In this document: piece after piece, positions 1 through 64,000 of the stretch
How positions within the stretch are numbered: the stretch's first letter is position 1
Layout: the number at the start of each line of letters is the position of its first letter
Source of the DNA: Puccinia triticina
Lineage: Eukaryota > Basidiomycota > Pucciniomycetes > Pucciniales > Pucciniaceae
Assembly (NCBI RefSeq): GCF_026914185.1
Contig: NC_070568.1
Span: forward strand, 3,182,001-3,246,000
DNA length: 64,000 nt
Reading direction: 5' to 3'
The notes under the pieces: generated by a model
Database searches by the model: none
What the model was told of the DNA's origin: nothing
What the model saw: the letters and a program-made list of their open reading frames with translations, nothing else
Made by a program: the position numbers and the translations under genes

Positions 1-1240
1 TAAGATGAGTGTGATCAGGTAGTGGGGGGTGGGAATGTGAGAAGGCGAGCAGGTTTTAAGTTCAAGCTAAGCAGTGATATCGCGGTTGGGGAAGTTCAAG
101 ACAACGGCACTCGGGCCAAGGAGAATATTGGGCCATGTTGTGAGGAATGGGGTCCACGGAGAAACACGGGTAACACTAAAGAAGGGTTCGAGTGAAAACA
201 ATAGAATTGGGCGAGGGTCAGTTGTCGCCATGCGCAATGTTCGATGTTCGCTCGCGGAGCTCCTATTGCTCCGTTTTTTCAGGGCCTGGTGTAACGGACG
301 ATAAGGACACGGTGGCCATGGTAGCGAATACTTGAGGGAAGGGGTGAACTAAGAAGTAAGGGTGACGATAGGGAAGCGGTTAAGAGAAGTGAATGTGATC
401 AGTAGACGGTGACATGTCGGAGCTGGTCGCGCGCGATGTTGTCAGGGTCTTAAGAACTCACGGGAATGACAATATCAGGCAACGTGGGCGGGTATTCATG
501 CCTAGAGGTCCACAAAAAACAATGGGTGACAATACGGAAGGGTGGAAGAGCAAGTAATGGGATAGGTTGAGGGTCAGTTACCGGAGATGAACGCGTTGTA
601 TGCACACGTGCGGACCTCGTACCGAAGAGAGTTCGACAATCGTTTCTGCGAGACGACGCCTCCAGCTTGGGAAGGCGTTGAGGGTCGCGAAGGCGGATAC
701 GAATCGGAATGTTTCCTCGCGGTCCAACTGCGCCCCTGAATGACAGGCCCTTGTGGGATCAGTACAGGAAAGATTTAGGTAAAAGTAATTCTGGAAGGTT
801 CCTTGTGGACCCCGGTTGCGAGGGGATGGTAAAAGATAGGAGGTCATGACGAACAGGAGTGGGTGAAGTACCAAATTGGTGAGGCTGTTGGCCCGTAGGC
901 AACAGTATTGGCCGCAAGTAGCGAGAAATCGGAAAGGAGGAGCAACGGATTTGATGGGTAATCGAGACCAAGTTTGGATGAGGGTATCGAGAGGCGAGTT
1001 TGGGCGTCTAGGGAGTATCATACAGTGAGTTCGAAGAAAATTGGAGGGGGAGGCGTTTGGGGGGGGTGGCAAGGATTAGGGTGCGACGTGTTTTGAATCC
1101 GAGAGATCACGTGGGAAGTGAAAAAAAAGAGGGAATGGAAAATTATAAATAGAGACTTACGGCGCATATGGATTGCTCCTCGCGGTTCCGGGCTTTGGCT
1201 TCATTATGCCGCCGGAACCGCCATTGTGGGCAAAGGGGGT
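1..1240. other. No supported gene; strand-skewed remnant sequence
   Basis: I see no conserved protein here. The plus strand is strongly purine-biased from about 1 to 1,080. The longest open frame is on the minus strand (about 1072-578) and has no recognisable domain. The bias and lack of motifs suggest an old degraded element. Confidence 0.4.
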
Positions 1241-1242
1241 TG

Positions 1243-1353
1243 AGGTTGGTTAGCGGGACTCGCGCCAACCTTGTGGATTTTCCACATTGAATTGGAGAAA
1301 TTCATATTGAATTGTTGGCTCTAGGCTGGTTAGCGGGACCCGCGCCAGCCTAG
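1243..1353. repeat. Two related hairpins with a compensatory base-pair change
   Basis: Two short stem-loops share the loop region TTAGCGGGAC. The first (1243-1271) has the stem AGGTTGG/CCAACCT. The second (1321-1353) has CTAGGCTGG/CCAGCCTAG. A T-A pair in the first is a C-G pair in the second, so pairing is kept although the sequence changed. Both also contain an inner GCG/CGC stem. Confidence 0.55.
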
Positions 1354-1444
1354 AAATAAGATGGGGAATGGGGAGGGAGAACCCATGATCTTAGGTTCCA
1401 TGAATCATTGGTTTCATGAAACTTAGATTTGTGGAATTTTTGTA

Positions 1445-1625
1445 AAATTAAATTTTTGACTCCCATTCTCAAGGGAGGAATTAATTTTACAACTCCCAAA
1501 ATCCGCGCGGGTCAACTTTTGGTCCCGCGGACCGGGGGTGGACGTCGTGACCCGGTCCGTGCAACGTAAATGCCATTTGGGAGTCAATAATTTAATTTCT
1601 GGGAGTCAATTTTTCAACTCCCTAT
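1445..1625. repeat. Remnant of the 'GACTCCCAAAAT' repeat shared with the palindromic mariner-like element
   Basis: This stretch has the same order of blocks as 45,255-45,445 and the reverse of 43,955-44,125: a 'gactccc' block, 'aactcccaaaat', a GC-rich core with 'gggtcaa' and 'acccgg', then 'tttgggagtcaat' and 'tttttcaactccc'. It is a diverged third copy, probably a relic of the same element family. Confidence 0.6.
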
Positions 1626-2746
1626 TTTTATATAAAAATTTGAGTTGAGATTAAAAATATGACAAAGAAGGGGATGAGGAGACGCTTCAGGAAAAACAGG
1701 TTCCAATACAAGGGGATGGGAACTGCAGGAGTGACAAGTAATATAATGAGTTTCCTTCTAGTTTTCATTTCTGGGACCACCCAAGCTGTCCCCATCTATG
1801 TACTATTTCCATCTCCCCCCATCCCTTTTCTTTGATCTGCAATACCCTTTGTAATATCATTGGTTTTGGATCCTGTACAGTGCAAGATGTGTAATGAAGG
1901 ATGAAGTAGACATGATGGTGGTCATAAAAAAGTAATTTGAGTGCCACTCAAGGCTTCAAAAAATTTGAAAAATATGTAGGAAGATTCTCCATGGTCTTCT
2001 GCATCTTTTTTTCCCCCAACACCTAATCACCCAATGAGAATTGATGCTGCTACAAAACATCAAAAAACCGCATTTTTGAAATTCTCTCAGGCCACGAGGT
2101 CGACATAGCACATAAGTCCCTCCTTTGGAGGGTCCCTGCGGGACGGCGCCCCCCCTCCACATAGAGAGGGACTTAGTTAAGTCAGGGCAAGGCAGGGATG
2201 AACAGCGAAGGGCTGGATTGAGGTAAAATTGCTCCAGGAATCCAATGGTGGGGCCCTCGAGGCCCCAAAGTGGAAAACAAAGAAACTAGTTTTTTTCTTC
2301 TGATGGCATTCCTGACATACAGGAGCCATACAGGCTTTGAGGCTGAAATCAGCAGCCCAAAAGTTGGGCCTACCCAACTGCAAGCTTTTCTAACATGGCT
2401 GTACATTTTTGCGCGGAGTCTTCTTTCAGATATCTCTTGATCTACACTTTGATCTATTTGACTTTGCTATCTCTGTCGAATTCAATCACAGTTTTTGGAG
2501 TAGGCTCTGGAGTTGCTGGCTTGCGGGTACATAGGTTGCGCTGGTTTTTGCTTCCTCTTCATGGTACTGTAGCTGCAGGCAGATGTTCTGAGGGTTTGAG
2601 GAGCAGTTTGCGGCGCTGGTGACCCCCAAAAAAAAGAAGAAGAACACCCGGGTGTTTCGGTGTCTACCCGGGTCAACTCGGATACAGGCGTCGGGATGAG
2701 CCTCATCCCCCGTCCCGAACCCCGCGGGTTACACCTTTACACAACC

Positions 2747-3265
2747 ATGATGGCTCAGACGACGCCGCCGAGTTCGATGGGAACTGCCAAGCCGGGCACG
2801 ACTGAGGGCGCGGGACCATCTCAGACGACGCCGAGCACGACAGCGACAGTGACGACGACGGCGAGTGTGGCCGGGCCGCCGGAAGTTGAATCGACGATAC
2901 AGCGGCTTTCCGAACACCGGAACGTGCGTGGGGTGATCATCCTCAATCGCGACGGCGTAGTTATCCGCTCCTCCGGCCCCGTCTTCCAGGGTAACGACGG
3001 TGCTGTTGTCCTCCGTCGGTACGCCTCCGAAGCCTACAAGATTGTCGACGCCGTAGGAAGCTCTGTCGATCGCATGGAACTCGACGTCCGTCCTTCCCCC
3101 TCTCTCTCTCTTATGATTCTTCCTTGGCTCACGTAGACCATTTTTTCCCACTCTTTGTAGGACCAACTGAGGTTTCTCAGAATCAGAACTCAACAGCACG
3201 AATTGCTCATCAGCCCTGGTTCGTACCTCCTGATCAGCCACTCCTCGCAAAATAAGAGCCAATAG
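2747..3265 (+). CDS. DYNLRB: Dynein light chain, roadblock/LC7 type
   Basis: Two exons, 2747-3085 and 3161-3265, with a 75-bp intron (phase 0), give 147 residues. The roadblock domain starts near residue 47 (VESTIQRLSEHRNVRGVIIL, then NRDGVVIRSSG) and ends in exon 2 with the family's LRFLRIR and LLI strand motifs. Known family role: roadblock light chains bind dynein intermediate chains and take part in cargo and complex assembly. The first ~46 residues are a Ser/Thr-rich low-complexity extension; typical family members have about 96-110 residues. I chose the ATG at 2747 (ACCATGATGG) because it lies closest to the domain. In-frame ATGs at 2660 and 2696 would only add more unconserved sequence. 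The 3' splice site TTTGTAG restores the conserved C-terminus. Confidence 0.85.
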
Positions 3266-3559
3266 ATTGATCCCGGATAGTGTTTCTAATTCTTCTCAAC
3301 CACTACGCGAACCTCTTGATAGAGCCCAAATTTACTCTGGTCGTCATCCAAGACCCAAACAAATAATTAACCCCTGCGATAATCTCAAGGAAATGTCACT
3401 TCAACCCTTAGCCCGTGCGGGATATCCGATAGACAAGCCAGGATATCTGATAAAGGACCCCGGATCACACCAGATATCTAAGATCCCAGGTTCGCAAACC
3501 TCCGGATATTCACGGTTATATTTGGATCCCACATTGTTATCACATTGCCATAGTCCTAT

Positions 3560-3765
3560 AGGGATGGCAATTGGGCGGGCCTGCCAATGGGCCACCTGAA
3601 CCTGGCTGGGTTCAGGCCAGGTTGGGGTCGGCTGCTGGGAAAAACTTGCAATGTCAGCCCAACCCAACAGACCCACAACCTTGGGCTTAACTAAGCCTGC
3701 ACAGGCAGGAAGTGGGAGCAAGCAACGGAGCTTTCCACACCAGTGGAGGCCCATGCCCTATGTCA
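3560..3765. mobile_element. Candidate MITE (ATAGGGATGG ends)
   Basis: Ends resemble ATAGGGATGGCAATTGGG on the left and, inverted, ATAGGGCATGGGCC on the right, a pattern common in small hAT-like elements. No clear target duplication was found, so support is weak. The flanks 3266-3560 and 3765-4086 hold nothing I can identify. Confidence 0.3.
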
Positions 3766-4094
3766 AAATTCCTGCACATTGAGTTTTATTCAATTTGGGC
3801 TACTATTTTGCCTTTCTCACCCTGTAGCTGCTTTGCTATACACATCCACCCAATGAAGGGCTGCTTCTTGTTATTGTTTTGGTGTTTGTAGTATTTTTTA
3901 TCACTGCTCATTATTTTTATAATGATTTTGAAAACCATCAGTTTTTGTCCTGATATGACGTGTTGTGGCATGCCTGGGCTGCTTGATCAACTTGTCCCAG
4001 TGTAAAAAAAGTTCAAACTGTGATTTTATAAGAATCATTACAAAATTACATGTACTCCTTCTGAGTTTAGGTTGGATGGGCAGCATCATGTAGC

Positions 4095-4473
4095 CAATGA
4101 TGGGTAGTTATGTTACATGGCCTTATCTGTGCAATTTGGGTAACATAACTACCCCTGTTACCCGCAGCGCCCTGTTACATTATTCTTAACGGGGTCTTTG
4201 CAGGCCTTACACGTCATGTAACAGCCTATTTTTTGAGGTCGTTAATCCATGTTTATATCCATTGGATAACACGCTAACGGGCCAAAAGAGGCTCTCCAGC
4301 CCAATATTCATCTGTTGTCGGGCACTCTGCAGGCGCTAATAATGTAGCAAACATTAGTATCTTCCCCTGACATTGGGGCAGTAACATAACACACTGCTGT
4401 TACAAGTACCTGTAACAATAATGGCTAAAAAACTGTTATGTTACCATTATTGGTAACATAACTACTCATTGCT
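4095..4473. mobile_element. hAT-type MITE of the 'GTTAC' family
   Basis: 379 bp with terminal inverted repeats CAATGATGGGTAGTTATG and CATAACTACTCATTG. It is flanked by 8-bp duplications CATGTAGC (4087-4094) and GATGTAGC (4474-4481), one mismatch. The GTTAC/GTAAC-rich subterminal sequence groups it with 28,703-30,136 and 46,892-47,488. No coding capacity. Confidence 0.7.
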
Positions 4474-4831
4474 GATGTAGCTCTTCAAGAAACCCTGACT
4501 GGAAATCCTCAAATTTGTGAGGAAAGCTTGTGATTGCAGTTTGAAGTTTTCTCCCATCAAAAGGGCGGAAGCTCATCACCCCCGTTTGTCTTCCTAAGGT
4601 AAAAGTCACCCCTGCAGGGAGTTTGCTTTGCAAACAAACCAGCCACACTTTGCTGGCTGTAGAGAATGTGGACCGGTCTGGCACCACCCGCACCCATCAG
4701 GCGGTGCCGGGTGCTCATTGGCAAAAAGCGGTGCGGTACACGGGTACCATCCATCCCCGGCCGGGGAGCCGGGTAGCCCGGCCCGGGGCCACCCGTTTGT
4801 GTCAACAGCTCAGACCCATCCGGTTTTACAT

Positions 4832-4979
4832 TGGAGGACTTCATTTTGATCTGGAAACCCAGATTTTCTCAGATTTTGCAGGGAAATCTAGGCAGATCTA
4901 GGATTTGGGATGACTGAGCCCAGATTTCCGTGTGAAATCTGGAAAAATCTGAGTCACCAGACTGATGGGAAGTCCTCCA
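4832..4979. mobile_element. Short MITE, 'TGGAGGACTTC' family, copy 1
   Basis: Ends TGGAGGACTTC and GAAGTCCTCCA; interior with several copies of the AGATTT/AAATCT motif and the core TTGCAGGGAAATCT. Four other copies are in the window (15,340; 15,985; 53,980; 54,149). No coding capacity; the superfamily is not clear because I cannot fix a target duplication. Confidence 0.7.
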
Positions 4980-5391
4980 TTGCTGAGCCAAATGTTGCAG
5001 GCAGATCTAGGCTTTGGGACTCTGGGTCCTCTATTGTCCTGTGCCCATGGCCATGCTTATCAAGCGGAGTGAGCACACCTGAAGGAAAGGCCTAAACACT
5101 GATGCAAAGATGGAAATGAGCACAACTAGACAAAAAATCGCACTGAGGAGCAGAGTCAGTTGCCCCTTGGACTGGGAGAATAATTTTCTAATTCTGATGA
5201 TGATGATAACAGCCGAAGACAATTTTGTATGTAGTGTGGTAGGTTTGGAAGAGATGATTGCGAAATGTGTTTCGCCGGCTCAAGGAATACATACGTCACT
5301 TCTCCGCAGCTGGCCGCGCCCCGCAGCAGCCTATAAAGCTGGACAGCCCGATTGGGGCAAACCAAGCGACTTCCACCCACCACGAACCACG

Positions 5392-8300
5392 ATGGCGATC
5401 GAAGGAGACGGAGAACTGCTGGTCTACGCAAACGCATTCAAGGTATGCAGACCGAGCCAGGAAACCACTCACACAAGCAGCATCAACATACTGACTCAAA
5501 CAACAACAGTCTCTCCACCCCAGACAGGCTCACAACACACTGCTCAACAGACTCAGACAGGCCAGGAACATCAACGAGGAACTGCTCGAACAGCTCAGGG
5601 AACGGATCACCATCGAAGAACACTACAGCAGAACACTCACCAAACTATCCAGAAAAACGCAACCTGCAAACAACCCATCCCCAGAATCAGGCCGATTCAG
5701 ATACGACCAGGAACAGCAGCAGGCCGATGGCCCCGAGCAGGATAGCCACCAGCTGGTCAGGAAGATCCTCCAACAGGAACTACTCAGATCCATCGACGCA
5801 CACACAGCCTACCAGACTCAGCTGCAGACTCAGGTCGAAGGACCACTCAGAAAGTCGTTCGAGGACCACCAGACCCAACTCAGGACGACAGACGAACAAC
5901 TGGCCAGACTGGTCAAGACCTACGAGGAGGCAGAACAGAAGCTGAACAGATCCAACCTCCGACTCAACGCATCCAACTCCAACTCGCGCAAGATCCAAGC
6001 ACTCCAAAGCAGACAGACCGAAGACCAACAGATCTTCAACCAAGCCAAACAGCTCTGGACCGAGCAGTCCACCCAGGCATTCAAGACCTACCAAGCAGTC
6101 GACCAACAGCGACTGCTCGAGCTCTTCGAAACCCTCACCAAGTTCGAAACCATCCAGTCCGACTACCATCGCCAACAGATGGAAATCTCCGAGAAATCGA
6201 CCATGAGTCTGCTCGCCTTCGATCTCAAAGAAGACATCCATCGCTTCGCCCTCATCAACGGCAACAACAGCATCATCCATGATCCTCCCAACAATCCCAC
6301 TCCTGCCCCCGGTCATTCTCGCCATCCGACCGCAGAGACACACTCTCGGCAACCGACGATCGAACTGCACTCTCGCCAACCGACCCTCGAGCTTCATTCT
6401 CGTCAGCCGACCCTCGAGCTACACTCTCGTCAGCCGACCCTCGAGCTACACTCCCGTCAACCATCACCAGGCCGCGCATCTGAGGCCAACGACACCGATC
6501 AGGAACAGCTCCGCCAATCCGCCCGCTCTCCCTCCCTGCGTCCATCAGCCTTCACCACCCCCACCGTCCCACCCGCTGCCTCCTCCTCCTCCTCATCCTC
6601 AGCACAACCTACTTACGATCCCAACCATCCCGAAATCCCTAAGCTCAATGCCCCCAACATCTCCGTCCCCATCCGGTCCACCCCCACCTCCCCTGCCCTC
6701 AATGCTCAAAACGGCCTCCCCCCACGCACCCTTTACGTCCAACGCCGTCCCTGTCAGTTTCTCTGCATAACTAACTTCGGCCCTCAATTGACTGATCCTT
6801 TTTTGATATATATATCCAGCTAGCGAGTCTCTCTCGGTTGCAAACCGCAGCCGTCCATCGGGCGATCTCGCCCGTTCGCAGCGCTCGAATATGCGTACCA
6901 CACCTACCTCCAAGCCCGCTGCCTCCGGGCCCTCGATAGCCGAGAAACTGTTCTCGCGGACCCGACTGACGAACATGCTCTCCCGCAACACCAGCAATAA
7001 CAACAGTGCTAATGGCGGCACGCCCGCAAGTCTGAAGCAGCCCCAGGCCCGACGGATGTCCCAGACGAACCTCCCGGCCAGCCGGCTCAACGAGTCCACA
7101 AGCTCGCCCACGCCGACAGACCGCTCCCGTCAACGCAGGAGTTCGAGCATGATGGGTCGCGACACCTCCACCGGCCCCATTTCTCCACCCACGACCACCA
7201 CACCGCCCGAGACTGCTGCTGCGCTCCAAAAGCCCGGATGGAGCTCCTCTCGGCTCGGCCATTTCTTGCCCGGATCAGGCCCCCTCCTCAAGAAGAAGTT
7301 CTCCCAGTCGAGCCGTCATTGGACCGCAAAGGATCAGCCCGCATCTGCTAAAGCCTCCGCCAAGACCTCCGCCCCTCGAGTCGATAGCGAAGGCTTCTCC
7401 ATCCCCCCCGTCCATCGTGACCGTCCACCTTGGGAAACCGACACGGATACTGAGGTCTTGTCTTTGGATAGGACCGAGGGCTCTAGTCACCACCATCCTA
7501 ACAACAGCTCGCGAACCAAGTAAGCCCCCACCCCCTCTCTTCCTCGTTTTTTTGTTTTTTCTCACATAGCTAATGCCTTTTGTCTATATCACACGTGCTG
7601 TAGTGTCCAGGAGCAGCCGGATGTTCCCGATCGGGCCGGTAATACGACCCCCGGAGCAGCAGGCAAACACCAGTTCGCGATCAAGCCGTCGGCCAGCCAG
7701 GACTTCACCCAGCCGCTCGACGAAGCAGCCCGACTGGCGGCGATCCAGCGGGTGCAAAACACTCTTGCCTCGTCCTCCACCGGTCCCATTCCAGGCTTGG
7801 TCGGCGGGACCCGGCGTTCGAATGCCGCGTTACGCGGGCGCAGGGCTGATGGGCGCGGGGTGACGATGTACGATGCCTCTCCCGTCCCCGCGGTTCCTGC
7901 TGCCACTTCCCTGGTCCGCCGAGGTACCGTCTCCGAGCGACCCGATCCGGCGACAACCGAGCCGCTCGAGATCTTGCCCACCTCGCCCGCCAGCTTCGAG
8001 CGCTCGGGATCCGACCAAACCGGGCACACACCACGGACGGCGCCGACGAGCTTCAGCCATCTCTACTCGTCCCCTGAGACCCTCTCCTCCTCGCTCGGTA
8101 ATCCCCCCTCGGCCACCTTCCCGCATCCCCAACTCAACAATCAGAGCCCCGGATCGAGATCCAATAGCTTGTCTTCCGCCGTCTCGTTGGCCGGGCCCTC
8201 TTCGTCCAAGAACCCGTTCTTGAGCATGTCCCTCAGCTCCGTCCTTTCGCCCGCGGGCTCTGCTCGTCAACTCGAGGATACCCCCGGCGTCGTCGTGACC

Positions 8301-9428
8301 TCTGGCCCTGCGCTTTCTGATGGGACGCTGTTGTCAGTGAGCGAGAAGCTTAACGTGCTCATGCACCAAGGTGTCGTGACCAAACTTCTCATCATCGGCC
8401 AGGTCTGTATCCCCGCCTCCGCCCTGCGTGGGGTCCTTTCCCCGGAGAGCACGAAGGACGGGTTTTCGTTCAGGATCGCAGGTCTGGATCGGCTGGAGAA
8501 AGTGGTCTATCCGCGCGACCTCGTCGGCCCTACCACGCAAGAGCCAGCAGTCGACGGGGCTGCTGCGGGCACGACGGGGGAGTACCGACTGGACCTGGCC
8601 CGGCTCCAGGCGCTCTTCCCCTCCGACTCGTCGCAGACGGTCTCAGAAGACGTGTGTCTGCTCAAGTACCGCGTCTTCCTCGACCACGCCTCTCCATCCC
8701 TGGTCCGCGACCTGGCCCCGCAACATGTGCCCCTCATCGTCGTCCCCCGTTGGCGCTGTCTCCCCGACAAGACCGAGCTCGTCATCACTTACCGGCCCTC
8801 TCCCGCTTTCCGCACGCTCCATCACGCCGCCCACGTCCGTCTCTGCCACACGAAAATCGAAACCACCGTCTTTGCTGGCGACCACCCGGTCCGTAAGCCC
8901 GTGGCTAGCGTCCAAAGTCTCCCTCATGCCCAGTTCGACCCCAAGAACAACCACGTCGCCTGGTCCATTCCGCAGCCGCCAACAGACGACACGGAGGAGC
9001 TTACGATGGACGGCGGTGTGGGGACCCAGGATCGGGAGAGGTTGGGCGTCGTCGGGTTGGACAAGGTGGACGGCAAGCTGATTTGCCGGTTCATCCATCC
9101 CTCTCCCTCTCCCTCCTCCTCCTCTTCCTCCTCCTCTTCTTCTGATGATGATGAAGAAGGAGAGACGGGGGAGACGTCCGCGACCACCACCTCGCCGGCC
9201 GAGGAGAAAAAAGAGAAGAAGAAGAAACAGAAGGACGACCATGGCAAGGGCGCGCTCGAGGAGAGCTGTGGACCCGTCAGCGTCACCTGCGACGTGCCTG
9301 ACATCGCGCTCTCCGGCACCACCGTCTCCTTCGGCAGCACTCATCTTCCGCACCAGCCGGTGTCGGCGGCTGGACGCGACCCGAGGATCCGCGTCCGCAG
9401 CGTCTGCTCGACTTTTCTGGCCCGCTGA
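5392..9428 (+). CDS. SYP1: Syp1/FCHo-type muniscin, F-BAR plus mu-homology endocytic adaptor
   Basis: Four exons, 5392-5442, 5528-6752, 6820-7519 and 7604-9428, join in frame to 1,266 residues; introns are 85, 67 and 84 bp with GT-AG ends. Residues ~10-290 are an F-BAR/FCH domain: after the start comes LLNRLRQARNINEELLEQL and then RITIEEHYSRTLTKLS, the usual FCH signature, followed by a long Gln/Leu-rich helical stretch. A long disordered Ser/Pro/Thr linker follows, with five 9-residue repeats. Residues ~900-1266 (VSEKLNVLMHQGVVTKLLII onward) match the muniscin mu-homology domain. Known family role: these proteins bend and bind plasma membrane at early clathrin-coated pits and recruit cargo and Ede1/Eps15. 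Odd point: about 45 residues of poly-Ser, acidic and Lys-rich sequence (~1162-1205) interrupt the mu-homology domain. The start ATG lies in CACGATGG. Confidence 0.85.
6341..6466 (+). repeat. 27-bp tandem repeat coding HSRQPTLEL in SYP1
   Basis: Four full 27-bp units encode HSRQPTIEL once and HSRQPTLEL three times; a fifth begins HSRQPSPGR. Units differ mainly at synonymous sites (CGG/CGC/CGT; CAA/CAG). They sit in the disordered linker of the Syp1-like protein. Confidence 0.85.
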
Positions 9429-10710
9429 TCCCGCGCGCTCGCTCGTCCTCTTCATCCCTGCATTAACGCGCTCCTTTCTTATCGTTATCTCCCGCTCTTA
9501 ATCACCCCATCCTTGCTCTATTTATTGTATGCATGCAGCTTTTTTATGGTTCTTTCTCCTGTGTGGATGTGTTGCTATTCGGTTTTGTTGTTTTTAGATG
9601 TGTGTAGCGTGATGCAAATCAAATCATCATTTGTGTGTGTGTTTTGAAGAGGGTTGGGAGTCAGGAGGCCCCCCGGCCCAGCGGGCCCGGGTATTGCTTG
9701 ACATCCGAGCCCGGCCAGACACCGGTCCAGACACCGGGTTGGTGCAAGGAAAAGGAGTATCTGCAGCGCAAAAACACAGGAAAATCCCCGTCCCGCTGTT
9801 GGCCGGATAAAATTCTCACCGAAATCCGGGTTTACTCTCAACATCCAGAAAAGCACTGCCGGTGTATGCCGTGCGCAACTGGAGCTTTCCGGGAGGGACC
9901 ATCGCAGGCCATCCATCCAGCGCGCCAATGTATTGGCGTGCGGCCTAACACCACAATAGACCCGTTGTGGCGTGTTGGTACGTCACCTTCTTCGACGCGC
10001 TGGCAGGACCGGTCCACCTGGCCTGCTCAGGTCATGATGGATTCTGAGCTGACAAGCTTAGCTTGAATGGGCTCAAGTTCAGTTGCCGGAATCAAGACAG
10101 AAAAAATAATGTGAAGAGACGAGCTCAATCCAAGGGAGTGGTAATGTAGAAAAACAGCGCCGAGTCGAAGGGAAGAGTGATGACAAGGAGAAAAGCTTAG
10201 AGGCTGAGAACTGGATAAGGAAGCCCTCTTTGGGGGCCAAGGCTGCTAGTTTGTGACGAGGAATCTCACTACAAGAGCCTGGATGTTGGTCTCAGGGATC
10301 AGGCGCAGAGAATAGATGTTGTTAATTTCTTGTCTATCTATGATATATACGCTATTGTAGCTTGGGGAAAAGCTGTGGGACAGAACCGGTGTAATGAACA
10401 TAAGGAATGAGTGACTGGTAATGGAAAGTAAAAGAAGAGAGAGAGACGTGCAATTCCAACGGGCAAGAAGACAAACTACGTAAAAAGTTTGAGATCCTGT
10501 GCCAATTGGATGCAATCTGTCGGGTAGTTGTGTAGACTTGGACTTCCATGTCCAGAATTAGGACATGTAGATAGTGGATAAATGTAAGGACTACTTGGAA
10601 GTTCATTGTTGTTAAAGAAACCTGGTGTTGAAAGAGGTGTGTCAGAAGCATGTCCAGTTATCAAAATTTTGCTTAAAGTGAGATGCCGCCGGAAACTCCA
10701 ACTAGAGAGC
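9429..10710. other. Intergenic; no supported gene
   Basis: The first ~150 bp after the SYP1 stop look like a 3' UTR (CT-rich, then T-rich). A 143-codon plus-strand frame at 9635-10066 has no recognisable domain and is not called. The rest holds nothing I can identify. Confidence 0.4.
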
Positions 10711-11188
10711 TTACCCTTTTACATGAAGAACTATCATGAGCACGACGAATGCACAGAAGCCACCTATAAAAACGCCACACACTGGCGGTCCCCAATTTTT
10801 AACATCGCCTCTACTTACTGTCGCTACTTGATTGGCTCTTGCTTTTTTTGCACCATTTGCATAATAGCTGTCATAGGGAATTTCGATGCTTAGGTCTCCA
10901 CCACCAGAGCTTGCGGGATCGGTAAGCGGGTTCAAGTTGCGTTGAGTTTGGTCGTGATTAAATAAGTTGTGAGGACTAGAGATCCCTGGACTGCATTCAA
11001 TGCCTGTGGACGCTTCTGAGCTATGCCCCGCTTCTAAGCTATGCCCCTTTTCCAAGCTATCTTCTAAGCTATGCCCCGCTCCTAAGCTACTTTCCGCTTG
11101 TAAGCTACCTTCCGCTTGTAAGCTTTGCCCAAGGAGCTAAAGATTCAATAGTTGGCTGTAAGTTTGGAGGATTATAATGCTGTGCCAT
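10711..11188 (-). CDS. Hypothetical small tail-anchored membrane protein (model uncertain)
   Basis: I do not recognise this protein. The 3' part (11055-10711) is open and ends in a single hydrophobic segment near the C-terminus (WGPPVCGVFIGGFCAFVVLM, then IVLHVKG), which would make it tail-anchored. Upstream lies a good start, ATTATGG at 11188, opening MAQHYNPPNLQPTIESLAPW. The two halves are in different frames. They are separated by a run of six-codon repeats (SLQAEG, SLEAGH) with several possible GT and AG pairs, so either a short intron or repeat slippage joins them. The repeat run itself covers about 11,021-11,142. No domain, no obvious neighbour link. Confidence 0.35.
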
Positions 11189-11814
11189 AATGAAGGAAAG
11201 AGCGCTCAACTATTAGGCATGATAACCACGCAGCCATCGCAAAAATTTGGACGATTTTCATTCTGGAGGATGTGATAAGCTTTGGGTGGGTTTCAGATAC
11301 ATGCATTAGGTCAAGGTCATGAGCAGAGTGTATTGGAAGGCGCTCTGTTATTTTGTATAGGTTGCAGAAGGACTGCACTTACCGGGATAAGTTGGTCGCA
11401 CGACGAGATTTATCCCCCGGTACACACTTGGTAAGATGTTATGATTTGACTTCGTTTGTCGCACTCGAGGAGAAATATCCTTCCGTGCACACTAGAGACC
11501 TCGTTGGGATAAGATAGAGGAGAGTTATCGTGTATGAAAGTCAGTTTAAATAATTGAGAACAACACCGGAAAGAAAACACAAGATGTATTGGTCATGACT
11601 CATACCACTCACAATAAGCAGAGTGGTTGATACAGATATTTTTCGATAAAGAGGGAGGGAACGATCGACTCTATAAAGCAGTGATGATGTTAGTTTTATC
11701 CAATTGGTTGTTTGATTGTTGAGAATGATACTTGCAGGGTTTCTTCTTTACTTTTGAAGTTGCAGTAAGACTATATATAGCGCGGGTGATGGGGGGAAAT
11801 TGAGGCGGGGCTTT
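11189..11814. other. Intergenic; nothing identified
   Basis: No conserved frame on either strand. A TATA-like string (ctatatatag) lies near 11,771 but no gene follows it convincingly. Confidence 0.4.
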
Positions 11815-12225
11815 GACAGACGGACTGACGCGACGTGTTTATATCCTGATCCACCTGCTCCATGATGCCAAAAGAATTGGCGGTATTTTGTGGGTGAACT
11901 GTCGGTGGGTGCTCCCCAATGGGGCCAGGAACATCATGGGATGTTTCATCATAAGTAAACTACTCACGACCCGGCTCGATCTAAATGGGCAACTCACCCA
12001 AGTTGCAGCAGTTCGGAGAAAGCGTTAACCCGGGCGCGGCTGACCGATTGAGACGCGACGCGTTTATATCCTGATCCACGCCAACAGAATCGGCGGTATT
12101 TTGATGGTGAACTGTCGGTGGGTGGTTCCCACTGGGGCCCAGAACATCATGGGATGTTTCATCATAAGTAAACTACTCGATCCAAATGGGCAACTCAACC
12201 CAGCAGGTCGGAGAATGCTTTCCGC
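11815..12225 (+). repeat. Direct duplication of about 190 bp
   Basis: The block that begins 'gacgcgacg(t/c)gtttatatcctgatccac' and runs through 'catcatgggatgtttcatcat' occurs twice in tandem, at about 11,825-12,010 and 12,053-12,215. The two copies differ by small deletions and substitutions. The frames in the two copies do not match any protein I know. Confidence 0.7.
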
Positions 12226-12542
12226 TCCTGAAATTCTGACCCCCCAGCTCGGCTTCAGACACAGCCACCACAAGAATAAAGCAAGTGTATCTCTCTCTGT
12301 CATCTCTCCTCTCTCAATCTGCTCGGCCGGGTTTTACTTCCACATTCCGGCCGGACCAAAATCATGTCTTCTTTCCGGAAGCGCATGAGCAGGTGCCAGG
12401 AGGTGGGTCTTGTCGGAGGAGCCGGCCAAACCCAGCTTGGCTATGGGCAGAAGTATGATGGATCATGGGGAGCATTCCCATTTGTTCGCTAGATTCTCAG
12501 GTCAAGTAAGCGCGGGTTTTTGCGCAGGTCAGCTAACCAAGG

Positions 12543-12760
12543 CTATCTCAAGTGGGCAAACAGGACCCTGGAAACCCCCTGTAGAGGTGTAACCAAAATG
12601 TATGAATTTTTCGGCCAAAACCAAAAAGGGTACTCACCAAATATGTATGAATGGCCTTTTTTTGGCATGAGGGTATGCACGGAAAATGCACTTTTTTTCT
12701 CATGGGGTTGGGGGGTTGGTAACAAAAATTGTATGAAAGTTCAGGGTTGAGCAGAAAAGC
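12543..12760 (+). repeat. Dispersed repeat, copy 1 of an inverted pair
   Basis: Contains 'ggaaaccccctgtagaggt' and the series 'tgtatgaatttttcggccaaaa' and 'gggtactcaccaaat'. The reverse complement of 15,105-15,335 has the same series in the same order, diverged. Function unknown; it could be a degraded element. Confidence 0.5.
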
Positions 12761-13477
12761 ACCCCGGTAACCCCCCCCCCCCTTGGCAGCGAGCCAAGGC
12801 CAGCCAGCAATTTTTTTTTCAACTGCCCGCCAGCAAGGAGGAGGGGGTTCTAGGGGGTTTTAGATCCCACAACTAGTAGCCGGCTTAATCCTGTTTAATC
12901 TAGATTCTACTTGAATACACAGAAATTCAAGCTAATTCTCAAAAAGGTAGAAAAATGTTTGGGCTCATCAGAGCAAATCAGAGCTCATCTGGACTTGTTC
13001 AGAATTTACTCCAGCCTGGTCCAGCTCATTTCATTGCATATCCCTTCATTGAAGGGGATTGAGCGGGAACAGGCGAGTTCCCCCCTTTCCATGCAAGCAG
13101 AGAGTGGGAAGGCTTGTGAAGATCAGGGCTGGGCCCAAGTCAATGTCATGCGCGGTACACCAGCGCGCCGTATATAACATTGACACCCAGGGAGATGGTC
13201 ATTGCAAAGCGTACCCCATCACATCTTTCCCCTTTTCAGATCTCAGAGCCCTCTTTCCCATCTCGGGATAGCGGTTTTTTAGGCACCTCCCACCCACCCT
13301 TTCTGGCAGACTTTGTGCTTTCTTACACAGGGCTTTCACCTGAGCCCATACTCCCTCTGTAAGAGCACATAGTCCACACATTTTCCTCTGGTTGAGGCAA
13401 CGCGGGGAAGAACTGACATTCCCCCCCCCCCCCCACAAGCCTCTCTTCCCACACTTGTTGCGAGTCACTGCGGCGCA
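12761..13477. other. Intergenic; poly-C tracts, no gene
   Basis: Contains homopolymer C runs near 12,771 and 13,422 and short frames with no similarity. No supported feature. Confidence 0.4.
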
Positions 13478-14460
13478 GTGAGTCGCACCAAATACCAGGA
13501 GAAAAAACGCAGGCTGGAATGGATTTCAATCCCCAGAAAAAAATCCAAATTTCAATTCATCTTTGTAAAAATGTTGGTCAATACTATTGTTCCAGATCTG
13601 TTTGACAAAATCTTCTCAATCTCTCTATCAGATTCACAGATACCTCGCAGAACACAAAATGACTTAATCTTTTGGCAGCTTAGCTCTCCTCCAATAATCC
13701 CTCAAGATGAAGAAGATGAGGGAATGTGGTATGTTGTGAATAAAAGCATGGATGTGGTCTTTGGTGTTGAAAACTGCAAAGAAAATCTCTGGTGTGGAAA
13801 GTTTGGCATTGAAGTTGTGCTTGAGTACTTGAAGAAAGCTCGTGGTCCACCCTCTTGGAATGCGGAGGAGCTCCTTGCTCTCAAACTCAAGTGTATTTAT
13901 CAATGTTTTGAAGGTAAGTGTTTATAAATTTTATTGGTTAGTAGTGAGCTATCTATGGATTGATTTAACTTCTGATATTAATGCCTCTATGTTCAAACAA
14001 TCAAACAGATGACGGTGGCGTTCTCACAAAGAAATTCCTTACAATACTGTCTACGAGTATTTCCAAAGAACCTGTTGGCACATTGAAAGTGCCTAAAAAA
14101 ATATCAAATACTTCAAAGCCTTGCGTGTTAAAAGAACCTGGAGAAGCTTGGAATGCACGCAAATCAAAATCTGCATTTTCAAAGCCAATACCTAGCTCTA
14201 GCTCAACTCCGCAAACAACCAATAAAAATATCCTTACAAAGTGTCCAATGTCAAACAAGGCACAAGTCTGCAAAGGATGTTCAATATCAAAACAAGATGA
14301 CCGTTCCCAGGATAGTATCTTCAAGTGCCACTGTGGAGACCCTTCAGTGGTGCTTCCAAAAGGCCGAACACAAAATGACAAAGCTCATTGGAATTCAAGT
14401 CAGTTCCCCTTGAATTTTCTTTCACTAAGAGAATTAACTCAGCTTAAGTCGCCAAACTGA
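13478..14460 (+). CDS. Hypothetical protein with a Cys-rich C-terminal motif, two exons
   Basis: Exon 1 (open from 13478; a later ATG at 13571 is also possible) ends at 13913 with a canonical GTAAGT donor. Exon 2 starts at 14009 after AAACAG and ends at 14460; the splice keeps frame through CFE|DDGG. The N-terminal half is folded-looking (MWYVVNKSMDVVFGVENC, WCGKFGIEVVLEYLKKA, WNAEELLALKLKCIYQC). The C-terminal half is Ser/Lys-rich and ends with cysteines spaced C-x6-C-x2-C, then CHCGD, which might bind zinc. I recognise no family. Codon use and the strong donor support a real gene, but it could be a lineage-specific or transposon-derived one. A coding-like stretch at 14,836-15,003 may be a further 3' exon. 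Confidence 0.45.
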
Positions 14461-15104
14461 CATGTTATGAATTTCAATAGATTCTTTGGGTTGCAAGCGC
14501 CACTAGCTGATCAAAGCTGTTGTACATATCAGTGCAACTCTTCTTATGTCAACCACACATCCCAATAGCTGCTGGATTTTCCACCTCATCTCTTGAGGCT
14601 CAAATACTTGTGCATCTTGCAATTGTGCATCTCCATCAGGGGGTTTCAATATGACCAAATCCACCATTATGTAATTGACTGGTTTGAAAAAACCCATCAT
14701 TTTTAAAACATGCTGGTCCTTCTTCTACCTCATTTTGGGATCCACTGGTGAAAAATTTCATTTTTGGCTAATTGACTGGTTTCTAATTGTGGATTTCTCA
14801 TGTTTGATACCCCCTATCATCTTTTTCCTGTCAGTGAGGGTCTCAAAATTACAGAAGTTGGGGATAATTGTGTATCTATTGCCCAAAAATTACAACCCCT
14901 TCTTCTTGCATTTTCTCAAAGTCAATTCTTAGAACACTGGCAAGAAAATTTCTTACACTCAAATCAATCAAACCAAAATCCTATGATGATGCTTGATGTT
15001 TAGCTCAATTCATTTTTCCAATTAAAACAGTCAGAATTGATCTTTTGTGGTTTTTAATCTATTTGTTTTTCATTTTTTTGACTTAAAATGCTACAACTGC
15101 CTAT
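14461..15104 (+). other. Possible extra 3' exon (14,836-15,003) in otherwise non-coding DNA
   Basis: After a plausible acceptor (TTTTTCCTGTCAG at about 14,835) a frame reads EGLKITEVGDNCVSIAQKLQ and continues with polar, protein-like sequence to a stop at 15,001-15,003. I could not find a donor in the gene upstream that joins it in frame, so it is noted only. Confidence 0.25.
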
Positions 15105-15335
15105 AAGATGCTATGCAGTGAAAAGAACGGCAAGCTGGCTGCGCAAAAAGGCCTGCTGTGGGGTTTCTGGGCCAAAAAAAAGGGTACACACCAAATTTGT
15201 ATGGATTTTTGGGCAGAGCCCTGAGCCTGCGCACAAAACCGGTATGAATGCCTTGTGAAAATGTATCAATTTCAGCCAAATCTTGGATTTTTGGTTATCC
15301 ACCTCTATAGGGGGTTTCCAGGTTCCTGGGCAAAC
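15105..15335 (-). repeat. Dispersed repeat, copy 2 of an inverted pair
   Basis: Reverse complement matches the 12,543-12,760 repeat block by block, with insertions and substitutions. Confidence 0.5.
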
Positions 15336-15339
15336 ACAT

Positions 15340-15478
15340 TGGAGGACTTCCCGTGCAATCTGGGACCCCAACAGATCTTAGGTTAGACCCAAAAAAGTCT
15401 AGATTTCTGCAGGGAAATCTAGCTTTTTGGGCTCTAGATCACTTCTGGAAGGCCCGCAGACCTCGACGGGAAGGCGTC
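15340..15478. mobile_element. Short MITE, 'TGGAGGACTTC' family, copy 2
   Basis: Left end TGGAGGACTTCCCG is intact and the core GCAGGGAAATCTAG is conserved. The right end (CGACGGGAAGGCGTC) is diverged. The following 15,480-15,984 holds no supported gene. Confidence 0.6.
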
Positions 15479-15984
15479 TTGTTGGGTCAGTTTCAGGCCG
15501 AAGGACCTGAAATAAGCCCTATCCTGAGGCTTGATGTCAGGTTTACATAGGCTAGCTTAACAAAGCCTCTCGGGCGGAGTGTCCGGGGGACCCCGCTTGG
15601 AGGGCTCTCCTCCCTGCGGGAGGGACGGCTTTGCCGCCAGCCACAGTGAGCCTCCCACCAGGGGGGACTTGTGTTAAGTTAGAGGTTTAGGCCAGCTGAA
15701 TTTAGCAAGCCTAGAAGCATTTGCATTTTTTGGGTTATGGAAGTTGACAATTTCTAGGAACTGGATGTCTTCCCGTTAGAGATGGTCACTTCAAACAACG
15801 ATGCAACTATTACACTAAAAGTAAATAGCGCCGCTAATAAATGAGCGCAGCGGTCCCCTCTAATAATCTGAGCTGTTAGCGTTAGCCGTACCTTCAAAAC
15901 GGATTCCTTTGACCTTCAAAACAGATTTCTTCAATCAGTTTTGGAGTTTATAGGCCTCCAGAAAATAGGTAAGGGTGCGCATCA

Positions 15985-16125
15985 GTGGGTGACTTCCCGT
16001 AGGATCTGGCACCCTCCCAGATGCCGCTTTAGACCCGAAAAGTCTAGTTTTTTGCAGGGAAATCTAGCTTTTTGGGCTCTAGATTGTTTCTGGGAGACTC
16101 CCAGATCTCGGCGGGAAGTCATCCA
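15985..16125. mobile_element. Short MITE, 'TGGAGGACTTC' family, copy 3
   Basis: Ends TGGGTGACTTCCCG and CGGGAAGTCATCCA pair as inverted repeats. The core TTGCAGGGAAATCTAGC matches copy 2. The sequence from 16,126 to 16,637 shows no feature and probably includes the RPO41 3' flank. Confidence 0.65.
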
Positions 16126-16637
16126 GTACTTTCAAGAGAACTGTTGACTCAGATTTCTCTGTACGTGTGTTGTTGATTTTTACATTGTGTTTTTGTGTTT
16201 TTGGGGGCAAAAATCCTACCTTTGTCTGCCAGCCTTCAGACTTTGTTTTTTTGAAAGAAAGTGCAAACCTCTCCTATCCCCCGGACCCTCCGTTCAAGAG
16301 GCCTAGTTAAGCTAGACATCTGCCTGACATCTTGATACACAGCTCACCACCTCATTATCCGCCCTAATTTGGTCTCTTGTAATAGTTGTGCCGCTGCTTT
16401 TAACGTTCAACCAAGGCCGGAAACCCGACACCATGCCCAATGCATGAGTTTGCCCACGTATCACACACCAGTGCAGGCTGTGCAACTCCGTCCATCCCGC
16501 CGGGTATTCCCCACGCCCCAGCGGCGCCCAACGACCCAAACATAATCAAATGAACAGACCCCGAAAGGAAATGGAAACGCAAGATGGGCGGATAACAGGG
16601 GTTTTTCATTATGAATGTGCAGGGGGAGAAGGAAGGA

Positions 16638-19600
16638 TCAAGCGAAGAAGTACTTCGATTTGAGCACGGCATGGATGTCCAAGTTTCCTCTAGGAGGGAG
16701 AGGCGGGATGAGCATATGGAGCTCGTAGAACCTAGCACTCGGTCCTGCGGGATCGGTGTTGGGGAGATTGAAGTCGATGCCCATGGCTTTGAGCTCGGAG
16801 ACCATCCGAGTTGTGAGGGCGTTCTTGGGCACCTTGTAGCCCTCGTACCGATGTCTGATCTGCTCCCCCCAACCAAGCCGGTCAATACGTATGCAAGAGA
16901 GAGGGGGGGGGGGGATGGAGAAGGGATGTACTTCTTGGGCAAGGTTGTCGAGGATCCGGGTGGTGTGGAGCCGGACGAAGGCGGCGCGGAGGTGCTCGTT
17001 CATCGTATCGACGGAGGCGGCGTGGGTCCAATACGAGTCATGCACGCTCGCAAACGTGATATCCTACCAAACCACCACCACCCCAAAAAAACCTCATCAA
17101 TAATCTGGTCCGCAAAGAAAGAGGAGGGGGAGGAGAGTACTGGGCAGGCAAGCGCGGTGAGCATCATGTGTGTGGCGTCCAGACTGTGGATGAAGTTGGG
17201 CGGGAAGGCGGAGGCTTGGGAGCGCGAGTCAGCCTGGGCGGGCTCGAAGGGGTCGGCGATGTAGACGGTCTGCAGGACGGTCTTGATCTACACACGCGCA
17301 CAAGAACAGCCCCGCAAAAAACCAGTCAAACAAGAAGAGGGGGGGAGGAGGGATGGGGGGACGGACTTGGGTGCGGTTCTGGGCGCGATAGGGCTGGCAG
17401 ACGACCAGGCCTAGCGGCGTCGTCCAGGTCATGGACGTCATGAGCTCGACCTCGACGTCCATATCCGACGAAGACGATCCGGGGAGCTTGCGTTTGACCG
17501 GCCGGGGCTTCTTCGTCTTGTCCGCGCCCTCCTCCTTCTCCTCCCCCTCAGTCGCCCCGGTGCCCGTCGTCGACGATGGCGTTGCTGTGGTTGGTGTCTT
17601 TTTCTTGGTCAATGCGGCGACCCGTTCGGGAGGGATGGATTTGGAGACCAGTCGGGCGACGATGGTGAGCCATTTCTGGATAGCCACCGCGCCCTTGAAC
17701 ACCTCCCCAATTGACCGCAACACCTACACAGACACACGCACATCTCTCAATTCGATTTCCCCTTTCCCTTCGGGACTAGACAAAGAGACGTACTAAGGTG
17801 GCCACATAGGCCGCGGAGATGTACAAGTTCGGGATCGGAATCACCCCCAGATCTTTCAACTGCCGCTTGATCTGTTCCCGCGCGCCCACAAACGTCACCC
17901 CTACGAACCACAATGAGCCCTCCTACCCTGTCCCAAAAGCCACATCAGAAAAAAAGACACTTACCATAAACAGTAGTCATGACCTACCAACACCCACCCA
18001 CAAAAAAGTCAGTAATTTCTTGGGGGAGTTGAGAGGAGAGGGGAAGGAGAGACGGACGGTTTGTTTGACGACTTTGCGCTTGATATGGCCCTTCAGAGCC
18101 TTGGCGATATCATGGCCGTTCTGGGCGTCGAGGTCGACGAGCTTATTGACCTCGACGGCGACCTTGGAGTAGACGTCGCCAGGCTTTTCTCCCGGGACGA
18201 GGTTGACCTCTTTCCCGCCGTCGACGTCCCCGCCGAGGGCCGCATAATGCTGCAGCCCGTTGCACGAGCCGTCTTGGTGCACCGGCAGACTCGAGCGGAA
18301 CTGCTCCGGCGCCCCGCTGCGTAGGGCCGCCGTTAGCTCCATGCAGCCCGCGAGGGTCTGCCAGGGATCTTCCGACTCCAGCCACCATCGTCGGCCCTAC
18401 AATTCCCCTCTCCAATCAGCTCTCTCTCTCTCCCGTGTATCCCCACACTCTTCCAAGTTTGTTGGACCTCACCTCTAAAGGATGGTCCGCCGAATCGAAG
18501 ACCTCCGAAAGCCGCTCGTCGATGAACCGGGCCCGATCGTCGAGGCTGGCCTTATCGTTGCCATACTTGTTCGAGAGGTGGATCTTCAGCCACCGGAGCC
18601 CATCCGCTCCGAGCTCCTTGTCCTCGCCAAACATGAGCAAGCCGCGCGAGATGTCGTCGCCGATGTGGTTCAGATTCGCCGGGATCGGATAGGCGCGGCC
18701 CCGGAAATCGATGTTATGGGGGAAGTAAAACGTCTCGTTTAAATACTGCGGTTTCCCCACATGTATATTAGCTTGATCCTGGTAGACGGGAGGGAGGGAA
18801 AGCTGTGAAGACTCACTGCTCGGGCTATCTCTAGTTGGTAGTTCACCGAACATCGTTGGCCGTAGGCCGACCGTCTACTGGCCAACAAGCTGCGGTAGAT
18901 TTCCTTTTTCTCGCCTTCGGATCGAGGATTTTCGAGCTGAGGGTCCTGGTCATCGTCGGCGGAGGGAGCGGAGGCGGAGAAGAAGAGTTTCTCGATCTGT
19001 TCGGGTTTGAGGTTAAGATGGGGATCTCTGATAGGGATGCCGGCGAGCTCGATGCCCTGGTTCCAGACGGCGGACATGACGTCGAAGATGGGGCGGTTGA
19101 TTTTCCAGGGGGTCTGGCCGAGCTTGTCGAGGGCTTTATAGACGGGCTCGAGGCCGTTGTAGCGGTGGGCCTCGAGCAGATGGAGCGCCTGTTCCGGCGA
19201 GTCCCGGGTCCGCATCAGCGGCGCGCCGTGCACCAGATAGGCCCCGTTCCGCGGATGCGTCCACGGCACCGGCCGACACACCATCGGCAGATACCGCGGA
19301 TGTAGCGTCACATTCGCCGGGTCCCGGTCTAGCCTCTCCGCCACCGCTTCGTTCATCTTCGTCACGCCTACCCGTTTCCCATCAAAGTATTGCGTGGTTT
19401 GGTAGAACGCCGGCTGGACTTCCTCGCTACATACAGAAAAACATCAATCACCCACTCCCTAGACACAAGAAAACGGGGGGTGGCGGGTGGGACTGACTAG
19501 ACTGATCCATCCTCAAGGACCGTACTCCTGGTGATCTTGGAGGTCTCCAACAAGCCTCGCATGACCAGTGCGCCGACTTTGGAGCGTTGCTGGATAGTCC

Positions 19601-21538
19601 AATCGAAGTTATCGCCATGGATAGCCTGCAGATCAGCCTGGTAGTGTTTGAGTTCGTTTTTCCAGATCTTGCGGACGGTATGATCGAGGGAGCGACTAGC
19701 GGTATCGACGGCCTCCTGGTTGGCCAGCTTGATAGAAGCGAGCAGTTTCTGGTTGAGTTCGGGGATCGACTTGATCGTCTGGGCGTACCATTCGTTCTCG
19801 ATCGCCTTGCCAAGCGCGATAAACAGTCCGATCGACTTGGCCCCGTCGTTGATCGTGCTGTTGCTCATCTCCCTGATCACCTCGACCACCGCCACCTTGG
19901 CAATCAACGAGTTCGGGAGCACGTTGATGAAGCGTAAGTCGCTCGAGATCGCCTCCTTCTTCCCATCCAGCACCGTGCCCGTCTCGTCCACCTCCAGCGA
20001 ATCGAACCAGGCCTTCAGCTCCTCCCACCACTCCCACATCCACGCCTGCAGAACCTGGCCGCCATCCCCATTAGAGAAACCCACGCCCCGCTCTTTGATC
20101 TCCTTGTGCCCTTCGAACCATTCCGCCTCCGCCGAATCGTACCCCGCATACTCCAGTACCATCTGGCGGTCGTATGCGTTTGTGAAGCTCTGGCTGGCTG
20201 ATTCGGGGATCGTTGAGACGTTCGACAGGAGGTGTGAGAGCCGCATGGGGATCTCTCTCTCCCTGCTCGGATCGTCTGCTGGCTTGGAAGGCTGAGAGGG
20301 CCGACCAATCAATGACTTGATTTATTATACTTACTCCGAGAAAAAGAGGTCCTTACTTTTCTGACTGGGTTGAGTGGGATGGGCTCTGCTTCGACGGCGG
20401 GACGCGCTTCTTTGGGGACGTCCTCATTGACGATCCCAGCCCAGCGCCGCTCGACGATCTCGACCTCCTTCAGGACGTCTTCCCGGTCGGCCTGGATAGC
20501 CTGAGCCTTGATCCGTGCCAGGGCCTCGTGCTTGTCGAGGGTGCCGAAGAAGGACTTGGTCTGGGAGATTATGAAGGTGATCGAGTCCAGGACGTTGAAC
20601 AGTGTTGGGGGTAGACTGGTGGTGCTCGGTGGCTGGTAGTTGCGTGTTGATGCGTCGGGTAGGATCCATGGCATGTAATCCAGTGCACTGTAGATGGGCT
20701 CTTTCAAGCTAAAAAAAAAAAAAAGAAAAAGAGAGAACAAAAACACTCAGTTTAAGTTTTAGGGGGGATTTTTTTAAAAAGGGGGAGGGGACAATGTATT
20801 CCATCTTGTTGTGAATTACAATAAGACACCTTTGAGAACGCCGGCCATGAGATGGTGGTCGAGCTGGGCCCAGTGTTGGCCATTAAGCTTGAAGTTGATG
20901 AGCCAGTGGAAGAGCTGAGACTGGAGGAGATGAGCCTGGGAGGAGTTTCCTAGTGATTCCTGCTTGATGGCCTGGACGAGGGTCCTTCTGAGGAGGGAGC
21001 TGAAGATGGAGGGGTGGATGATCTGGTTGAGGGTGGGCAGGGATGATGGTGTTCTTCTGAGAGCCAATGGTTCGCTTGCAGGTGGTGGTTGTCTGCTCTT
21101 GGAGATTTCAGCTAGGGTGGTCTGGAATGTTTTCGTTCTGGAGTATCCCAGGCTGCGTTCGATCTCGAGGATGATGGTGGCTGCTCGCTGGATGTCTCCG
21201 ATGGCGATTGAGACTGTGAGTTGGCTGAGCTGGTCGTGTGATCGTGAGCAGTGGAATCCGTTGTTGAACTGGGTGTAGTCGATCGTCGGGGGGTGGTTCT
21301 TGGACTGTCTGCCGGTCAGGGTGCTGGTTGTGGGTGGGAGTGGTGGTCTGAGGTATCCAGGGATGTTTCCGGTGTGGAAGGCTGAGTCGAAGAGTGCTAC
21401 TTCGTCGTTCGTGTCCGTTGTTTCGGCTGTTTCTGCTTTTTTTGCTGCTGCTAGTGTTTTCGTGGCCAATGTTCTTCGTCGTCGTGGGTGGTGGTGGTGG
21501 TGGTTGAGGTTGAGTATTCTTCTCCTGCTGGTCATCAT
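16638..21538 (-). CDS. RPO41: Mitochondrial DNA-directed RNA polymerase (T7-like)
   Basis: Twelve exons on the minus strand (21538-20820, 20708-20357, 20291-19498, 19426-18817, 18745-18473, 18396-18058, 17983-17965, 17900-17794, 17723-17367, 17287-17141, 17063-16932, 16859-16638) join in frame to 1,356 residues. All junctions use GT-AG and each restores conserved sequence. The N-terminus (MMTSRRRILNLN, His and Arg runs, RTLATKTL) looks like a mitochondrial presequence. Catalytic motifs are intact: FYFPHNIDFRGRAYP, palm motif A VHQDGSCNGLQHYAALG (Asp ~958), the O-helix region RKVVKQTVMTTVYG (Lys ~1026, Tyr ~1035) and motif C ASVHDSYWTHA (Asp ~1248). Known role: single-subunit polymerase transcribing the mitochondrial genome and priming its replication. 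Odd points: a 19-nt microexon (17983-17965) and a low-complexity Thr/Lys/Glu insert in the thumb/fingers region (~residues 1110-1165). Confidence 0.92.
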
Positions 21539-21697
21539 GGTTCCTTCCAGGAAATCCTTTTTTCTTCTTTTTTTTCCTGGCTCCCTCTGCTTGGTTTTTT
21601 TTTTGGATTCTGCATATATGCAATATGCATCCCCCCGCACTGCATACCATAAGCCACCTGCGGAAACACAACACTTTCGAAAGACCAACCAGCCGAA
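21539..21697. promoter_or_regulatory. Shared divergent promoter, RPO41 and SAP30BP-like gene
   Basis: Only 159 bp separate the two start codons, which point away from each other, so both promoters must overlap here. It contains a T-rich run and an AT-rich string (gcatatatgcaatatgcat, about 21,611-21,629). No specific factor site is evident. Confidence 0.6.
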
Positions 21698-22377
21698 ATG
21701 AGCACACCACCCCCGCCAGAGCCAGAGCACGACCCACCGCCGAAGCCAGAGAACGAGGAGCCCGTCCCCCCAGCAATCGACCCGGAGCTGATCGTACGCC
21801 CACATCGCGCCCCCCCCCCCCCCCTCCATCACACAAAAGAACTGACACGCGGCCTCCTGCAGAACAAGATCACCCGGTTCAAGGCCCTGCGCGAACAGGG
21901 CATCTATTTCAACGACAACCTCGTCCAGAGCAAGGCCTACCGGAACCCGAACATCTACACCAAGCTCGTCGAGTTCCTCGATCTGCGCGAGACCACCACC
22001 AACTTCGCCCCCTCCTTCTGGGACCCCCTGGGCTTCCCGAGCAGCGCATACGCCGACGCCCTCCGTAAATCACACACACACTCTCTCTCTCTCTCTGCGA
22101 ACCTCCCTTGATCTGCATGCTCATCCGCGCTCTCGTTCCGTCTCTCCCAGGGCAACGCCAACAGTCGCTCGCCGACGAGAAAGACAAGCAACGCTCCAGC
22201 GCCGCCGCCAGGACCACCATCGACTTCCAGCACGCCCGCGCCCCCGCTTCTTCTTCCGCACCAGCTCCCTCCAAGCCCCCGCTCAAACGGGACCGCGAGC
22301 GCGACCGAGCACCCGATCGGGAACGGGATCAGAGGGACAGGGATCGGCGCAGGCATCCGCCCGCCCCATCCCGATGA
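21698..22377 (+). CDS. SAP30BP/HCNGP-like protein (transcription and splicing cofactor family)
   Basis: Exon 21698-22064, then an 86-bp intron, then 22151-22377; 197 residues. The HCNGP core is clear: NKITRFKALREQGIYFNDNL, SKAYRNPNIYTKLVEFLDL, then TTNFAPSFWDPLGF and a downstream RTTIDF. The order matches the family pattern (KI..., FRNP..Y.KL..F, TN.P...WDP, R..IDF). The tail is rich in Arg/Asp/Glu dipeptides (RDRERDRAPDRERDQRDRD), like RS/RE-type splicing proteins. Known family role: human SAP30BP interacts with Sin3-complex and splicing factors. An in-frame 69-bp stretch (21794-21862) has GTACGC and CTGCAG borders and could be an intron. I keep it coding because ELIVRP and LQNKI resemble conserved positions. 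Confidence 0.75.
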
Positions 22378-24654
22378 TCGCCGTCTCTCAGTCTACATAC
22401 CCTCCTCCCCCTCATCAACATCGCCATGTGCTTATGTTCTCAACAGGGGAAATATGCTTGTCGACCACCCAAAACAACGCTGATGTCCGGGGGGATCCAC
22501 TGGTGTCTGGTTGTTTTTTTTTGTATAAGATGATGTACATGTATATATAATTTCACTCCCCACCCACACACAAACACGCATTCCCTTCTGTTAAAGAACT
22601 AGAACCCAGCTCGTCATGGAAGCTTGTCCACTATAGAGAAGCTTGCACTAACAGTAGCATCATATGAAATAGAACACACCTGCCCAATCCTGCTCACTGA
22701 CACACTTTTCTTCTGCCTGACACTAAAACCAGCAGCACTTGCCCGTAATGAACAGAGCTCAAACAAACCCAGTACGAGTCAAACTGGACTGTCCTTGTGT
22801 AAGCCTCCTCAGGGTGTAAGTTTAGCCCAACTAAACAGTTTTTTTTGTTTGATTGGCCACTGTGTCAAGCTCAGCACACATGAGGGGAGTTTTAAGAGAA
22901 CCTGAAAATTGGGAAAACTACTCCTCATAATTGGGCTCCCAAAAGTTTGTTTATGTCCTGGGGACCCGCAGCCAGCCCCTCCTCCCCAAACGTCCAACTG
23001 GACCCCCTCTTGGGCCACGGATGTGTTGGGAGTTGGCGAGCAAATTTACCAAAAACTGGAATATAGCCCTGCAAAACAGGGCAATAGCTTGCAAGAACCT
23101 CCTGCCAGGTGCTGCAGGCAAAATTTGTCTTTTTTTTATTGTTCTCTGGCTCAATATCTGCTTCTCCATGATCAGATATAGTAACAGCCTTATTAAAAAT
23201 GTATCTGCTTTGTTCAATATTTATCTTGCACCGCGGTTAGCAGCAAGGATAATGATGACAGTCACTAATTGTTACATTCTTGTTACGTTATGCATTAACA
23301 TAGCAATATACACCCAATTTTGTGCCATGAACCTGTTTTGAATCCCCTCAAATTTTAAACTTTGGGCATACATTTTTCACAGAGATGCATGTCAATAGCA
23401 TTTCATCCAAAAATAGTTCTGATGATGCAAATTTTGGCTGTGGAGAGGGCTGCAAATGTCTTGGGACTCAATTAGGCCTTCTGTTGTCTACCCCACAATC
23501 AAAAAAACATTTAATGTTGCCCTTGTTTTCTTCTTTTGTATGATATGGTTTTGATTGGGTACACTCTTTGGAGTTTCTCCACACGTTATGCTGTGATGCC
23601 TCTCTGGCCCTCTCTGGGTTTCCAATGCAAATCCAAATTTCCCTTTTAATACCATGATTGCTGTTGGCATCAGCTTACAGCCCCATCAGCTTGGGAGCCA
23701 GAAGCGACTATTGCCGCAAACCTATGCAGTAGCTGGTTGGAAATTCAGGACAGACTATCCTGCACCGTCTTTGCACACATTTTTACCATTGAAACCAGGC
23801 TGTAAGCAAATTTTGGTAAGAAATCAGTCATCAACAGTAAAAATAAATACCCACCAATGGTCATGGGATAGTGTCATTTCCCCTGTCCCTCAGGAATAAT
23901 CTGCATAATTTGGTATCACACTTCAATATTTTTGGGGCTGGCCCCACAAAGTCTTACTCATGAAAAGGGAATAGAAACCAAGTTTGTTTTACTAGGAATT
24001 GGTGGTCTGGGGATCAAATAGAATCAATACATAATTTATAGATCTATTGATGATGAGAGTGCATTGAAAATAAAAGATAAGAGAAGTCTAATTCTGTGAA
24101 GGTTGTGATCCCTTCCCTGAGCAGAGGAGGAACAGAGGCGGAGCAACCACGCAGATGGAAGTTTTCTAGGACCAAACTTGGGGTTTTGATTGCACTGGTC
24201 CAGAGAGACTGCTGTCAGTTCTCTCTGTGATGATGAAGAAGAAGAAAAAAGGACAATATGAGGAAGATAAGATATCTTAACTGGTCCAGAGAGACTGCTG
24301 TCAATTCTATGCTGAACCATGGAAGGTAAAAGAACATGACTCATTGACTATGTATCTACATGTGACATTTCTTGTATCCTAGTGACACCTAGTGAAATCC
24401 AAGTGAGAAGGGGGTTTTACAAATGCTGTGACAGAAACTTGAAAATATAAAGGTGAAACATGCATAAGATGAAGAGTGGACCTGACAAAATTCCAACACT
24501 CGGTAAATATTTTGGGTTGGAAATCAATGTGACTTCAAATTAGTTCAACTTAAACCACATATTTTGAGAGTGCCTTTTAAAGTATAATCAAATTTTGAAT
24601 GATACACTTTTGCCAAGGCTTAGTAAATTTCAGTATCCAAGTCCCCAAGTGCAA
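22378..24654. other. AT-rich repeat desert; no supported gene
   Basis: The first ~200 bp are a likely 3' UTR. Beyond that I find no conserved frame. A 29-bp direct repeat beginning 'actggtccagagagactg' occurs at about 24,196 and 24,281. The rest looks like old diverged element sequence. Confidence 0.4.
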
Positions 24655-25056
24655 CTAACAAAAATCTTGACCTTGAGATCGAAGATATTCTCTAATGGAC
24701 TTGTCAATCTTTTCCTCTCTTGCTTCACTGAAAAATTTTATTGGTTCAATTTGGAAATTTTACATGTCAGACACTTGCTTCAATTTTCAATCAAAATTCC
24801 AAAAACAAAATGTTACACACTCAATATGCTTTGAGCAGCCAATTGCAGCGGGTTGATTGCAATCCGCTGTAGCAAAACATTTTTTGCAATAATACTCAGC
24901 AAGTGGAAAGTAACTTCTACCACAATCATCACATTTTGCTGCCTCCTTGGGTCTGATGTAAACCGCCACACTAGAACAGCCCGGGTTATGATCAAACCCA
25001 AACGACAGCCCAGCCAGGAAGATAAGGCAAAAAAACTTTATCTTCCAGTTCTTCAT
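24655..25056 (-). CDS. Small secreted cysteine-rich protein, candidate effector
   Basis: Two exons on the minus strand, 25056-24821 and 24727-24655, join to 102 residues. Residues 1-20 (MKNWKIKFFCLIFLAGLSFG) form a textbook signal peptide. The mature part has eight cysteines at 27, 42, 45, 57, 60, 66, 74 and 102, including two CxxC pairs 12 apart (CDDC and CKKC), a zinc-ribbon-like layout. Exon 1 ends with a GTGTGT donor, a CTGAC branch-like site lies at about 24,774, and the acceptor is TTTTTCAG. Splicing gives the polar helical tail EEKIDKSIREYLRSQGQDFC. Without the intron the frame ends in a hydrophobic run (CVTFCFWNFD). The ATG has A at -3, and a TATAAAT box lies ~100 bp upstream. I do not recognise the family. 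Secreted, Cys-rich and alone in repeat-rich DNA are typical of rust effector candidates; function is unknown. Confidence 0.6.
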
Positions 25057-25154
25057 TATGGCAGCTGTCAAAGAATTCCAATTGAATCAGTGGGAATGAT
25101 AGCTTGGCAGATCACATAAACTTGAGAGAGGTCTGTCACTCATTTTATTTCCTA

Positions 25155-25161
25155 ATTTATA
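25155..25161 (-). promoter_or_regulatory. TATA box upstream of the small secreted protein gene
   Basis: The minus strand reads CTATAAATTAGG about 100 bases before the start codon at 25056, a normal distance allowing for a 5' leader. It is the only strong TATA-like element near this gene. Confidence 0.5.
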
Positions 25162-26580
25162 GAGATTCCTCACCTTCTTTTCAATTGGTTAGGGAAGGTT
25201 TGGGAGGGATATATGTTAAATCAAATGAAGGGGTGTAAAGTTGATACAATTCTCTACCGCTTGGGCCTTTTTTGATTGCTGGATGCCTCAATCAACAATG
25301 TATACATGCGCTCTTAAATAGATGATCAGGAGGCTGAGGCTGGTAACAGCTGACTGAAGTTGGCCAGTGGTTTCCTCAATACAGCTGGGTGTCATTGGAA
25401 CATCTGCCAAACTGTTTTTCATGTTGAGTGCCGGCTGACATCAGGTGACATCAGTGATAAGAATGATGCAACAAGCTTTTGCTGAGTTGAATTGTCAATG
25501 ACTGCATTCAAAAAGTGGCTCTCTTGATACAGGTGAGTGTCATTGGAATGGTGGCCAAGATTTTTTTAATTTCAGTCCCAGTTACATGCATTAATTCAGG
25601 ACAGGTTTCACTTAGGGTCCTCCAACTTAAAAACATGAAAAATTGTCAAATTTAAGGTTCTTAAAGTTAAAACATGAAAACAGTTCATCTCATTGTATAC
25701 GGCCATAAAACACTTTGCAGGAAAATATACAAATTCAACAATCAGGTATTCAAGAGTACCTGTAAAGAAGGATCTTGGTTTTGACAAGTGAAATTGAGCA
25801 CCTGTAATTTGAAAGTTTTTCCTTTCATGCAGATGAAATGTGAGATATATTTACATGTCAGTTCAGGGAGGGGGGGGGGGGGGGGGGGGGGTCACAGAGC
25901 TGCAACTCTCCTGAAATCAAAATGAAAACAGGTCACATAAACTTGACACTTATTGGCACCTGCATGTCTGTCATGATTTGTGACAGGAAAATCATGTAAA
26001 ATTTTAATTTTTTGAACCCAGTGAAATCACCTGATGTCACTGATGAGAACATTTCAAAGATCTTTTTTTGAGCTTGACATTCCTTTGTTCTAAATTTCTG
26101 ACATGGTTTCCAAAATCATATTGAACTATGTGAATTCAGACTTTCTCTTCTTCAGGAAATGTTTGCACAGCGGCTTGTAAAGAAAATATAGCACCCAAAA
26201 CCATGTTAGAAACATCACTGTGGGTGCCAAACACACATGAAATCTGCAAATTTGCCACTGGGGGGCTATCCTGTTTGCAGATTTGGAGACAGAAGAGCAC
26301 CCCACCCAAAAATTATCACACATGTTTCTTGTGCTCCTGATTCTTTTGCCTCCCCAATATAAAACCTACACTATGAATTTGAAAGAAACCTAATATGGCA
26401 GTGTGCAGTGCAAATCTCAGTTTCTGCAGGTTTTTAAAACTACACCCCTGTCACTGAACTTGAGCATTGGGGAAAACTGTCTAGAATGTGTGGTGGAGAT
26501 TCTCTAAGATTTCAATCTTCTCAATTTCCTCAACCTTGGTATTGAACAAGGTGAAACAGGCCTTGCACCATTGTAGGATG
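25162..26580. other. Non-coding, AT-rich; 22-nt poly-G run
   Basis: No supported frame. It includes a 22-nt G homopolymer at 25,870-25,891 and phrases shared at both ends ('gacatcaggtgacatcagtgat' near 25,437, 'cacctgatgtcactgatgag' near 26,030, inverted), which suggests an old inverted-repeat element between about 25,435 and 26,050. Confidence 0.4.
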
Positions 26581-26900
26581 CACTGCAAGAAAAACTCTAG
26601 AAACTGCTTGCAGTTGTGATGCAGCAAGCTTCAAACAAGCTTCAGCTCAAGCTGGAGTCAAGCACCCAAATTCCGTGCTGGTGCAACTTGAGTGTGTACC
26701 TTGTTCAGCATCTCAATGTTGAACATGCTGTAGTGCTCATGCAGTAGGCTGAGGCAAATGAGCATCCCCCTGAGCACCCTTCCATTCCCTTTTATTGAAC
26801 AATCCATGCACCATTGAATCCAGCCAGAATAACATAAAAAGGGTATGTACACATGAAAGGGATATGTACAGATGAAAGAACTATGTATGCATGAAAGGGG

Positions 26901-27529
26901 CAACAGTGCAAGAGCTACGCTACAAAAAGCGGCAGCGTAGCAAAAGCGTAGCGGTTTTAGCCTTGCTTCGCTAAGCTTTTTGTAGCGGACTTGGCGCTTC
27001 GCTATTCGCTACATTTTTTAAGGGGAAAAAATTAAAGAAAATAGCACGCTTTTTTTAGCGCAGAGTAGCGGCAATTCGCTACGCTTCTCGCTATAGTAGC
27101 GGAAAAAACGCTACTGTAGCGATTTTGCTGCGCTACCATAGCACCAGTCAAACATCAATACTGCACATCATAAAATGATGGAGGATTGATGTTTGTGTAC
27201 TATTTCTGGCATTTTCCACCAAAAGGCAGAGATGCCCGCTACACTTTTGACACAGAAGCGACCCGGTTCGCTACGCTTTTGGCGCTAAAAAGCGCTATTA
27301 GCGCCAAAAAGCGTCAATTTTTCCGCTGCGCTATACTGTAGCGAAGCGGCAAAAAAAGCGCTTCGCTACGCGCAGGCCAAAACTGCAGTAGCGGTTCTGG
27401 CGCTTCGCTACTGCTCAAAGTAGCGATTTTCCGCTAGCGCTAACGCTATTCTGGATCCAGAGTAGCGTGTTTCCGCTTCGCTACGCAAAAGCGCCGCTTT
27501 TTGTAGCGAAGCGTAGCTCTTGCAGTGTT
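26901..27529. mobile_element. hAT-type palindromic MITE, TAGCG-rich
   Basis: 629 bp with ends CAACAGTGCAAGAGCTACGC and, inverted, CAACACTGCAAGAGCTACGC. It is flanked by GAAAGGGG on both sides (26893-26900 and 27530-27537; one base may belong to the repeat). The whole interior is made of 'gtagcg' and 'cgctac' motifs and can fold extensively. It sits in the 'gaaagggg' minisatellite of the outer element. Confidence 0.75.
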
Positions 27530-27539
27530 GAAAGGGGAA

Positions 27540-28062
27540 TGTGAGGAGGTGTATAAACACATAAGAGGGATATGTACACATGATGAAAGGGGTATGTATG
27601 CATGAAAGGGGTATTTATGCATGAAAGAGGTATTTATGCATGAAAGGGGTATTTATGCATAAAAGGGGTATTTATGCATAAAAGGGGTTTGTGCAGAAGG
27701 GGTATTTGCACATGAAAGGGATATGTAAACATGAAAGGGGTATGTAAACCTGAATGATAAAAGGGGTTTTAAAAGGGATCAAAAAAAGTCAAAGGGGACA
27801 TGTAAACATGAAAGGGTCATGAACACATGATGAAAGGGGTATGTACACATTGTGAAAGGGATACATGCACATGAAAGGGATATACACACATGAAAGGGGT
27901 ATGTGCACATAAAGGGCTATGTACACATTATGAAAGGGGTGAATGCATACAAAAGGCATATATGCACATGAAAGGGGTATGTGCACATGAAAGGGGTATG
28001 TGCACATGAAAGGGGTATGTGCACATGAAAGGGGTATGTGCACATGAAAGGGGAATTTGCAC
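27540..28062. repeat. Minisatellite, unit about 19-21 bp (atgaaaggggtatgtgcac)
   Basis: More than fifteen imperfect copies. The last five or six, 27,960-28,055, are nearly identical; the same units appear before the nested hAT at about 26,838-26,900. Open frames here simply reflect the repeat. Confidence 0.85.
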
Positions 28063-29444
28063 AGGTATCAACTCCTGCACTTAGTTTTTTGTACCTCAGA
28101 CTCACTCTTGCATAAATTAGACAATGTGCATGGAATCAATCAGTGCTTGATTCTTGCATGAGGCACAGCTTGCCTTGAGCTCTTGCATCTCAACTGCAAG
28201 CAGTTTCTAGAGTTTTTCTTGCAGTGATGATGGCTTGTTCCCAATCATGTTTTTCTCATTTTTTTTGGCCTAACCAGGATTCACATTAAACCTTGTTAAA
28301 TTCAATTTCCAAAACTTACTGCAGCTTTCAATTGATTTCAAACTGTCAAACTTAGAGTCAATTTAGCTGACCTAAAGTCTGCCTATATCATTTATTTCTA
28401 CATGAATTGTCTCATAATTTTTTTAGCTCAATATTGAACCTTGTTTTGACTTTATATTCTGTTTCTTCAAGCAGTTTCAACCATATTCTTCACTGACTAC
28501 TTTTAAATAGATCAACTCCTTCATAGATTTTGGTGTTTCTCAAAGCCCATGCACACCCCCGCCACATAGATGAAACAGAGCATACCAACCACATGTGAAT
28601 ATTTAATTATTTAAGAAAACTGTGAAATGTTTCTCCCACATGCAGCTGGAGAATACACAGACTTCAGACTACCAGAGCCACACACTCAGACAAACCAGGA
28701 TCAAGGGTGAGAAATTCTGTTACAGTACATTACAGGGGCCCTTTTGGATACTGTAACTTTTTTTTAGTTATCCAAATGGTCCATTTGAGTAACATAATTG
28801 TTTTTTTTGGTTAATGTAATGTAATGTGGCATTTTTTTTATTTTTTTGCGTTTTTGGATAATGTACCTGCTAAGTTTTGTAACATATTTTCAAAACAAAA
28901 TTGCATTTGCATATTGAGTTTAGTGTACACCACCACTCAATAAATTTTGAATCAGCGCGTGGGCTTGGCTGTGGGGTCAGGAACAGGTCTGGCATGACCT
29001 CTTCTTGCTTTTCACGACAGAGACGCTTCAACGCAGGCGATGGGTCAGAACTACGTGGGCATCCGACCCACATGTCAAGCAAACACCGCTGACACATTTG
29101 TCGGCATGTCACGTGGGTCAATCAGGGGTCATGGATTTTTAATCAAGTGACCTGGATGCGCCTCTTTTGCTGTAAGAAAGAGGCTACACAGTTCAAAATT
29201 TTACAAAAAAAAAAAAGTAAAACAAACAAACATGTCAAGAAGAAAAGCCTCCAAACTTTACAGGAATACATGCTTTGCTGTCTATATACAATAAACAGGG
29301 AAGTTTGGTAGAATGTGTTGTGCTGTAGCAATTAGTGGTGGCGTTATGGCCTGGCCAAGGGTCGTGGCTGGCGTTTGGGTCCCAATGAGTGAGCTTTTTT
29401 GATGGGCAAGCTTGATGACCAGCCAACACCCTGCACTGTTTTGT

Positions 29445-29637
29445 GCGGCCGCTGTCAGAAGATACGCCGACAGCTGCCACTTTGTATACACGCTGTTGGA
29501 AGATCAGCCAATGGCTGCCCTTCTGTAGGCCCGCTGTTGGAAGATCAGCCAACGGCTGCCCTTCTGTAGGCCCGCTGTTGGAAGATGCGCCAACAGCTTC
29601 CACTGCGTAGACCCGCTTTTGGAAGATCCGCCAACAA
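29445..29637 (+). repeat. Tandem repeat of about 51 bp inside the hAT-type element
   Basis: Four imperfect units built on 'cgctgttggaagatcagcca' and 'cggctgcccttctgtaggcc'. The two middle units are almost identical. Confidence 0.75.
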
Positions 29638-29756
29638 AAAACCCCAATACATCCCGCTATGAAACATTAGGTTGGCCACCCAAATTTTTGGGTGTGGTCG
29701 GGGAGGTTGGGCCGACGCAATTCATTATGTCAGCACCCAATCAACCGCAACCTGTG

Positions 29757-29830
29757 GTGTAGTGGTTAAGCCCTGCTTCTTGCACGGGTTGCCATGTACT
29801 GCTTGTGGGTTCAATCCTCTGTGTAAACCT
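29757..29830 (+). ncRNA. tRNA-like sequence (Pol III A and B boxes) within a hAT-type element
   Basis: GTGGTGTAGTGGTTAAGC has the D-arm/A-box form and GGGTTCAATCC the T-arm/B-box form, about 50 bp apart. The stems between them do not fold into a full tRNA, so this is a tRNA-derived SINE head or relic, not a working tRNA gene. Confidence 0.5.
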
Positions 29831-30229
29831 CTTTTGACTTAGCATTCTTTACTGTTTATCATCAACTTGAGCCCAATACGTATTTGTATTGATCAAAACA
29901 GCCATAAATTGTCACCTCTCTTGGAAAGTTACAGCCAAGTTACATTTGGCCAAAAATGTAACGTAACCTAGTTTGTTTAAACTATCTGGTAATGTAACTA
30001 GGGAAAAAAAAATGTCTTTTTCTTGGGTGGATATTGTAACTAAAATAAAGATATCCGTGACTGATGGATAATGTAACCTTAAAGTTTATGTTACAGTTAC
30101 ATTCCCAATTATGGGAAATGTAACTGACCACCCTTGCCAGGATCACCAACCAGAGGCCACTACACTCACACTCCTCTCCTGTCACAGGCGCCAAGGATAT
30201 TGAAATTTAGTACCCTCTTTCACTGAACC

Positions 30230-30918
30230 TAGACTTGAAGACAGCATTGGATTGTGCGGGAGTTTGTGCTGGAGCCAACGGAGGGGGTTTACTAGTAGGA
30301 CTGGCAGCTCTATTTTTCTTAGTACTCTTTGCCTTCTTTTCATTGTCCCAACAATAGGAGTTCCACTTTGGGCTTTTAACCAGGAGTTTCTAGAAGTGCA
30401 GATGTTTGAAGTCCGTCTGCTGGTCCTTGGTGTAAAGTTGGAGAGCGCGGCTTAACTGGTCCTTGACAGAGGCACCACTCTGGTTGAACTGTTCAGCCTG
30501 GTGAACCCATCCACAGAACTTGTTGATCAAGGGCTGCACATTGTTGCTCCATTGATTCTTTGAGCTTGCTGCTGGTGGCTGGTTGGATTGGATTTGTTAT
30601 GGCTTGGTGATATACCACTGATACTTTTTCCCAGAATGTGCTTTGTTCCAACGGCAGGATCTTTGGATATCTGAAACCAGGCTCAACACAGCTCATATTC
30701 CTTGGGTTTGGTATAACTAAGTAGGCCCCTTCTTCTTTTGCTCTGGCTGTGTGGCTTGGCTCTTGTTGAGGGTGAGATTTGGATCTAAAGTAGCTAGAAA
30801 AAAGTCCCAGGACTTGTTTAGTCACCCAACAATGATGAAAATGATTGATGGAGTGGTTTTTTCTTCTTGGCATTGCAGTCAAATCAAGAGATGAGCTGGA
30901 TTTGCTGATATGCATCAA
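30230..30918 (-). pseudogene. Broken gene of the Puccinia 'No apical meristem-associated' domain family
   Basis: Reading the minus strand: STFWEKVSVVYHQAI at ~30,670, then after a frame change near 30,490 AEQFNQSGASVKDQLSRALQ and LYTKDQQTDFKHLHF, an in-frame TAG, then KLLVKSPKWNSY and a Lys/Ser/Pro-rich tail. This order (FW..V...Y, NQSG...D....AL..Y, F....W..L...PKW) is that of a large family of SANT-like/NAM-associated proteins common in Puccinia genomes and often linked to transposons. One frameshift and one stop show it is dead. Domain naming is from memory of the family and was not searched. Confidence 0.6.
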
Positions 30919-31109
30919 GGTGTGGGGTGGAGATATCAGGGGTTGTGTATGGAAGGCAGTGCAGTATCACAAGAAGGTTTTCTGTGTGATATGTGGATGA
31001 GGGGGAAAATCCAGGGAGCTATATGGTCTCAAAGCTGGGACTGGTATAGGGCCCTGGAAGGGTTTTCCCAGTTTAGGACCTCCTTTAGCCCCTCCGGTGG
31101 AGGGACTAA

Positions 31110-31428
31110 GAGCATCCACATTGGTTGCGGATTAAGGGAGGATTAGCGTAACTAATCCTCCTTGGCAACCACATTGGGTCCGATTTAATTGGACTAAACT
31201 CCTCCCGGGAGTACGATTTGGAGTAAGCGGGAGTGAAGTTACTCCTTGCTAATCCTGGGAGTAAGCGCTGCATGCAGACACTCCTCCCCACCCAAAAGTA
31301 TGCACCAAACACAGCTTACATAAGCTGTAGGTGCATACAACATATTTACACATCTTTTTATCCCACACCAATGCGGTTGCCGGCCGGGATTAGCGCTAAT
31401 CCGGGTGTAAGCACCGATGCGGATGCTC
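31110..31428. mobile_element. MITE with GAGCATCC ends
   Basis: Left end GAGCATCCACATTGG and right end, inverted, GAGCATCCGCATCGG. The flanking trinucleotides are TAA and CAA, close to a PIF/Harbinger-type TWA duplication but not identical. The interior contains paired 'ggattagc' and 'gctaatcc' blocks. No coding capacity. Confidence 0.5.
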
Positions 31429-31533
31429 CAAGCTTTTCAGCCTTAGAGACATTATTACATGTCCAAAAGCCTGCCCTTTTATCTTGTAAAATATTGCTAT
31501 ATTTATGTAGTAATGTAATTAACATTTTAATTA

Positions 31534-31710
31534 TGGTGTTCAAAGTTGGTTTGCATAATTTTATGCATGCATAAATCATAAAATCATGAAAATATTTTGG
31601 TGAGGAAATTTTGTATCACATAATCAGACAGTCATATCCCCTGCAAAAAAGATTTCATGATTTTATGATTTATGCATGCATAAAATTATGCAAACCAACT
31701 TTGAACACCA
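31534..31710. mobile_element. Palindromic MITE, 'GGTGTTCAAAG' family, copy 1
   Basis: Arms of about 60 bp, TGGTGTTCAAAGTTGGTTTG and its complement, are nearly perfect through a shared 'tttatgcatgcataaatc' block. The flanks are TTA and TAA. The second copy is at 42,075. Confidence 0.7.
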
Positions 31711-31954
31711 TAAATGTTTTATACTTTATTTTATGTTTATCTTTCAATATCATTTTTAAGAGCAGGGGCGCTAGAGAGTTGCTCCACACACTTGCGCTAT
31801 TGTTACAATAGAGAAAAATGTATTTATGTAAATAATTCAATTTAAATGAGTTCTAATTCAATCCCAATTCTTTGCGCTATTGAGATGTGTACAAGCAATA
31901 AAAATCCTGATAAAATTCTAGAAAGAAGAGGAAGACTCCTCATTTTTCACATGT

Positions 31955-32043
31955 ATTTTGAAGAGGGGGAAACTCCTTCCAAGCCAGGAGGGGTGACTAA
32001 GTCACCCCTCCTGGCATGGACGGAGTTTCCCCCACTTCAAAAT
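31955..32043. repeat. Near-perfect 89-bp hairpin
   Basis: Two ~44-nt arms (ttttgaag, gggggaaactcc, gccaggaggggtgact on the left; the complements on the right) meet at AGTCAC/GTGACT with almost no loop. It is not part of a recognised gene. The sequence from 32,044 to 33,269 shows no supported gene; it contains the TVP38 3' flank and a 23-nt G run at 33,227-33,249. Confidence 0.75.
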
Positions 32044-33269
32044 CAGACCAGAACCAGGATATTTGCAATTACCCGTTGGCGCCAGCGCTTCTGTCTGCTA
32101 AAGTTTGAAGGCCTTACCCCAGTTACCCCGCTTCCAGCACACCTTACCTGCAAGTAAGTATCCTTCTTGGTAACGTAGAACATTCCTTCTGTCTCCTTTC
32201 TTAGGCATAGCTATGACTTGATCCCATCTTTTCCCTTTGCCCCATTTCCTTTCATCATCTGACTCTCACCATCCATGCACCGCACTCAAACAATGTATTG
32301 AACATAAACAAAACTTACTTTAATTATCTGTGTTTGGTGGTACAACCAAGAAACCCACATAGGTTTCCCCTCAAAAAGCCGCTGCTATTTTCCTTAAGCC
32401 TGATAAAGCAGGCTGCTTACAGGTTGCCCTGAATCAGGCCTTGCTCCCTTCCATTCGAGGAGGCTAGCGTCTCACGCAGCTTATATGATCCAACCCCAAG
32501 TTGTGGTTAAAATCAAGCGTAAAAGCTCGTGGAGAAGATCCTCATTTTCTTATGCTTCTTTATCCACAAAATTGCATTTCCTTGATCTCTGAAAACACAG
32601 CCGCATTGCCCCCACATCTTGTGTCCGCCCGTCACACAAGAGCCGCCGGCCCACAAAGCTGGGCCGGGGTGGCTAAATTTGGTTAGTCCCCCAATACAGG
32701 GCCCGCGGTGGAGAGGCTCTCAGCACCTCGTTCTCACCGTAACGGCCGCACCTCACGCGCAGGACATGCCCCATCCCGCATTACGCAGCATCCTTCGCGT
32801 TATTTTATTTAGGCAACTGGAATATATTGATGTACAATTGATGGGGACGGACAGGCAAAGAAAAGCGGGCCGGGAGGGCGCGCGGCAGTCTGCCGCGGGG
32901 CTGTTTGGGGAGGGAAGCTGGCGGGCGCCGGTGCCCACGCACACGTGCGGAACGAGAGAGAGAAAGAAACAGAGAGACAACGCCGTTGGCCACACGCACA
33001 GAAGGAGCCAGAAGACGACGACGAGGGGAGGGAGAGGAAAGAGCGTCTATGGTCGGCGCGCAACGCCCTGGTACAACAGATACACACATCTACGATACAT
33101 ACACATCCGTGTCTATCCACTGACGGCCCAGGAGAAAGAGAGAGATTGGAGATATTTATGGGTAAGCAAGAAGGGAGGATATGTTGGGCAGGTCTCTGGG
33201 ACCGATAGGCGGGATAGTGAGGAAGAGGGGGGGGGGGGGGGGGGGGGGGATAAGGATAGGCGGCGGGGG

Positions 33270-34903
33270 CTAGACTGCCAGCGGATGCGAATAGACGGGC
33301 GCGGGAGACTGGGGGTCTTCGGGGTGGTTTCGGTAGAAGGGATGGTCGTAGAGTCTGGGGAGCTTTTCGTCGGGCATCGGGGCCGGCGGCGTGGGGGGCG
33401 CTTTGCGGGTGTCGAATTGGCGCTGGACGAGGGGGCGGATCCTGCGGAGGCGCATCCAGACGATGTAGGCGGAGAGGAGGGTGAAGAGGGCGGTGAGGAG
33501 GAAGACGGCGGCGGAGAGACGATGGTGGGAGCGGGTCTCGGCCGCGTGTGCGGAGCGCTCGACGCCGAGCGGGTCCTTGGGGTCCAGCCCGGGGTCGCCG
33601 AGCAGCACGCCGACATAGACCAGGGCGAATTGCTTGGGCAGGGTGACGATGCAGGCCACCGTGAAGACCCACAGGCCGATGCCGATCGTCGCTTGCATCG
33701 CCGTGCACACGTGCCCCGGCATCGCCGACGCCCGCACCAGAATCACCATCCCCAAGCCCCCCTCCCGCATCAGCTTCGCCAGCGACGCATACGTCACCGA
33801 GCCCGCTTCCGCCCGCGCAGACCGCCCGCTGATCAGATGCTTGAACGCATGGTATGTCAGGATCTCGCCCAGGAAGGTGCCCGCACAGGCAATCGCAAAG
33901 CCGACCCACAGCCCCCATATCATCCCTGCCACAAGGACTAGATCCGCCAAAAAAAAAAAAAAAAGGAAATCAGCGGGGGGTCTGGCTAGGGAGTGGCTGG
34001 CTGGGCCGGCTCACTGATTAGCTCGTGGCCGAAGAGCGGCGGGAACGAGACGATGATGAGCAGGACGGTGGGGATGATCCAGGACCACGAGGCCCGCTTG
34101 ATCTGGGCCTGATAGGGCTTGAGGCCGAGGGCGACCTTGGTGTGCTGTTGCAGGGGAGCCCGACGAGTCAGCCAGAGATGGAGACCAGCAGAGAGGGGTT
34201 AAGGGGGGGGGGGGGGGGGGGGGGGACTGACGTAGGAGCTGAGGAGGGAGCTGAGGACAAGGACGAGGAGGAGGAGCAGCCACCAGCCCCAGTACTTGCG
34301 CTGGAAGGCCGTCCGGAGGGTCTGTTTCCAGTGGTGGTGGCGGACGAAGTGGAGGATCTCGAGGGCGGCCTGCTTGGCCTCGCGGGCCTCGGTCCGCACG
34401 GCGCGTGCGCAGCGCTGGTGGCGCCGGAGCTTCGGGGCGGGGGCGGGGGCGAGGAGGAGGGGCGGGGCGGGGCGCTTTTCGGGGGGCGAGCCGAGGACGG
34501 TGGGGGAGGATGTTCCGCTGCGATAGGTGAGTGGGGGGGTGGCCAGGGGCTGCGGGTGTGGGAGAGGATGGAGGGTGATGTGTTCTTTCCGGTACGCCGG
34601 GTCCGACGGGCTGGCCTTGTCCATGGTGGGGGTGGTCGACGGCCGGGGCTGGGGGTGCTGGGGAGAGAGGGCGGGTGGGGCCAGCGGCTGGTGATCATCA
34701 ACTGGGATGGGCAGACGGCTGGTGGGGGCGCACGAGAGCCCGCTTATGAGCCCAGGAGGGTGGTCTCGAGAGTCGTGCAGGGCGGGTGCTGGTGGGAGTG
34801 GGGGTCGCGAGGGTTCTTCGCTGGACGAGTAGTGCTCTGCGGTGGGTGACGACGGCAAGCCCGGCGTGCGGGCGTGGCTGGCTGGCTGGTCGGCTGGCTC
34901 CAT
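33270..34903 (-). CDS. TVP38: TVP38/TMEM64-type membrane protein with a VTT (SNARE-associated) domain
   Basis: Three exons on the minus strand, 34903-34232, 34144-34015 and 33925-33270, give 485 residues. Residues 1-~195 are a Pro/Ser-rich cytosolic region. A first membrane segment (YWGWWLLLLLVLVLSSLL) ends exon 1, and another (SWSWIIPTVLLIIVSFPPLF) lies in exon 2. The VTT domain follows: WGLWVGFAIACAGTFLGEIL, MREGGLGMVILVRASAMPGH and TLPKQFALVYVG, with the family's G-x-x-x-G-E and R-x-S-x-x-P features. A last membrane segment (SAAVFLLTALFTLLSAYIVW) precedes a basic tail. Known family role: Golgi/ER membrane proteins related to VMP1/TMEM41B scramblases. Odd point: intron 1 (34231-34145) starts GTCAGT and runs at once into a 23-nt poly-C. 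Intron 2 carries a ~17-nt poly-T, and another poly-C lies 20 bp after the stop. Confidence 0.82.
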
Positions 34904-36110
34904 TGATCGGTGGCGAGGAGGCGTGACGACTGCAGGTCTAGTCAGAGGGGTGCATTATGGAAGGGTCGAGTGGGCATCATTTGCGGATACACTTGCTCCT
35001 CATGGCGACGAACTTCCAAGGGTGGACTCTGGTGGGGCTGGGGATGTTGAGTGGGTCTTTGAAACGGCGGGATGCCCTCACGAGACAACTTCCTCCCTCG
35101 GACAACCCACTCCACCGTTTCTGCGAGCCACGCCAGACACAACCCCAGACACCCTCGCTCGGCCGGAGTCAGCTCCAACCGGGCCTGCGGAGCAATCCAC
35201 ACGACACATCCAACATATCACTCCTCTGCATCTGCCGAACGACCAGCAGAAAAAAATGAATATGGGCATATGTCTGGAGCTCATTGGGCTCAGCGACCCC
35301 TCGTGCTGGTGAGGTGAGCTTCTCCTGCTCCGAGGCGAGCCACATAATCAATCGGGTCGATGTGTAACCGAGGCGGGCAAGCTGAGAAGTGGATCCGAGC
35401 CGGCGATCGACGCTGCAGCCGGGGCGGGTCGAGGGACCTAGCTCGGAAGGGGCGAGCCTGGTCGGCAGCTGCATCCGCTGGCCGGCTCTCCACAGCGACG
35501 AGCAGGCCCGTCCAGCGCGAACCGGCTCGTGCGGCACGGCGGATCCGCGCCTCGGTTCGCGCGCCCTGCCGGGCCCCGCACCATCCAGGAGTCCTCAACA
35601 CAGGGCCACCTGCGCCCTCGGAAGACCGTAGTGGTGTTGGACGACTGCTTGCTCTAAGGCTCGCGGAATGGAGCGATATGGGCCTCTCGCCAACTCGCCC
35701 GGGAATCTTGGGGAGAAGTCTACTACACCCCGCAGGCTGGCCGATCGCTGGCCTGGCGCCCCTGCACCCCTCAGTAACAGCCAAGCACCGACGCGTGCCC
35801 TGGCGCAGGCTCAGGCATCCTCGCCGCTGGGGGTGGCGGGCCGCTGGGGGATCGGAATTATATCTCAGCCCATGTCGAGCAGACCCAGTCCACTTCAACT
35901 TCAGCGATCGTTCGCCAGCCCTTCTGGGATGATTGCTCTCCTAGTGGCGTCTATACACCAATATATAAAACCTATTCTTCTCCCCTTGAACAACCATCCC
36001 CCGCCCATCCTCCATTCTGACCACCAGAAACACTTGCTCAAAAAACAACACTATTCCAACAATCCACTTTCCATTCGTCCATCGACAACAATACCCACAA
36101 GAACAAAAGC
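34904..36110. promoter_or_regulatory. Divergent intergenic region between TVP38 and the catalase
   Basis: Both flanking genes are transcribed away from this 1.2-kb stretch. The middle (about 35,290-35,930) is GC-rich and open on both strands without any known domain, so I do not call a gene. A TATA-like ATATATAAAA lies at 35,961-35,970, about 145 bp before the catalase start, followed by a CT-rich leader. Confidence 0.45.
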
Positions 36111-39029
36111 ATGCGCAACTGGGCCCCGCTCACGGTGGGCTCTGCGCTCGTCCTGGCATGCACGGTAGCCGGGTGGCCGTCGCTGGCCGAGCCGGCGGCG
36201 AACGACAAGCTCCGGCCGCGCCAGTCGTCACAGACGGTGTTCGAGGGCGCGCTGGCCACGCAGATCCAGGCCTCGCACCAGTCCGCCGAGGCGCTCGTGT
36301 ACACCTCCGGCAACGGCCAGGCCTACGCAACGCCCTTCGCCGCCCAGCGCATCGGCACCGACGGTCCGTCTCTCCCTTCTCCTCCATGCTTCCGCCCCCG
36401 CGCCCGTTGATCCTTGCTCGCTGTAGGCCCCCTGCTGCTCCAGGATACCCATCTGGTCGACAACCAGGCCCTCTTCAATCGCAAAAATATCCCCGACCGC
36501 GTCGTCCATGCTCTCGGCGGTAAGCACACTCGCCGAATAATGAGAGCCCCATCCACTGACCCGTTCGGTGTTGTCTTCGCGCCAGCCGGCGCGCACGGCT
36601 TCTTCACCACCACCACCGACTTCGCGCGCCAGTACACGATGATGAGTCTTTTCCAACGCGGTGTGTTCTCGCTTCCTCCACGTCCCGCAAGCACACTCCT
36701 TCTGATCAAGCTCCGGCCCCGCATCAGTCGGCCAAACTACGCCGATCACAATGCGCTTCTCCAACGCCGGCGGCCATAAAGGCAGCCCAGACACGGGCCG
36801 GAACGTCCGCGGATTCGCCGTCAAGTATGGCCAGCTTTTATCGTCAAATCTGCCCCCGGTTCTTACTCTTTTTTTGTCGGTTTTAGATTCCGGACTCCGA
36901 ACGGAAACTGGGACCTTCTCAGTGAGTTCTTCCCGCCCTCGCTCTCTCCCAACGGTTGTCTTCCCCACAACTAAACTGACACCCATAATGATTGGCGAGT
37001 CTAGTGAATAATTCTCCCATCTTCTTTCGTAAGCTCATTTCACATGGACGTGTCCTGGCGCGCAGGGAGCGGGTCGACGACTGATAGGTTTGGCTCTGCA
37101 CAGTTCGAGACCCGGCCAAGTTTCCTGCCCTGATCCAAGCCGTAGGGGAAAATCAGCAAACAGGCCGGGCCGATTCGGATGCGTTTTTGTAAGCCTCATC
37201 CTCCTGTTTGAGTAAGACACGCGTCAAATCTGATGGGTCGTGGTTGCAGTGATTTCCTCGGCTCTAATGGCGAGTCTTTGCCCCAATACTTGCGCTTCCT
37301 GTCGGACGCTGGGACTTCTCAAGGTGGGCATCTCCTACCTTGACCACATAATAAGCCAGCTTAACTGGTTCAAATTCTTGACAGGCTGGCTCAAGACCGA
37401 CGCATACTCTGGGCACGTCTACAAATGGGTCAAGCAGGATGGTCTGCCAATTTTCCAACTCTGTACCCACGAGGAAAAATAGCTAACACTTCGCACAATC
37501 TGTTCTTGTGACCAACAGGGACATGGGTTTACGTCAAGGTTGGTCCGATCATCTGTCCTGAGCAACTGCAGGCTGTTTGCCTTCCTCATCAGCTTGCCTC
37601 TCGTTTCGTCAGATCGTCTTCAAGAGCTCCCAAGGTGCCGCAAACTACACCGCTGCTGACCAAGCCGGCGTTGGCAATCCGGCGCAAGCCGCACAGGTGT
37701 GTGTGTGTGAGGAGAAAGTCGGGACGCTAGGACTTGCTTACGCTCTTCCATCCCGTTTCCGCAGGATTTGTTCGAAAGTATCAAGGCCGGTCAGAGGCCC
37801 GGATGGAAAGTATACGCCCAAGTCATGACCCCCCAAGATGCGGAGAAGTTCCGTTACAACGTCTTGGACCTTACAAGTACGCCTGCAAAAAAATGACCGC
37901 TCTGGATGCGCCCGGAAAACTCACGCCGATGTGTTGTTTGCTTTTCACGACAGAGGAATGGAGAGAGGATCTTGTGCCCCTGAATGAGATCGGAAAAGTC
38001 GAGTTAACTCAGGCGGGTCTCTCTCCATCTACACAATGTTCATTTAACTGCTCATTGGCTGATCCAAACCTGCCCTCCTTCCTGCGCAAAATACACAGAA
38101 TCCTACGAACTACTTTGCTGAGGTAAGGACAACATGCACAGCTCCCTCAAGGATGTTGACCATGAGATTAATCTGAGGCGATTTTGCTTGCCAGGTCGAG
38201 CAGGCTGCTTTCACCCCTGGAAACATCATCGATGGATGGGAGCCCAGCGACGACCCTGTTCTGCAACTGCGTCTCTTTGCTTACACGGATGCCCAGGTAA
38301 GCGCTCGCGTATTTTTTTCTTCAATGCCTACGCCATGGCTGATGTAGCGTGTGTTCAGCGATACCGGCTCGGAGCAAATTACCAGCAGATCCCCGTCAAC
38401 TGTCCTATGAACGCCGTTGGTACGCACCACCCAATCATCCATACATATATGCTTTTTCTTTGCCCTCGAGGCCGCACCTGACTGGAAGAGATTTTGGCTC
38501 AAAGCCAATTATCAGCGTAACGGGGCCGCTTCCTACCTGGGAAACCAAGGAAGTCGTCCGGCCTTTGATGCGAGTTACGCGCATCTGGCGGTGGCCCCAC
38601 GAGCCTACAATAACGACAACCACACCATCTGGAAAAGCGGCGCCATTCGATACCTCAGTCAGGTATATCCATCCCCAACAGCGGTCGAAGCACGAGAGGA
38701 ATGCTCATCGTTTCGCTCGCCCATCCTTCATCCCAGGTTTCTGCAGTCGACTTCGAACAGCCGAGGTATTTTTACGACAACTTGTCTCCGGATCAAAAGC
38801 AAAGTCTCGTAGGGTTAGTCACTAGTGATGGCTGAGAAGGCTACTGGCAGAAAGACTGATCAGTGAATCTCGTTGGCCGGCTCCACATAGGAACTTTGCG
38901 GGCGGTTTGTCCCAGGTCAAGAACCCTAGCGTCGTCAACAGAGCCCTGCAAGTCGTCCAACAAGCTAGTCCTGAGCTCGCCCAAAGGGTCTACTTCGCCA
39001 TGTCCGCTTATCGGGCTCAATCTAGCTAA
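36111..39029 (+). CDS. Secreted heme catalase, 19 exons
   Basis: Exons 36111-36363, 36427-36519, 36586-36660, 36728-36824, 36887-36921, 37005-37028, 37104-37188, 37250-37323, 37385-37441, 37519-37538, 37613-37696, 37765-37876, 37954-38012, 38099-38122, 38195-38296, 38359-38415, 38471-38662, 38737-38813, 38891-39029 give 552 residues. The N-terminus ([20 protein letters not shown]) is a signal peptide. Catalase motifs are in order: RVVHALGAGAHG (distal His ~112), [35 protein letters not shown] (catalytic Asn ~186-187), [25 protein letters not shown] and [14 protein letters not shown] (heme-ligand Tyr ~394, Arg ~390). Known reaction: 2 H2O2 to O2 and water. Likely exported and useful against host-derived peroxide (inference). 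Odd points: a GC-AG intron after 38012, the donor GTTGGT after 37538 and 38415, and microexons of 20 and 24 nt. Confidence 0.9.
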
Positions 39030-39874
39030 CCTTTTTCCCGCTGCGTTCTCCCTCTCTCTGGAGACTGCAAAAGAAATCGCGACGGTTTTTTTCTCTTTCT
39101 CTATTTTATCCAAGTTCCTTGTATCAGAACTTCCGCCTTGAGAAACCTTTTCTGTATGTCCGTAGGTATATCGTCCAACCATATATTTATCCATGGCCCC
39201 CTTCAGTTGCATGGTTGATGTTTAGCTCATCCAAGATATTTATCTTCATTTGTGTGAATTTCTTGTCGGAAATCATCATTCATATCAGCACCTCGCTCTT
39301 TTCCTTTGCGGGGCTCGCGCTCTGCCAAGCCAACCAACACACGGTACTTTGGCATAATGGTGCGGCCCCGGGCTCAGCCTCTGTGACCTCTCTTTCCCGC
39401 TTACTGTTTCAACAACACCACTGTTCGGCGTCGACGGCGGAGGGCTCAGGTGTGTCGAGGGTGCGAGCATACCAACTCCCCACGCTTCTCGAGGCGCGTC
39501 TTGATCTTCTGGAGTCAGAAGGCTGTATTGTCCGGCCGTACCGTCCGACCTTGTCCGACCGTTTGAGTCGACAGACTCTGGACAAGTTGCGGATAAAGTA
39601 TTTCTCAACAAGCTTTGTTTCGAAGATCGCGCTTCACCTTCCGTGGATCAGTTGCCACCCTGTAGTATTCAATGCAGAGGCCATGTTACATAGGCCAGTT
39701 TGGACCGCCATCTTTGCACCCGGAAGGTGAAACACAGTGTCCGAAAAAAAAGCTGATGTCATACACTCCAGGCGCGATTGGTGTCGGTCCCATGAAATCC
39801 TGCCGGTTACCAGATAAGGCCAGCCCGTCTACGCAGCCTCAAGCCCTACTGGACGACCCACCCTTTGATCCATC
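39030..39874. other. Intergenic; no supported gene
   Basis: The first ~150 bp are a T-rich catalase 3' flank. A 203-codon plus-strand frame (39119-39730) has no recognisable domain and no acceptable splice partners, and is not called. The promoter of the next gene should lie here, but no clear TATA is seen. Confidence 0.4.
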
Positions 39875-41137
39875 ATGTGGCTTCAGTATTGTCTCCTTGT
39901 TTTCGTCTCGATTAGACATCTCATACTTGACACCCACGCGACGCTCGCTTGCTCCGATTCACGGCTTTGGCTTCCAGGTAATCCGGAGATTGATTTCTCG
40001 CTGGTTGTCAGGGACCATCTGGACAGGCAGGTGGCTGGGGGTTGTAGCAGTCAGACATGTTGGTGCAGCGGCTTAGGTATGTTCTCACCTCGCCCAAGGG
40101 GTTCGGATCTGGGCCCCATCTTCCTATCCACCACTAATCAACTGTCTCTCTCGTCACCCCCAACTCCTGCCCTTGTCTGTCGACTTGCATTGCTTGACTC
40201 TAAGATCGTAGTGGGGAGATTAAAAACAAACAAGCAATTTACTATTTCAAACAACAATTCAACACACTGCCCAGGGCCAAGCGCTATTTCGGACATCAAG
40301 CCAACAAACTCGAGCGTGATGAAAATAATGAACGTGTGAATCAAGCGTTAGCCTATCTTTTGCGTCACGAGTCCATGTCTCAGGAAGATCTAAACCAATG
40401 GGACCTAGAGATCGACGAGAAAATATCTCACTATCAGAAACCCAGAACGTTTCCCCATGCAATTCCCTATGCTCTTTGCACTCTCCTTCTGCAGAGGCGC
40501 GGTGATAAAAAATTCAGGACGAGAATCAAGGACATGGTGGAGGTCATTTGGTCAAAGTTTCCCAGTCAGGCAGAACTAGTGGACGAACAATGGGCGAGTG
40601 GTGGGTTTTTGTACATGATTTTTTGTTTCTGGATGACATTTGCATACTAAAATCTGTCTTCGCAAAACAACACGTCATCTTTCAGAGATCTATCACCCCT
40701 ACATGGGTCTCAGTTCGCAATTTCGTTAGTCATCCAAAGTACACATCAGAGGAACAATTAGAAGTTTCATGATTCTGATCTTGTTTTATCATCTGCATGG
40801 TTCAGTCGAATGGAATCACTTCAAGGGACAGTTAAAAAATGAACCGAGGCTGCGCCTTCTCGAAGACGCGATAAGTGAAAAGAAAACACAGTATATTATT
40901 GAAAATCTGTACCCAATCATTGGAGAAATCTTCTCCAAAAACCCAGCAAAAGACCTATCTGCTCAGACTAGAGTAGCCTCAATAGCTGTACTCTATCATT
41001 TGTTGAAAACTGATTCTCATCATATTACTCAGCAAGTCACTCAACTCATCCGTTCACTTAGATCAAACCAACATGACTCCTTCTTCTTATTTGAACATGA
41101 GAGTGAACTACTAAACACTTTGCCAATACAATATTGA
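39875..41137 (+). CDS. Secreted protein of unknown function, four exons
   Basis: Exons 39875-40076, 40205-40600, 40686-40724 (39 nt) and 40806-41137 join in frame to 322 residues; all introns are GT-AG (128, 85 and 81 bp). The N-terminus (MWLQYCLLVFVSIRHLIL, then DTHATLA) looks like a signal peptide, followed by a Cys-rich stretch (CSSQTCWCSG). The rest is charged and helical: YYFKQQFNTL, NQALAYLLRHESMSQEDLNQ, KMFRT-like basic segments, EIYHPYMGLSSQFLEWNHFK, TQYIIENLYPIIGEIF. I recognise no family. The small internal exon is supported by frame on both sides (TTTCAG acceptor, GTTAGT donor). It lies next to the secreted catalase and at the edge of the transposon nest, as many rust effector candidates do. 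Alternative: a cell-wall or haustorial protein. Function should be treated as unknown. Confidence 0.6.
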
Positions 41138-41817
41138 CTTTCTTACCATGAGGATTTGCTTTCTGAAGATTTCCCCCCCTTTATCTAGTGATACAAATCT
41201 TGACTTGTCAAACTTCCATCTTGTCATTTTCAGAAGATGGATATGCACCACTATAAACATTTAAAGTTTTCCCAGCAATGATTCAAGCTTTGGTATTGGG
41301 AAAAATGATAACATTTTCTTTTGAAGATGCCCCAGAGTTAAAAACCAAGCCAAATTCAGCATGCTCAATGTGGAAATCCAATGGTGCCAGGTCATTGGCA
41401 GTACTGAAAAGGGATGAGTGCACTGTGTGTTGACTTTGAGGTGTTCTGGAAAACAATTAAGGTTGGGAGATTGGAAAGATAGCTATGGAGAGGGAATTTG
41501 TTGAGTTGAGATGACAGGGTTAGTTTTCTGTTGGCAGCGGTTGGCAGAATGAGGGTTAGAGGAGGAAAGGATCAGGAAGGAGTAGTCCAACAATAAGGGT
41601 CAAAGGATGCAAGCTAAAGCAGGATAAGGGGAAAGAAACAGCGCGGACTGAGAGGCTCAAATAACTCAGAAGACTTAGGATAAATAGGATTAGAATTCAG
41701 TGATGATGGTTGATCTGAGATGAAAAATTGGTGATAAGTGTTTGGATCTCCAGCCTCTTGAACTATGAGTGTGGGGTCCATGACATATACATGACAAATA
41801 TATAAATAGGGTAAAAC
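41138..41817. other. Intergenic; no supported gene
   Basis: AT-rich 3' flank of the secreted gene, then purine-rich sequence. Nothing identified. Confidence 0.4.
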
Positions 41818-42074
41818 ACCCTACAGAGGACCCCAGCAAGCCCCTACTAGACACCCTTACATGATACCCCGGGAATTTTCCATTTTGAAATGGCTGTAGT
41901 TTTGATTTTTTGGAGAGAACCAACTGTATGAAACCAACTACGTCAGTATGTTCAATTTTGCAAATTTTGGCATAGTGGATTGAAACAAGTTACGTAAGTA
42001 ACATCTGCAGCCATTTGTGGGGGTTTGGGATAAGAAAAGTGCAAAATTGACCTTCTGGTTATCATTGCTGATTA

Positions 42075-42253
42075 GGGTGTTCAAAGTTGACTTGCATAAA
42101 ATCATAAAATCTAAGCTGAAAAAAATATGTACCACCCAAACACTCAAATTAGAGCACCATTTCTAAAATGGTACATATAAAATCATCATTTGAAAATTTT
42201 ATGATTTTATGATTTCATGTATTGAAAATTTTATGATTTCAACTTTGAACACC
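42075..42253. mobile_element. Palindromic MITE, 'GGTGTTCAAAG' family, copy 2 (PIF/Harbinger-like)
   Basis: Ends GGGTGTTCAAAGTTG and CAACTTTGAACACC, with a perfect TTA duplication at 42,072-42,074 and 42,254-42,256. It ends one base before the target duplication of the next hAT-type element. Confidence 0.75.
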
Positions 42254-42264
42254 TTAGATGTATT

Positions 42265-43223
42265 CAGGGCATAGCACGGTGGTATTTGACGCGTTTTTTG
42301 GGCCCCTCGAATACTGATTCATCGAATATTCGAGTATTCGGAGATATTTGACGGAAAAACTTCCAAAATACATTAAAAACACCAAAAAATTACATTTTTT
42401 GTGTTTTTGACTTATTTTGGCCCATTTCTGGGCCATATAATTTTGAGGGGGTCATCCTTCAAACATATAATGGTGCCAAAGGCGCTTATAATATTGCCAG
42501 AGGCATATCTCATAATGGCGGACGCACTATTCAGAGTGCCGGACGCACTTTTCATAGTGGCGGACGCACTTTTGATAGTGCTGGATGCACTTTTGATAGT
42601 TCTGGATGCACTTTTGACAGTGCCGGACACACTTTTGATAGTGCTGGACGCACTCTTCATGGTGGCAGACACACTGTTGATAGTGGCGGAATCACTGCCA
42701 GATGCACTTTTGATAGTGCCGGACGCACTCTTCATAGTGGCGGATGCACTTTTCACAGTGACAGATGCAATTTTGATAGTGGCGAACTCACTATTCAGAG
42801 TGCTGGACACACTTTGGATAGTGGCGGACTCACTTTTCATAGTGGCAGACGCACTTTTCAAAGTGGTGGACGCACTTTTCAAAGTGGCGGACGCACTTTT
42901 CAACGTGGCAGACGCACTTTTCAACGTGGCGGACGCACTTTGCATAGTGGCAGACGCACCTATTGTAGTGGCGGATGCACTTTTCAAAGTGCCAGAGGCA
43001 GATTTTCTTGTGTTGCATCAAAGGGGCTGGTATAGGGCCTGTGCAAACTCATCTGGGGCCTTTGGGCCCCAGAGAAGCTTGCATTGGCCCTCTATGCGCC
43101 CCTTTGAGCCATTATTTGAATTTTTTCAAATATTTGAGCTTAAATTTGCCCAGGCATTATTTGACTTGAATCAAATTTGAATACGAATACTCGAATCAAA
43201 TCGATTCGATGTGCTATGCCCTG
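42265..43223. mobile_element. hAT-type element carrying a 21-bp minisatellite
   Basis: 959 bp, ends CAGGGCATAGCAC and GTGCTATGCCCTG, perfect 8-bp duplications GATGTATT at 42,257-42,264 and 43,224-43,231. The subterminal parts contain 'cgaatattcgagtattcg' and 'cgaatactcgaatcaaatcg'. No transposase; the centre is the minisatellite. Confidence 0.85.
42515..42998. repeat. 21-bp minisatellite (gtggcggacgcacttttcata)
   Basis: About 22 imperfect units. Because the unit is a multiple of three with few stop triplets, long open frames exist on both strands (repeats such as KSASATM and ADALFIV). These are repeat artefacts unless expression is shown. Confidence 0.85.
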
Positions 43224-44186
43224 GATGTATTACAAAAAATGGATTAAAATCAACAATAAATCACTTTCAGAAGCCTTTCAAACTTTTGTCAACCCTTTTA
43301 ATGCAACATGGGAGCAGGAGAGAACAGGAAGTAACTAATATGTATGCACACTATGTTTGCACCTTTAAGCACAAAGACAAGTTGAAACAAAACACGTAAG
43401 TATGTCATTCTTTCCCTTGGAAGGGAAGACCAGATTGAAACAGGGTATGTCAGTATGTCCCAGAATAAAAAAATCCCAGAAGTGTCCATTTGAAACAAGT
43501 TTCACAGGTTTACTTAAGTATCATTTTTGCCAAAAAAATCATTTTGAAAAAATTTACGTGAGGGTGTAGCTAGTGGGGGCTTGCCAGGGTCCTCCCTACA
43601 GCTCATAACATTATCCCCCCCCTTTAATTCCCAAGCCTTCCCCTTTTCTTTTCTGATCAATGGTAAAACATAATAATAAAATCATCCTCTTTTGGCTTTG
43701 CATTCTTTCCCCAAGTAGTGTTAAAAAAAGGGTCAGCCTAAATGCACTCCAAAAAAATCCCAAAAGCACTCCAAAAGTGAGTGTATGGAGTGTGCACTCC
43801 AATGATTGTTGGAGTACAGTGGGTCATCTAATGTTTTTGGCACCACATTTTTGTTTGCAGAAGCTCAGCCCACAGCTTTCAAGACATGAAATTGGCCACA
43901 GAGGTGGAAAAAAAGTTCCAAAGAATGATTATGAAATAAAAAAAGGGGGTTGAGAAATTGACTCCCAAAAATTAAAACATTGACTCCCAAATCGAGTTTA
44001 TGTCGCGCGGACCGCCGCGCGACGTCTTTCCCGGGTCCCCATGACCCAATTTTGACCCGGGGGCATTTTGGGAGTTGATTTTGTAATTCCGCAATCCCAA
44101 ACGGGAGTCGGAATTTTAATTTCACAAAAAATGCCGGAAAATAAAGAAAAATTTATACCTCCGCACTGGGGAACCCAAAGCCCCCC

Positions 44187-45190
44187 AAAATTTTACAGCA
44201 CTCCAAATACACTCTCTAGAGAATATGTTAAGCTTCACGGCATTAGCACACCTCAGGGAGACCCTGTGTAGCCGGGGGCAGATTTGGCGGATTTCCTACT
44301 AACGCAATGTGCCATGTCCTGAGATACGGTGATCCAAATGCCCCCAAAATTTTACAGCACTGTAAATACTCTCTCTAGAGCATATTTTAAGCTTCACGGC
44401 ATTAGCACACCTCAGGGATACCCTGTGTAGCCGGGGGCGGATTTGGCGGATTTCCTACTAACGCAATGCGCCATGTCCTGAGATACGGTGATCCAAATGC
44501 CCCCAAATTTTTTCTGCTACATAAATACACTCTCTAGAGCATATTTTAAGCTTCACGGCATTTGAAAACCTCAGGGAGACCCTGTGTAGCCGGCGGGGTG
44601 GTTTTGGCAGATTTCCTACTACTTATCCTCACTTGAACCCTCTATATCTTCTGATCAAGAAGAGATAAAAAAAAAGGAGGAAGCTCAAAGGATTCTCCGC
44701 CCTCCTATCTACAATTACCAATACAGACGGCAAAAATATTATCTCAGGACATGGCACATTGTGTTAGTAGGAAATCCGCCAAATCCGCCCCCGGCTACAC
44801 AGGGTCTCCCTGAGGTGTAATAATGCCGTGAAGCTTAACATATGCTCTAGGGAGTTTATTTAGAGTGCTGTAGAATTTTGGGGGCATTTGGATCACCGTA
44901 TCTCAGGACATGGCGCATTGCGTTAGTAGGAAATCCGCCAAATCCGCCCCCGGCTACACAGGGTATCCCTGAGGTGTTCTAATGCCGTGAAGCTTAAAAT
45001 ATGCTCTAGAGAGAGTATTTACAGTGCTGTAAAATTTTGGGGGCATTTGGATCACCGTATCTCAGGACATGGCACATTGCGTTAGTAGGAAATCCGCCAA
45101 ATCCGCCCCCGGCTACACAGGGTCTCCCTGAGGTGTGCTAATGCCGTGAAGCTTAACATATTCTCTAGAGAGTGTATTTGGAGTGCTGTA
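44187..45190. repeat. Tandem ~160-bp units on both arms of the mariner-like palindrome
   Basis: A unit running from 'ttttacagcactccaaata' through 'gtgtagccgggggc' to 'ggtgatccaaatgccccc' is repeated about three times in one orientation (44,187-44,630) and about three times inverted (44,745-45,190), so the arms are themselves arrays. Confidence 0.8.
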
Positions 45191-45461
45191 AAATTTTGGG
45201 GGGCTTTGGGTGCCCCAGTGCAGAGGTATAAATTTTTCTTTATTTTCCGGCATTTTTTGCGAAATTAAAATTCCGACTCCCGTTTGGGATTGCGAAATTA
45301 CAAAATCAACTCCCAAAATGCCCCCGGGTCAAAATTGGGTCATGGGGACCCGGGACAGACGTTGCGCAGCGGTCTGCGCAATGTAAACTTGATTTGGGAG
45401 TCAATTTTTCAATTTTTGGGAGTCGATTTCTCAACCCCCTAAAAAAAAGTAAAAATAAAAA

Positions 45462-45529
45462 AATGAAAAATGTGGAAATTTTTCAATTCCTTGCAAATTT
45501 CTCAGAATGTTCATTACTGTTCAAACCAA

Positions 45530-45560
<31 letters not shown>

Positions 45561-45885
45561 ATTAGAGAGCACAGTATGACATGCAACAATAATGATAAAA
45601 AATGAAAATTTTTGAAACCATTGCCAATGATTTTTATTGGATAAAATAAATTGAGTCAAATTAGTGGTGATTTGGGCTACAGTCCCTGAGTTCAAATGAA
45701 ATTGGTTGATAACCCATCCACCCAAAAAATCATTGAAAATGGTTTCAAAAATTTTCATTTTTTATCATTCTTGTTGTATGCCGCACTTTGCTCTTTAATT
45801 TCCCTCCCTTGGTTGGAACAGTAATGAAAATTCTGAGGAATTTGCAAGAAATTGAAAAATTTCCACATTTTTCATTTTGTTTATT
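45462..45885. repeat. Inner hairpin with a 30-nt poly-G run
   Basis: 'aaaatgaaaaatgtggaaat' and 'ttgcaaatttctcagaa' at the left return inverted near 45,830-45,885. A second inverted pair ('aaaaaatgaaaatttttgaaacca') lies inside it. The G homopolymer is at 45,530-45,559. Confidence 0.75.
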
Positions 45886-46891
45886 TCATAATCATTCTTA
45901 GGAACTTATTTTCCACCCCTGTAGCCAATCTCATGACTTAACGGCTGTGGCCTGAGCTTCTGAATTCAAAAATGTGGTGCCAAAAACATTAGATGACCCA
46001 CTGTACAGACTAGAGTACTCCAAGTCAATTGGAGTGCAGAACTGGGGACTCAAGACTCTTTGGAGTGCACCACAAAGAACTCCAGTGGCCAGGAAATGTA
46101 ATGAGTGCCCATGAGTCTCACTCCATCAGATTGGAGTGCATATCCCCAGCACTCCATTCCTGATATTTCTCCTCCTCAAAAGGGGAGTGCAGTACTGTGC
46201 ACTCCAGCCAGAGCTGGAGGGCCTACAACTTCAACCGGGCTATGTACAAACACACCCCACTTGATCCTCCTGATATCCATGACCATTACAGACCGGCATT
46301 GAGCAGATTAACATCTCCTCTCAATGACCGCCGGTCATTGAGGGAAATCACACCTCTTGATGACCGGTCTGTGCCGGTCATCGAGGGGAGTAACATCTCC
46401 TCTTGATGACTGGTCTGTGCCGGTCACCAAGGGGACTCACACCTCTCAATGACCGGCGCGGACCGTTCACACCTCCCAATGACCGGCACAGACCGGTCAT
46501 TGAGGGGACTCACACCTCAATGATTGGTCACACCGGTCATCAAGGCTAATAACACCTCTTGATGACCGGTCATCAGCGGTCATTGAGAGGTCTCACACCT
46601 CTCGATGATTGGTCAGACCGGTCATCGAGGGGACTCACACCTCTGGATGACTGGTAATCACCGGTCATCGAGGTGAGTCACATTTCTTGATGATTGGTCA
46701 GTCCGGTCATCAAGGGTAATAACACCTCTCAATGACCGGTGTGTACCAGTCATTGAGGGGAGGTGCTATTCTCAATGAACGGTTGGTCTGACTGGTCATC
46801 AAGAGGAGGTGCTACTCCTCTCAGTGACCAGCACATGTTGAAATTACTCAGGTGAAAAGAATTGTGTGTTGTGGGATTTGAACCCACAACC

Positions 46892-47488
46892 AGCGGTGGG
46901 CAGATACGTTACAGTACGTTACGGTGGTCATTTTGGATACCGTAACTTTTTTGAATATCCAATTTGCTTTGTTTTGGATAACGTAACCCCACTATGCAAG
47001 TAAAGTAACGTACTGTAACTAAATTTCCTATGCCAGTTTTTACAGCCCCAATAACGTACCGGTGTGGTGATTACTGCACCCGTAACTTAAATTTGGCGCG
47101 TTACGATACCCGTAACTTAAATTTGGCGCGTTACGATACCCGTAACTTAAAATACAGCGCTTTTATGGTCCTGGTGGGAACCGGGGTCCAAAAAACCTTG
47201 ATTAATGAGCGACAAAGCGGGGAATTGAACGCGCGGAGCGCAGCAGAGGCAGCAGGCACCAGACTGACCCCTGCTGACTCGACTATATCACATTGTTCAA
47301 GGCACTGGATAACGAATAAGTAGTACAGTTACGATACCCGTTATCGTAACTGGTCCTGTGTTACCCCCATATTTGAATTGGGTAACGTACTCGCTCCCCC
47401 AGTTATCCGTAACTAGGCGATAACGTAACGTAATTAGTTACGTTACGGGCAGCGTTACCCAGATGGGTAACGTATCTGCCCACCGCTG
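46892..47488. mobile_element. hAT-type MITE of the 'GTTAC' family nested in the LTR
   Basis: 597 bp, ends AGCGGTGGGCAGATACGTTA and the complement, with perfect duplications CCACAACC (46,884-46,891 and 47,489-47,496). It contains three direct repeats of 'cccgtaacttaaatttggcg' type (47,080-47,150). A minus-strand tRNA-like stretch has a B box CGTTCAATTCC (near 47,222-47,232) and an A-box-like ATATAGTCGAG (near 47,279-47,289). Confidence 0.88.
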
Positions 47489-47858
47489 CCACAACCTTCT
47501 ACATTCATGAGAGCTGCTCTTATACCACTGAGCTAAACACACAGTTGGTCTTGCTGGTGATTTTTGGATATTAGATCATATAGCTTGGCCCCCTCAAATG
47601 GGGCTTGAGGCATATATTCCAACACACCCCTTTGCTTCATGCACCATGAACAAACTATGAATATTGCATATGCAAATCATGTATGTTTGTCATGCATCAT
47701 AGATAATGATTAATGCATAACAATTATGAAAATTGAATATTGCATATGCATATGGAAGCATGAATATCAAGTATTCACAGGGTTTAGCCAACTTTAATTC
47801 AATTCACTGAGAGCATCCGTACTGATAATGTGTTGAAATTACTCAGGTGAAAAGAATT

Positions 47859-47932
47859 GTGTGTTGTGGGATTTGAATCCACAACCTTCTACATTCATGA
47901 GAGCTGCTCTTATACCACTGAGCTAAACACAC
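47859..47932 (-). ncRNA. tRNA-like module in the LTR
   Basis: 74 nt fold as a cloverleaf outline: acceptor GTGTGTT/AACACAC (7 bp), D arm GCTC/GAGC around AGTGGTATAA, T arm GTGGA/CCCAC around TTCAAAT (GTGGG in the other LTR copy). The anticodon stem is poor (GCTCT/GTAGA) and the anticodon cannot be read safely, so it is likely a Pol III promoter module rather than a translation tRNA. The same module is split by the hAT insertion in the other LTR. Confidence 0.7.
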
Positions 47933-49048
47933 AGTTGGTCTTACTGGTGATTTTTGGATATTAGATCATATAGCTTGGCCCCCTCAAATGGGGCTTGAAG
48001 CATATATTCCAACAGCACAGACCGGTCATTGAGGGGACTCACACCTCTTGATGACCGGTGATTACCGGTCATTGAGAGGACTCACACCCCCCGATGACTG
48101 GCACAGACCGGTCATCAAGAGGACTCACACCTCTGGATGACCGGGCAACACCGGTCATTGAGGGGACTCACACCAGCTCACACCTCTCGATGACCGGTCA
48201 GACCGGTCATTGAGGGGAAGTGCTACTCTTGATGACTGGTCTGTGCCGGTCACCAAGGGGAGTAGCACCTCCTCTCAATGACCGGTCAGACTCAGACCAA
48301 CCGGTCATTGAGAATAGCACCTCCCCTCGATGCCTGGTACACACCGGTCATTGAGAGGTGTTATTACCCTTGATGACCGGACTGACTGGTCATTGAGAAA
48401 TGTGACTCACCTCAATGACCGGTGATGACCGGTGATCCAGAGGTGTGAGTCCCCTCGATGACCGGTCTGATCAATCATCGAGAGGTGTGAGTCCTCTTGA
48501 TGACTGGTCTGTGCTGGTCATTGGGAGGTGTGACTGATGACCGGTCCGCGCCGGTCATCGAGAGGTGGGAGTCCCCTCAATGACCGGTAAAGACCGGTCA
48601 TCAAGAGTAGCACCTCCCCTCAATGACCGGTCATCACCGGTCATTGAGAGGTGTGACTGATGACCGGTCCGCGCCAGTCATCGAGAGGTATGAGTCCTCT
48701 GGATGACCGGTTGTGTGCCCCTTGATGACCGGTCCAGACTGGTCATTGAGAGGTGTGATTGCTGTGGGCACTCCAAAAAAAAAGGAGACTTGGAGTGCAC
48801 CCCAATGTGTGAGAATTGGAAGACTTAAAGGTTTATTTCACATTGAGTCAGGATACGAGTGATATACAGTTTATGGTAAAGTAAAAAGAAAAGAGGAGAC
48901 TGGTGGTGTACCTTAAAGGGCAGGGTACAATTTAGTATGGCACAAGTGTATAGAGTATAAAAAAAAAGGAGTAGCGCGTGACGGGCTTTTAAGGAAAAGG
49001 GGATAGCTGAGGTACGTTGCGAGGTCGTTGTACAATAGCTGATGATAA

Positions 49049-50795
49049 TGCTGACGAGTCCGTGAAGAAGGCAATGTCACTAAACATGTGATGTGACGCC
49101 CCAGAGTCGAGAACTGCTGCTAAGGCTTTGGTGTTGATGGAGAACATGCTGGCCGTGGTGACATCAGCAAATGCAGGACGCTCAAATTTGGAGGAAGATG
49201 GATTGCCTTGTTGTTCCGCGGTGGCTGTGGAGTTGTGTTGAGCGGGTTTGGGGGGCAGATCTCAAACTGGTCAAAGTTCGGGGTGGAGAGCCCAGCATTG
49301 TTCTTTGGAGTGGGCAGCCAATGGATTGTGATTTCTCTTGCAACGGGGCGGAGGTCTGGCTCTTGTGCTGAGTGCAGTCGCCGTTTGTTCTACAGGAACT
49401 TTTTTCTTTGGTGGTTTGCAGTCTTCTTTGGCGAGGTCTTTTAGTCAATCCATGAGTAGCAAATGGTTGTTGTTCATTTCTGGATCAAGGGCAAAAGAGT
49501 CGTTCAGAGCGCGACGACTGGTACCAAGCTTTCCGATGATATAACTACAAATATCTCGACTTTGCATAGGATGACCAATTGAGGCAAAGTTGGTGAGACA
49601 TCGTTGGACGTCATCGAGGAAGTTCAACATGTGTCCTTTGTATCTAACGTTCTGCCAGTCTGTCAAGCATTGATTGAAGCGGATGGTAGTGTATCAAGCA
49701 AAACGGTCAGAGATCTTCTTCCACAGGAGATTGAAAAATTATGGAGAACTGAAAATGCATTTCTCTTTAGACACTTTGTTCTTAGGCTTGTAGAGCTAGT
49801 TACAAGATTGTTAAGCAGGTGAAAGAGTTTTACCTGAAAGCAGTGCAAGTGGCCGCCGCTGACTTAGAGGTTGAGAGTAAGAGATTGTGAGGTCCGTTTT
49901 CTGCGCGTCACCGTTGAGCCGTTAGCCGCTTGTTTCCTCTTCTATATTTTGGAGAGTAAGTGTTCTCTTACTTGGCCGGGTTTTTCCCCAGGCTTGAGCC
50001 TTTAGCTGAGACGGTCCGATAGAGATGCGCTTCCTACGCTTTCTGTTGAACATAGTGATTAGCTCAGCTTCTCTTTTTCTTGGCCTTTGTCTCTAGCTCA
50101 TGACCTTACCACTTACTTATCTCCTTTCCTGTTTGGTTGGGAGTGTTCGTGGTTTGAGTCTTGTTCTTGAGTTCTGATGCTGCAAGTAACACGGTCGAGC
50201 GTTTTAGCCACGACTAATTAGTTAGCTGAACAGTTCACTCTCACTCACCTTCGGTGTTGGATGTGATCCTGTCCAGTAACGACGATTGACGGTACTTGTC
50301 CGTTTTTTCGATCTTGCTGTCCTCGGTAGATGTACCTGCTATCATCAGAGTTGATGAAGTCAGTTTTCCATCTCCGCGGGCAGCTTGGGCTGCGGAAAGA
50401 GGTTTGCTTTGCTTACCTGATTCCGCAGCTTTTGTGGTTCGCGGCGCTTTCCTTAGATTGCGCCGTTTGCCGAGGTCTGTATTCTTACAGAGATAACCGC
50501 TATCGTCGTTTTCCTCCTTGACGATATCCACAAAAAGCCGGTCAGAGAGTTTCATGGCAATGACGCCGGCCGAGTTGTTGAGTTGCTTCTTGACTGCTTG
50601 AGCGGGGTTAGGGACAGGAGCAACTGTGATGGTTGTCCATAGGTCTTTGTTCTTCATGAAGTTGCGCATTTGAAGAGACCAGAGAGGATAGTTAACGTTG
50701 CCCTCCAGGGTGGGGAGGCAGGCGAGTTCTTCTTTGGATGCGATGCTGTTGGCCATTTCGTCGCTGCCCTTGTAAGTCTTGTTTTGAGGATTCAA
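49049..50795 (-). pseudogene. Copia gag-protease, broken by deletion, stop codon and an inserted LTR
   Basis: Minus strand, starting near 50,795: LEGNVNYPLWSLQMRNFMKN and MKLSDRLFVDIVKEEND are typical copia Gag (UBN2-type). The frame is cut at 50,489 by a solo LTR and resumes at 49,731 (LLWKKISDRF), meets an in-frame TGA near 49,706, then continues (LTDWQNVRYKGHMLNFLDDV, SRDICSYIIGKL). A CCHC-like remnant (RCKRNHNPLAAHSKEQCW) and the protease active-site region (VLDSGASHHMFSD) follow before the deletion point. It cannot make a working polyprotein. Confidence 0.8.
49732..50489. mobile_element. Solo LTR (758 bp) inside the copia gag
   Basis: TG...CA ends (plus strand TGAAAAATTATGG ... GTATTCTTACA) with perfect 5-bp duplications GAGAT at 49,727-49,731 and 50,490-50,494. 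Removing it restores the gag reading across GGTTATCTC|CTGTGG. On the minus strand its first ~250 bp match the arms of the inverted element at 52,105-52,903. Confidence 0.85.
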
Positions 50796-51899
50796 GTGTT
50801 GCTCGTGGAGTCCACCAAGACTGTAAATCTGTGAGAATTGGAAGACTTAAAGGTTTATTTCATATTGAGTCAGGATGCGAGTGATATACAGTTTATGGTA
50901 AAGTAAAAAGAAAAGAGGAGACTGGTGGTGTACCTTAAAGGGCAGGGTACAATTTAGTATGGCACAAGTGTATAGATTATAAAAAAAAAGGAGTAGCGCG
51001 TGACGAGCTTTTAAGGAAAAGGGGATGGCTGAGGTACGGTGTGAGGTCGTCGTACAATAGCTGATGATAACAATTGGAAAGAGAAGCGATTCAGGAGTGC
51101 GGCGAGTTCTGTGGGAGCAGTTGAGGGGAGTCTGGGATGAGTGAGCAGGAGCAGGAAAGAAACGTGAGGAAAGTGAGTCGGATGGCCTAGGAGCGATGAA
51201 GGTGGTCAGCTTTTTATGTCCATTCTTCATCACGCAGGTAGGACATCTGCTTTGGTAAAGTACACGCTGAGGGTCTGCTTGCAACTCAATTACATGAGTC
51301 CGGTACAGACAAAAGAGGGAAACGCCACGGCTGGTAGGGCACAACCGGTTGGGGCGGGGTCTTTGTCCATGCTTTCATTGCCTGTACAAGACGGTAGGCA
51401 AGGGTGTCAGTTTTGGCTGTTGCTTGTCTTCAGAACCGGTTCAGGCATTGGTCTGGTTGGATTGGGAGGTATGTAGGAACTTACTGGTCATGGTGTGGCT
51501 GGTGGTTGCTTCAGGATTGTCAGCCATGGCTGGAATGGTCAGAGGGGTTGTTACCGGATCAAGGCTTTTGTTTGGGGGACCCAATCCCGAACTCTGACAC
51601 AATGCACTCCATTTGGTATTTGGCAGCTGGAGTGCAAAGCCAAAATCCTTCACTGAAAAGGTGGAGTGCTTGGGCTTGCACTCCTTTTTCTTGGAGTGCA
51701 TCTAGCTGCACTTTTGGTCAAGTTTGGAGTACCCAGTTGTGTACTCCAATAAACATGGAGTGCCCATCTGGGGACTCCATGTTTTGGGAGTACAAAATCA
51801 AGGCACTCCAACTTTTTTGGAGTGCTGGCCCCCCAAAGCCAAAAATGTGGAGTGCACAAAGTAAAAGTTTGGAGTGCATTTAGGCTGACCCTAAAAAAA

Positions 51900-52104
51900 C
51901 ATGTGGGAAAAAACTTTCCCTCTCATTTCCTTGGTGTCACTGTCTGCCTCCATGATTGTTTTTGTCAAATCTGCCCACAAGAACAGATCTCTGCAATTCT
52001 TCAGGTTTGCCACTGGTTCCCATGAGTTTTCCTCTGGCCCAAATCATTTCCAGCTGACCAGGCATTGAATTTTCTGCCCTCTTCTAACATTCCAGCATAT
52101 CTTC
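51900..52104. other. Short unassigned stretch between nested elements
   Basis: No feature recognised; it ends in the TCTTC duplication of the next element. Confidence 0.4.
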
Positions 52105-52903
52105 TGTGAGAATACAAGCCCGGGCAAATGGCGCAGCGCTCATAAATTGAGAGAGCGGCCAGGAGCTACATCAGCTGCGGAACATGGTAAGCAAATCCCA
52201 CCATTTCCGCAGTCCAAAGCAGCAGCTCAGAGATGCAAAATTAACACACCAAATTTGGTGTATGCAGGTCCAACTCCAGCAAGCAATAGAATTAGACTCA
52301 AGGAAAATCACAACCGTCAATCACTTTCAGATAGAATATCCAAAGCTAGCACCAAAGGTAAGCAGCCGGTCAAGCTTCTGAAGTGTTGATCTAGATTTTG
52401 TGCTAATGCCACATCCCAATAATTCCTTAGGCATTGTTGTATACGCAACAGGAAGTTTTGCTATTTTAGTCTTGTGTTTCTTTATTCCGCTTGGAATCTA
52501 ACAAGACTACTCACCAATTGGTTCTCCTACTCTTTGAGTGAAATTGGTTTGGTCTGTCTTTTCCTGTTCAAAAATGTCTAAGAAATTATTGAAATGCAGA
52601 ATTAGCACAACATCTAGATCAACATGTCAGAAGCTTGAACACCCACTTACCTTTGCCACTAGCTTTGGATATTCTATCTGCAAGTGACTGATGGTTGGGA
52701 TTTTCCTTGAGTCTAATTCTATTGCTTGCTGGAGTTGGACCTGCATACACCAAATTTGGTGTGTCAGTTTTGCATCTCTGAGCTGCTGCTTTGGACTGCG
52801 GAAATGGTGGGATTTGCTTACCATGTTCCGCAGCTGATGTAGCTCCTGGCTACTCTCTCAATTTATGAGCGCTGCACCGTTTTCCCGGGCTTGTATTCTC
52901 ACA
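52105..52903. mobile_element. Palindromic element built from two inverted LTR ends
   Basis: Left end TGTGAGAATACAAGCCCGGG, right end its complement, arms ~315 bp highly similar, with a ~180-bp non-repeated centre. Perfect 5-bp duplications TCTTC lie at 52,100-52,104 and 52,904-52,908. Each arm carries the same short frame (MVSKSHHFRSPKQQLRDAKL) and matches the 5' part of the solo LTR at 49,732-50,489 (minus). The 5-bp duplication and TG...CA ends point to retroviral-type integration, not a TIR transposase. Confidence 0.75.
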
Positions 52904-52908
52904 TCTTC

Positions 52909-53335
52909 CACCTCCCATTTGTTTCTGCCGCAAGTGTGATCAGATCCAGTGTATTGTGGATTGATACCTGCAGAATACAGGGTGTACTCCTTGTTTGGAG
53001 AGTGGAAGTGAGTGTTAGCTTGTATGCATATTTGGAAATTCTACTAACTATTAGAAATGGTCCCAGCCAGCAGTGATCCAGCTTTGTGCTGGGAACATAC
53101 TTCTTCTGTCCATTCCACACAAAGCTTGCCAAACTAGTGCAAGGTTTCGGGATTGGCCCAGGTGGCCCTCTATTTTGGTGTTTGACTACTTTTCTGGATC
53201 TCTGCATCATGAGAGAAGGGTCTGCCAGTAACACAATTTGTCCCTTATTGTAAAGGATCACATCTGCCAGTGAATACCTGTTGGACTTGCCTGAAAGTGT
53301 GGAACTCTCACACAGGGGTAAGGAGAGCTTGGAGG
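52909..53335 (-). pseudogene. Ty3/gypsy integrase C-terminal fragment
   Basis: The minus strand reads SFVWNGQKKYVPSTKLDHCW, then LGPFLIVSRISKYAYKLTL and a diverged HVS-like end, the usual C-terminal fold after the gypsy integrase core (RP..KLD....GPF.I....G..AY.L.LP). Stops and missing conserved residues show it is a relic. From 53,336 to 53,979 nothing else is recognised. Confidence 0.6.
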
Positions 53336-53979
53336 GGAAATGTAATATGCCACAGAAAAAGAAACATATGGGCTCTTGAAGGGCTGCCCTCCTGGAATAA
53401 ACTCAGGGAGTTAAACTTGCACTCCCAAAGACCCACGGGTGCCTAATACCGGCCAACGGGTACTACTATGGGCTAGGTCTAAGAAAAAGGAATTTCTGGC
53501 AGTTCCTTTCTTGATTTAATAAGACAGATTTTCACTAGATCTGGGATTTAATTATCTTCAATTTGGATTAGATGAAAGCTGATCAATATTTACATAGCAT
53601 GGGAAAAAAGAAAACAAGAATGGGCAAGAGAGGCCTCTTTTTTCAGAGAAAAAACTAGTCTGAGGTGTGAAATAATTTGCTGATTGGGAAAGCTGTGCAA
53701 TGTGAAATGAAATAATTTTGAGTTATGATAACTTGGCTTGATCCAGATTAGGCAAGGAAATCACATCTAAGAAAAGATTTGCTACATCAACATGTAGTAC
53801 ATGTGACATGTAAATCATTGTGGGGAAATTTTTGATGTTTGTAAACATGACTCAAAGTAGCTGTATGCCAAGACATGAGTGGGATAAGTGTGTAATTATG
53901 ATAAAATATGCACTACTGTTGGCCCTTTCTGCCAGATTGACTGCCACAATCCTTCTATATGTCCATTTTACACAGGTAC

Positions 53980-54148
53980 TGGAGGACTTCCTGTCAAATT
54001 TGGATAAATCTGGAATTTCAGATTTCACAGGGAAATCTGAAATCTGGAACTCTGGATCACTTTGGGGAGCTTTGGGGACCTAGATTTCCCTGCAAAATCT
54101 GAAATCCATTGGCTCAGATCTAACTTTCCAGATTGACAGGAGGTCCTC
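53980..54148. mobile_element. Short MITE, 'TGGAGGACTTC' family, copy 4
   Basis: Ends TGGAGGACTTCCTGTCAA and TTGACAGGAGGTCCTC. It directly abuts copy 5 in the same orientation. Confidence 0.8.
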
Positions 54149-54309
54149 TGGAGGACTTCCTGTCAAGTTTGAATAAATCTGAAATTTCAGATTTTGCAGG
54201 GAAATCTGAAATCTGGAACTCTGGATCACTTTGGGGACCCAGATTTCCCTGTGAAATCTGAAATCTATCAGCTCAGATCTAACTTTCCAGATTGACAGGA
54301 AGTCCTCCA
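54149..54309. mobile_element. Short MITE, 'TGGAGGACTTC' family, copy 5
   Basis: Ends TGGAGGACTTCCTGTCAA and TTGACAGGAAGTCCTCCA. It is about 90% alike to copy 4, so the two form a head-to-tail dimer. From 54,310 to 54,900 no gene is seen. Confidence 0.8.
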
Positions 54310-54904
54310 CTGAGAAGATAGTCTAAAGGCTGCAGTAGGACTAAAAAATGCGCAGAGTCATCAGCACCAAGAAAACACTCAAGGCAACATGGAAAAACCA
54401 CAGAGCATGAAAAAAAAAAAATCAACATGCAACATGAGGCAAATAATGTAGAAAAAAAAAAACATGAGGAAACTCATCACATTAAAAAAACACAAGCAAC
54501 TTTTGTTGTGACAGAGCTGTCACAGGCATCTTCCAGGCTCACCACAGCATAAACCATACACCACAGGTGAGGTTTTAAAGTTTCCATCCAGTAAATTTAC
54601 TGGATGGTACAAAAAACTGAAAACCACCCGGAATCATTCTGGTATGGTCAAAGGACCAAAAACCAATTGGAATGCTTCCGGTATGGTAAAAGGACCGGAA
54701 TCATTCCAATCACAGTTTGGGTTAAAACCAAACCCAAAAAAAAAGGGTCGCATCGGAACAAAGTCAAAAACGTTTTGACTTCATTCCAGGAAATACACAC
54801 TGGAATCTCTTTCCGGTATTTTTCCTGGAAAACTTCTGTACATGACCGATCAAGCCTTGCAGATGCAGGCTCATAAGCACAAATCACGCCATGCTCCACA
54901 TGGC

Positions 54905-54980
54905 TTGTCTAGCGTAGTGGTCAAGGAGTTCCGGTGAGGGTAGATCAGCAACATGTTGCTGGTTCAAGCCTCATTTTTGG
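54905..54980 (+). ncRNA. tRNA-derived SINE head (A and B boxes)
   Basis: TAGCGTAGTGGTCAAGG (A-box form) and TGGTTCAAGCC (B-box form) are about 45 bp apart. The body probably continues into 54,980-55,250, where no gene is supported. It does not fold as a full tRNA. Confidence 0.5.
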
Positions 54981-55359
54981 CTGGGTGAATTGTGTGGCCC
55001 CCATTTAGAACCAATCACCACCCGTCACAGCCCGTAACCATTCCAAATTGCACACAAAAGCAATTCGGAAGTGCGTTGGGAATCCGAAGTAATTTTGGAT
55101 TGCCTTGCAGTAGGGTTCCTGGAATTTTCCAGTGGAAACGCCGACCGTCTGGCGACGGGCCCCCTTGCAGGCAGACCAACCGAAATGATATCAGTTGGAA
55201 ATCAAAATCATTTCGTTGAGCTTCACCCGTGGTGTACTCCTCATCCGGGACAAACCCAGGTTGAGGAGTGCTTCTACGTGAAATATACTGAGTTAGACAT
55301 TCTGAGTCACTATAACTTTCACATGTCATACTGTTTTCTCTAATTTTTTCTCTTAGGTT

Positions 55360-55535
55360 AATGAACAACAACAAAGATTCTGAGCAATTTGCATTAAATT
55401 TGATAATTTTCAAACTTTCCATTTTTTTCTTCTTTCACACATAATCATTCTTGGGAACTTTTTTTGCACCCCTGTAGCCAATCCCATGACTTTGAGCTTC
55501 TGCAATGAAAAAATTGATACCAAAAACTTCAGCGC
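55360..55535 (+). mobile_element. Relic arm of the mariner-like palindromic family
   Basis: Matches the right arm of 43,817-46,003 in order: 'attctgagcaatttgca', 'ttcacacataatcattcttgggaac', 'cacccctgtagccaat', 'tgagcttctg', 'gataccaaaaact'. It is diverged and truncated. Confidence 0.6.
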
Positions 55536-58500
55536 TCCTGCTAGGACAGTTCACATTGAACTTAACACAAGCTTACCCTCCTCGGGGGAGCGTAGCAACT
55601 TGCCTCTAAGTTGCATGTCTGGCCCTACAGGATCAAGACAAATGACAGGGAGGATGCCACACTCCCCCATTGTCCCCAATATCACCCTCTAGACTTCCAA
55701 TTCTCTCCTTGCCTTTGGCACCATTACAATCACCAGCTTCTTAGCTTATTTTCCCCACTACAAACTCCCCTGTATCCATCCCCCCTGGTAAGAAACCTCC
55801 TGTAAATGTTGTTACATGGTGGATTTATGTACCCAATCCCCCCCTTTGAGCCCGCGTGGGCTCAGGGAATTTCAAACTTTGAGCCCAAAAACCACTGGAT
55901 CACCACTCCAGAACCACTTCACAGTAGGTGGAGTGGGCGGGCTAGTAATTATGTGCTTCAGCTAGGTAAAAATACTGTTAAATGGAAGCTGAGATTGTAG
56001 GCTACAAGTCTGTCTACTCAGATTTTTTTTAACTAAAAACTACATTTTTAAAAACACTAGAGTTCATGGCGGCTTCGCCGCTGCAATCTCAGGGCTCTCT
56101 CCTCACATTACACAAAAACCCAGGTGCAACCACACCAAAAGACTGCAGTGAAGAAAAATTGAAATCTTCATTACAAAGATTCAATAGTCCAATATTCTCA
56201 GGGTTAAGCCCCTGTCCAAATTTTTCCAGTATAATCTTCTTTTTTCAAAAATACATAAACTACCACTTATCATATTGGAGACTCTTATTTTAAGGCCTTC
56301 ATCAATGTTCATGTTGAGGTGGACCAGGCTAAGAGAGGACTGAAAGTCACAGACGCTGGGTCTTGTGACAGTGACTGGACACAAAGATAAAGTGGTTCTG
56401 ATTCAGTGAGGAGAGCGCCTTGGATCTGAGGCACCATAGACTAAATACAATGTGTAGTTTGGATAGAAGCATACACTAAGTATAAGGATCTCAACAGTTC
56501 ACCCAGGACTGATTTCAAGGACACAGATAATTTCCCTTGCCCAATATTGAGGATTTGACTTTTGCTTTTAGCATTAATAGCTGGCAGCTAAGCTGTACTA
56601 ACAGGTCTCAACCTTCAATCCCCAACAGTTCAATCACCTGTGCAAAATCTTCCCAAGCCACAATTTATCCTCTATGCTTGCTGCATCTCCAACTCAAATT
56701 TCAAAGTCAGTTGAGTTTGTCATTTATATCATTCCACAGCAAGTTCTTTTTGTGAATTACCTGTTGAATCTTAAAACTACCCAGATAATAATACCTTCAG
56801 AGGATTAATAGTATACAAAAGAATGAAAGAGTAAAGAGATGAGGCAAAAGGCACGACACAGAGAGAGAGGAAGCGGAAAATCATAGGATACCAAAGAAGG
56901 AGAAAAGGGGCATTATCAAAGGAATAGAAATCACTCTTGTCTTATGTTTAGTCATCATGAGCAAAAAGAAAAAAGAAACCAAGCAGAAAAACTGAAAGAA
57001 AGAAAAGAGAATACAAGCTGTAGACATTTTTACTTTGACTTGGTCTACTTCTAGTGCCTTCTTGATATCCTTTCACCAATAAATAACTCAAGAAAATCAA
57101 GGGGCAAAAAAACAGGCTTGGATAACAAAATGATCTCTGTGCGCTGCTGCGACAATGATATATGGCTAGGTTTCAAAATGCTTCCTGGGGTCTCTTTTTG
57201 AGGATTTCCCCCTCTCCCAATACCTTGTTTTGTCTGCTTGGGATTGGCTGGTTTTCAAGTCAGCTGGTCAAGACATGCAAGACCTTAATCAAGTGGCCAT
57301 CATTTTTTCACTTGTCTTTGATTTCGAGTCCTTTGACTCGTTGCAAGATAGTCATGGGTTGCTGGTCCATGGATTTGCTAGATTGTTCTTCCTTTCCCAA
57401 AGATTGAGGTCCTGATGTATGCAGGGGTAGCAGTCGCATTGGTGGCGGCAGTCTTAGAAAGCGCAGCAAACAAACTGCCTTCCTTACAGAAGGACGACAG
57501 AATGAGAGACAATGGAGAAGTATCACTTTTAGAGGTGGGTGGGGCGGCGGCTGCGGGAGCGGGGGCAGTGGCGGAAGGTGGAGAATTGCCATTTGTAGCC
57601 GGCTTGGAAACGCTCAATTTCAGTTGAGTTGCGCTCCGTCATTGGTGCTCTTCTCAAACTGCCGCCGGACGCGCTGTGACCATCTTAGGATCCCACCGGC
57701 GTGACCCGGCTTTGAACGCAATTGCTGCCCCTTGGAGGTGGGCCTATGTCCTTCCGAACTGGCTCGTCTTATCGGGACTTGGATATTCCGGTCTCGTCGT
57801 GTGTCTTGCCGCTCCGGCTAACGGCTGTTGATAAAATTGGAGCAGGGGCCTAGCTTCCGAGGCGTCCTTGGTCTCTTGATGACCAATTCATTGAGACTCT
57901 AGATTAAACTGTAAGATGTGACTCGCGCATTTTCTCTGAATGCCGAGTTGCCGACCACCAAGACAACATCTTCCTTGACCTGTAGGCATTCTGCCTTGCG
58001 ATAAAATTACATCCAAAACCGGTGAAGAACTTATACTCCTCGATAAACTGATCCACGTTTGCGTTGTGGAGAAGCATCCACTGGGAGAATTCTGTCTGGA
58101 AAATCGTGAAAACTGCGCAGCGCTGATTTCATGATTGTTCGTCACTGCTCCTGTAATCTTCTCTCAAATGAAACACGGTGGACCCCCCGGTCTGGCCCAG
58201 CTCAGTATGCTCGCGTGCTTGGACCTTGGGGACCTCCCCTTGCAGTCCGGTCACCTACCATGCGAAGATAAAACGAATGGCCGTGAGGGCCTCATCAAGA
58301 CGAAGGCAGAGGCGATGCCAGCATGGTACGGCGAGCCCCTGCCAGAAAGCCAGGGAATATTGGACTGGTTACAAATACATACCAAGCTGTAAATATTTGG
58401 GCCTGGATAAGTCATTTGGGATGGGACTTACGAGTACGCAATAGAGTTATGACGTCGACATCTGCCCTGAGTTTCCTGACTTGGTGGCAACTCCCTCATT

Positions 58501-59308
58501 GGGTGGGAAGGAAGGCGTGTTGGGGGGCGGATTGGCAAGGCAACGGGATCAAATGAAATCGCGTAGTGGTCGCCATGTGGCTAGGGTACCGTGGCTTCAA
58601 TGTATTGCCACGGCGCTGCGAGTAATGGATGGACAATTTGTGGCCAGACAGAGCTGGGGCAAGGGTATAAATAGCTTCAATTGGTGGTTCATCATCCCCC
58701 CAGGGCAGTCGAGGATGCTGCACTTCCAGCTAACCTTTGCCCTCAACCCCTCCGCTGTTGCGCGTGCGCAGTCTGAGGGGCAAAGAGTGGGCCCCCCACG
58801 GGTCTGCAGCCTTTGCTGCGGGCCGGGGGCCTTCACGTCCAACCTTTTTTGACCCGCGCGCTTGACGCGGGCTGGAGGTTGAGCCTGGGCGCACAGCACT
58901 GCTGATGTTGGAAGGCTAGGTTGACAATTTACAGTGCTACATTTTTTTTTTTTGATTCATATTGATTGAGGAAAATTTGTGGATTTTGAATTGGTTTTTT
59001 GTACAATGGGGAAACCCTAGATTTTTTTTCTTCTATTTTGTGTGTTTACAGGGGGAACCCTTGATTTTTTTTTTAGGGTTCTGGGAAATCTGTGTCTTTA
59101 ATAAACTTGGATTTTGCAAAGAAAATATGTGTTTTTTTTTGCCAGAAATTCTTAAGTCTGTAGGGGGTGTGACTTTAGAGGTAAGCCTCTCCTTTGGAGA
59201 CGCTTTGTGCCTCCTCAGAGAGGCTTTGTTAAGCTTGAGTTCACATTTGAAGTCAAGCACTGCTGGTTTGCTGACATGGCTTTGCTTGCTGGTTTCAGAA
59301 ATTACTTA
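55536..59308. other. Gene-poor interval; only weak coding hints
   Basis: I find no gene I can defend. Two stretches look coding-like but stay unassigned. The minus strand at 57,617-57,378 has an Ala/Pro/Ser-rich frame ending SLFAALSKTAATNATATPAY. The minus strand at about 58,105-57,890 reads FSQWMLLHNANVDQFIEEYK, then FGCNFIARQNAYRSRKMLSW. The second could be a relic exon of a retroelement or a lineage-specific gene. No start, splice or domain support exists for either. Confidence 0.3.
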
Positions 59309-59698
59309 GGCCCCGTTTGGCACCAATATATAAATTATAGGTGATATAATCGCTGATTAATTCAATAAAAAATACAAAATTCAACATAAAGCCTCCAAAT
59401 TTTTTTTGTAGGCAACCTAAAGTGCTGGTCTCTTCAACTTTGAAATCAGATTCAACTGATTCAGCCATCTTCAGCACCATAATACCATTATATCACTTTT
59501 GACCAATATGAAGTGATATAATGGTATTATGGTGCTGAAGATGGCTGGATAAGTTGATTCTGGGCTCACAGTTGAAGAGACCAGCACTGTAGGTTGCCTA
59601 CAAAAAAAAATTTGGAGGCTTTATGTTGAATTTTGTATTTTTTATTGAATTAATCAGCAATTATATCACCTATAATTACATCGGTGCCAAACGGGGCC
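59309..59698. mobile_element. Fully palindromic PIF/Harbinger (Tourist-like) MITE
   Basis: 390 bp, ends GGCCCCGTTTGGCACC and the complement, perfect TTA duplications (59,306-59,308 and 59,699-59,701). The two ~190-bp arms pair almost end to end around 'tcacttttgaccaatatgaagtga'. No coding capacity. Confidence 0.88.
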
Positions 59699-60108
59699 TT
59701 AACTCCCAGCTATACTGGCTGGGACTTGTAAGTGAATTGCTCTGCTGATTTGAAATTTTTGCGTTGCCAAAAAATTTCAAATGTGAACCCCCCTACTGTA
59801 CATGGAATGTACCAGATTTCACTGAGTGCAGTTTTTGTGAAACCGCGACCAGAAAACCTGCGCGGCGCACCGCGCACCCTGCACACATCCTCTGTAGATT
59901 CCGTGTACATAGCTTGGTATTTGGCCTGTTTGCTTTGTCGTCCCACTTGGTTCAACTGGTGAGGTACTTTCCCCTCTCTCCTTCTCATTCCTCTTGGTCC
60001 CCCAAACTAATGCTACTTCCGAGGAACCCAATCGATCCCCGGAGGTACGCAAGCAAAGAATCCAGATTGAGATCACGAGGAGCCACAGCCGGCGCAGAAG
60101 ATCAGGGA

Positions 60109-60450
60109 ATGGCGAGCAAAGACGCGGGATCGAGTGTGGCAGAGGTGCGCTTATGCTTGCGGCTGGACATGTCCACGAGGAGCGACGGGAGTGCGGGAGA
60201 GCCGAAGAAGCACGAAAGCGAGCTCGTCGAACGCGTGGCCAGTGGAGGCCTATCGGAGCTAGCCAAATCCCTCGCCCGGCTACGCGCCCAGTCCAACCAA
60301 ACGCTCACTGCGCTCATCAACTCTTACGGCGCAGCTGAGACCGGCAAGGAGAAGAGAGTCTCAGAGAAATTGCAAGCGGCCCTTGCCGCCCGGTCCGAGC
60401 CGGACGACGAAGATGATGAAGGCGACGAGCTGGAGGCCGACGAAGATTAG
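60109..60450 (+). CDS. Small acidic protein, possibly Gon7-like (KEOPS/EKC subunit)
   Basis: A single exon of 113 residues from the ATG in GGGAATGGCG. A central helical stretch (ELVERVASGGLSELAKSLAR, then LRAQSNQTLTALINSY) is followed by a Lys/Glu helix and a strongly acidic tail (EPDDEDDEGDELEADED). Length, the Leu/Gln helix before a charged helix, and the acidic end resemble fungal Gon7, a small subunit of the KEOPS/EKC complex for tRNA t6A synthesis. The similarity is of general form only, so the name is tentative. The upstream in-frame extension to 59764 runs through an unconserved region and is not used. The gene converges on NEO1. Confidence 0.4.
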   Translation: MASKDAGSSVAEVRLCLRLDMSTRSDGSAGEPKKHESELVERVASGGLSELAKSLARLRAQSNQTLTALINSYGAAETGKEKRVSEKLQAALAARSEPDDEDDEGDELEADED

Positions 60451-61162
60451 GCCATCCCTCTTCGCTATCGATCTCCAATCTCGCGCCCCCCCTCTTCTTC
60501 TTTTGTATTCCTTCTGGCTTGCGCTCCCCCCTACTCCTTCTCCTCAAAGACAAGGTTCATCCGAAAAAGTATTGTGTATCACTGAAACAAAAAGAAATCT
60601 TGCTGAACTGGGTGCAGTTGACAAGGAGCAACTCTTATGAAACTCACGGCGTCCAGATTTTAATTTGGAAAACATGATGATGGAGCTACCTACGTGGGTC
60701 ATGTTGCACATGTCCACTCTGCACAGTTTAGCCAACTCTCTTTGCAGTGAATTGATTCATTACCTTTCATCAAAAAAGAAAAAAAGGTACGAGCGCAGAT
60801 GCTTAGAACAGAAAAACAACACTCAGATCACCATTAACATGCCCTAAATATTTCAAATAAGTACATACATATTGTTTATACAACTATGTAAATGCCTATG
60901 ATGTGCAACAAAACCAAAGTAAACAGTATATACTAGCCCGTGTCAAGCCCATGGACATCAAATGCGCCTTTTATTAATTCTTGTCAAATGTATGACTTTT
61001 TTGTGAGATGAACTTTGTTGATTCTATGTGATTAAAGTAGGGTTGATGAGAAGAAAGAATGAAGATGACGATCGACGCCACCAATGCGCCCTGCTTTCGC
61101 CCTAATAATCACGTAACCTGACAGAAGAGAAAAAAGCCCCATTCCGCCGTCAATCCCAAGTA
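60451..61162. other. Convergent 3' intergenic region
   Basis: Lies between two converging stops. AT-rich, with no frame of note. The GA repeat at about 61,168-61,191 is within the last codons of NEO1. Confidence 0.45.
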
Positions 61163-64000
61163 TCAAAAGAGAACAAGAGAGAGAGAGAGAAAGTAAAGAG
61201 GGCCCAACTTAGCATATGAAGCGGGGGCGAAATAGCTCCGGAGCGCCTTGGCGATATACAGTGGCACCGAGCTCACGGCGGTGATGAACGAGACTTTCCA
61301 GAGGAAGGAGACCGTCAGGACGAACGACAAGTCTACATCATCCCCCAACACAGATACGCACACCCCAATCATCAGAGCCATCCAGTCCCAGAGAAGAAAA
61401 AAGCGTTTTTTTTATTGACAAGGAGAAAAGGGGGGGATACGGACCGAAGAATTCGGGCAGAAAGGCCATGCTGGTCAAGTATATCAACAGCGTGACTACT
61501 TCGGCGACGATCATGTACCTATGCCTACATACAGAACACACGACGCCCCATGGAGAGGAAGAGACTGGGGGGTAAGCTGGTGCCAGGAATGGAGAGAGAG
61601 GAAGGGAAGGACGGACCAGGTGGTGATTTCTAGGGCGACCATGAGTAGCTCGGTGAGGATGAGAGAGGTGAAGGAGATCGAGACGATGTTCAGGAACTCG
61701 TTCTCGAACAGGATCAGACTCAGGATCATTATCACTCCTCCCTGGAAGACCGCCGACATGAAGTATGTGAAGAAACTTTTGTACGATAGCGATCGCCCCT
61801 ACACACACAAACATTGTCCACTTGCCCTTTTGTCAATGAAACAAACTCGCGTGAAGAGGACGAGCGAGCCCGCTGCGTACCTTGGTCAATTCTTTGTACA
61901 GTTCGGGGTAAAGTAGGGCCACGTCTTCGTTGACGTCTTGGTCCAAGACCAACGAGAAGACGGGGGCCATAGTATAGCAAGTAGCGTAGCCCTGTCGACG
62001 GGAGCGCAAGGCTGTCAGCACAAACACACATATACATACATAAGCAGGAGAGAAATAAGTACAGAGAGGGGGGAATGGTACCATCATCAGCCAGCCTTGG
62101 TAGATCGCGACGGGGGCGAAGTACAGGACGGAGGAGAAGACGGCTTGGATGACAGAGATGATGAGGCCACTAGAAATGAAGCAGCCGATCAGCTGTCTCT
62201 CTCTTTGTCAAAGATTAAGCGGAGTGGGGGACGGACCGATGGATGACGAATTGGGCGAGTTTAGCGGAGCGTTTGTAGGAGTTTCTGCCGTGCCAGAGCA
62301 GCAACTTGGTGAGGAAGGAGAACTGATTGATGGAGAAGTCGGCGGCGAGCGAGGCCTGTTTGCCCTCTTTCCCTACGATCCCTACGCCGACGTCTGCGGC
62401 CTGGATCATGCTGACGTCGTTGCCGCCGTCGCCGATGCAACACACCCGTTTCTGGGTGTACCGTCGGATGAGCATGGCGATCTCCGCTTTCTGGGTCGGC
62501 GAACATCGACAGGCTACTACGACTGGCAACTTCGTCGTCACCTCGATGAACTCGCTCTCGAAGTAGCTCAGACAACTCGCCAGGGATCCGCCGTCGATCA
62601 CCAAACAACAGTCCTGTTTCTGCTGCAGAAACTCGAGCTCTTTCTGCACTTTTTCTGGGCCCTCGAGCTTGGAGACTTGGTGGATGTATTGGCCCCTGGA
62701 GACCAGCTTGCTGGAGATCGCGATGCACGTCGCCGTCTCGATCTTGTCCCCCGTCAGCATCCAGATCTTCAGCCCGGCGTTCCGGAGTAGCTCCAGTGTG
62801 CTCTTCACGTCCTCCTGCAACTTGTCCTCTACCCCGGTCACCCCGAGTAGCTCGAGGTTGTTCTCCAGCTCCTCGGAGACAACCCTCTGGATCGCTTCCT
62901 GTCGGTCGTCGGCCCCCATGTCCACCCGCGCCGAAAGGTATCTCCGCGTGAACCGGTGGTAGGCCTCGTTGGAGAGCTTCTTCTTGGCCATCACTAAGGT
63001 CCGTAGCCCTTCTCGGGACATGTTGTCGCACTCCTCCTCGAGCCAATCGTTCGATTGGACGATCTTGGCCATCACCGCATCCGCGCCCTTCTGGTAAAAC
63101 GTCACCTCCCCCGTCAGCTTCTCCCGGATGATGATCCCCATCCGCTTCGACTCCGACGTGAACGGGAAGATCTCCAGCACTTCGAACTCTAATTTCTGCC
63201 CCGACGTCGTCCGTAACGTCATCCCGCTTCGGTCCCGCGAAACTAACTTCAACCCGACCGATTCCGTGTACGCTACTATGGCTACTTCGTCTGGTGAGGA
63301 TGCTTGGTATGTCACCGAGCCGTCGTCATTGATAACAGGCGTCACCTTTCAATGAACAGATTGAATATCAATTTTGCTCTGAATTTTGATTCATAACTCT
63401 TGGAGCTCTTCTTACATTATGACATAAGCCCAGACCCAAGATGACATCCTTGACCCTCGAAGACATGTCTCGTCGCCCCCGAGTAGCCAATAATGAAGCA
63501 GTCGGCAAGCCAGAGCCAGCCGGATGACCGAGCGGATCGGGCGCGTTCTCTCCAAAGGCTGTGGCCAATTGGAGCGCCACTTCGTCCATCGAATCAAGCC
63601 CGTATGCCATCGTACCCATATGCAACTTCTTCAATTCCATCTCTTTCAAAAAAAAGGACATTGTTCAGGTTAGTGTTCAGTAGTGGAATAAGGATAGGAG
63701 ATTGGGAGGGTACCGTTTTGTGTCAACGTGCCCGTCTTGTCCGACAGTAGATATTCGATCCGGCCCAGTTCTTCCGGAAGCGTGCTCGTCCTGACGATCG
63801 TCCCTGGGATCTCGGGGTCGTTCTCGATCTGATGGGCGTAGACGGTCTTGCCCATGTCCAAGTTGACCCGCAAGCTGAAGAGTGTGTATCAACAAACTGA
63901 AAAAGAAACTGTGTGTGTGTGCGTGTTTAGGGAGAAGGGGGGGCTTACGAGATGGGGATGATGGAGCTGAAGAGGATGAGGAAGCGGACGACGTAGATCC
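61163..64000 (-). CDS. NEO1: NEO1-type P4-ATPase (phospholipid flippase), 5' part outside the window
   Basis: Nine exon pieces on the minus strand (64000-63949 partial, 63874-63714, 63642-63416, 63345-62237, 62169-62082, 61991-61881, 61798-61617, 61524-61445, 61332-61163) give the last ~725 residues; all splice sites are GT-AG and keep frame. Motifs in order: membrane segment [13 protein letters not shown], phosphorylation site [23 protein letters not shown], nucleotide-binding [13 protein letters not shown] and YQKGADAVM, hinge [14 protein letters not shown] and [20 protein letters not shown], then six C-terminal membrane segments. [13 protein letters not shown] and the lack of a long C-terminal tail point to the Neo1/ATP9 class. 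Known role: essential Golgi/endosome flippase for PE and PS, acting without a Cdc50 subunit. The last residues after AKLG are unlike the family and may be read-through to the first stop. Confidence 0.92.

What the first reader, a model, noticed from the sequence alone, without database searches (positions are those of the whole stretch)
46836..48014. Miniature LTR retroelement with a tRNA-like Pol III module inside each LTR
Each 184-bp LTR holds a 74-nt cloverleaf-like sequence with a perfect 7-bp acceptor stem, D arm and T arm. The element has a 206-bp internal region, a purine tract and a 5-bp TSD, but no genes. Plant Cassandra elements carry 5S rRNA promoters in their LTRs; a tRNA counterpart in a fungus would be a parallel way to have Pol III drive a non-autonomous LTR element.
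Basis: partly seen in the sequence, partly recalled or inferred. Interest (0 to 1): 0.85.

Follow-up and report, generated by a model that had tools for sequence, protein, structure and literature searches.

The report
Rust-fungus mini-retroelement with tRNA-like promoter
A tiny gene-less retroelement of a rust fungus carries a tRNA-like promoter in its ends; that kind is already described (Helenus), but the promoter's first box is also an exact landing site for a family of DNA transposons, which I have not found described.

Summary
A 574-bp TRIM lies on the minus strand: 184-bp LTRs, 206-bp internal region, PBS, PPT, TSD GCACA. A 598-bp hAT7-like element splits its left (3') LTR. The right LTR holds an Rfam tRNA match (45.1 bits; cut-off 29). 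The genome search gave 211 first-look LTR candidates.

The interpretation fits but is not new: tRNA-containing TRIMs, "Helenus", 113 families in rust fungi, were published in 2024 (PMC10886601). All defining features testable here are met. Pol III transcription is untested, and A/B-box conservation within the family is not significant (P=0.08).

Two further results seem unreported in my searches:

(1) The 14-nt PBS pairs fully with two spliced tRNA-Ile(AAT) genes only if wobble A34 is inosine. C stands there in 65 of 67 PBS-like sites, many related by descent. Some non-TRIM sites look like Copia elements.

(2) EnSpm/CACTA elements insert at one exact site in the A box: 15 such insertions seen in this TRIM. 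Two short families also hit tRNA-like repeats genome-wide (24/35 and 15/30 sites versus 11/400 and 8/600 controls). One 13.5-kb element encodes a tnp2 transposase and a Tet-like oxygenase.

The parts
46831..46835 (.). target site duplication GCACA, left
   Evidence: identical to 48015-48019
46836..46890 (-). 3' LTR, outer part (LTR positions 130-184)
   Evidence: 98% identical to the same part of the other LTR; joined lengths give 184 bp, 3 differences in all
46884..46890 (.). 7-bp TSD CCACAAC of the nested element, left
   Evidence: read
46891..47488 (.). nested hAT7-like non-autonomous DNA element, TIR CAGCGGTGGGC, inserted within the tRNA-like module of the 3' LTR
   Evidence: 143 first-look candidates in the genome, 40 scored; exact 7-bp TSDs at the 3 of 5 sister loci in which the script found both ends
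47489..47495 (.). 7-bp TSD CCACAAC of the nested element, right
   Evidence: read
47496..47624 (-). 3' LTR, inner part (LTR positions 1-129)
47625..47637 (-). polypurine tract AAGCAAAGGGGTG next to the 3' LTR
   Evidence: sequence
47625..47830 (-). internal region, 206 bp, non-coding
47817..47830 (-). primer-binding site CATTATCAGTACGG; 14 nt pair with spliced tRNA-Ile(AAT) nt 27-40 if A34 is inosine
47831..48014 (-). 5' LTR, 184 bp
47850..47853 (-). T4 (TTCTTTTC) just after the tRNA-like module; only T-run of 4 or more in this LTR's sense strand; possible weak Pol III terminator
47858..47932 (-). tRNA-like module (RF00005, 45.1 bits)
47869..47879 (-). B box (GATTCAAATCC here; GGTTCAAATCC in the other LTR)
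47915..47925 (-). A box TAGCTCAGTGG
47919..47921 (-). TCA within the A box: the 3-bp target of 15 EnSpm/CACTA insertions seen in sister copies (empty in this copy)
48015..48019 (.). target site duplication GCACA, right

Best explanation
[quoted passage not shown] Most likely mechanism: TFIIIC binds the A and B boxes in the 5' LTR and Pol III starts just upstream of the tRNA-like module. Some transcripts read through the weak T4 stop, cross the internal region and end at the same T4 in the 3' LTR, which gives an RNA with a repeated R of roughly 80-95 nt. A Copia-type element supplies reverse transcriptase and integrase. Synthesis is primed on the PBS by the anticodon arm of mature (spliced, A34-to-inosine) tRNA-Ile, and the cDNA is integrated with 5-bp duplications. 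Shown here: anatomy, copies, TSDs, the PBS match to tRNA-Ile gene sequence, and the same PBS in other places that look like Copia starts. Inferred: transcription, R, the inosine, and the helper. Side effect shown here: the A box is an exact target of EnSpm/CACTA transposons.
For: LTRs, TSD, PPT and internal region. tRNA match over the Rfam cut-off (58.5 bits in a sister copy). tRNA called by ARAGORN in 28 of 30 LTR loci. Single LTRs with exact 5-bp TSDs in 12 of 13, larger arrangements in 7 of 11. The 14-nt PBS matches two tRNA-Ile(AAT) genes at C8 except at position 34. The 7 tRNA-Ile genes found by two patterns that allowed A or G at position 34 all have A (the patterns required an intron of 16-46 nt), while 65 of 67 PBS-like sites have C opposite it. 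Of 10 sampled sites not among the listed internal copies, 9 are directly preceded by CA as an LTR end would be, 1 by GA, and both gag-like starts tested hit DUF4219 below Pfam's cut-off. T4 lies 4 nt after the module, as in two of the reference tRNA hits (L065, L066), and 17 of 23 distinct internal regions have no T-run of 4 or more. Kojima 2024 reports the same anatomy and a Copia partnership for fungal Helenus.
Against: No expression data. Within this young family the A and B boxes are not significantly more conserved than the rest of the LTR (P=0.19, 0.20, together 0.08), and the non-tRNA tail of the LTR is as conserved as the boxes (0.016 against 0.019). The intact LTR of the window copy has a substituted B box, and its own internal region has a T4. 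Reference tRNA hits more often have T5-T8 stops (17 of 26; T4 first in 4; none within 45 nt in 5), so whether T4 stops Pol III here is open. No LTR pairs or polymerase genes were looked for at the other PBS sites, and no Copia with matching internal sequence was identified. A primer with G34 (for example an organellar tRNA-Ile) or a tolerated A-C mismatch is not excluded.
Confidence: 0.75

Rival explanations
1. The tRNA-like part is a passive passenger: a SINE or tRNA copy that landed in an ancestral LTR; the element is transcribed by Pol II like its Copia helper.
For: Box conservation within the family is not significant and the LTR tail is as conserved; one LTR of the window copy has a damaged B box; no transcript data.
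Against: The module keeps a full-length tRNA match and a T4 directly behind it, and Kojima reports box motifs conserved across Helenus families. EnSpm elements hit its A box as they hit other tRNA-like repeats, though that may be DNA sequence recognition only.
Confidence: 0.2
2. The module is maintained for another job than a promoter, for example RNase P/Z processing of the RNA, packaging, or chromatin insulation by TFIIIC.
For: Near-complete tRNA shape with acceptor, D and T arms.
Against: No test available; the anticodon arm is degenerate in the model alignment.
Confidence: 0.1
3. The LTRs spread working tRNA genes.
For: ARAGORN names it tRNA-Phe in 28 of 30 LTR loci.
Against: The anticodon stem does not pair; the Rfam alignment would instead place TGA as anticodon (my reading); Kojima reports isotype disagreement for many Helenus families.
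Confidence: 0.03
4. The concentration of EnSpm insertions in tRNA-like sequence is only a by-product of how common such repeats are, or of MITE-bearing repeats multiplying as a unit.
For: Several target contexts recur: 65 sites fall into 21 contexts by single linkage, so the sites are not all independent.
Against: Only 11 of 400 and 8 of 600 random window pieces score as high; 17 of 21 contexts contain a high-scoring site, 8 contain the same +7 position, and in 3 of these both MITE families sit there; the two 112-bp families align over no more than 16 nt; the TRIM's own insertion sites score 0 of 17. In L069 and L029 one LTR is intact and the other interrupted; in L073 both LTRs are interrupted, but by inserts in opposite orientation; in L072 both, by different elements.
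Confidence: 0.05

Closest known systems
Helenus (TRIMp3), Kojima 2024, PMC10886601
   Same: TRIM size, tRNA-like part in the LTR, PBS to the anticodon arm of a tRNA (Ile among those used by fungal families), PPT, 5-bp TSD, Copia helper proposed, abundance in Puccinia
   Different: Nothing essential. Family-level identity (e.g. Helenus-2/9/11/11B_PTrit, tied to predicted Ser-TGA genes) could not be checked because the sequences are in supplements or Repbase. In the main text 'inosine' and 'termination' do not occur and 'terminator' occurs once, about Cassandra
Cassandra
   Same: TRIM with a Pol III promoter in the LTR
   Different: Cassandra carries 5S rRNA sequence and is a plant group; here tRNA-like, in a fungus
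[quoted passage not shown]
   Same: CAC..GTG termini, 3-bp TSD, transposase and a Tet-like oxygenase in the long element that splits one copy of this TRIM
   Different: That paper's main text has no occurrence of 'tRNA', 'Helenus', 'target-specific' or 'insertion site'
Dada DNA transposons, PMC3706591
   Same: DNA transposon inserted at a fixed position in small-RNA genes, tRNA among them
   Different: Dada makes 6-7-bp TSDs and encodes another transposase; here 3-bp TSD and tnp2
Ty1/Ty3/TRE retrotransposons at tRNA genes (review PMC5911963: seen only in the search listing, details recalled)
   Same: Pol III genes as targets
   Different: they integrate near the gene, not inside the A box, and are retroelements

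Membership tests
Helenus | Two LTRs around a short non-coding internal region | tested here: met
   184 + 206 + 184 bp, TSD GCACA
Helenus | tRNA-derived sequence in the LTR with A and B boxes | tested here: met
   RF00005 45.1 bits in the window, 58.5 bits in a sister; A box TAGCTCAGTGG; B box GGTTC in one LTR, GATTC in the other
Helenus | PBS and PPT present; in fungi mostly a PBS to a tRNA anticodon loop | tested here: met
   14-nt match to spliced tRNA-Ile(AAT), position 34 only if read as inosine; PPT at 47625-47637
Helenus | 5-bp TSD in fungi | tested here: met
   window copy, and 12 of 13 single LTRs
Helenus | Length 311-1263 bp | tested here: met
   574 bp without the nested insert
Helenus | Functional Pol III promoter (proposed, not proven by the author) | not testable with these tools
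   no expression data
Helenus | Sequence identity to a named family | not testable with these tools
   consensus sequences are in supplements and Repbase, which were not available
Cassandra | 5S rRNA-derived sequence in the LTR | tested here: not met
   only the tRNA family is hit
EnSpm/CACTA (elements inserted in the A box) | CAC..GTG termini and 3-bp TSD | tested here: met
   exact 3-bp TSD at 30 of 35 and 23 of 30 sites of the two 112-bp families; for those in the TRIM
EnSpm/CACTA (elements inserted in the A box) | tnp2-type transposase in a long member | tested here: met
   L129, PF02992 33.9 bits, cut-off 28.6; one long element only
Dada | 6-7-bp TSD | tested here: not met
   3-bp TSDs
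hAT7 (nested element in the window) | 7-bp TSD | tested here: met
   window copy and the 3 of 5 sister loci with both ends found
hAT7 (nested element in the window) | hAT transposase in the family | not tested
   element is non-coding; no partner sought

The most novel reading that the evidence does not exclude
A lineage of EnSpm/CACTA DNA transposons in this rust, with a Tet-like oxygenase gene in a long member, has acquired site-specific insertion into the A box of tRNA-type Pol III promoters. Self-copying tRNA-promoter retroelements (Helenus) serve as a constantly renewed, harmless landing pad: one mobile element made of a promoter breeds the target of another.
Probability: 0.75. Interest if true: 0.7.

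Novelty: new member of a known kind. Interest (0 to 1): 0.5.

Why it matters
The retroelement itself adds one more family to Helenus, or repeats a catalogued one. What goes beyond it: (1) a DNA transposon superfamily for which my searches listed no site-specific targeting hits one site in the Pol III A box, which offers an evolutionary readout of which tRNA-like repeats are recognised as Pol III promoters, or of A-box sequence. (2) A PBS that fits the tRNA-Ile genes only after splicing and A34 editing would make the primer's modification state readable from genomes.

Tried and rejected
Looked for stronger conservation of the A/B boxes within the family: lower diversity, but not significant. 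Checked whether the first tRNA-Ile type found was the primer: by reading it matched 12 nt but not the last 2 of the 14-nt PBS. That led to the prediction of another isoform with stem CCGTA/TGCGG, which was then found twice with 0 control hits. An intronless gene with more of the TRIM's sequence was sought too; the hits listed sit at TRIM-like and other PBS places by position and were not all read. Checked whether any CAC..GTG element targets tRNA-like sequence: no. Three unrelated ones (window 26581-28226, L010, L017) score 14, 13 and 12 (rows lying in the palindromic array around the TRIM were dropped as artefacts). The hAT7-like family that interrupts the window copy shows no tRNA-like targets at the three sister sites scored (13, 13, 12). 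Functional tRNA and chance-insertion readings rejected as above. One palindromic copy (C17:2340250-2341018) has no TSD, against the two that do. Puccinia triticina is a guess from 18 contigs and 122.8 Mb.

Full report
WHAT IS THERE. The stretch 46836-48014 holds a small LTR retroelement on the minus strand: 5' LTR 47831-48014, internal region 47625-47830 (206 bp), 3' LTR 46836-46890 plus 47496-47624, flanked by the 5-bp duplication GCACA. The LTRs are 184 bp each and differ at 3 positions. A 598-bp element with inverted ends CAGCGGTGGGC and a 7-bp duplication CCACAAC (46891-47488) is nested in the 3' LTR, inside the tRNA-like part. Of five sister loci looked at, the three in which the script found both ends (L002, L004, L005) also have exact 7-bp duplications. 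This fits the hAT7 group of Kojima 2025 (PMC12730594, passages read). The whole lies in an array of ~43-bp palindromic units, about 46320-48750.

tRNA-LIKE MODULE. Rfam's tRNA model matches 47858-47932 on the minus strand with 45.1 bits (cut-off 29), the only family over its cut-off in the window. A sister copy scores 58.5. ARAGORN calls a tRNA in 28 of 30 LTR loci of the family (the window's locus is one of the two misses, and some loci are the two LTRs of one element) and none in the window. The acceptor arm is 7 bp (GTGTGTT/AACACAC), D and T arms are present, and the anticodon arm does not pair. The unbroken window module has GATTC in place of GGTTC in its B box. A T4 (TTCTTTTC) follows after 4 nt and is the only T-run of four or more in that LTR. 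Of 23 distinct internal regions 17 have none and 6 have one; the window's own is among the 6. In 26 tRNA hits used as host reference (some may be organellar or pseudogenes; 4 Helenus-like hits left out) the first T-run of four or more within 45 nt is T5-T8 in 17, T4 in 4, absent in 5. A leaky T4 would let Pol III read from the 5' LTR to the 3' LTR, as described for Cassandra in PMC10886601 (passage); this is inference.

COPIES. The LTR gave 211 first-look candidates, of which the best 40 were scored, all 97-100% identical. The internal region gave 54 candidates, 40 scored. Of 13 copies taken as single LTRs 12 have exact 5-bp TSDs; of 11 larger arrangements 7 do. Over 95 distinct LTR pieces (39 full) diversity is 0.061 in LTR positions 1-81, 0.032 in the module, 0.019 in the A box, 0.019 in the B box and 0.016 in the tail 159-184. 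Against random sets of LTR columns the boxes give P=0.19 and 0.20, together 0.08, so selection on the boxes is not shown.

KNOWN KIND. Kojima 2024 (PMC10886601; abstract, Results, Discussion and the figure/table section read) named such elements Helenus: TRIMs with tRNA-like sequence in the LTR, 113 families in Pucciniales, 5-bp TSDs in fungi, PBS mostly to the anticodon loop of a tRNA, proposed to be mobilised by Copia. Every feature testable here is met. Pol III transcription is unproven there and here. P. triticina families tied to predicted Ser-TGA genes (Helenus-2, -9, -11, -11B) are the likeliest match if the host is that species, because my reading of the Rfam alignment also puts TGA at the anticodon; the sequences could not be compared.

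PRIMER. The PBS is CATTATCAGTACGG. Five tRNA-Ile genes of one type share 12 nt with it by reading. A second isoform predicted from the PBS itself, with stem CCGTA/TGCGG, was then searched and found twice, with no hit of the reversed control pattern, and ARAGORN calls both tRNA-Ile(AAT) with introns. Both patterns allowed A or G at position 34 and required an intron of 16-46 nt; all 7 genes have A. With the intron removed, all 14 nt pair except position 34, where the gene has A and the PBS has C. A34 of this tRNA is normally edited to inosine, which pairs with C (established knowledge, not tested here). Of 67 genomic sites fitting CATTATYAGTACNG, 65 have C and 2 have T; the reversed control gives 8. 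By position 26 of the 67 are internal copies of this TRIM listed, so the sites are not independent. Of the other 41 (a few adjoin or resemble the TRIM) ten were fetched: nine are directly preceded by CA, as an LTR end would be, and one by GA. Several read into what looks like a gag start; the two tested match DUF4219 below Pfam's cut-off (18.5 and 20.5 bits, cut-off 27). So the PBS is shared with elements that look like Copia, without their LTR pairs or polymerase having been examined. A G34 primer such as an organellar tRNA-Ile is not excluded.

A BOX AS TRANSPOSON TARGET. I saw 15 insertions of elements with CAC..GTG ends at LTR positions 94-96 (TTAGCTCA|GTGG) of this TRIM. Nine have the 3-bp duplication in print; in one of these, the first insert in L073, the LTR beyond the insert is deleted to position 74. 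Three more have ragged or cut ends (L116, L118, L119). Three are long spans between matching ends: C17:2087920-2101409 (13.5 kb), C6:3614567-3626818 (12.2 kb; carries pieces of what looks like a Gypsy-type element) and C11:3566222-3595817 (29.6 kb, interior not read). For the last two the TRIM's own 5-bp duplication (AATAG, GGTGC) is intact on both outer sides. At least three different short families are involved: two of 112 bp, which align over no more than 16 nt, and one of about 335 bp. The 13.5-kb element encodes a tnp2 transposase (PF02992, 33.9 bits, cut-off 28.6) and a Tet-like oxygenase (PF20515, 104.8 bits), as in the TET+ EnSpm elements of PMC12730594. These interruptions were found by following breaks near position 94 in the search, so they show recurrence, not a rate. 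Others lie at positions 82-84 or 75-77, beside the module (L072, L079, L145, L011). In L069 and L029 one LTR is intact and the other interrupted; in L073 both LTRs are interrupted by 335-bp inserts in opposite orientation; in L072 both, by different elements.

TEST ON ALL TARGETS. To avoid that bias I took the short elements alone as queries. Of 41 full-length places of the first 112-bp family I scored 35; four in this TRIM, one with an imperfect end (fetched, L127) and one neighbouring copy (not fetched) were left out. Of 41 places of the second family I scored 30; two in this TRIM and nine incomplete matches were left out (one of the 30, L145, proved to lie in a TRIM copy too). Exact 3-bp duplications: 30 of 35 and 23 of 30. 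Empty sites were scored for an A box followed by a B box (recalled consensus). The threshold of 15 was set after seeing the first family; the second family is the replicate. Scores of 15 or more: 24 of 35 and 15 of 30, against 11 of 400 and 8 of 600 random window pieces, 2 of 350 shuffles and 7 of 228 flank pieces (Fisher for the second family about 1e-16). Exactly 7 nt into the A box: 9 of 35 and 13 of 30. The 65 sites fall into 21 sequence contexts by single linkage; 17 hold a site scoring 15 or more, 8 hold a +7 site, and in 3 of these both families do; the TRIM's own insertion sites score 0 of 17 and three hAT7-like sites 13, 13 and 12. ARAGORN calls a tRNA in 19 of 65 empty sites and 0 of 600 controls. 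Other insertions lie around the A box or further into the tRNA-like part, and some sites score no better than controls, so the preference is strong but not absolute. Three other CAC..GTG elements show no such target. Whether the transposase reads A-box DNA or a Pol III factor is unknown; the fixed position favours DNA reading.

LITERATURE ON THIS. Dada transposons (PMC3706591; abstract, outline and one Discussion section read) target small-RNA genes but make 6-7-bp TSDs. Searches for CACTA/EnSpm/Plavaka with tRNA genes listed no title or abstract start reporting such targeting; PMC12730594 has no occurrence of 'tRNA' in its main text. For inosine at a PBS one search listed none that I recognised; those papers were not opened. 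Only the open-licence library was searched, so absence there is weak evidence.

VERDICT. The given finding is correct but of a described kind; its own interest is low. The transposon targeting and the inosine-fitting PBS raise it.

Noticed in passing
G000:C10:3314171-3314701 (L013/L014) and G000:C16:2536061-2537673 (L018/L019): Palindromic copies of the TRIM with two outward 3' LTR (U5) ends and exact 5-bp TSDs (CCCGC, GTCTG), as if snap-back first-strand cDNA had been integrated; a third (C17:2340250-2341018) has no TSD. One paper search listed nothing that reports it by title or abstract start.
   Followed up: partly
G000:C11:3566222-3595817 (ends in L124/L123): A 29.6-kb span between EnSpm-type ends splits one TRIM LTR at the A box; its interior was not read.
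   Followed up: no
L128 4211-5724: Within the 13.5-kb EnSpm element, two open frames show weak Cupin_8 similarity (below cut-off), one also JmjC: a possible second oxygenase gene.
   Followed up: no
window 46320-48750: Array of ~43-bp palindromic units (ATGACCGGTC...CCGGTCATCGAG) into which the TRIM inserted; similar units lie inside an 879-bp CAC..GTG element in L011.
   Followed up: partly
window 26581-28226: A 1646-bp element with CACTGCAAGAAAAACTCTAG ends and 3-bp duplication ATG, CACTA-like, not in a clear tRNA-like target (score 14).
   Followed up: no
G000:C2:3012499-3013414 (L031): Tandem TRIM copies sharing a central LTR (LTR-internal-LTR-internal-part LTR). Kojima 2024 mentions tandem arrays for one fish family.
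   Followed up: no
L064, L084, L101, L117, L138: Another tRNA-like repeat (GTGTACTTAGCTCAATGG...), probably a second Helenus family, with a second B-box-like stretch; in L084, L101, L117 and L138 it is hit by EnSpm-type elements at the A box.
   Followed up: partly
G000:C18:1859271 (L096) and G000:C9:2778378 (L105): Two copies of the first 112-bp MITE sit, by position, between matches to the hAT7-like element, in the same tRNA-like context (score 15).
   Followed up: no
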